From NCBI GenBank assembly GCA_947505255.1, contig CANNKP010000011.1:1-35663 (forward strand): a stretch of DNA of 35,663 bases. The letters run 5' to 3'. The notes under the pieces were generated by a model that was not told where the DNA came from, did no database searches, and saw nothing but the letters and a program-made list of their open reading frames with translations. Below are positions 1 through 35,663 of this stretch, in pieces. The position numbers and the translations under genes are program-made. The stretch comes from Flavobacteriales bacterium. GTDB taxonomy: Bacteria > Bacteroidota > Bacteroidia > Flavobacteriales_D > Crocinitomicaceae. Numbering within the stretch: the first letter of the stretch is position 1; every line of letters starts with the position of its first letter.

Positions 1-68
1 AAATCATTTATTTTAGTTGATTTTCACTTTTAAATAAATCATTTAATTTTGCTATGTTCACTATCAAT

Positions 69-377
69 TTAAGAACTTTTTTTTATAGTTGAATAATCTT
101 GTGAGCAAAATTCATCTTTATTAAGCACTGATATTTTTTCTTGTTTTTTTAAAGTAATTATGTTTCCATTAGCTTCAGTTTTTGAATTTGTTTCATTGTT
201 AAACACTACTGTCAGTGCTATTGAAGATAAACCGATAGCCCCGTAAAACCAGGGGCTTTTCCAATCGGTCATCTTTGTATTTCGTGCTTGATTCAAAATT
301 GGCTTCAAATCTTGTCTCATCTCAATATAAGTTGAGGTTAGATTTTTTCTATCCAAATTGACTTTTTTAAATTCCAT
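69..377 (-). CDS. Small hypothetical protein with one predicted TM segment, encoded directly downstream of an ECF sigma factor
   Basis: 102-aa ORF 3 nt after the sigma-factor stop; hydrophobic stretch FYGAIGLSSIALTVVF. Confidence 0.65.
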   Translation of the reverse strand: MEFKKVNLDRKNLTSTYIEMRQDLKPILNQARNTKMTDWKSPWFYGAIGLSSIALTVVFNNETNSKTEANGNIITLKKQEKISVLNKDEFCSQDYSTIKKSS

Positions 378-380
378 ATT

Positions 381-953
381 CTATTGTTTAGGATTAATTA
401 AATCTTTTAGTTTTTCGATTGCCCGAAAAGCTTTAACTTTTGCATTATTTTCTGTAATTTCTAATATTTCACCAATTTCTCTAAATGAACGTTTTTCAAA
501 AAAACGCATTTCAATTAATTGCATATCTTTTTCTTTCATTTTAGCTAAAGAATCAAATAATTTTTTCTTTTTTTGTTCAGAATGATCATCATCAATTTCT
601 TCTATGATTTCATATAAATGAAAACTTTCAATATTTACGGTCCGTTCTGCCTTTCTATCTCTAAATGCTTGATATAATTCACTTTTTGCGATTCGATACA
701 ACCATGAAGAAAAGGGAACACCACGATATTCATATTTATTAATATTATTCAAGGCTTTCATGAAAACCTGTGAAGTAATATCAAAAGCTAACTCTTCGTC
801 ATCCATCCGCTGATAGATATAACGAAATATTTGCTCATGATACTTCTTGTACAACGGACCGAAACTTTCCGGGTCTTTCTGAGCACGCAGTATCCAACTC
901 AATTCTTCTTCCAGTCTTTGGTTGGTGTGATGATACAATGGGTTAACTGTCAT
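381..953 (-). CDS. RNA polymerase sigma factor, sigma-70/ECF family
   Basis: Region 2-like segment (FGPLYKKYHEQIFRYIYQRM...AFDITSQVFMKAL...FSSWLYRIAKSELYQAFRDRK) and region 4 HTH (MRFFEKRSFREIGEILEITENNAKVKAFRAIEKL). Confidence 0.93.
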   Translation of the reverse strand: MTVNPLYHHTNQRLEEELSWILRAQKDPESFGPLYKKYHEQIFRYIYQRMDDEELAFDITSQVFMKALNNINKYEYRGVPFSSWLYRIAKSELYQAFRDRKAERTVNIESFHLYEIIEEIDDDHSEQKKKKLFDSLAKMKEKDMQLIEMRFFEKRSFREIGEILEITENNAKVKAFRAIEKLKDLINPKQ

Positions 954-1160
954 AATTCTTGGTTTTATTTCTAGTTTGTTTTGTGAAGCTTGCAGACCTC
1001 ACGTGGAGTAAAACGAATTCTTTGTAATCCGTTACAGTAAGAACGCAATAATTTTTTAATTATTGTATGCATGCATATAAAATAAATGGAAAATATTTTT
1101 CAGAACAGATTATTCGAAACAAAAACGCTATTCAGAAAGAAGAAGATAATGTGATTTTTT

Positions 1161-2150
1161 TCAACGAAATCGAGACATGTAACTTGTATCAGTCAAAGTA
1201 AAAAGAAATAATTTAAGTTGATTAATTTGATTAGAAGATAAATTAAACTTTTGAATTATTCCATTTTTATTAATATGATTCTTTCCACCAGATTGATAAT
1301 GTTGAATTACATTCTCAATACTTTTTATACTTCCGTCATGCATATATGGAAATGTCAATTCTACATTCCTTAAAGAAGGAACTTTGAATTTACCAATATC
1401 ATTTGAATCATTGAATATTCTGAAACGACCAAGATCTGCGCCATAATCCAAGTGTAATCCATTGTTTTCAGGTAAATAAGTTGTGAAATTAGGTGCTGGA
1501 TGACATTTTGTACAATATAAATCTTCAGAAAACAACTTCCACCCCGCTCTTTCATCTTTAGACATTGCTTTTTTATTTCCTGCAATATATTGATCGAAAC
1601 GCGAGTTCTGTGAGATTAATGACCGTTCAAAAGCAGCAATACTTCTTGTTAATACATATGCATCGAAATCACGGTTATAGATACGTTTTGCAGATTCTTG
1701 GTATTCACTGACGTTTCTTAGTTTTTTTAAGAGATCAAGCATTTTCATGTTCATTTCAACATGCTCTTGAATAGGAACGATAACTTGTAACTCCAATGTC
1801 TTTATATAAGCATCGTACATTACAGTAGGTAAATAACCCGCATTCAGAATCGACGGTGCATTTCTTTGTGTTTTGTTCCCATTTACGCCATCACTAAAAG
1901 TTTTCTGATCTGAGAAAGCAAATTTTGGCAAATGGCACGAGGAACATGAAACAGTTTCATCAGATGACAAACGTTTGTCAAAAAACAATTTTCTACCTAA
2001 TTCAATTTTGTCCTCAGTCGTCGGGTTTCCTGAAGGTGCAACGACCTCTCCCATAGGTTTTATTGACTGAATGTTAGTTTTACATTGGAATAAAAAAAGG
2101 GACAAAGAAATTGCCCCTAATAATAGTAAATATGCTTTGTAAAGTCTCAT
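1161..2150 (-). CDS. Di-heme cytochrome c peroxidase family protein (MbnH/MauG/CCP-like), probable lipoprotein
   Basis: Two CxxCH motifs (CSSCH, CTKCH); CCP-like FDKRLSSDETVSCSSCHLPKFAFSD, NAPSILN and VPSLRNVELTFPYMHDGS; N-terminal hydrophobic segment ending LFQCK. Confidence 0.92.
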   Translation of the reverse strand: MRLYKAYLLLLGAISLSLFLFQCKTNIQSIKPMGEVVAPSGNPTTEDKIELGRKLFFDKRLSSDETVSCSSCHLPKFAFSDQKTFSDGVNGNKTQRNAPSILNAGYLPTVMYDAYIKTLELQVIVPIQEHVEMNMKMLDLLKKLRNVSEYQESAKRIYNRDFDAYVLTRSIAAFERSLISQNSRFDQYIAGNKKAMSKDERAGWKLFSEDLYCTKCHPAPNFTTYLPENNGLHLDYGADLGRFRIFNDSNDIGKFKVPSLRNVELTFPYMHDGSIKSIENVIQHYQSGGKNHINKNGIIQKFNLSSNQINQLKLFLFTLTDTSYMSRFR

Positions 2151-3136
2151 TAAAATAAAACTTTGATTGAGTTTAGTTTGGTTAAATTTTCATCGTACAC
2201 TATAAACTGATAAATTCCTTCAGAAAAATTATCAAAAACAACATTTCCGACTTGATCTGAAATAGCTCCTGTTTTCACTTTTTTGCCAGAAACGTCAATC
2301 AATTCATAATGATTAATGTTTATTATGTTTTTCCATGAAATAGTTAATGTAGCGTTTTCTCTTGAAAAAGTTAAGGTTCCAATTTCATTTGAATTGCTTA
2401 AAAGAGAAGCATTCATACTTTGAGTAAACACGGGTCTTACCAAAACGTTATTCATGATTAATTGATTTTCATTTGTAGTACCATGAGAAATACCAACCGT
2501 CTCAATAGGTATATTTGTTAACCAAACATCCACATTGCAATTAACAAAAACATCAATTTTATTTATTGAACTCTGAGTTTGTATTACTGGCAATTGAAAA
2601 GGTAAATAGTTATTATCTCCAAGATTATGTAATTGAAAAATAGCATCAGCAATGCCGTCAGTGTTCGAATCGGCTTGTCCACCAATTATCATGTGTGTGT
2701 ATCCAGAAGTCCATCCCCAATGCATTGATGGGTCTTGGAAACTTAATGGATGCCCTAATGGATATGCAGAAATATCGAAAGCATCAACCCCATCTTGCGT
2801 GTTTAAATTTGGTGGAACACCTACCGCAAAGTTCATTTGCTCGATATTTGTTACATTTAAAAAACCTAAATACAAGACGTAATTATTTGGCTCAACTATA
2901 AAAACTGTGTCACTTAAATCTAAATCTTGACCACCATCATGAATAATATGTAAACCAGATAAATAGTAATCGAAATAGTCTAAATTAAAAACTATACCAT
3001 TAAGATTCATTAAATCCGCCCCTATAAGTAAATCGGTATTAGCAACCTTAGGCGATAATGTTATAAATACATTTTTTTGAGAGAAAGTTAACGTGGTTAA
3101 CAGTGCGAAAAATGGAATAATTATTATTTTAATCAC
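2150..3136 (-). CDS. MbnP-like copper-binding family protein with C-terminal T9SS type A sorting domain
   Basis: Signal peptide; MbnP-like core (FNLDYFDYYLSGLHIIHDGG, DPSMHWGWTSGYTHMIIGG); C-terminal HYELIDVSGKKVKTGAISDQVGNVVFDNFSEGIYQFIVYDENLTKLNSIKVLF; stop overlaps the di-heme peroxidase start. Confidence 0.8.
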   Translation of the reverse strand: MIKIIIIPFFALLTTLTFSQKNVFITLSPKVANTDLLIGADLMNLNGIVFNLDYFDYYLSGLHIIHDGGQDLDLSDTVFIVEPNNYVLYLGFLNVTNIEQMNFAVGVPPNLNTQDGVDAFDISAYPLGHPLSFQDPSMHWGWTSGYTHMIIGGQADSNTDGIADAIFQLHNLGDNNYLPFQLPVIQTQSSINKIDVFVNCNVDVWLTNIPIETVGISHGTTNENQLIMNNVLVRPVFTQSMNASLLSNSNEIGTLTFSRENATLTISWKNIININHYELIDVSGKKVKTGAISDQVGNVVFDNFSEGIYQFIVYDENLTKLNSIKVLF

Positions 3137-3141
3137 GATTC

Positions 3142-3915
3142 TTAATTTTTATGTACAATGTACAAAATTTCTTCTTTCTGTAATCTGAAACGTTCGATTT
3201 TTTTTTCGTCATACTTGGATTCCTTTTTAAATTCCGTAACAGTAAAACCAGCTTTCTCAAGCCATTTTGGGTAATCTAAACCAAATAGTCTGACATGATC
3301 TTTTTGCCAATAATACTTCTCTCTATCCGAAGGTGTGACGATGCTTTTGTCTTCTAATGTTTCCTCTCTTTTAAAGTCTTGAGGAACTTGCATAATCCCC
3401 CAACCTCCAGGTTTCATAACACGGTACAATTCACGCATACATTGTAATGCATCGTCAACATGTTCCATAACATGGTTACAAAAAACCACATCAAAACGGT
3501 CATTTTCCAGTGGGATATTATGCAAATCAAAATGCATGTCCGCAATTGGAGAAACTAAATCACCTGTTAAATAGTCTAAATTCTTTTGCGCTTTGAATCT
3601 CTTGTGAAAGCATTGTTCAGGTGCGATATGCAACACATTGAGTTTTTCTGCTGTAAAGAAATTGGATGAATCTTTCAAATATAACCACATCAATCGATGG
3701 CGTTCAAGTGTTAAGTCATACGGACACAGAACATTATCTCTATGAGCTATGTCAGAACCATAGGATAAAAATTTTGAAAATGATTTTTCACAAACAGAAC
3801 ATTCAACGTTATTACCTTTGTATAATAATGGAGCAATCAACTTAAAAGGATAGCTCAAACGAATTAATAAAGGTCGCGGTAATTTGTTTAATAAAAATTT
3901 GTAAATCTTCTTCAT
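3142..3915 (-). CDS. Class I SAM-dependent methyltransferase with N-terminal zinc-ribbon-like region
   Basis: Methyltransf_11-like VVFCNHVMEHVDDALQCMRELYRVMKPGGWGIMQVPQ; start placed at MKKIYKFLL rather than the ORF-track start at 3951. Confidence 0.85.
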   Translation of the reverse strand: MKKIYKFLLNKLPRPLLIRLSYPFKLIAPLLYKGNNVECSVCEKSFSKFLSYGSDIAHRDNVLCPYDLTLERHRLMWLYLKDSSNFFTAEKLNVLHIAPEQCFHKRFKAQKNLDYLTGDLVSPIADMHFDLHNIPLENDRFDVVFCNHVMEHVDDALQCMRELYRVMKPGGWGIMQVPQDFKREETLEDKSIVTPSDREKYYWQKDHVRLFGLDYPKWLEKAGFTVTEFKKESKYDEKKIERFRLQKEEILYIVHKN

Positions 3916-3921
3916 AAAGCA

Positions 3922-3951
3922 CAAATTTAATGAAAGAAAAAAGAATCTCAA
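3922..3951 (-). promoter_or_regulatory. Putative flavobacterial sigma-A promoter (TTG-N19-TAAATTTG) for the methyltransferase-MbnP-MbnH operon
   Basis: Minus strand reads TTG (3951-3949), 19-nt spacer, TAAATTTG (3929-3922), matching the Bacteroidetes -33/-7 consensus. Confidence 0.55.
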
Positions 3952-4006
3952 TTAGTTGAAGCAGTCAATATTAATTCTTTTATTTTTACAGTCTAAATTA
4001 TTGATA

Positions 4007-6115
4007 ATGCGCAAAATTCTTACACTAGTTTTGGTTACTCCATTTTTTGCAAACACACAAGTTAAATCAACAGAATCCATGTCCAATCAACCCCTTGCGA
4101 ATAAAATCCCAAAGAATTTAGTATTACACAATCATACGAGAGTTGATGATTATTATTGGATGAATGAAAGAGATTCACAACCTGTTTTAGATTATTTGGC
4201 ATTAGAGAATGAAAACTCAAAAAAATATTTCAATTTTTTTGAAGGCCTTCAAAAAAATCTTTTAAATGAATTTAACAGCAGAATTAATCCTAACGATGTG
4301 AGTTCACCTTTCAAGATGAACAATAGAACGTATCAAATTAGAAATGAAGCAGAGAAAGATTATGTCTTAGTTTTTCAATTAGATGGAACAAAAGAATACT
4401 TGTTTCTCGATGAAAATTTAAGAGCAAAAGGAAAACCATTTTACGAATTAGCAGATTGGGCTCCTTCTCCAAATAATGAATTACTTGCAATAAGTGAGGA
4501 TTTCGTTGGACGAAGAAAATATACAATCACTATTCGAGAAAATAAAAACAATAAATTTTTAAAAGATCAAATTAAAGATACTGACGGTTCAATTGTTTGG
4601 GCAAATGATAACAAAACGATTTTCTATGTCAAAAAAGACCCGCAAACATTGAGAGAATTTCAAGTTTTTAGACATGTTTTAGGAACAGATTCAAAAAAAG
4701 ATGTGCTTGTTTATCAGGAAGATGACGAGAAATTTGCTGTTTCAATCACAAAGTCTATAACGGATAAATACATTTTTATTTACAGCCACAGTTCTACAAC
4801 TTCGGAAATGAGATTTATTGATTCAGACATACCTTCAAGTGCGCCAATTGTTTTTCTAATGCGTGACAAAGGGCATTTATATGAAGTTGATCACCATGAA
4901 AATGGATTTTACATCCTTTCAAATAAAAATGCTGACAATAAGCAATTGTTGTTTTCTCAATTACCTCCAGAATCGATAAGTAATTGTAAAGTCATTATCG
5001 CTCATTCTTCAGAAACATTGATTGAAAGTTTTCTACCGTTAAAAAACTTTTTAATCTCAGAAATCAGGATTAATGGATTAAGAAAGATTAATATTCTCAA
5101 TTTAAAATCCAACAAGACTGAGACCATCTCTTTCGATGAAGAAACATATTTCACAGGATTAAGTGTCAATGATGATTATGAAGCTAGCAATTTATTTTTC
5201 AGCTATAATTCAATGACAACACCTTCATCCGTTTACAATTACAATCTAACTAACAATACACGAGAATTGTGGTTCAGAAAAGAATTATTAGATAAATCCT
5301 TCAATCCTGATGATTATGAATCTCAAAGAATATGGGCCACGGCAAATGACGGTTCGAAAATTCCGATTTCTTTGGTTTACAAAAAGGGAACTGATTTATC
5401 TAAAGCACCTTGCCTACTCTATGGTTATGGATCATATGGATACACACTTCCAGATGTATTCAGTGCGACTAGACTGAGTCTTTTAGACCGTGGATTTGTT
5501 TACGCCGTTGCTCATATAAGGGGCAGTAAATATATGGGTGAACAATGGTATGAGAACGGGAAATTTCTAAAAAAGAAAAATACATTTACTGATTTTATAA
5601 ATGCAGCTGAATTCCTTGGTATGAAAGGTTATTGTGATAAAAATAAAATTTATGCACAAGGAGGAAGCGCTGGTGGATTATTAATGGGTGCTATAGTAAA
5701 TATGGCGCCTTATTTGTGGAAAGGAGTGATTGCTCAAGTTCCATTTGTCGATGTTGTTACGACAATGTTAGATGAATCAATTCCTTTAACTGTTGGAGAA
5801 TATGAAGAATGGGGAAATCCAAATGATGAAGAGTATTACTATTATATGTTGAATTATTCTCCTTACGATAATGTTAAACCAATGGATTATCCATCGTTAT
5901 ATATTACCACTGGATATCATGATTCTCAAGTTCAATACTGGGAACCGATGAAATGGGTTGCTAAGATTCGTGAAATGAGAACAAATGACAATCCTTTGCT
6001 TTTTGATTGCAATATGGAAGCTGGTCATGGTGGCGGTTCAGGTAGAACGCAAGAACGTCTAGAAACAGCTAAAGAATATTCGTTTATTTTACATCTTGAG
6101 GGAATTGAAAAATAA
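4007..6115 (+). CDS. S9 family prolyl oligopeptidase / oligopeptidase B-like, secreted
   Basis: GYGSYGYTLPD, catalytic GGSAGG and AGHGGGSGR motifs, beta-propeller N-domain; start at MRKILTLVLVTPFF (signal peptide) in frame within the longer ORF. Confidence 0.92.
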   Translation: MRKILTLVLVTPFFANTQVKSTESMSNQPLANKIPKNLVLHNHTRVDDYYWMNERDSQPVLDYLALENENSKKYFNFFEGLQKNLLNEFNSRINPNDVSSPFKMNNRTYQIRNEAEKDYVLVFQLDGTKEYLFLDENLRAKGKPFYELADWAPSPNNELLAISEDFVGRRKYTITIRENKNNKFLKDQIKDTDGSIVWANDNKTIFYVKKDPQTLREFQVFRHVLGTDSKKDVLVYQEDDEKFAVSITKSITDKYIFIYSHSSTTSEMRFIDSDIPSSAPIVFLMRDKGHLYEVDHHENGFYILSNKNADNKQLLFSQLPPESISNCKVIIAHSSETLIESFLPLKNFLISEIRINGLRKINILNLKSNKTETISFDEETYFTGLSVNDDYEASNLFFSYNSMTTPSSVYNYNLTNNTRELWFRKELLDKSFNPDDYESQRIWATANDGSKIPISLVYKKGTDLSKAPCLLYGYGSYGYTLPDVFSATRLSLLDRGFVYAVAHIRGSKYMGEQWYENGKFLKKKNTFTDFINAAEFLGMKGYCDKNKIYAQGGSAGGLLMGAIVNMAPYLWKGVIAQVPFVDVVTTMLDESIPLTVGEYEEWGNPNDEEYYYYMLNYSPYDNVKPMDYPSLYITTGYHDSQVQYWEPMKWVAKIREMRTNDNPLLFDCNMEAGHGGGSGRTQERLETAKEYSFILHLEGIEK

Positions 6116-7115
6116 AATTTTATTTCTTCTTTGTTTCGTTCATTTTGGATTATTGAGTCAAAATGACTCCTTACCATACACGATTTATAAAAATAAAATA
6201 ATAGTTTATGCAGATTTAGGTTATGCCTCTGCCCCATTTTCATTGCATTACAACTATAATACTTCCGTTGACAAACTGAGATATAAAAATAATTTTAGAA
6301 CTATTTTAGGATTTGGAGTATGCTATAAATGGTTTGCATTGCGAATTGGAATCCCTTTGCCTGGTTATTTCAAGCCAGTTAGTCGTTTTGGTAAAACAAT
6401 ACCAATTGATTTGGGATTTGATTTCGCAATTAAAAAAACATTTTTTGATATTGATATTAGGAGCTATCGAGGTTATGCAATTATCGATGCCTATAAATGG
6501 AATGACACATTAAATAAACTATATCCAAATGATTTAAAACCAACTATCAATACGTTAAGTTTTTCAACAAATGTCTGGTATTTTCATGATAAACATTTTA
6601 AAATGTCGGCTTTAAAGGGAAAAACAGGTCATTACGAAAAGGAAGTGAAAACATGGTACATAAAAAATTCATTGAATGTTTTTGGTGTCGGTAATGGCAG
6701 TCAATCAATTGTTCCGTCTGATTTAATTGATACATTACAAACTAAAACTTCTGCGAGTTTAATTTCATCCATTGATGTAGGTATAATTCCAGGATATGCT
6801 TATGTGAATAAGATTAAAAACTGGCAATTCTCGGCACTATTTGGAGTTGGATTTGCTGTTCAAGCGAAATTTTATACAGCAAATGAGATTTCCAGGGGAT
6901 TTCTTGGTTTAGCTCCAAGATATGACATTCGTTTAATTGGTGGTTATTCAGTACCAAAGTTTTTTGTCTTTGTTGTGACAGATTTTGATAATAAATCGAT
7001 TCGTTTTAATGACTTCATCTATAGACAAACATATTATTCTTTAAAGCTTCTTGGAGGATTAAGATTAGACAATAAGAATGAACAGAAAACCAGCACTAAA
7101 AGAAAAATTATTTGA
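6096..7115 (+). CDS. Hypothetical secreted / outer-membrane protein
   Basis: 339-aa ORF overlapping the previous gene by 20 nt; N-terminal signal-like sequence; beta-rich aromatic composition. Confidence 0.7.
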   Translation: MRELKNKILFLLCFVHFGLLSQNDSLPYTIYKNKIIVYADLGYASAPFSLHYNYNTSVDKLRYKNNFRTILGFGVCYKWFALRIGIPLPGYFKPVSRFGKTIPIDLGFDFAIKKTFFDIDIRSYRGYAIIDAYKWNDTLNKLYPNDLKPTINTLSFSTNVWYFHDKHFKMSALKGKTGHYEKEVKTWYIKNSLNVFGVGNGSQSIVPSDLIDTLQTKTSASLISSIDVGIIPGYAYVNKIKNWQFSALFGVGFAVQAKFYTANEISRGFLGLAPRYDIRLIGGYSVPKFFVFVVTDFDNKSIRFNDFIYRQTYYSLKLLGGLRLDNKNEQKTSTKRKII

Positions 7116-7130
7116 TTATTTGATTATTTA
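7107..7130. repeat. Tandem 8-bp repeat, 3 units (attatttg attatttg attattta)
   Basis: Direct reading of the sequence. Confidence 0.9.
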
Positions 7131-7570
7131 ACCAATTCAGAATGAGCAACTTTTATCAAAAAATTTTCATTCAAATCTTTTAATGTTTTCACCATTGGAT
7201 TAAACATTTCATACTCTAAATGATTCGATAATTCTGAAAAATGAATTCTTTTGTATTCATCCTCTTTCTTTAAAAGAATTGACATTCTGTTAAAAAAGTC
7301 GATATTCAGTTCTTTTCCCAAGTCTTTAATAAAACGAACAGATGAATCAATTGAACATCCCGAAGATTTGACTTTATTTTCATCTGCAACAATAACAATG
7401 AACGAATGATGCAAAATCGCTCCTTTTGCAAACAATTCAGTACCATGAGTTGCCCATTGATTAATAAATTGATCTAAGTTTGAAGTAATAAAATCTTCTT
7501 CTACATTTGTGAAAAAACGCGTTGAAGAATAAATCCAAACTTGACTGTTTTCTGGAAATGAATCGAACAT
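7124..7570 (-). CDS. Conserved Bacteroidetes protein of unknown function (of the type often labelled 'ABC transporter ATPase' without ATPase motifs)
   Basis: 148-aa ORF, 3 nt from the upstream gene; no Walker A or ABC signature in the translation. Confidence 0.75.
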   Translation of the reverse strand: MFDSFPENSQVWIYSSTRFFTNVEEDFITSNLDQFINQWATHGTELFAKGAILHHSFIVIVADENKVKSSGCSIDSSVRFIKDLGKELNIDFFNRMSILLKKEDEYKRIHFSELSNHLEYEMFNPMVKTLKDLNENFLIKVAHSELVK

Positions 7571-7573
7571 AAC

Positions 7574-8362
7574 TTATAAATCAGCAGCGTTAGCAATTAA
7601 TTCTGCTACATCTAGCACTTGAATAGAATTTTCCTTGTTGAAATTTTTAACACCATCGGTCATCATTGTATTACAGAACGGACAGCCAGTAGCAATGATA
7701 TCTGCATTTGTTTCCAATGCGTCTTCAGTTCTTTCAACATTGATTTCTTTGTTACCTTTTTCTGCTTCTTTAAACATTTGAGCTCCTCCAGCTCCACAGC
7801 ATAAACCGTTTGTTTTGCATCGTTTCATTTCAACAAGCTCAGCATCTAACTTTTCAATCAATTCGCGAGGTGCTTCATATACATCATTTGCTCGACCTAG
7901 GTAACAAGGATCGTGGAAAGTGATTTTCTTGCCTTTATAAATTCCACCATCTTTTAAACTCAACTTCCCTGAATTAATGAGATCTTGTATGAGCTGTGTA
8001 TGGTGAATAACTTCATAAACACCGCCAAGTTCAGGGTATTCATTTTTCAACGTATTAAAGCAATGCGGGCAAGCTGTGACGATTTTTTTTACATCATATC
8101 CATTTAAAACTTGGATATTCATCATGGCTTGCATTTGAAATGTAAATTCATTTCCTGCTCTCTTTGCCGGATCACCTGTACAGCTCTCTTCGGTGCCGAG
8201 AACAGCAAATTTCACATTGCAATTATTTAAAATTTTAACAACTGCTTTCGTGATTTTTTTAGCACGGTCATCAAAACTACCAGAACAACCAACCCAAAAA
8301 AGAACATCTGGTGTTTCTCCTTGAGCCATCATCGAGGCCATCGTAGGGACATTCAAACTCAT
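7574..8362 (-). CDS. (Fe-S)-binding protein, HdrB/GlpC/LutA-like CCG-domain oxidoreductase subunit
   Basis: WVGCSGSFDDRAKK, ACPHCFNTLKNEYP, CKTNGLCCGAGGAQMF, GCPFCNTMM. Confidence 0.9.
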   Translation of the reverse strand: MSLNVPTMASMMAQGETPDVLFWVGCSGSFDDRAKKITKAVVKILNNCNVKFAVLGTEESCTGDPAKRAGNEFTFQMQAMMNIQVLNGYDVKKIVTACPHCFNTLKNEYPELGGVYEVIHHTQLIQDLINSGKLSLKDGGIYKGKKITFHDPCYLGRANDVYEAPRELIEKLDAELVEMKRCKTNGLCCGAGGAQMFKEAEKGNKEINVERTEDALETNADIIATGCPFCNTMMTDGVKNFNKENSIQVLDVAELIANAADL

Positions 8363-8365
8363 AAT

Positions 8366-8647
8366 TTATTTTTCAAAAACTTGAATACTTGCTTTCGTTT
8401 CAATTAAGTCCGAAAACTTTCCTTCGTAACATGTTGCATACACGATAGGAGTTTCAATCCATTGGTAATTGCCACCTCGTGTTTTACCCATCAATAAACC
8501 GCCGTAGTTGAAATCATGATTTTTAAGCCATTTTTCAGCTAAATTTCTATGCGATTCTAATCTTGATGCGATAAAGGACATAAAATAACCTTTATTACAC
8601 CATTTTGTAATCTTTTCGATTAAATCAACCTCTTCCTCAGTCTTCAT
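8366..8647 (-). CDS. Small HAD-superfamily-like protein lacking the N-terminal DxD region
   Basis: 93-aa ORF; KITKWCNKGYFMSFIASRLESHRNLAEKWLKNHDFNYGGLLMGKTRGGNYQWIET resembles the C-terminal part of small HAD phosphatases; ATG overlaps the upstream stop. Confidence 0.6.
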   Translation of the reverse strand: MKTEEEVDLIEKITKWCNKGYFMSFIASRLESHRNLAEKWLKNHDFNYGGLLMGKTRGGNYQWIETPIVYATCYEGKFSDLIETKASIQVFEK

Positions 8648-9953
8648 TTGCCCAATTTAAGCGATCATTAGGTGAAAATTGCCAAGGCGCTCCGTTATTT
8701 TCGATATTCGTTAACATGCCAGTAAGTTCGGTTGGCATTTTGGATTCCTCCATCACCAAAAACCTTCTTAAATCTATTATTATTGACAAAGGATCAATAT
8801 TGACTGGACATTCCTGAACACATGCGTTACAAGATGTACACGCCCAAATCTCTTCTTCTAAAATATAATCACCTAACAAGCTCTTACCATCGGAAAAATC
8901 TTTGCCATGCTTACGGATATTATCGCCAACTTCTGTTAAACGATCCCTTGTGTCCATCATTATTTTTCGTGGCGATAATTTTTTACCTGTAATATTTGCA
9001 GGGCAAGCTGAAGTGCATCTTCCGCATTCAGTGCATGTATATGCATCAAGTAAATTTTTCCATGTTAAATCAGTCACATCTTTCGCACCAAATCTTTGAG
9101 GTTCAGATGTTGATTCTGCTGGCACTGCATATGGATCAGCCGATGGATCCATCATTAGTTTTACTTCAGCTGTAACTGACTCCATATTAGTGAATTTACC
9201 TTTCTTATTTAAATTAGAGAAATAAGTATTTGGGAAAGCTAATAAGATGTGAAAATGCTTTGAATAAGGGAGATAATTTAGGAAAAGTAATACCATCAGA
9301 AAATGACCCCACCAACCGATAAGTTCTAGTATGTGCAATGTTTCAATTGATTGAATACTTCCAAAAAATAAAGGTCCTATAATACTACTGATTGAAAAAC
9401 CATAGCTTTCATTTCCATTTAATAACCGTGCAGCTTCATCAGCTCCATTCATAGTAAAAATACAAGATACTAAAACGATTTCCATTATTAAAATCAAATT
9501 AGCATCCTTTTTAGGCCAACCAGCCAATTCTTTCATATTAAGCCGAGGAAGTTTCAATAAATTTCTTCTTGACAAAAATATCACCGTTGCAATAAGTGCC
9601 AAAACAGAAAGTATTTCTATAAAACTAATCATGAAAGTATAAAAACTACCTAATGATTCGTGGAAAAAGCGGTGTTTATTAAAAAGACCATCAATGATGA
9701 TTTCAACCAATTCAATTTGCGTAATTACAAATGCTACATACAAGGCCAAATGCAATAATGCTGGAATAGGTCGGGAAAACATTTTCTTTTGTCCTAAAGC
9801 AACAAGAACCATTGTTTTCAAGCGTTCAGACTTGTTTCCTTTTCTATCAATATCACGACCTAAAAGGACATTAGCACGAATTTTTAGAATATTGTAGGTG
9901 AAAAAGCCAAAACCACCTATAAATAATAAGCCAAATAGAATACTTGAAATCAT
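8637..9953 (-). CDS. Membrane (Fe-S)-binding oxidoreductase with two 4Fe-4S clusters (HdrC/DsrK-like)
   Basis: Multiple TM helices, then CTECGRCTSACP and CTSCNACVQECPVNIDP. Confidence 0.9.
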   Translation of the reverse strand: MISSILFGLLFIGGFGFFTYNILKIRANVLLGRDIDRKGNKSERLKTMVLVALGQKKMFSRPIPALLHLALYVAFVITQIELVEIIIDGLFNKHRFFHESLGSFYTFMISFIEILSVLALIATVIFLSRRNLLKLPRLNMKELAGWPKKDANLILIMEIVLVSCIFTMNGADEAARLLNGNESYGFSISSIIGPLFFGSIQSIETLHILELIGWWGHFLMVLLFLNYLPYSKHFHILLAFPNTYFSNLNKKGKFTNMESVTAEVKLMMDPSADPYAVPAESTSEPQRFGAKDVTDLTWKNLLDAYTCTECGRCTSACPANITGKKLSPRKIMMDTRDRLTEVGDNIRKHGKDFSDGKSLLGDYILEEEIWACTSCNACVQECPVNIDPLSIIIDLRRFLVMEESKMPTELTGMLTNIENNGAPWQFSPNDRLNWANED

Positions 9954-9962
9954 TTCTTCCTA

Positions 9963-11000
9963 TTAATTTGGGACAGAGTCCAATAATTGTCTTAATTTTT
10001 TTTCTTCACGACTCGTTAAAGGAACACCTTTTGTTTTTGCTCCTAACAATGAGAAATGGATATATCTTTCCGGATGTAATTGCAAATCATTTACAAGATT
10101 TTGAAGTTCTTTGTTCGTGTTAACTAACTCATCATACAGTTTTTCATCTCCGATAAGTTTACCAAGTGTTCCCTCACCTTTTTGAGCCTTATCCAATACA
10201 TTATTTAAGTTCTTCAACGTTGAAGATGCATTTCCGATTACAGATTTAAAATCTGCCGTAACCAAATCATCTGTTATTTTCTGAGCATTACCTAAAACCG
10301 CAGTTATCTGGTCATTACTTTTCTTAAGATTTAAAGAAATACTTTCAACGTTAGACATGATTCTTCCGAATTTAACTTTTTCTTCACCGACAAGACTTTC
10401 AACTTCACCAGCAACATTTCCTAATTTATGAATAGCAATTTGCAATTCTTTCAAACTTCCTTTTATTTCAGACGTTGCTGTAGTATCCCAAAATGCAGAT
10501 AAGGAATTTACCATTTTATCGATCGATCCAAGAGCTGTTTGAACTTTTTGCACTAAAGGATCAGCGTATGCTTTTACTTGAGTAGTAATATCTACAGTAA
10601 CGACTCCTTGCATTTTATCTCCTGGTTTATAATAACCTTTAGAAATATTAGAATTAAGCTTAAGTATTAAACCTTTATTAAACAAATCAATTGATCCTGC
10701 TTCTAACTTGGAACCAATCGGGATTTTAAAATCTCTTTCTTGGATATTAAACGTGATGAGTACTTTTTTTAAACTGTCTTCGCTATTTGTAAGATCTATT
10801 TTTACAACCTTTCCAACAACGACACCATTAACCATTACCGATCCTGCAACAGGAACTCCTCCTGAATTAGGAAAATAAGCATAATAAACTTCATCACCAC
10901 CAAAAAAGCTGTTTCCTTTTAGGAAGTTAATCCCTGCTACCAACAAGCCAATTGCTGCAATGGTAATAACACCCGTTTTAATTTCTTTAGAGATCTTCAA
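9963..11000 (-). CDS. MCE / MlaD family protein
   Basis: N-terminal TM, then YFPNSGGVPVAGSVMVNGVVVGKVVKIDL MCE domain and a helical tail. Confidence 0.9.
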   Translation of the reverse strand: MKISKEIKTGVITIAAIGLLVAGINFLKGNSFFGGDEVYYAYFPNSGGVPVAGSVMVNGVVVGKVVKIDLTNSEDSLKKVLITFNIQERDFKIPIGSKLEAGSIDLFNKGLILKLNSNISKGYYKPGDKMQGVVTVDITTQVKAYADPLVQKVQTALGSIDKMVNSLSAFWDTTATSEIKGSLKELQIAIHKLGNVAGEVESLVGEEKVKFGRIMSNVESISLNLKKSNDQITAVLGNAQKITDDLVTADFKSVIGNASSTLKNLNNVLDKAQKGEGTLGKLIGDEKLYDELVNTNKELQNLVNDLQLHPERYIHFSLLGAKTKGVPLTSREEKKLRQLLDSVPN

Positions 11001-11004
11001 AACA

Positions 11005-12138
11005 TTAATTTTCTGCTAATTTAATAGCTTTTTCTAAATTAATACGTTCTCCATTCAGAAAGGCTACAACAAAAGCATGTTGATAACCCATTTCTCTTAA
11101 TTCATTTTTATATTTATTGGCACCAGCAAAATCTTTTTCATACTCTCCAAATGTATATTTATAAAGGTTATCTTGTTTATATTCAAAGACTTTTATCCCT
11201 TTAAACTTGGATGAAGTGGATGCTATTTTTGTTTCAGATGTTTCAACTTGTATCCTAAAAAGAACTTTGTCTTTGTGGTTATTTTCTTCAATCGTATTTG
11301 ATACTACTTCTGAATTACCATTTGTGGAATTATTTGTTTTGACATCAATTCCCTCCAATTCATTTTTATAACTTTCAAAAGCTGAGAACATGGATAAGGC
11401 CATTTTCTTTTGACCTGTTGTATCGCCAAGAAATTTTTCCTCTGCAGGATTCGTTAAAAAGCCAGTCTCAATTAAAACACTTGGCATTGTTGTTTTGTAA
11501 AGCACTAAAAATCCAGCCTGTTTTACACCTCTATTAAATCTATTTATTTTAGTGAATTCCTTTTGAAGTTTATCGGCAAAACTAATGGACTGATCAAGAA
11601 AAACGGACAATTGAATTTGTCGTGCAATTATCGCATCTGGCGACATATCAAAATCCTTGTACTTCTCCCCTTTGTCATCTTCTAAAAAAATAGTTGAATT
11701 CTCTCTTTCAGCAACTTTTTGTTGAGATTCAGTGCGGTGCAATCCTAAAACATACGTTTCTGCGCCATAAGCTGCCGGACTTGCTGAATTAGCATGAATG
11801 CAAATAAAAAGATCGGCCTTCGCTTTGTTTGCAATATTAGCACGTTGATCTAATTCAACAAAAACATCTTTGTCGCGCGTGTAAATTACTTTGATTCCAG
11901 GATATTTCTTTTTTATTTGATCACCCAACTTCAAAGCGATTGATAAACAAACATTTTTCTCATTAGAAGAAGCCCCGTGACAGCCAGGATCCTTGCCCCC
12001 ATGCCCAGCATCAATAACGATTGTTTTTATTGTTGGTCGTTCCACTGTTGTGTTTTGACCATAAGAATTTCTTCCGCCAAAGATGACAAGAAGCAATAAA
12101 AATAGATTGAATCTGTTATATGTCAATATTTTTTCCAT
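11005..12138 (-). CDS. N-acetylmuramoyl-L-alanine amidase
   Basis: Amidase_3 motifs IVIDAGHGGKDPGCHG, DLFICIHANSASP, SVLIETGFLTNPAEEKFL. Confidence 0.94.
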   Translation of the reverse strand: MEKILTYNRFNLFLLLLVIFGGRNSYGQNTTVERPTIKTIVIDAGHGGKDPGCHGASSNEKNVCLSIALKLGDQIKKKYPGIKVIYTRDKDVFVELDQRANIANKAKADLFICIHANSASPAAYGAETYVLGLHRTESQQKVAERENSTIFLEDDKGEKYKDFDMSPDAIIARQIQLSVFLDQSISFADKLQKEFTKINRFNRGVKQAGFLVLYKTTMPSVLIETGFLTNPAEEKFLGDTTGQKKMALSMFSAFESYKNELEGIDVKTNNSTNGNSEVVSNTIEENNHKDKVLFRIQVETSETKIASTSSKFKGIKVFEYKQDNLYKYTFGEYEKDFAGANKYKNELREMGYQHAFVVAFLNGERINLEKAIKLAEN

Positions 12139-12165
12139 TGAGAAGAGCTAATTTTAATAGTTTTG
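12138..12165 (+). promoter_or_regulatory. Putative promoter for lptD (TTG-N17-TAGTTTTG)
   Basis: TTG at 12138-12140 and TAGTTTTG (TAnnTTTG) at 12158-12165, upstream of the TTG start at 12207. Confidence 0.45.
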
Positions 12166-12206
12166 CAGCCGTATTAATGACTTAAAAACAAATTTACATT
12201 TCATTC

Positions 12207-14741
12207 TTGACCAAAAAACGTTCCATACTGATACTTATCTTCGGCTTATTGTTAATAATGTTCGGTTCTTCGGTTGGTTACGGTCAAACAAATCCTATCA
12301 GGGATACATTAAGATTGAATGATGATTCCTTTGAAGAAATAATTTATTATAGCGCTAGAGACTCGATTTATACAGATTTAAAAAACAAACAGGTTCATTT
12401 ATATGGTGACGCCAAAGTGAACAATGGTGAAATTAATATGTCTGCAGGTTATATTTTAATTGACTTAGACAAAAATGAAATTTTGGCAAAATATGCATTT
12501 GACAAAGACAGCAACAAAGTTGAATTCCCAAAATTCTCAGAAGGTGCTGAAGAAATAAAAGCATCAAGTATTCGATATAATTTTACAACTGAAAAAGGAT
12601 TTATTGAAGAATTAGCAATTCAACAAGATGAAATGTATTTATATATGGGTGTTGCAAAAAGACATTCAAATGATGAGATTCATTTCAAAAATGGTCGTTT
12701 TACAACGTGTAATCTAGAAGAACCACATTACCATTTCCAACTTTCCAAAGCGGTAATGATTCCTGAAGAACGCATTGTGACGGGAGCAATGAATCTATGG
12801 ATTAAAGGCGTTCCTACCCCACTTGGATTGCCATTTAGTGTTATCCCACAGCAAAAAGAACGCACACACGGGATACTATTCCCAGAAGTAGTTCCTTTAT
12901 CAATATATGGTTTTGGTGTTCAAAATCTTGGTTACTACCTGCCAATCAATGATCGCATGCAAACTTCTGTTTATGCAAATCTTTATTCTAGAGGAAGTTG
13001 GGGTTTACGAAATAATCTTGAATATGCCAAAATATATGGTTATCGTGGGAATTTGGACTTAGGATTCCAACAATTCAAAAGTGGCTTTCCCGATAGCACA
13101 AAATCAAATAAACTGAGTGTTATTTGGATTCACAAGAAAGAATTGAAATCAAATCCATTTTGGAATTTTTCGGCAAACGTGAATTTTATTTCTGATAATA
13201 AATCAAAAAATAATTTAGATCCATTAAATGCTCAATATTTTAACAACAGTTTTAATTCTGACATGAATATTAATCGTTCGTTTCCTGGTAAACCTGTTTC
13301 AATGGGGATGAAAATGTCAATCAGACAAAATTCGTTGACTAAAAATATGTCATTAATTTCACCCGTTGTTAACGTCAATGTTACGCGATTTTTTCCTTTT
13401 AAGAAGTTGATTCATGGAAGTAATGGGATGCAACAGCTATTATCTCGAATGGGAATGACTTACAACATGGAAGGTCAAAATAAATCTACTTTTCAGGACA
13501 CTTTACTTCGTGATAAAAATTACAGTGAAATTGGATCACAATTTCTAAATGGATTTAATCAAAATGTTGCTATTCAAACAACTACCTCCTTTTTTAAAAA
13601 TACAGTAAAGCTTAATCCATCGATTACTTATGCTAATAAAATTAATTTCCAACAGATTGAGAAACAATATGATGCTGTCAAAAATGAGACAACGGCTGAT
13701 ACACTTCGTAAATCTGGTATGGCGCATGAGTTAACTTTTAATGCACAGTTAACAACGATGATTTACAGTTATTATAAATTTATCGGTAAGAAAAATCCAC
13801 TATTAAGACACATCTTAACACCTTCATTTGGTTTTAGATATGTGCCTCAACTTAATCAATTAGTAACAGCAAATGTTGGTGTAAATCAAGCGCCTTTAAC
13901 GTATTCTCCATTTGAAAACAGTATTTATAGTTCTTACAGCGGTAAAGGAGCTGCACAATTAACGTTTGGATTCAATAATACGTTTGAATTGAAGCGTAAA
14001 TCAGATAAAGACACATTAACTGGATTCAAAAAAACACGTATAGTTGACATGTTGTCAATCAATGGAAATTATGATTTCATGAAGGATTCTATGAACCTAT
14101 CAGATTTATCTTTGAACATGAGAATCAATCCTATTGAATGGTTGAATTTCGTGGCAACATCAGTTTTTAGTCCATACGGTTGGATTGATAGCACAGGGGC
14201 TACAATTTCTCAATTTGCTGTTAACACAAAAAACTCATTAGGAAGATTTTCACGAAATAACTTCACTACAACATTAACATTGACTTCAAAGAAAAGTAGA
14301 GAAGTTTTAAACGATACAAAAGATTTAATAAATTCCAATTGGAACGCCGATTTCAATTACTATGCTTTGCATCCTGAATATGTTTTAAACTTCGATATTC
14401 CTTGGAAAATGTCATTTTCTCATGTTTATTCAATTGATGTAAATACGGATAAAAAAGCAACTAACTCTTCTACATTCAACCAATTGCAAACATTGGTTTT
14501 AGATGGCGATATCAGCTTCACAAAACGTTGGAAACTTGCATCGACAATAAACTTTGACATGATTAATCCGCAAATCACAAATGCTAGGTTTACTTTGTCT
14601 CGTAATATGCACTGCTGGGCACTTTCCTTTTATTGGACTCCAATCGGCGGGAACAAAAGTTTTCTTTTCAGCATAAGAAATACATCGTCAATGTTCCAAG
14701 ATGCAAAAATTGACATTCGTAAACCTCCAGTCTTCTTGTAA
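12207..14741 (+). CDS. lptD: LptD/OstA-like LPS-assembly outer-membrane protein (TTG start)
   Basis: OstA-like N-domain (DLKNKQVHLYGDAKVNNGEINMSAGYILIDLDKNEI) plus a large beta-barrel; signal peptide requires initiation at TTG 12207. Confidence 0.85.
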   Translation: MTKKRSILILIFGLLLIMFGSSVGYGQTNPIRDTLRLNDDSFEEIIYYSARDSIYTDLKNKQVHLYGDAKVNNGEINMSAGYILIDLDKNEILAKYAFDKDSNKVEFPKFSEGAEEIKASSIRYNFTTEKGFIEELAIQQDEMYLYMGVAKRHSNDEIHFKNGRFTTCNLEEPHYHFQLSKAVMIPEERIVTGAMNLWIKGVPTPLGLPFSVIPQQKERTHGILFPEVVPLSIYGFGVQNLGYYLPINDRMQTSVYANLYSRGSWGLRNNLEYAKIYGYRGNLDLGFQQFKSGFPDSTKSNKLSVIWIHKKELKSNPFWNFSANVNFISDNKSKNNLDPLNAQYFNNSFNSDMNINRSFPGKPVSMGMKMSIRQNSLTKNMSLISPVVNVNVTRFFPFKKLIHGSNGMQQLLSRMGMTYNMEGQNKSTFQDTLLRDKNYSEIGSQFLNGFNQNVAIQTTTSFFKNTVKLNPSITYANKINFQQIEKQYDAVKNETTADTLRKSGMAHELTFNAQLTTMIYSYYKFIGKKNPLLRHILTPSFGFRYVPQLNQLVTANVGVNQAPLTYSPFENSIYSSYSGKGAAQLTFGFNNTFELKRKSDKDTLTGFKKTRIVDMLSINGNYDFMKDSMNLSDLSLNMRINPIEWLNFVATSVFSPYGWIDSTGATISQFAVNTKNSLGRFSRNNFTTTLTLTSKKSREVLNDTKDLINSNWNADFNYYALHPEYVLNFDIPWKMSFSHVYSIDVNTDKKATNSSTFNQLQTLVLDGDISFTKRWKLASTINFDMINPQITNARFTLSRNMHCWALSFYWTPIGGNKSFLFSIRNTSSMFQDAKIDIRKPPVFL

Positions 14742-14812
14742 AGATTAGTTTTTTATGACCAAAATCATATTTTAAAGCAACCTATATTACTTTAAAAAAA
14801 AGTGTCTTTCGC

Positions 14813-14820
14813 TAAATTTG
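14813..14820 (+). promoter_or_regulatory. Putative -7 element TAAATTTG upstream of the MBL-rhodanese gene
   Basis: Exact TAnnTTTG match 26 nt before the ATG; weak -33 (TTTA) at 14791. Confidence 0.4.
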
Positions 14821-14845
14821 TTCGAATAAATAAAATGTTGACGAC

Positions 14846-16258
14846 ATGAAAATTGAACAAATTTATACTGGCTGTATTTCTCATGCGGCGTATTATATAG
14901 AATCAAAAGGTGAAGCTGCAATCTTTGATCCATTGCGCGAAGTTGAACCTTATATAGATAGGGCAATAAAAGATAACGCGAAAATAAAATATGTTTTTGA
15001 AACTCATTTCCATGCTGATTTTGTAAGTGGGCATCTAGATTTAGCAAAAAAAACGGGTGCAGAAATTGTCTATGGACCAACAGCGAAACCTAATTTTGAT
15101 GCAATTGTTGCAACAGACAATCAATTGTTTAAAGTTGGAGATTATACCGTAAAAACCATACATACTCCAGGCCATACAATGGAAAGCACAACATATATGC
15201 TGATTGATGAAAACGGAAAAGAGCATGCATTAATCACTGGCGATACTTTGTTTATTGGTGATGTTGGTAGACCTGATTTGGCACAACATGTTATAGCCGA
15301 ATTGACACAAGAAATGTTAGCAGAACATTTGTATGATTCTTTGCGTAACAAAATCATGCCTTTGAGTGATGATTTAATAATTTATCCAAATCACGGTGCC
15401 GGGAGTGCGTGCGGCAAGAAAATGAGCAAGGAAACAACGGATACTTTAGGAAATCAAAAAAGAACGAATTATGCTTTACGTTCAGATATGACAAAAGCTG
15501 AATTTGTAAAAGAAGTATTAACAGGTTTAACAAATCCTCCAGGATATTTCCCAAAAAATGTACTAATGAACATTCATGGTTATGAAAGTTTAGATATTGT
15601 TATTGAGCGAGCTAGCAATCCATTAAGTCCTAGTGATTTTGAGTTAGTCGCAAATGAAACGGAAGCATTAATTTTGGATACGCGTTCACCTGAGGAGTTC
15701 TCAAAAGGATTTATTCCAAACAGTATCAATATAGGTTTAGATGGAAGTTTTGCAAATTGGGTTGGTGAAATGGTTCCTGATATCAAACAAGAAATACTTT
15801 TAATAGCCGAGCCAGGAAGAGAAAAAGAAGCCGTAATTCGACTTTCACGTGTTGGATACGACTATGCAGTAGGTTATCTAGAAGGCGGCTTTGAAAGTTG
15901 GTTGAATAGCAAAAAGGAAGTTGATGCTATAAATAGGATTTCAGCAAGAGAACTAGAAAAGATTTACACTAACCATCCATTTTTAATTGATGTTCGTCGC
16001 ACTAGCGAATTTGAATCTGAACATGTAAAGGGTGCTATTAATATTCCGTTAAATGAAATAAACCGACATTTAGCGGAGATACCCAAAGACACGAAATTCT
16101 ATTTATATTGCGCTGGAGGTTATAGGAGTATGATTGCAGCTTCTATATTAAAAGCAAGAGGATGGGATGATTTTGCAGATGTTGAAGGTGGATTTTCTGA
16201 AATTTCAGAAACAGCAATTCCAAAAACAGAATATGTATGTCCAACAACATTACTGTAA
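14846..16258 (+). CDS. Persulfide dioxygenase-rhodanese fusion (CstB-like: MBL, pseudo-rhodanese, rhodanese)
   Basis: MBL motifs THFHADFVSGH, HTPGHTMEST, TGDTLFIGDVGRPDL, NHGAGSACGK; first rhodanese-like domain without Cys (LLIAEPGREKEA), second with YCAGGYRS. Confidence 0.88.
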   Translation: MKIEQIYTGCISHAAYYIESKGEAAIFDPLREVEPYIDRAIKDNAKIKYVFETHFHADFVSGHLDLAKKTGAEIVYGPTAKPNFDAIVATDNQLFKVGDYTVKTIHTPGHTMESTTYMLIDENGKEHALITGDTLFIGDVGRPDLAQHVIAELTQEMLAEHLYDSLRNKIMPLSDDLIIYPNHGAGSACGKKMSKETTDTLGNQKRTNYALRSDMTKAEFVKEVLTGLTNPPGYFPKNVLMNIHGYESLDIVIERASNPLSPSDFELVANETEALILDTRSPEEFSKGFIPNSINIGLDGSFANWVGEMVPDIKQEILLIAEPGREKEAVIRLSRVGYDYAVGYLEGGFESWLNSKKEVDAINRISARELEKIYTNHPFLIDVRRTSEFESEHVKGAINIPLNEINRHLAEIPKDTKFYLYCAGGYRSMIAASILKARGWDDFADVEGGFSEISETAIPKTEYVCPTTLL

Positions 16259-16277
16259 GTAAAAAGATTAAATAATT

Positions 16278-16309
16278 AGGCATTCAATTTTGAATGCCTT
16301 TTTTGTTTT
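16278..16309 (+). terminator. Rho-independent terminator
   Basis: aggcattcaa-tt-ttgaatgcct perfect 10-bp stem followed by a T-rich tract. Confidence 0.85.
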
Positions 16310-16368
16310 AAGAGTTTTTGATATCCTAATTCTTTTGCTTTCTTTTGTTTAATCTTAAAATAAAATTT

Positions 16369-16947
16369 GTGCTCGACCTTTCATTTAAAAACAACAAACA
16401 ACCAAAGGCTGGGAGTATCTTGATTTCAGATCCATTTTTGGATGAAGATTTTTTCAGAAGATCAATCGTTCTATTATGTGATCATAATGTAGATGGTACT
16501 TTTGGATTTGTATTAAACAACTACCTGGATGTTGATTTGCATCAAGTTGACGAAACTTTTCCCGATAATAATGCTAGGATAAGTGTTGGCGGACCAGTTG
16601 AAACGCAAAGTTTGTTTTATATTCATTCATTGGGGAATTTAATTGAAGGAAGTATTCCAATTAATGACGAGCTTTTTTTTGGAGGAGAATACGAACAAAT
16701 TCAAGATCTTTTATTGGCTGATCCATCGAATAATTCTAAAATTCGGTTTTTCTTGGGTTATTCAGGCTGGGGTAAAAACCAACTAAAAGGAGAATTGAAA
16801 GAGAATTCCTGGATTGTAGCAAGCAATATCCAAACAGAAGATATTTTAAACACAAAAAATGATTTGTTTTGGAATTATTGTTTGGAAAAACAAGGCGAAC
16901 GATTTAAAACAATTGCAAAGTTTCCTTTAAATCCTAATGAGAATTGA
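16369..16947 (+). CDS. YqgE/AlgH family protein (UPF0301)
   Basis: KAGSILISDPFLDEDFFRRSIVLLCDHNVDGTFGFVLN, ISVGGPVE, FFLGYSGWGKNQLKGEL; GTG start at 16369 preferred over the track's TTG at 16345. Confidence 0.88.
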   Translation: MLDLSFKNNKQPKAGSILISDPFLDEDFFRRSIVLLCDHNVDGTFGFVLNNYLDVDLHQVDETFPDNNARISVGGPVETQSLFYIHSLGNLIEGSIPINDELFFGGEYEQIQDLLLADPSNNSKIRFFLGYSGWGKNQLKGELKENSWIVASNIQTEDILNTKNDLFWNYCLEKQGERFKTIAKFPLNPNEN

Positions 16948-17050
16948 ATTGGTGAGAAACAAATGCAAAGTAGCAATTGATGAACTGATTATGTTTAAAA
17001 ATAGTAATTTGTAATTCACAACAAATAACTATTAATTCAATTAACAAGCT

Positions 17051-17058
17051 TATCTTTG
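17051..17058 (+). promoter_or_regulatory. Putative -7 element TATCTTTG upstream of rarA
   Basis: Exact TAnnTTTG match 25 nt upstream of the ATG; no clear -33. Confidence 0.35.
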
Positions 17059-17082
17059 AATTCTAAAAACAATATTTAAAAA

Positions 17083-18363
17083 ATGTCATTCCTTGCACCT
17101 TTAGCAGAACGTATGCGTCCAAAAAAACTGGATGAATATATTGGGCAGGAACATTTATTAAAACATGGTGCATCTTTACGAAGAGCGCTTGATTCTGGAT
17201 TAATTCCATCGATGATTTTTTGGGGACCTCCTGGTGTTGGGAAAACGACTTTGGCGCAACTTATTGCACTTGAATTAAACCGCCCAATTCATACGCTGTC
17301 AGCCATCTCTTCCGGAGTAAAAGATGTCCGAGAAATTATCAACAGAGTTGAGCAAGGCGGTATGTTTCAGCAGAAAGGAACTATTTTATTTATTGACGAA
17401 ATTCATCGTTTCTCAAAATCTCAGCAAGATTCACTATTAGGCGCAGTTGAAAAAGGTTTAATTACATTAATTGGTGCGACAACTGAAAATCCTTCTTTTG
17501 AAGTTATTTCAGCTTTATTGTCACGTTGTCAGGTTTACACCTTAACTTCTCATACAAAACAAGATTTACTCAATTTAATTGAAAGAGCAATCCGAGAAGA
17601 TGTTGTTCTAAAAGAAAAGAGTATTATTCTAGAAGAAACAACAGCTCTGTTAACAATTTCTGGAGGCGATGCACGGAAATTATTAAATGTTTTTGAAATA
17701 ATTATTGGAACTTTTAAAAGTGATAAAATAATTAAAATTTCTGACGAAATTGTTCAAGAATCTGCACAGCAAAGCCTCGCTATGTATGACAAAGACGGAG
17801 AGCAACATTACGATATTATTTCTGCATTTATAAAATCTATTCGAGGAAGTGATCCCAATGCTGCAATTTATTGGTTAGCTAGAATGGTTGAGGGCGGTGA
17901 AGACCCTAAATTTATTGCGCGAAGACTAATCATTTCTGCGGCTGAGGATATTGGATTAGCAAATTCTAATGCATTACTTATTGCTAATAATTGTTTTCAG
18001 GCTGTTGAAACGGTTGGTTTTCCTGAAGCGCGAATTATTTTGGCACAATGTACAATTTATCTTGCTTCTTCGTCAAAAGGAAACGGAGCATACATGGCAA
18101 TTAATCGAGCACAAGAGGAAGTTCGTAAAAGTGGGAATCTAGGGGTTCCTTTACCTCTTCGAAATGCACCAACTGCTTTGATGAAAGAATTGGGTTATGG
18201 AAAAGATTACTTATACTCTCATGATTATCCGGGGAATTTTGTTCAGCAGGAATTTTTACCAGAAGAAATTAAAGGCACGGCTTTCTTTGCAGCTGGAAGC
18301 ACTAAAAAAGAGCAAGAATTGGAGGAGATTATTCATAAGCTATGGGGTAATAAGTATAAATAA
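17083..18363 (+). CDS. rarA: Replication-associated recombination protein A (AAA+ ATPase)
   Basis: MRPKKLDEYIGQEHLL, Walker A GPPGVGKTTLA, Walker B ILFIDEIHRF, GATTENPSFEV, SAAEDIGLAN. Confidence 0.95.
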   Translation: MSFLAPLAERMRPKKLDEYIGQEHLLKHGASLRRALDSGLIPSMIFWGPPGVGKTTLAQLIALELNRPIHTLSAISSGVKDVREIINRVEQGGMFQQKGTILFIDEIHRFSKSQQDSLLGAVEKGLITLIGATTENPSFEVISALLSRCQVYTLTSHTKQDLLNLIERAIREDVVLKEKSIILEETTALLTISGGDARKLLNVFEIIIGTFKSDKIIKISDEIVQESAQQSLAMYDKDGEQHYDIISAFIKSIRGSDPNAAIYWLARMVEGGEDPKFIARRLIISAAEDIGLANSNALLIANNCFQAVETVGFPEARIILAQCTIYLASSSKGNGAYMAINRAQEEVRKSGNLGVPLPLRNAPTALMKELGYGKDYLYSHDYPGNFVQQEFLPEEIKGTAFFAAGSTKKEQELEEIIHKLWGNKYK

Positions 18364-19290
18364 ATGATGGCGAAATTTGCATATTATTTTTTAGTACTGC
18401 CTCTCTCCTATTTGCCATTAGGAGTTTTATACATTTTTACTGATTTTTTCTTTCTGATATTAATTACTGTTTTTCCTTATCGAAAAATGGTTATCGAGGA
18501 AAATTTGAAACGTTCATTCCCAAATAAAACGCAAAAAGAGATAAAACAATTAAAACAGCAATTCTATCTTCATTTCTGTGATATACTCGCTGAAGGAATT
18601 AAAAATCTCAGTATTTCAAAAAAAGAATTACAAAAAAGGTTTAGAGTAAAGAATCCTGAAATAATGGATGATTTATTCTCCCAAAACAAAAGTGTGATTC
18701 TTGTTTCTGGACATTACAACAATTGGGAATGGTTGATTTCCGCTCAAAGTTTACTCTTTAAACATCAAGCCATGGGAATTGGAATGCCTATGACAAATAA
18801 GTTTTGGGATAAAAAAATCAATGAACGACGCATGCGTTTTGGAATGAAAGTTATTAATTCAAAAAATTTCAAAGAAGAAATTCAAGAAAACAGTAACAAA
18901 CCAATTGCCATTTTGACACTAGCAGATCAATCACCTGGGGATTCGACTAAAGCATACTGGACTAGCTTTTTAAATCAGGAGACAGCTGTACTCTTTGGTG
19001 TTGAGCAAATGGCGCATGCGAATGATTTTGCTGTCGTTTTCTTTGCAACTCGAAAAATGAAAAGAGGCCATTACGAAATGGAACTTATTTTGATTACTGA
19101 TAATCCAAGAAGTTTAGAATGGGGCGAAATCACTGAGAAACATTTACATTTATTGGAAAAAGAAATTTTGGACAAACCAGAATTTTGGATTTGGTCACAC
19201 AAACGTTGGAAAAGAGAAATCCCATCAGATATTGAATTATTAAAAAAAGAACAACATGCCAAGTTTAATGAACGTTTTAAAAGTATTTAG
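18364..19290 (+). CDS. Lipid A biosynthesis acyltransferase (LpxL/HtrB-like)
   Basis: SGHYNNWEW, LADQSPG, FWIWSHKRWKRE motifs. Confidence 0.88.
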   Translation: MMAKFAYYFLVLPLSYLPLGVLYIFTDFFFLILITVFPYRKMVIEENLKRSFPNKTQKEIKQLKQQFYLHFCDILAEGIKNLSISKKELQKRFRVKNPEIMDDLFSQNKSVILVSGHYNNWEWLISAQSLLFKHQAMGIGMPMTNKFWDKKINERRMRFGMKVINSKNFKEEIQENSNKPIAILTLADQSPGDSTKAYWTSFLNQETAVLFGVEQMAHANDFAVVFFATRKMKRGHYEMELILITDNPRSLEWGEITEKHLHLLEKEILDKPEFWIWSHKRWKREIPSDIELLKKEQHAKFNERFKSI

Positions 19291-20296
19291 TGTATTATTC
19301 TTTTTTAATTCTTTTGCTTATTCGCAAGAAAACATATACACAATTAAGAATAAAAAAGCTAAAATAATTCAATACTCAACAGAAAACTGTTACTCAAGAA
19401 GCATCATTTTTAGAGATAGTATTATATATACAGGAAATTCAAATGGAACTTTGTTTTCAACTAATCTAGGGAATAAATCTTCAAAGAATTTTCTGAAAAA
19501 CAAAAAATTTGAAGAGGTTCGAGATATTGAATTTTCAAATGATTTTCTATTTGGGATGCAAAGTGGTTCTTTTGGATTACTAGCAAAAGTTGATACTTCA
19601 AAATTTATTGAATTTATAGCACCTTCATCAAGTATATGGATTGGTACTTTTCTAGATGGAATGGATTTTTACGGGAATACTGGCTTTATTATGGGTGATC
19701 CAAAAGAAGGGTTTTTCTCTCTTTTCAGAAGTGAAGATGGAGGTAATAATTGGATTCCATGTGAAGGAAAGATTGAAAATTTTGATGGAGAAGCAGGATT
19801 TGCAGCTAGTGGTACAACAGTTCATGTAATGAATGACAGTACTTTCATCTTTGTTTCTGGAGGTAAAAAGAGTAGGTTTTTTAAATCAACTGACAAAGGG
19901 AAAACATGGAAAATCACATCACTACCTTACATGACAAGTGAATCAAGCGGTGCTTTTTCTATTTGTATGATTTCTGATCAAGTTGGTGTTATTGTTGGTG
20001 GAGATTATGCAAATCCCGACCTTTGCCTGAACACTTGTTTTTATACTGATGATGGAGGTGAATTCTGGGTAAATGCTGAAGTACAAACCAGAGGTTATAG
20101 ATCATGTGTGATTTTTGCAAAAGGTATTTTTTATGCCTGTGGAACGACTGGGATTGATTATTCTATTGATAACGGATTGACTTGGAAACCCTTTGCGAAC
20201 GGTAATTACTTTTCGATGTGCACCGATAATAATTCTTTATATGCAACAATTCCAAATGGAAGTTTTCAAATTTTCGATTTAATTAAACGTAAATAA
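19268..20296 (+). CDS. Ycf48-like / sialidase-fold beta-propeller secreted protein
   Basis: Repeated LFRSEDGGNNWIP / FKSTDKGKTWKIT / FYTDDGGEFWVN / SIDNGLTWKPF motifs; signal peptide from MNVLKVFSVLFFF. Confidence 0.8.
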   Translation: MNVLKVFSVLFFFNSFAYSQENIYTIKNKKAKIIQYSTENCYSRSIIFRDSIIYTGNSNGTLFSTNLGNKSSKNFLKNKKFEEVRDIEFSNDFLFGMQSGSFGLLAKVDTSKFIEFIAPSSSIWIGTFLDGMDFYGNTGFIMGDPKEGFFSLFRSEDGGNNWIPCEGKIENFDGEAGFAASGTTVHVMNDSTFIFVSGGKKSRFFKSTDKGKTWKITSLPYMTSESSGAFSICMISDQVGVIVGGDYANPDLCLNTCFYTDDGGEFWVNAEVQTRGYRSCVIFAKGIFYACGTTGIDYSIDNGLTWKPFANGNYFSMCTDNNSLYATIPNGSFQIFDLIKRK

Positions 20297-20299
20297 AAC

Positions 20300-20950
20300 A
20301 TGTCGGAATTAGTAATTAAAATAAAAAAACATGTTCAAGATGTTTTCAAACATGATGCAACTGGGCACGATTGGTTCCATATTGAACGTGTTTATAAAAT
20401 GGCGGTTCATCTGCAATTAATAGAAGGTGGTGACATGGAATTAATTGAGCTAGCGGCACTTTTACATGATATTTCTGATCATAAAATGAACGGTGGAATT
20501 TTAAATGCTGGCGGAAATGTAGCTTACGAACTTCTTATGGAGTATGGTTGTTCTGAGATTAAAGCACAAAATGTAAAAGAAATAGTTGATGGTGTATCAT
20601 ACAAAGGTGCAAATGTGGAAGATAACATGAAAAGTATTGAAGGGAAAATCGTTCAGGATGCTGACAGACTAGATGCAATTGGGGCAATCGGTATCGCTAG
20701 AGCTTTTGCATTTGGAGGCAACAAAAATAGACCGATGTATCTACCTGATTCAAAACCAGAAATGCATTCTTCTTTTGAATCCTATGCAAATTCTAAAAGT
20801 CATACAGTGAATCATTTTTACGAAAAATTATTACTTTTAAAAAATCGATTGAACACGAAAAGCGCATTAAAAATTGGACAAGAACGACATAATTTCATAG
20901 AGAACTATCTGCAACAATTTTATAATGAATGGGATACAATAATTGAATAA
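20300..20950 (+). CDS. HD-domain phosphohydrolase (YedJ-like)
   Basis: GHDWFHIERVYKMA, LAALLHDISDHK, IVQDADRLDAIGAIGIARAF. Confidence 0.92.
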   Translation: MSELVIKIKKHVQDVFKHDATGHDWFHIERVYKMAVHLQLIEGGDMELIELAALLHDISDHKMNGGILNAGGNVAYELLMEYGCSEIKAQNVKEIVDGVSYKGANVEDNMKSIEGKIVQDADRLDAIGAIGIARAFAFGGNKNRPMYLPDSKPEMHSSFESYANSKSHTVNHFYEKLLLLKNRLNTKSALKIGQERHNFIENYLQQFYNEWDTIIE

Positions 20951-21902
20951 ACATATGACAGATCATTACGCTCTTGGTATAGATATAGGTGGGACATCAA
21001 CCGAATTTGGATTAGTAAATAAGGATGGAGATGTTTTATATGAAAAAGATTTTCCAACTAAAGATTTTCCAGAACCAGGATTATTAATAGATGCTATTTA
21101 TGCCGATTTAGAAAAAGGTGGGTATTTGAATCTTATTCTTGGAATTGGAATAGGTGCTCCAAATGGTAATTATTTTACTGGGAATATAGAATATGCTCCA
21201 AATTTACTTTGGAAAGGAATCATTCCTTTGTCACAACTTTTTGAGGATAAATTCCATAAACCTACCTTGTTGACAAACGACGCAAATGCCGCTGCAATGG
21301 GTGAAATGATTTTTGGCAACGCACGTGATTTGAAAGATTTTGTAACGATAACATTAGGAACCGGTGTTGGAAGTGGTGTTATTGTGAATGGTGATCTTGT
21401 ATATGGTCACGACGGTTTTGCAGGTGAGTATGGACACATTCGAGTTATTCCAAACGGACGATTATGTGGTTGCACAAGAAAGGGATGTTTAGAAACGTAT
21501 TGCTCATCTACTGGAGTTGTAAGAAGTATAACAGAGCTTGATTCTGAAAATAAAATGTTTTCGATATTAAAAACAATAGAGCAGCCAACTGCAAAAGATG
21601 TGTTCGAATTAGCTGATAAAGGAGATCTTTTCGCACAAGAAATAGTTGATTATACAGCCAAAACACTTGGATCAGCACTTGCTGATTTCGCTTGTTTCTC
21701 TAGTCCAAAAGCATATGTATTATTTGGAGGTATTGCGCAACATAAAGGAGATTTTGCATCAAAAGTAAAGTTAGCTTTGGAGGAAAACATTCTCATAATT
21801 TATAAAAATAAAATTGACATAAGAATATCATCTTTGCATGATAAAAACGCTGCTGTCTTAGGCACTGCTGCACATTTGTTTTGGAATACTTTAAAAAAAT
21901 AA
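20943..21902 (+). CDS. ROK family sugar kinase (glucokinase-like)
   Basis: GIDIGGTSTEFGLV, NDANAAAMGE, TLGTGVGSGV, zinc motif CGCTRKGCLETY. Confidence 0.92.
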   Translation: MNKHMTDHYALGIDIGGTSTEFGLVNKDGDVLYEKDFPTKDFPEPGLLIDAIYADLEKGGYLNLILGIGIGAPNGNYFTGNIEYAPNLLWKGIIPLSQLFEDKFHKPTLLTNDANAAAMGEMIFGNARDLKDFVTITLGTGVGSGVIVNGDLVYGHDGFAGEYGHIRVIPNGRLCGCTRKGCLETYCSSTGVVRSITELDSENKMFSILKTIEQPTAKDVFELADKGDLFAQEIVDYTAKTLGSALADFACFSSPKAYVLFGGIAQHKGDFASKVKLALEENILIIYKNKIDIRISSLHDKNAAVLGTAAHLFWNTLKK

Positions 21903-21903
21903 C

Positions 21904-24900
21904 ATGGTTAAAATAGGTTCACTTGTCATTTTAATATTATTTAATTTGTGTTCTTTTGCCCAAAACAAAAGTGTCACTGCAATAAAAAACAGTCAAACAT
22001 TAAGACAGAAATACCTAGAGGTACCAGTTACAAGTTCTAAAAATTCTGAAAAAGTAGATTTAACATCTTTTGTTAACCCATTTATTGGGACTGGTGGACA
22101 CGGACATACCTATCCAGGTGCTTCTGCCCCATTCGGAATGATGCAATTAAGTCCTGACACACGATATGATGGTTGGGATGGATGCTCTGGCTACCATTAT
22201 TCTGATTCAATTATTTATGGTTTTAGTCATACGCACTTAAGTGGAACTGGTGTTCCTGATTATTGTGACTTGTTAATTGTGCCTCAAAGTGGTACACCGA
22301 AAACAATTCCAGGATATTTAAGTAAGAAAGGATATGGATCTTCCTTTTCACATACTGATGAAGCTGCTTCCCCAGGATATTATGAAGTGAATTTAATTGA
22401 TCAAAAAATACTTGCTCGATTAACTGTTTCTGAAAGAGCTGGAATGCACGAATATACTTTTCTAAATAAAAAAGGTAAAAAGTTCATTTTAATCGACTTA
22501 GATCATCGGGATAAATTGCTGGATTATTATTTAAATATAATCGACAAAAAAACCATCTCTGGCTCTCGTATTTCTCAAGCTTGGGCAAATAACCAGCATT
22601 TTTATTTTCATCTTGAGACTTCAATTCCTTATCAAAAAGCAAAACTCTTCAATAAAAAAGGACAACATAAATTATTGCTAACATTCCCGGAAAATACTGA
22701 ACAAATTCTCATTAAAGTTGGGATGTCGGCAGTAGATGAAAATGGAGCTCAACAAAATCTAGAAAAAGAAATCCCTCATTGGAACTTTGAATTATTAAAG
22801 TCTCTAACAGAAAAAAAGTGGAATGAAGAATTAGGCAGAATTGATATTATTTCAACTGATAAAAACGTCACAACAAACTTCTACACAGCTTTATATCACA
22901 CATTTCTTCAGCCAAATGTATTTAGTGATATCGATGGGCGTTATCGAGGCCGTGACAATGAAATTCACACCATTACAGACAACATTCCTCAATATACTGT
23001 TTTCTCTCTTTGGGATACATATCGCGCAGCAAATCCTTTGTATACGATAGTTCAACCAAAACGTACAAATGAATTTATTCACACTTTTTTAAGGCAATTC
23101 GACCAAGGTGGTGATTTACCAGTTTGGGAATTAGCAGGAAATGAAACAGATTGTATGATTGGATATCATAGCGCTTCTGTTATTGCTGATGCTTACAGTA
23201 AAAACATTCGTGGATTTGATGCTGAAAAAGCACTAAACGCAATGGTTTTTACGTCTAAAATAGATGAACTTGGCAAGCGGCAATTCCGTAAAAATGGTTT
23301 TATCAGTTCTGGAGACGAGCCAGAATCAGTTTCAAAAACCTTGGAATATGCTTATAATGATTTCTGTATCGCTAACATGGCGACAGATATGGGCAGAATG
23401 AATATTTATACTGAATATTATAATAGCAGTTTAAACTTTATTAATTTATTTGATCCTCAATCAAAATTCATGCGTGCTCGAAGAGATGGTATGTGGAATT
23501 CTCCTTTTGAACCGTCGGAAGTTAACTTCAATTATACTGAAGCAAACAGTTGGCAATATTCACTTTATGCACCTCATGCTATTGACCTTTTAGGCGAAAT
23601 GATTGGAGGAAAAGATTCTTTAGAACACTGGTTAGATCGTTTATTTACAACTGAATCTCAATTATCAGGAAGAGATCAAGCTGATATCACGGGATTAATA
23701 GGTCAATATGCCCATGGGAATGAACCTTCTCATCACATGGCTTATTTATACAATTATACAAATGCGCACTATAAAACAGCAGAATATGTTGATCAAATTC
23801 TTACCACTTTGTACTCAAACAATCCCGATGGCTTGTCAGGAAATGAAGATTGCGGTCAAATGTCTGCATGGTATGTTATGAGTGCAATGGGATTGTATCA
23901 AATTGCACCAGGCAATGCTTGGTATGATTTCGGTCGACCTCTATTGGATGAAGTAACCATCCAATTGGAAAACAATAAATCATTTATTATTAAGGCTTTA
24001 AATAATTCAAAAGAAAACAAATACATCCAATCAATTACATTAAACGGCAAAGATTGGACGTCAAATGCCATTCATCATTCCTCTATAGTTGCTGGAGGAG
24101 AATTGATATTTGTAATGGGGCCTAAGCCAAGTTCAAAGAAATTTTATACTGCAGTAAGCCCTGTTACAAAAGAAATTGTACAGAATTTCAGGTTTACTCC
24201 TTCCCCATTTTTCATTGTTGAAAACAGAATTTTCGATGATTCAATACAAGTTGAAATTGGTCATCAAAAAATAATCAATTGGGAGGAAATAAGAATTGAA
24301 TATCGTTACTTGCATGATACTTCGAAAACCTTTATTTATTTAGAGCCTTTTACAATCAATGCTACTTCAGCGATTGAAGCTAGGCAAGTTTCAGCTATTG
24401 GACCAAGAGATATAAATACTATGCCTGGTATTTCTGTAAATTATAGTCCTTGGGTAAAAGCAAATTATATCAAACGTGATAAAAGTGTTTCATTAAAAAT
24501 GAAGAGTACCTATGCGAATCAGTATGCAGCATCTGGCCCGAACACTTTAATAGATGGAGTATTTGGAACCAAGGAATTTCGTACAGGAGATTGGCAAGGA
24601 TTTGATAATCAAGATCTAATTTCAGAAATTACATTTGAAAAGCCTCGATTATTATCTGAAATCGGTATTTCTTGTCTACAAGATATGAAATCATGGATAT
24701 TTTTCCCTTCGTCTATTCTAGTCGAAGTTTCTTATGATGGTGTCATTTATGAAAAGCTACCATTGATTCAAACTAATGCGGCAATAGCCTCAAACACAAC
24801 AAGTAATCAATCTATACCTTCCTTTTCTACTTATGTAGGACCAATGAACAAAGAATTCTTTGTGAAATCAAATTCAACTAAAACAATATCAGCAATTCGT

Positions 24901-24993
24901 ATTACTGCCAAAAATTTCGGAAAATGTCCAGAATGGCATTTAGGAGCGGGAAATAACACCTGGTTATTCGCGGATGAATTGATTTTTCGCTAA
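21904..24993 (+). CDS. GH92 family alpha-mannosidase with C-terminal accessory domain
   Basis: VNPFIGTGGHGHTYPGASAPFGMMQLSPDTR, SHTHLSGTG, GNEDCGQMSAWYVMSAMGLYQIAPG; C-terminal discoidin-like region. Confidence 0.94.
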   Translation: MVKIGSLVILILFNLCSFAQNKSVTAIKNSQTLRQKYLEVPVTSSKNSEKVDLTSFVNPFIGTGGHGHTYPGASAPFGMMQLSPDTRYDGWDGCSGYHYSDSIIYGFSHTHLSGTGVPDYCDLLIVPQSGTPKTIPGYLSKKGYGSSFSHTDEAASPGYYEVNLIDQKILARLTVSERAGMHEYTFLNKKGKKFILIDLDHRDKLLDYYLNIIDKKTISGSRISQAWANNQHFYFHLETSIPYQKAKLFNKKGQHKLLLTFPENTEQILIKVGMSAVDENGAQQNLEKEIPHWNFELLKSLTEKKWNEELGRIDIISTDKNVTTNFYTALYHTFLQPNVFSDIDGRYRGRDNEIHTITDNIPQYTVFSLWDTYRAANPLYTIVQPKRTNEFIHTFLRQFDQGGDLPVWELAGNETDCMIGYHSASVIADAYSKNIRGFDAEKALNAMVFTSKIDELGKRQFRKNGFISSGDEPESVSKTLEYAYNDFCIANMATDMGRMNIYTEYYNSSLNFINLFDPQSKFMRARRDGMWNSPFEPSEVNFNYTEANSWQYSLYAPHAIDLLGEMIGGKDSLEHWLDRLFTTESQLSGRDQADITGLIGQYAHGNEPSHHMAYLYNYTNAHYKTAEYVDQILTTLYSNNPDGLSGNEDCGQMSAWYVMSAMGLYQIAPGNAWYDFGRPLLDEVTIQLENNKSFIIKALNNSKENKYIQSITLNGKDWTSNAIHHSSIVAGGELIFVMGPKPSSKKFYTAVSPVTKEIVQNFRFTPSPFFIVENRIFDDSIQVEIGHQKIINWEEIRIEYRYLHDTSKTFIYLEPFTINATSAIEARQVSAIGPRDINTMPGISVNYSPWVKANYIKRDKSVSLKMKSTYANQYAASGPNTLIDGVFGTKEFRTGDWQGFDNQDLISEITFEKPRLLSEIGISCLQDMKSWIFFPSSILVEVSYDGVIYEKLPLIQTNAAIASNTTSNQSIPSFSTYVGPMNKEFFVKSNSTKTISAIRITAKNFGKCPEWHLGAGNNTWLFADELIFR

Positions 24994-25082
24994 ACGGAAT
25001 TATTCATTCGTCCAATGGATTCATTATTCATAAAATTCTTGGTATTTTTACCGCGCGAGTTTTTAAACCAAAAACAAATAAA

Positions 25083-27221
25083 ATGAAACAAATTAAAATT
25101 AGTTTAGTTGCCTTTTTAGTATTGTTAGGCTCTTTTGCCCATGCTGACGAAGGAATGTGGTTTTTGATGTTCATAGATCGATTGAATCAACGTGACATGC
25201 AAAAATTGGGTCTTCAGCTTACTGCAGAAGAAATTTATTCAATAAATAATCATTCCTTAAAGGATGCAGTTGTTCAATTCAACGGAGGCTGTACTGCTGA
25301 AGTATTGTCCAAAGACGGATTATTGTTAACAAATCACCATTGTGGTTATGATGCAGTTGCTGAACTTTCAACGGCTGAGAACAATTATCTAAAAAATGGT
25401 TTTTGGGCGGCTACTAAAAAAGAAGAATTAAAACCGCAAAGTCTTTTTGTTCGTTTCTTCGTTAGAATGGATGATGTATCTAAACGAATATTAGATAAAT
25501 TAACTCCTTCAATGACTGAAGCAGAAAGAGAAAAAGTAGTAAATCAAGAGATTGCTTTAATCGAAAAAGAAAATAATGAAGGAGGAAAATATACTGTTTC
25601 TGTTCGTTCATTTTTTCAAGGAAATGAATATTATTATTTCGTTTATCAAGACTTTAAGGACGTAAGATTAGTTGGAGTTCCACCAGAAAGTATTGGTAAA
25701 TTCGGTGGTGATACTGATAATTGGGAATGGCCTCGTCACACTGGAGATTTTTCTATGTTCCGCGTTTATACAGATGCAAACGGAAATCCAGCAGATTATT
25801 CTGTAAACAATATCCCAATGAAGCCAAAACAGCATTTAACAGTAAACATTGGCGGAGTTCAAGAAAATGATTTTGCAATGATTTTAGGTTATCCTGGAAG
25901 AACAAATCGTTGGATGCCAGCAGGTGGAATTGAGCAAAATGTAAAATTCTCTTATCCAGCTTGGGTAGAAGGTTCTAAAGTTGCTATGGATGAAATGAAA
26001 AAATACATGGATCAAAGTGATGCTTTGAACTTAGTGTACGCTTCAAAATATGCTGGAATTGCAAACTACTGGAAGAACCGTCAAGGAATGATTGACGCTC
26101 TTTCTAAATTTGGAACTGCAAAATCAAAAGCTATACAAGAAGACAAGTTCAATAAATGGGCAAATAAACCTGCTAACAAAGAGAAGTACGGGAATGTTGT
26201 GGCGAACATTAATACTTTCTATGGTTTGACAAACGAAAAAGCGCGTCATGATAATTATTTACAGCAATTATTAAGAACATCATCTTACGGCACAATTTCA
26301 AGAACACTAGGAAAACAACTTATTGCTTTTGCAGCAGCTGATGCAACTACACAGGCTCAAATGCGTCCAGAATTGGCTGTCACAATAAAAGGATTTTTCG
26401 CTGAATTACATTTACCAGCAGAAAAAGATATTTTAAGAGCTGAATTAGCGTTATACGCAACTAAATCAGTTGGATATGCAATTGCACCTTCTGTTTTGAA
26501 AATTAATGGTGAATTTGATAAATATGTGAATTCGCTGTTCTTGTTGAGTGTCTTTACTTCTGAAGAGAAATTGATGGCCTTTTTAGACTTACCATCAGAA
26601 GGGATGATTACAAATGACCCAATGTACATTTTGTCTGACGATTTAATTCTTCACATTGGTAAAAAATCTGACGAAATCACAAAAGCACAAAATGATTTCA
26701 CTTCTTCTTATCGTTTATTGGTTCAAGGGTTGAGAGATTCTAAATTAGCTCCAATTCAATATCCAGACGCTAATTCAACAATGCGTTTGACTTATGGAAA
26801 AGTTAAGTCTTTGCCTGCAGATAAAAGAAGTGATGCTAAGGCTAACTATTATACAACAATGGATGGTTTAATAAAAAAACACAAAGCCGGTGATGATGAA
26901 TTTGATTTACCAACTAGAATGTTAGAATTACATAAACAAAAAGATTATGGCCAGTATGCTGATTCAAAAGGATATATGCCAGTTTGTTTCTTATCTGACA
27001 ATGATATTACAGGTGGGAATTCTGGTTCACCAGTGCTCAATGGTAAAGGTGAATTGATTGGTCTTGCATTTGATGGTAATATTGAAGCAATGGCAGGTGA
27101 TGTTATTTTTGACCCTAAATTACAGCGTACAATCAATGTTGATATTCGCTATGTTCTTTGGGTTATTGATAAATTCTCTGGTGCAAAACACATTGTAGAC
27201 GAAATGGATCTTGTGAAATAA
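25083..27221 (+). CDS. S46 family dipeptidyl-peptidase (DPP7/DPP11 family)
   Basis: Signal peptide then ADEGMW; LLLTNHHCGYDAV; DNWEWPRHTGDF; GGNSGSPVLNGKGELIGLAFDGN. Confidence 0.95.
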   Translation: MKQIKISLVAFLVLLGSFAHADEGMWFLMFIDRLNQRDMQKLGLQLTAEEIYSINNHSLKDAVVQFNGGCTAEVLSKDGLLLTNHHCGYDAVAELSTAENNYLKNGFWAATKKEELKPQSLFVRFFVRMDDVSKRILDKLTPSMTEAEREKVVNQEIALIEKENNEGGKYTVSVRSFFQGNEYYYFVYQDFKDVRLVGVPPESIGKFGGDTDNWEWPRHTGDFSMFRVYTDANGNPADYSVNNIPMKPKQHLTVNIGGVQENDFAMILGYPGRTNRWMPAGGIEQNVKFSYPAWVEGSKVAMDEMKKYMDQSDALNLVYASKYAGIANYWKNRQGMIDALSKFGTAKSKAIQEDKFNKWANKPANKEKYGNVVANINTFYGLTNEKARHDNYLQQLLRTSSYGTISRTLGKQLIAFAAADATTQAQMRPELAVTIKGFFAELHLPAEKDILRAELALYATKSVGYAIAPSVLKINGEFDKYVNSLFLLSVFTSEEKLMAFLDLPSEGMITNDPMYILSDDLILHIGKKSDEITKAQNDFTSSYRLLVQGLRDSKLAPIQYPDANSTMRLTYGKVKSLPADKRSDAKANYYTTMDGLIKKHKAGDDEFDLPTRMLELHKQKDYGQYADSKGYMPVCFLSDNDITGGNSGSPVLNGKGELIGLAFDGNIEAMAGDVIFDPKLQRTINVDIRYVLWVIDKFSGAKHIVDEMDLVK

Positions 27222-27241
27222 GCAAGGGAAAATCATATTGA

Positions 27242-27273
27242 AATCCTGTCAGCAATGGCAGGATTTTTTTTTT
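27242..27273 (+). terminator. Rho-independent terminator of the S46 peptidase gene
   Basis: aatcctg...caggatt stem followed by a poly-T run. Confidence 0.85.
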
Positions 27274-27452
27274 ACCACAAATGCACAGATTGATTTAATT
27301 TAATAAAGATGAATAAACTCTTGCTGATTGGAAATTACTGTTTTAATTATAATCTATTAAGAACAGTTTAATAATCTAAACTTATACTGCACCTAACATT
27401 GAATTAACCTTTATAGTCTTAATTTGTATTAAGAAATTTAACACTTAGACTT

Positions 27453-27644
27453 ATGTTGAATCAAACAATTACAAAAAGTAATACAGATTTATTATTTTAT
27501 CTTGAAATGGGAAATCTAGTTGGAAGTGAAGGTAATGATCAAGAAGCAATTGATTATTATATCAAAGGATTGCAGATTTCAAGAGAAATTGAAGACAAAG
27601 CAAGAGTTCAACAATTTTCAAACTTGATATTGACGTATTTATAG
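27453..27644 (+). CDS. Small protein with a single TPR-like motif
   Basis: LFYLEMGNLVGSEGNDQEAIDYYIKGLQISREIED matches the TPR residue pattern; stand-alone 63-aa ORF. Confidence 0.55.
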   Translation: MLNQTITKSNTDLLFYLEMGNLVGSEGNDQEAIDYYIKGLQISREIEDKARVQQFSNLILTYL

Positions 27645-27710
27645 AATTTCCGAAAAGAAAGTAAGTTAAGTTTGAAAGATAAAATAGACTTCGACCTCTT
27701 CATAATTTTC

Positions 27711-27734
27711 GAATTCGCGAATTCGCGAATTCGC
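27711..27734. repeat. Three tandem copies of GAATTCGC
   Basis: gaattcgc gaattcgc gaattcgc read directly. Confidence 0.95.
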
Positions 27735-27796
27735 AATATATCGAACCTTATTTTATTTAATGAAGGCTCATGCTCTTTTTCATTTTCAAAGCACTG

Positions 27797-27818
27797 AATA
27801 TAGCAACTTCGCTATATT
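27797..27818. other. Intergenic hairpin (8-bp stem, 6-nt loop)
   Basis: aatatagc-aacttc-gctatatt. Confidence 0.75.
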
Positions 27819-28036
27819 ATGTAGAATGTCTGATTTCATTGAGTAAAACAGTAAATTCTTCACATAAATCAACGGTTGAAAATCAATTTTCATTTGAAAT
27901 TCTTATAAATTAGAAAAAATCAAAAAGTAGTGAAGTCATATTAAATTATTTAAACATCTAAATATTTAGTAGAACACCATATTTCATTGAAGAACAAAGT
28001 ACTAAATAATTTATTTTCACATTCTTTCTCAACAAA

Positions 28037-28906
28037 CTACTTCAATATAAAGCCCAATACAAATTCATGTGAACCTCCTGACACTCCATTGTTCAATTTG
28101 CTAACGGTAATATCGTACGCATAACCTATCCTGAATTTTCTTTTAATATCCCATCCTACATTAAAACAAAACGCATCTCTATTTCTGTATCCAATTCCTA
28201 ATGAATATTTTTCTTTATAGAATATTGATGCGTTTACATCCAAACTTTGAAAGTTTAAATCTGTTCTATATAAAATTTGTGGTTTGAATTGAAAACCGTT
28301 TACCTTTCCGAATATATAATCTGCAAAAACATAGAAATGTTCTCCATATTGATAACCATCAGAATTTGCTTGTCTGTTTAATTGCGTTACACTAATTCCT
28401 GTATTAAATTTTTTGCGTGAATATGCAATCCCAAAATCTGCTATGAAATTTGTTTGATTAAAATTAACCGGCAAATTCGGGTCAATTGGTGTAGTTGGCG
28501 GAACCCAAATTCCATCTAATCTATAATTAGCTATTCCACCCGCTATTCCTATCGATAAAACACTTTCATTTTTCAATTGAATTTGATAACTGTAATTTAC
28601 TTTTAGTTGATTTTGATTAGAAAAACCGATTTTATCATGTAGATAACTTAAACCTAACCCTCCATGGAATTTATCCAACTTGACTGAATAACTTGCCAAT
28701 TCTGGTGCACCATTTACTCCAATCCATTGCCATCGTGCTAAAAATGTGGCTTGGTGTTTATAGTTTAAACCAACTGTAGCAGGGTTAAAGAAATTCTTTG
28801 TGTTCCAAAATTGTGTAAACAACGGTTCTTGTTGTGCCTTGAAGCTAAACCAATTTAAAATAAAAAGGACTAAGATTGATTTCTGAAATGTAAATTGTTT
28901 GATCAT
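28037..28906 (-). CDS. PorP/SprF family type IX secretion-associated membrane protein
   Basis: QQEPLFTQFWNTKNFFNPATVGLNYKHQATFLARWQWIGVNGAP...HGGLGLSYLHDKIGFSNQNQLKVNYSYQI, C-terminal barrel ending GGSHEFVLGFILK. Confidence 0.93.
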   Translation of the reverse strand: MIKQFTFQKSILVLFILNWFSFKAQQEPLFTQFWNTKNFFNPATVGLNYKHQATFLARWQWIGVNGAPELASYSVKLDKFHGGLGLSYLHDKIGFSNQNQLKVNYSYQIQLKNESVLSIGIAGGIANYRLDGIWVPPTTPIDPNLPVNFNQTNFIADFGIAYSRKKFNTGISVTQLNRQANSDGYQYGEHFYVFADYIFGKVNGFQFKPQILYRTDLNFQSLDVNASIFYKEKYSLGIGYRNRDAFCFNVGWDIKRKFRIGYAYDITVSKLNNGVSGGSHEFVLGFILK

Positions 28907-28963
28907 GTTTGTAGAACAAATGAAGCCTTTTAAAAGTTACAATTATTCAAAATTAAACACAAA

Positions 28964-28990
28964 AAAACCGACTCTTTCACGAATCGGTTT
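28964..28990 (-). terminator. Intrinsic terminator downstream of the small ORF 29009-29158
   Basis: Minus strand: AAACCGATTCGTGAAAGAGTCGGTTTTTTTGTG; AAACCGA/TCGGTTT stem then T-run. Confidence 0.8.
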
Positions 28991-29008
28991 TACTTTAAGA
29001 CTTTGTTC

Positions 29009-29158
29009 TTAATTTAAGTGGATCAGAACTTTTTCCATTTTAATTTTTTTCACCTCTAAAGCTTTACTGTAATTCAAAATTGCAACGAGCGTTTTGTTTG
29101 AGGGACCGAATTTAATCTCTTCGGAAGGAGCGATCATTTCTGGGTATTTTTTCAACAT
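29009..29158 (-). CDS. Small 49-aa protein of unknown function (below the supplied ORF length cutoff)
   Basis: Manual translation: MLKKYPEMIAPSEEIKFGPSNKTLVAILNYSKALEVKKIKMEKVLIHLN*; followed by an intrinsic terminator. Confidence 0.6.
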   Translation of the reverse strand: MLKKYPEMIAPSEEIKFGPSNKTLVAILNYSKALEVKKIKMEKVLIHLN

Positions 29159-29259
29159 AGGCGAAGCGTTTGTTTTTTTTAATGATAGTATTAAAACGTA
29201 ACTTGCTTTTGTTTAGTATATCAGTAAGAAAATAAATTGGGGTTATGAGAATTCTTTGT

Positions 29260-31341
29260 TTAATATGACCCAAACCATCTTCTTAAAAACCATTCTGTCG
29301 CAATTAATAACAATAGCAAGAAGAATAAGATTTTATAATCTATCAAATCATTGAAAGAGGCATCTTTATATGATACAGATGCAATATCTGTTCGCTTCTT
29401 AATTAATTCAATGGTTTTCTTGTAGTTCTTTAGTAAATCAAAACTTCCATTTGTTTTACTTGAAATTTGATTTAACAGTGAATGATTAGCATAGGTATCT
29501 AAACTTTCAATAGCAATATCCTCCACTACAAAAACCCCTGATTTCCGCGTTGTTTTCCCATTATATGTGGCTGATGCAGTCCAATTGTATTTACCAGGGT
29601 TCATTTTCCCTAAAGACAATTTATAGAAATCTCCAGCAACAGCGAATTGAAAATTGGATTTTTGGTTTTTATCATCCGTTAATGTCAAATTGATTTTAGG
29701 TTTGGTAATGGCTTCCATCGCATCATTATAAAATGTTGCGTTCAGAATGACATCTTCATCTTTCGTAAACCTCTTTGGAAAAGCAACATGCAGTGCCGAT
29801 TTGTTTTGTTTCACCAATAAATACTGAGTAATTTTTTGAATCAATTCAGTAAAAGAATCAAATGTTCCTGTTCGCACAAAATCATTTACTTTCCATTTCC
29901 AGATACCTTCTCCATATAAAATTCCGTATTTTGAATTACCTCTTTTATTGAAAAACAACAAAGGATCTTTCTTTTTTATACCACCTAAACGTTGAAAAAT
30001 TGCTATTTCAGCACCACCAGAAATTTTCATTTCTCCAAACTTTGTTTTTAACGGTGGGAAATACTCAAACGATTTCTTTAATCCGTCAGAAATTTCAAAT
30101 TGTTGAAACCCATCATTAACAACTCCTTGAATTTCATCTGTTTGATTCCCTGCGCCTACTGCTACTCCAATATTTAGTTTTTGAACTATTGAACTAGGTG
30201 TATTTGGACCGATACAATACAACATTGAAATATTTTGTGCTGTCAATAAAGAATTAATCGATGCGTCATAACCAATTCCTGGTTCATGCCAGATGACTAA
30301 ATCAACTTTCTTTAAATCCCTGTCCCAATCCTTCATTAGAACAGCTTTTACTTCCAAGTTTTCATCCTCTTCTATTACCTGTTTCAAGGCTGATAAATCA
30401 GGGTGCGGAGCACCAGCCAAAATCAATACTTTACTTCTTGAATCAATTACCTCAATGTAAAAAATGCGTTTATTATTCTTATAATTGAATTCATTCGCTT
30501 CCTCTGTAACACTTACAGTATACGTTTGAAAACCTATTTTATCTGTATCTAAGAGGAACGTTACATGTTCGAAATCTCTTTTGCCATCCTTGTAACTGAT
30601 TTTTTGAGAAGCAATTGTATTGCCATTTGAAGAAATACTCACTGTAGAACTTCCCTTCCCCATTTTAATAGCTTCAACATCTACTTCAACTGGAAATTTA
30701 TTCTTAAAAAATGTCACTTCATTCGCTGCTACATTTTTAATGTAATGATCTCTTTTCTGAACAGTGTCTCCAACACCTAAAGTAAAAACAGGAGTTAAAT
30801 TAATTTTCTCCGCAGCATAAACAGGGTTGTTACCAGTATTAAAATTACCGTCTGAAACAAAAATGATTCCTCCAACATTGCGGTTGTAATAATCTACATT
30901 AATTTTTTCAAATCCTGCAGACAAATTTGATAGTGCGTCTGTAAAAAGATCCTTTTTACCATATTGAACAGCAGAACCAACAGTCATTTCAATCATTTCA
31001 TACGAATCCCCAAGATCTTCAGACAAACTTTTTTGTAAAGCGTCTATCATAGGGGCAACTTGACTACTATCTTTGTAATTCTTCAAAGAACTAGACTTGT
31101 CAACAAGTGTTATGATAATTGGTTTTTCAATTCTAAAATCAACAACTTCGAAAATTAAACCAATTAGTAAAATTCCGATAATGAATAGAATCCCTGTTCG
31201 CAAGCTTTTAAAAAGAATTTGCCATTTTTTAGACAATTCTTTCATCCAATTTGAATTAGAATAAAACCAAATAGCCAAAAAAACACTGATAACAGCCCAT
31301 GGAATTAACCAAAGAATAGATATGTCTGATGCGAATCTCAT
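29260..31341 (-). CDS. Membrane-anchored VWA-like domain protein
   Basis: Two N-terminal TM helices, MIDAS-like DKSSS (DxSxS), GGIIFVSDGNFNTGNNP, C-terminal TM ending EWFLRRWFGSY. Confidence 0.8.
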   Translation of the reverse strand: MRFASDISILWLIPWAVISVFLAIWFYSNSNWMKELSKKWQILFKSLRTGILFIIGILLIGLIFEVVDFRIEKPIIITLVDKSSSLKNYKDSSQVAPMIDALQKSLSEDLGDSYEMIEMTVGSAVQYGKKDLFTDALSNLSAGFEKINVDYYNRNVGGIIFVSDGNFNTGNNPVYAAEKINLTPVFTLGVGDTVQKRDHYIKNVAANEVTFFKNKFPVEVDVEAIKMGKGSSTVSISSNGNTIASQKISYKDGKRDFEHVTFLLDTDKIGFQTYTVSVTEEANEFNYKNNKRIFYIEVIDSRSKVLILAGAPHPDLSALKQVIEEDENLEVKAVLMKDWDRDLKKVDLVIWHEPGIGYDASINSLLTAQNISMLYCIGPNTPSSIVQKLNIGVAVGAGNQTDEIQGVVNDGFQQFEISDGLKKSFEYFPPLKTKFGEMKISGGAEIAIFQRLGGIKKKDPLLFFNKRGNSKYGILYGEGIWKWKVNDFVRTGTFDSFTELIQKITQYLLVKQNKSALHVAFPKRFTKDEDVILNATFYNDAMEAITKPKINLTLTDDKNQKSNFQFAVAGDFYKLSLGKMNPGKYNWTASATYNGKTTRKSGVFVVEDIAIESLDTYANHSLLNQISSKTNGSFDLLKNYKKTIELIKKRTDIASVSYKDASFNDLIDYKILFFLLLLLIATEWFLRRWFGSY

Positions 31342-31429
31342 AAATGGATTCCCGAATTTACAAAACTCTCAGCAAACTGAGCCTTTAGAAATGAAAAAGG
31401 ATTTAAATAAATTTCTTGAATATTAAAAA

Positions 31430-32368
31430 TCACTCTTTGAAGTTCATCATTTTATATGAAATACCTAATCCTAAAACCGATTTAAATTGTGTTCGAGGAC
31501 CAATATCTCCATTTGAATCGCGGATATCGATATCATCATCATAAATAAGCATCCAATTCAAAGAAGCAGAGAACCAAGAATTTACTTTGAAATTAAAAAT
31601 AGCTTCCATATTCACATCAATGTTCTCGGGAGTATTCAAGTAATTGCTAAACAATTCTAATTTTGATTTCAAGTCGATATTCTTTGCTATAGTCATGTTA
31701 TATTTAACCTTAATATACGCTCCAAATTCTCCTCTTAATCTTTTACCTTCAGTCAAAACATTCCCTAAATTGTCGTAAGTTGCTGCATCGACCCCAAAAG
31801 ATCCAGAATTTGCTAAAATTTGATCATTAACAAGCGTCAATTTCATTGCTAAAGGAGAAGTAAATATGGAGAAATTATCACTTTTAATGTAATCGATTCC
31901 AATGGCAATGTTAACATATCCTGGAGCCAAAAATGTTGAAACGCGAATTGAATCATTTGGGTAAGAAAACCCATCTAACATTTGAGTTTTAAATCCTCCG
32001 AGAATCGAAATATAAAAATGCTCCTTAATTTTACAGCCTAAATTAGTTGCTAAATCAATTTTATCATCCGTTTTTTGCAACCCTTCAGTCGATTGTTTAT
32101 CAATGTTCTTTAAGCCACCTAAAGCAATACTAAAGTCATTCGACCATTTCAAATTATTTTTATCGAATAATGAACTTGCGGAAATTGAGCCAAGAACTGA
32201 TACATTGTTCCTTCCTCCCGCATTCCAATTCACAAATGAAGTTTGAGTTCCATTCAATCCATATATTGCTTTCAATTTCCAGTGCTTTACTTGAACTATG
32301 TCAATTGTGTCCTGCGAATATCCTGTTATCGAGATGAATAGAATTAAAATAGCTGCTAATAATTTCAT
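31430..32368 (-). CDS. DUF3078 domain-containing outer-membrane protein
   Basis: Signal peptide; HWKLKAIYGLNGTQTSFVNWNAGGRNNVSVLGSISASSLF; C-terminal barrel. Confidence 0.85.
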   Translation of the reverse strand: MKLLAAILILFISITGYSQDTIDIVQVKHWKLKAIYGLNGTQTSFVNWNAGGRNNVSVLGSISASSLFDKNNLKWSNDFSIALGGLKNIDKQSTEGLQKTDDKIDLATNLGCKIKEHFYISILGGFKTQMLDGFSYPNDSIRVSTFLAPGYVNIAIGIDYIKSDNFSIFTSPLAMKLTLVNDQILANSGSFGVDAATYDNLGNVLTEGKRLRGEFGAYIKVKYNMTIAKNIDLKSKLELFSNYLNTPENIDVNMEAIFNFKVNSWFSASLNWMLIYDDDIDIRDSNGDIGPRTQFKSVLGLGISYKMMNFKE

Positions 32369-32492
32369 GCTTCAGTTTTTTAACTAGTAAAATTGCCTAT
32401 AATTTTATTAAACAATAATGATTTACGTCATTGAATGGACTGTTAATTCCGAATGTTTTTAGTAAATTCGTCACGTTTTAAAACTAGATAAA

Positions 32493-33671
32493 ATGTCAAA
32501 AGAAGTTTATATAATATCCGCAGTAAGAACTCCTATTGGTTCATTCATGGGAGGTTTATCTACCGTTCCTGCAACAGCTTTAGGCTCAGCAGCAATTAAA
32601 GGTGCATTGGAAAAAGGAAACGTTAAAAGTGAGCTAATTGAAGAAGTCTTCATGGGAAATGTTCTTCAAGCTGGAGTTGGACAAGCTCCTGCCCGTCAGG
32701 CAGCTCTGGGTGCAGGTTTAGGACAAAATGTTCCTTGTACAACGGTTAATAAAGTATGTGCTTCAGGAATGAAAGCAATTATGTTTGGTGCTCAATCAAT
32801 TATTGCTGGTGACAATCATATCGTTATCGCTGGTGGAATGGAAAATATGTCTCAAGTTCCTCATTATTTAGACGGCCGAAATGGTGTTAAATTTGGTAAT
32901 ATCGGATTGTTAGACGGAATCACAAAAGACGGTTTATTAGATGTCTACAGCAACGTTCCAATGGGAAATTGTGCTGAACTTTGTGCTAAAGAACATAACA
33001 TTACTAGAGAAGATCAAGATAATTTCGCTGTAAATTCATACACACGCTCTTCAGAAGCTTGGAAAGCAGGAAAATTCACAAATGAAGTTGTTCCAGTTGC
33101 TGTTCCGCAGAGAAAAGGTGATCCAATTATCATTTCTGAAGACGAAGAATACAAAAACGTATTTTTGGATAAAATACCAAGTTTACGTCCTGCTTTCGAT
33201 AAAGAAGGAACAATTACAGCTGCTAATGCATCAACAATAAACGATGGTGCTTCTGCTCTAATTCTTGCTTCAAAAGAAGCAGTTGAAAAATACGGATTGA
33301 AACCAATTGCAAAAATTATTAGTTATGCAGATGCTGCTCATGCGCCAGAATGGTTCACAACAGCACCTTCTTTAGCAATTCCAAAAGCATTAGATAAGGC
33401 AGGACTAACAACTGCTGATGTTGATTATTGGGAGTTGAACGAAGCGTTTGCAGTTGTTGGAATTGCAAATACAAAAATCTTAGGATTAGATCATTCAAAG
33501 GTTGATGTTAACGGTGGAGCAGTTTCATTAGGTCACCCACTTGGGAATTCAGGTTCTAGAGTAATTGTCACTTTAATCAATGTTTTAAAACAAAACGGTG
33601 GTAAAATTGGCGGCGCAGCTATCTGCAACGGTGGCGGTGGAGCTTCAGCTATGATTATTGAGAATATATAA
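32493..33671 (+). CDS. Acetyl-CoA C-acetyltransferase (thiolase)
   Basis: NKVCASGMKAIMFG, NASTINDGASALIL, LNEAFAVV, NGGAVSLGHPLGNSGSR, ICNGGGGASAM. Confidence 0.96.
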   Translation: MSKEVYIISAVRTPIGSFMGGLSTVPATALGSAAIKGALEKGNVKSELIEEVFMGNVLQAGVGQAPARQAALGAGLGQNVPCTTVNKVCASGMKAIMFGAQSIIAGDNHIVIAGGMENMSQVPHYLDGRNGVKFGNIGLLDGITKDGLLDVYSNVPMGNCAELCAKEHNITREDQDNFAVNSYTRSSEAWKAGKFTNEVVPVAVPQRKGDPIIISEDEEYKNVFLDKIPSLRPAFDKEGTITAANASTINDGASALILASKEAVEKYGLKPIAKIISYADAAHAPEWFTTAPSLAIPKALDKAGLTTADVDYWELNEAFAVVGIANTKILGLDHSKVDVNGGAVSLGHPLGNSGSRVIVTLINVLKQNGGKIGGAAICNGGGGASAMIIENI

Positions 33672-33726
33672 AAGTTGATTTTTACTTCTGGAAAATAGAA
33701 AAAGATTCTTCATAAACTAAATTATT

Positions 33727-33767
33727 ATATCCCAGTAAAAACTGTTTACTGGGATATTTGTTTTTTA
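33727..33767 (+). terminator. Rho-independent terminator of the thiolase gene
   Basis: atatcccagtaaa-aactg-tttactgggatat 13-bp perfect stem followed by ttgttttttat. Confidence 0.88.
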
Positions 33768-33782
33768 TAGTTTTCTATTTTG

Positions 33783-33834
33783 GCAGCCCTGTTGGTTAAG
33801 CTCAGTTTCAAGTATTGGCTTAACACGAAGCTGC
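33783..33834. other. Nested inverted repeats, candidate structured element
   Basis: gcagc(33783)...gttaagc(33795)...gcttaac(33818)...gctgc(33830). Confidence 0.5.
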
Positions 33835-33889
33835 TATTCACTTGAAAAAAAAAATATTTTAAATGATAATATAGCGAGAAAGCAAAATC

Positions 33890-35020
33890 TTACTTTCCTT
33901 CCCTTACCAAATCAAAATAGATTTTCTCGTATAATGGTAAAATCTTTGCCAAATCAAAATCATGCGCTCTATCTACGGCTTTGTGCTTGAACCAATTTAA
34001 CGTTTCGTCATCCTTGAAAATTTTCAACGCATTATTAGCCATATCTTCCACATCACCAACATTAGAAAGGAAACCCGTTTCACCGTGAACATTTACTTCT
34101 GGAATTCCACCAGTATTTGAAGAGATTACTGGCACTCCAACAGCCATTGCTTCTAATGCCGCCAAACCAAAACTTTCTGTTTCTGACGGTAACAAGAATA
34201 AATCAGAAATTTCTAGAACATGCGCCGTGTCACTCACATTTCCTAAGAACAAAACTTTACCGCATAAATCCAAATCGCGCACTAAACGCTCCAATGAAGA
34301 ACGCTCTGGTCCATCACCCGCAAGAATAAGTTTAGATGGAATCTGTTTGTTTACGAGTGCAAATACTTTTACAACATCATCTATCCTCTTTACTTTTCGA
34401 AAATTAGAAACGTGACATAATATGCGCTCATCATCCAATGCATATTTTCTTCGAACATCACTTGCTGCATTGCTAGGCTTCAGATTTGGAGCAATAAAAT
34501 TTGGAATAACATGAATTTCTCGAGTAGTATTGAAATGAGTATACGTATCATTTTTTAAACTCTCAGAAACGGCTGTAACAGCATCCGATTGATTGATGCA
34601 AAAAGTAATAACTGGTTCAAATGACGGATCTTTTCCTACTAAAGTTATATCTGTTCCGTGGAGCGTTGTGATATAAGGAATGTTTATTCCTTGGGATTTT
34701 AAAATCTGCTTTGCCATATAAGCAGCAGAAGCATGAGGAATAGCATAATGCACATGTAATAAATCCAATTTTTCATACTTTACAACATCAACCATTTTAC
34801 TTGTTAATTCTGTTTCATACGGTTGATATTCAAACAAAGGATAATCGCTAATAGCGACTTCATGGTAAAAAATATTTTCGCGAAAACTACCCAATCGAAC
34901 AGGCTGAGAATAAGTAATAAAATGAACTTGATGTCCTTTTTTTGCTAATGCCTTTCCTAATTCTGTTCCTACTACTCCGCTTCCACCAAAAGTTGGGTAT
35001 AATACAATTCCTATTTTCAT
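33890..35020 (-). CDS. bshA: N-acetyl-alpha-D-glucosaminyl L-malate synthase BshA (bacillithiol biosynthesis)
   Basis: MKIGIVLYPTFGGSGVVGTELGKALAKKGHQVHFITYSQPVRL, LHVHYAIPHASAAYMAKQI, TLHGTDITLVGKDPSF, SETESFGLAALEAMAVGVPVISSNTGGIPEV. Confidence 0.95.
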   Translation of the reverse strand: MKIGIVLYPTFGGSGVVGTELGKALAKKGHQVHFITYSQPVRLGSFRENIFYHEVAISDYPLFEYQPYETELTSKMVDVVKYEKLDLLHVHYAIPHASAAYMAKQILKSQGINIPYITTLHGTDITLVGKDPSFEPVITFCINQSDAVTAVSESLKNDTYTHFNTTREIHVIPNFIAPNLKPSNAASDVRRKYALDDERILCHVSNFRKVKRIDDVVKVFALVNKQIPSKLILAGDGPERSSLERLVRDLDLCGKVLFLGNVSDTAHVLEISDLFLLPSETESFGLAALEAMAVGVPVISSNTGGIPEVNVHGETGFLSNVGDVEDMANNALKIFKDDETLNWFKHKAVDRAHDFDLAKILPLYEKIYFDLVREGK

Positions 35021-35169
35021 CTTAATTTTTATTCCTTTTATACTTTATTCTAACTAAAAACATAATTCAAATTGAAACACATAGAAACATAGAACACATA
35101 GGTTTATGTACGAATTAACTCACCACTCAAAACTCATCACTTATAATTTGCAACTTGTAATTAGCAACT

Positions 35170-35663
35170 TCACTTCGTGCGTGCTAAAACTGCTTCGTAT
35201 ATTACTTTTTGTATTTCTGTTCGAATGCTCATATCCCTAATTTTCCAATTATCTTGATCTGGACAAACACGATTGGATAAAAACACATAATTAATATCAT
35301 ATTTAGGATCTGCCCAAACAAGTGTTCCCGTAAAACCAGAATGACCAAAACTCAACTGCGACGCACCTTCATAACATGGTCCACCACCACCAGGGGAAGG
35401 TCTATCAAACCCTGCTCCTCGTCTGTTTCCTTCAAATTGCGCTTTTGTGAATTCCTCGACCACTTCAGGTTTCATATAAGTAACATTTCCATAGCGTCCT
35501 TTGTTCAAGATAAGTTGCATTAAGGAAGCTAAATCTGTTGCGTTGGAAAATAATCCGGCATGTCCTCCAATGCCTCCAAGCATCGCCGCGCCTGGATCAT
35601 GAACATATCCATGTACCAATTGCTTTCTAAAAACTTTATCATTTTCGGTTGGTATAATTCGAT
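35170..35663 (-). CDS. Serine hydrolase (class C beta-lactamase-like), truncated by the window edge; probably the C-terminal domain of a GH3-serine hydrolase fusion
   Basis: Reading frame stays open past the track start to the window end (RIIPTENDKVFRKQLVHGYVHDPGAAMLGGIGGHAGLFSNATDLASLMQ...LSFGHSGFTGTLVWADP). Confidence 0.85.
   Translation of the reverse strand, partial: RIIPTENDKVFRKQLVHGYVHDPGAAMLGGIGGHAGLFSNATDLASLMQLILNKGRYGNVTYMKPEVVEEFTKAQFEGNRRGAGFDRPSPGGGGPCYEGASQLSFGHSGFTGTLVWADPKYDINYVFLSNRVCPDQDNWKIRDMSIRTEIQKVIYEAVLARTK

Follow-up and report, generated by a model that had tools for sequence, protein, structure and literature searches.

A stretch of 35,663 nucleotides from a Flavobacteriales bacterium (contig CANNKP010000011.1 of assembly GCA_947505255.1), hereafter the window, carries two adjoining genes that we read as an MbnP–MbnH-type maturation pair, in which the type IX secretion system (T9SS) would carry the MbnP to the cell surface or beyond it, where it would work in copper capture or hand-over; we put the probability of this reading at about 0.6. 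Both genes, like all window features located below, lie on the minus strand. The upstream gene (positions 2150–3136, GTG start) encodes a 328-residue MbnP-family protein with a T9SS C-terminal domain (PF20243, E 3e-18), and the downstream gene (1161–2150, ATG start) encodes a 329-residue MbnH-type di-heme enzyme, identified by TIGR04039 (E 1e-74), AF2 modeling and Foldseek. The two open reading frames share one base, within TAATG. An earlier note, made from the sequence alone, had described this arrangement as a CCP-family protein with two CxxCH motifs beginning inside the stop of an MbnP-like gene, and both frames, their overlap and the PF03150 match of the downstream product bear it out.

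MbnP family, fold and candidate copper site

The window MbnP scores 66.7 bits against PF20243 (Pfam cut-off 27) and 28.8 bits against the TIGR04052 equivalog model (cut-off 140), and is therefore filed in PF20243 only. With its AF2 model (pLDDT 89.6) as query, the top six Foldseek matches were all chains of the MbnP structure 7l6g (E 4e-7 to 6e-6, probability 1.00), at about 14% identity and a modest TM score of 0.43–0.53 for a model that includes the signal peptide and the sorting domain. A PDB sequence search with profiles of MbnPs bearing the T9SS domain (tailed) and lacking it (untailed) did not reach 7l6g, which was reached by the fold search and through an Ideonella MbnP used as a bridge (E 1e-34); this bridge places both M-x-W-x-W and the HxGSTGC His in register with 7l6g. 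The profile search proposed in the earlier note thus returned the MbnP family, and the reading of the upstream product as MbnP-like stands on both the family match and the fold.

The candidate copper site was located in an alignment of 14 diverse MbnPs, extended to 7l6g via Ideonella. The motif MHWGWTSGY (2699–2725) supplies Met138, Trp140, which is the predicted kynurenine, and Trp142, and His170 (2627–2629) is the predicted copper ligand. These four are the only functional side chains that are invariant in the 14 proteins, which extend from Bacteroidota to Deinococcus and Ideonella; in addition, Trp140 and Trp142 are invariant in all tailed MbnPs aligned, and His170 is kept in 82/82 of the newly surveyed loci. 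The segment DPSMHWGWTSGY, in which the earlier note had placed the candidate Trp, ends at Tyr146 and contains Met138, Trp140 and Trp142, so that both the placement of the Trp and the presence of a conserved Trp/Met/His site held up. In MbnP as described by Manesis et al. in PNAS in 2021, Cu(I) reportedly lies near a His, a Met and solvent, together with a kynurenine derived from the first Trp of WxW. We take Met138, Trp140, Trp142 and His170 to be this published copper and kynurenine site, a match that draws on the alignment and on that published description; on this match, the window protein has every piece of the site. Conversion of Trp140 to kynurenine and binding of copper are both predicted for the window MbnP.

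By alignment and tree, the tailed MbnPs form a clade of their own with two extra, near-invariant His residues. In the window protein these are His66 (2939–2941) and His129 (2750–2752), each present in at least 90% of the tailed set; the untailed MbnPs compared have no His at position 129 and carry Lys, Arg, Asn or Ser at position 66. The MbnP tree splits tailed from untailed proteins at 99% SH-aLRT; a lone short, lipoprotein-like MbnP encoded elsewhere in the window genome (C93) joins the tailed proteins by a long branch.

Sorting domain and predicted export

The hydrophobic N-terminus of the MbnP is a predicted signal peptide (residues 1–19, 3080–3136), and Gln20, the predicted mature N-terminus at the cleavage site, is invariant in 50 aligned homologues. 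A T9SS type A sorting domain was assigned to about residues 254–328 (2153–2377), a region that forms a beta-strand domain in the AF2 model. Taken alone, the window protein scores 15.9 bits against TIGR04183, below the cut-off of 23; the model is matched by 42 of the 50 aligned homologues, and the profile of the tailed MbnP family finds structures of T9SS sorting domains, 8glk (E 5e-6) among them. The window genome also encodes PorU (1240 bits) and SprA (2430 bits). A Sec signal, a sorting domain recognised at the family level and a T9SS in the genome are thus all present, as in T9SS type A cargo, and they support the T9SS-dependent export put forward in the earlier note.

The di-heme enzyme

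The partner is a member of PF03150 (CCP_MauG, E 2e-50). Its best NCBIfam family is TIGR04039 (MbnH), with 251.6 bits, below the cut-off of 362.85, and it is therefore filed as MbnH-type rather than as a TIGR04039 member. MbnH 6e1c ranks first both in the PDB sequence search and in Foldseek with the AF2 model (pLDDT 92.5; TM 0.85, E 4e-23). The heme motifs CSSCH (residues 69–73, 1932–1946) and CTKCH (213–217, 1500–1514) are invariant in 43 aligned MbnHs, as is Tyr285 (1296–1298), which aligns with a Tyr of 6e1c and is the predicted axial ligand of MauG/MbnH type. In classical bacterial cytochrome c peroxidases, Met serves as the sixth ligand of the C-terminal heme. The window enzyme differs from them in having Tyr285 where they have this Met; the earlier note had named such a grouping, together with loss of synteny elsewhere, as what would count against the pair, and neither was found: the enzyme carries the MauG/MbnH Tyr, and the pair is syntenic in other genomes.

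Two other features of the enzyme depart from expectation. At the position of the inter-heme Trp of 6e1c and of the Geobacter peroxidase 3hq6, the window enzyme has Tyr112 (1815–1817), and it thus lacks a residue common to MbnH, MauG and bacterial peroxidases. With a cognate enzyme of this kind, the analogy to MauG/MbnH chemistry is weaker than the earlier note assumed. The same note took the enzyme for a lipoprotein, which is doubtful because a Gln stands before the N-terminal Cys. Of the 80 Cys-bearing proteins of its clade, 59 have Lys, Arg or Gln at this -1 position, against Ser, Ala or Gly in 11 of 12 Trp-type MbnHs with the FFWDGR motif.

Replacement of the inter-heme Trp beside tailed MbnPs

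By alignment and tree, the MbnHs beside tailed MbnPs form a separate clade in which the inter-heme Trp is replaced by Phe, Tyr, Arg, Leu or Ser. Among 78 MbnHs at tailed loci of the window's clade, the position is Phe in 70, Tyr in 6 and Trp in 2; the ten tailed loci that the phylum set contains (L188–L197) all have Arg there, and other tailed loci have Arg, Ser, Leu or Phe. The enzymes beside untailed MbnPs have Trp in 27/29 cases, and within the phylum set in 14/17 (counted by eye). A second, Trp-type MbnH stands in tandem at several tailed loci. At L077 and L083, only a Trp-type MbnH adjoins the tailed MbnP; both genomes encode a non-Trp MbnH elsewhere, which in G082 lies beside a second tailed MbnP. 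In a tree of 81 MbnHs, the 41 non-Trp enzymes from tailed loci make up one side of a fully SH-aLRT-supported branch; one of them carries the label 'short' because its MbnP is truncated where the contig ends. Since these enzymes share a single clade, tail and residue are to be regarded as linked by one long-kept evolutionary association, not by many independent ones.

Non-Trp MbnHs also occur alone. Eight fetched loci (L239–L246) carry such an enzyme with no adjoining MbnP, and six of these eight genomes (G027, G035, G037, G043, G054 and G089), hence at least six in all, encode no tailed MbnP anywhere; a strict dependence of the enzyme on a tailed MbnP as substrate is thus not seen. Three of the eight loci, in G035, G054 and G081, lie in the gene neighbourhood of the window pair and retain much of its gene order, in which a peptidase and/or porin-like gene and then a methyltransferase precede the MbnH and a sigma factor follows it. 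These solitary enzymes suggest either that the MbnP was lost or that they have another substrate.

Distribution and genomic context

Some MbnP was found in 142 of 149 relatives of the window genome. Of 297 near-complete genomes drawn from across Bacteroidota (the phylum set), 54 had an MbnP match and 12, the window genome included, had the tailed type (E < 1e-50; counted by eye). In 75 of 80 GTDB loci the tailed MbnP has an MbnH next to it, and in most cases the two genes abut or overlap.

Multicopper oxidases, with HTIHLHGLD or CueO-like sequences, occur beside tailed pairs in near and distant lineages, and of the 20 best multicopper oxidase homologues from the 149 relatives, 10 have a tailed pair no more than about 2 kb away (compared by eye). 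An obligate partnership was rejected, as the oxidase is present in 32 of the 149 relatives and none was found in the window genome (69% complete). HYC_CC_PP proteins lie near tailed pairs at L072 and L078 (over the cut-off) and L069 (just under it), small Cys-rich proteins resembling them by eye at L076, L077 and L082, and CusA- and CusB-like genes, also judged by eye, adjoin the MbnH of L237 in G036. Among the neighbours of the window pair scanned by profile, no adjoining copper gene was identified.

Directly upstream of mbnP, and probably on the same transcript, lies a SAM methyltransferase gene (3142–3951, PF08241), whose product has a Cys-rich N-terminus. The gene is found in 72/80 close loci and was not detected in the distant loci L066–L085; it is therefore probably not part of the system, and was set aside as a gene embedded in family-level synteny. 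The MbnB model had no match in the window genome, at its 69% completeness, and none over the cut-off in the 149 relatives, in agreement with the earlier note, which saw no methanobactin genes.

Several further loci were recorded. The window genome holds two more MbnP–MbnH pairs: that of C168 (L064), with a T9SS-tailed protein with a YHYH-like stretch and a small periplasmic-looking protein, and that of C93 (L065), with the lipoprotein-like MbnP, which lacks the copper His. At L070 and L071, two tandem tailed MbnPs follow a multicopper oxidase and share one MbnH, and in one of the L070 copies the copper His is replaced by Arg. At G108:C66 (4824–5423 and 6694–7722), about 1.3 kb separates a sub-threshold match to the MbnB model from a homologue of the multicopper oxidases that accompany tailed pairs. 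An Ideonella plasmid record (L235, 3830–5101) labels the gene that follows MbnP as the methanobactin exporter MbnM.

Relation to known systems

The MbnP–MbnH pair as such is not new. Its conservation far beyond methanobactin producers was described in 2013 (PMC3621798), and its presence in copper operons of other kinds followed in 2022 (PMC9426467), so the earlier note's view of an under-described system was right only in part. Among the matches listed in a full-text search of the open-access literature, no paper combined MbnP with T9SS, and the phrase 'MbnP family protein' was found in none. To the published pairs, our survey adds a tailed MbnP clade with extra His residues, a separate clade of non-Trp MbnHs, and multicopper oxidases and HYC_CC_PP proteins as neighbours.

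The closest characterised counterpart is the pair of Methylosinus trichosporium OB3b (7l6g and 6e1c), with which the window pair shares both folds, M-x-W-x-W and the His, the axial Tyr and the pairing of genes; unlike it, the window pair has a T9SS tail, two extra His residues and no methanobactin operon, and its enzyme lacks the inter-heme Trp. Methanotroph MopE/SACCP and CorA/CorB likewise combine a surface or secreted copper(I) protein containing kynurenine with a di-heme peroxidase-like partner (PMC3423442, PMC3912023), a combination that is predicted here; MopE and CorA differ in using two His plus kynurenine and in having no T9SS, and MbnP shows no marked sequence similarity to them (PMC3621798). 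The operons with DUF2946 and TBDT genes also contain MbnPH outside methanobactin loci. They are copper-homeostasis operons, and the passage describing them mentions no T9SS (PMC9426467), whereas the neighbours in relatives of the window pair are HYC_CC_PP proteins and multicopper oxidases.

For the enzyme, Burkholderia BthA offers a precedent within the di-heme MauG superfamily, as it has the axial Tyr and no inter-heme Trp; with Ser at that position it still forms bis-Fe(IV), while in MauG the Trp is reported to be necessary both to stabilise bis-Fe(IV) and to synthesise TTQ (PMC6405878). BthA belongs to another subfamily with another reported gene partner, and in sequence and fold searches it comes far behind MbnH.

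Proposed mechanism and alternatives

Starting from the families, folds and conserved site residues, the sorting domain and T9SS machinery, the synteny, and the copper-related neighbours of relatives, we hypothesize the following sequence, in which modification would precede export. The MbnP would enter the periplasm by its Sec signal, and the MbnH, which a hydrophobic segment at its N-terminus probably anchors to a membrane, would oxidise Trp140 to kynurenine via a peroxide-derived high-valent heme. The kynurenine would complete a copper site with Met138 and His170. The folded MbnP would then be exported by the T9SS through its C-terminal domain and would capture or hand over copper at the cell surface or outside the cell, with secreted multicopper oxidases alongside it in some relatives. 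This explanation is weakened by the replacement, in this clade, of the Trp reported as necessary in MauG, by the persistence of non-Trp MbnHs in at least six genomes lacking a tailed MbnP, and by the absence of an identified copper gene beside the window pair.

The first two of these points also bear on a different account, which we consider rather unlikely: that the MbnH of this clade mainly detoxifies peroxide or acts on other substrates, and that the surface copper MbnP needs no Trp oxidation or acquires it spontaneously. Loss of the inter-heme Trp and the solitary non-Trp enzymes of the six genomes would fit such a role, and mutant results for MEALZv2_1030035 of M. alcaliphilum suggest copper binding without the cognate cytochrome (PMC3912023). 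Against the account, the enzyme keeps the axial Tyr rather than the peroxidase Met, its adjacency to MbnP is near-universal across the phylum, and Trp140 and Trp142 are strictly retained in the tailed MbnPs aligned.

The tandem loci, in which MbnP is followed by a non-Trp and then a Trp-type MbnH in several families and other classes, raise the idea that the Trp-type (FFWDGR) enzyme oxidises the Trp while the non-Trp enzyme is an electron relay or regulator, the window MbnP being served in trans from C93. This seems improbable: in many genomes of the window's clade the non-Trp enzyme is the only one at the locus, and the C93 MbnH, which does group with the FFWDGR clade, has an adjoining MbnP of its own, albeit one without the copper His. 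That tailed MbnPs bind another metal or ligand, with WxW merely structural, is very improbable given the copper-linked neighbours at tailed loci and ligand residues identical by alignment to those of the characterised MbnP, even with His66 and His129 as near-invariant additions.

Returning to the maturation pair with T9SS export, we extend it only tentatively, at somewhat under even odds, to a phylum-wide Bacteroidota branch of MbnPH, in which an MbnH free of the inter-heme Trp would mature the MbnP in the periplasm and the folded protein would be exported by the T9SS to present a surface copper site with two extra His residues, in some lineages beside secreted multicopper oxidases. Kynurenine–copper chemistry would thereby extend to the outside of Bacteroidota cells. 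The branch would also provide a natural set of MauG-superfamily enzymes that lack the inter-heme Trp and come with a genetically paired substrate, making the need for this Trp in long-range protein oxidation directly testable, and it would be a case of a covalent modification that is completed before type IX export, or survives it.
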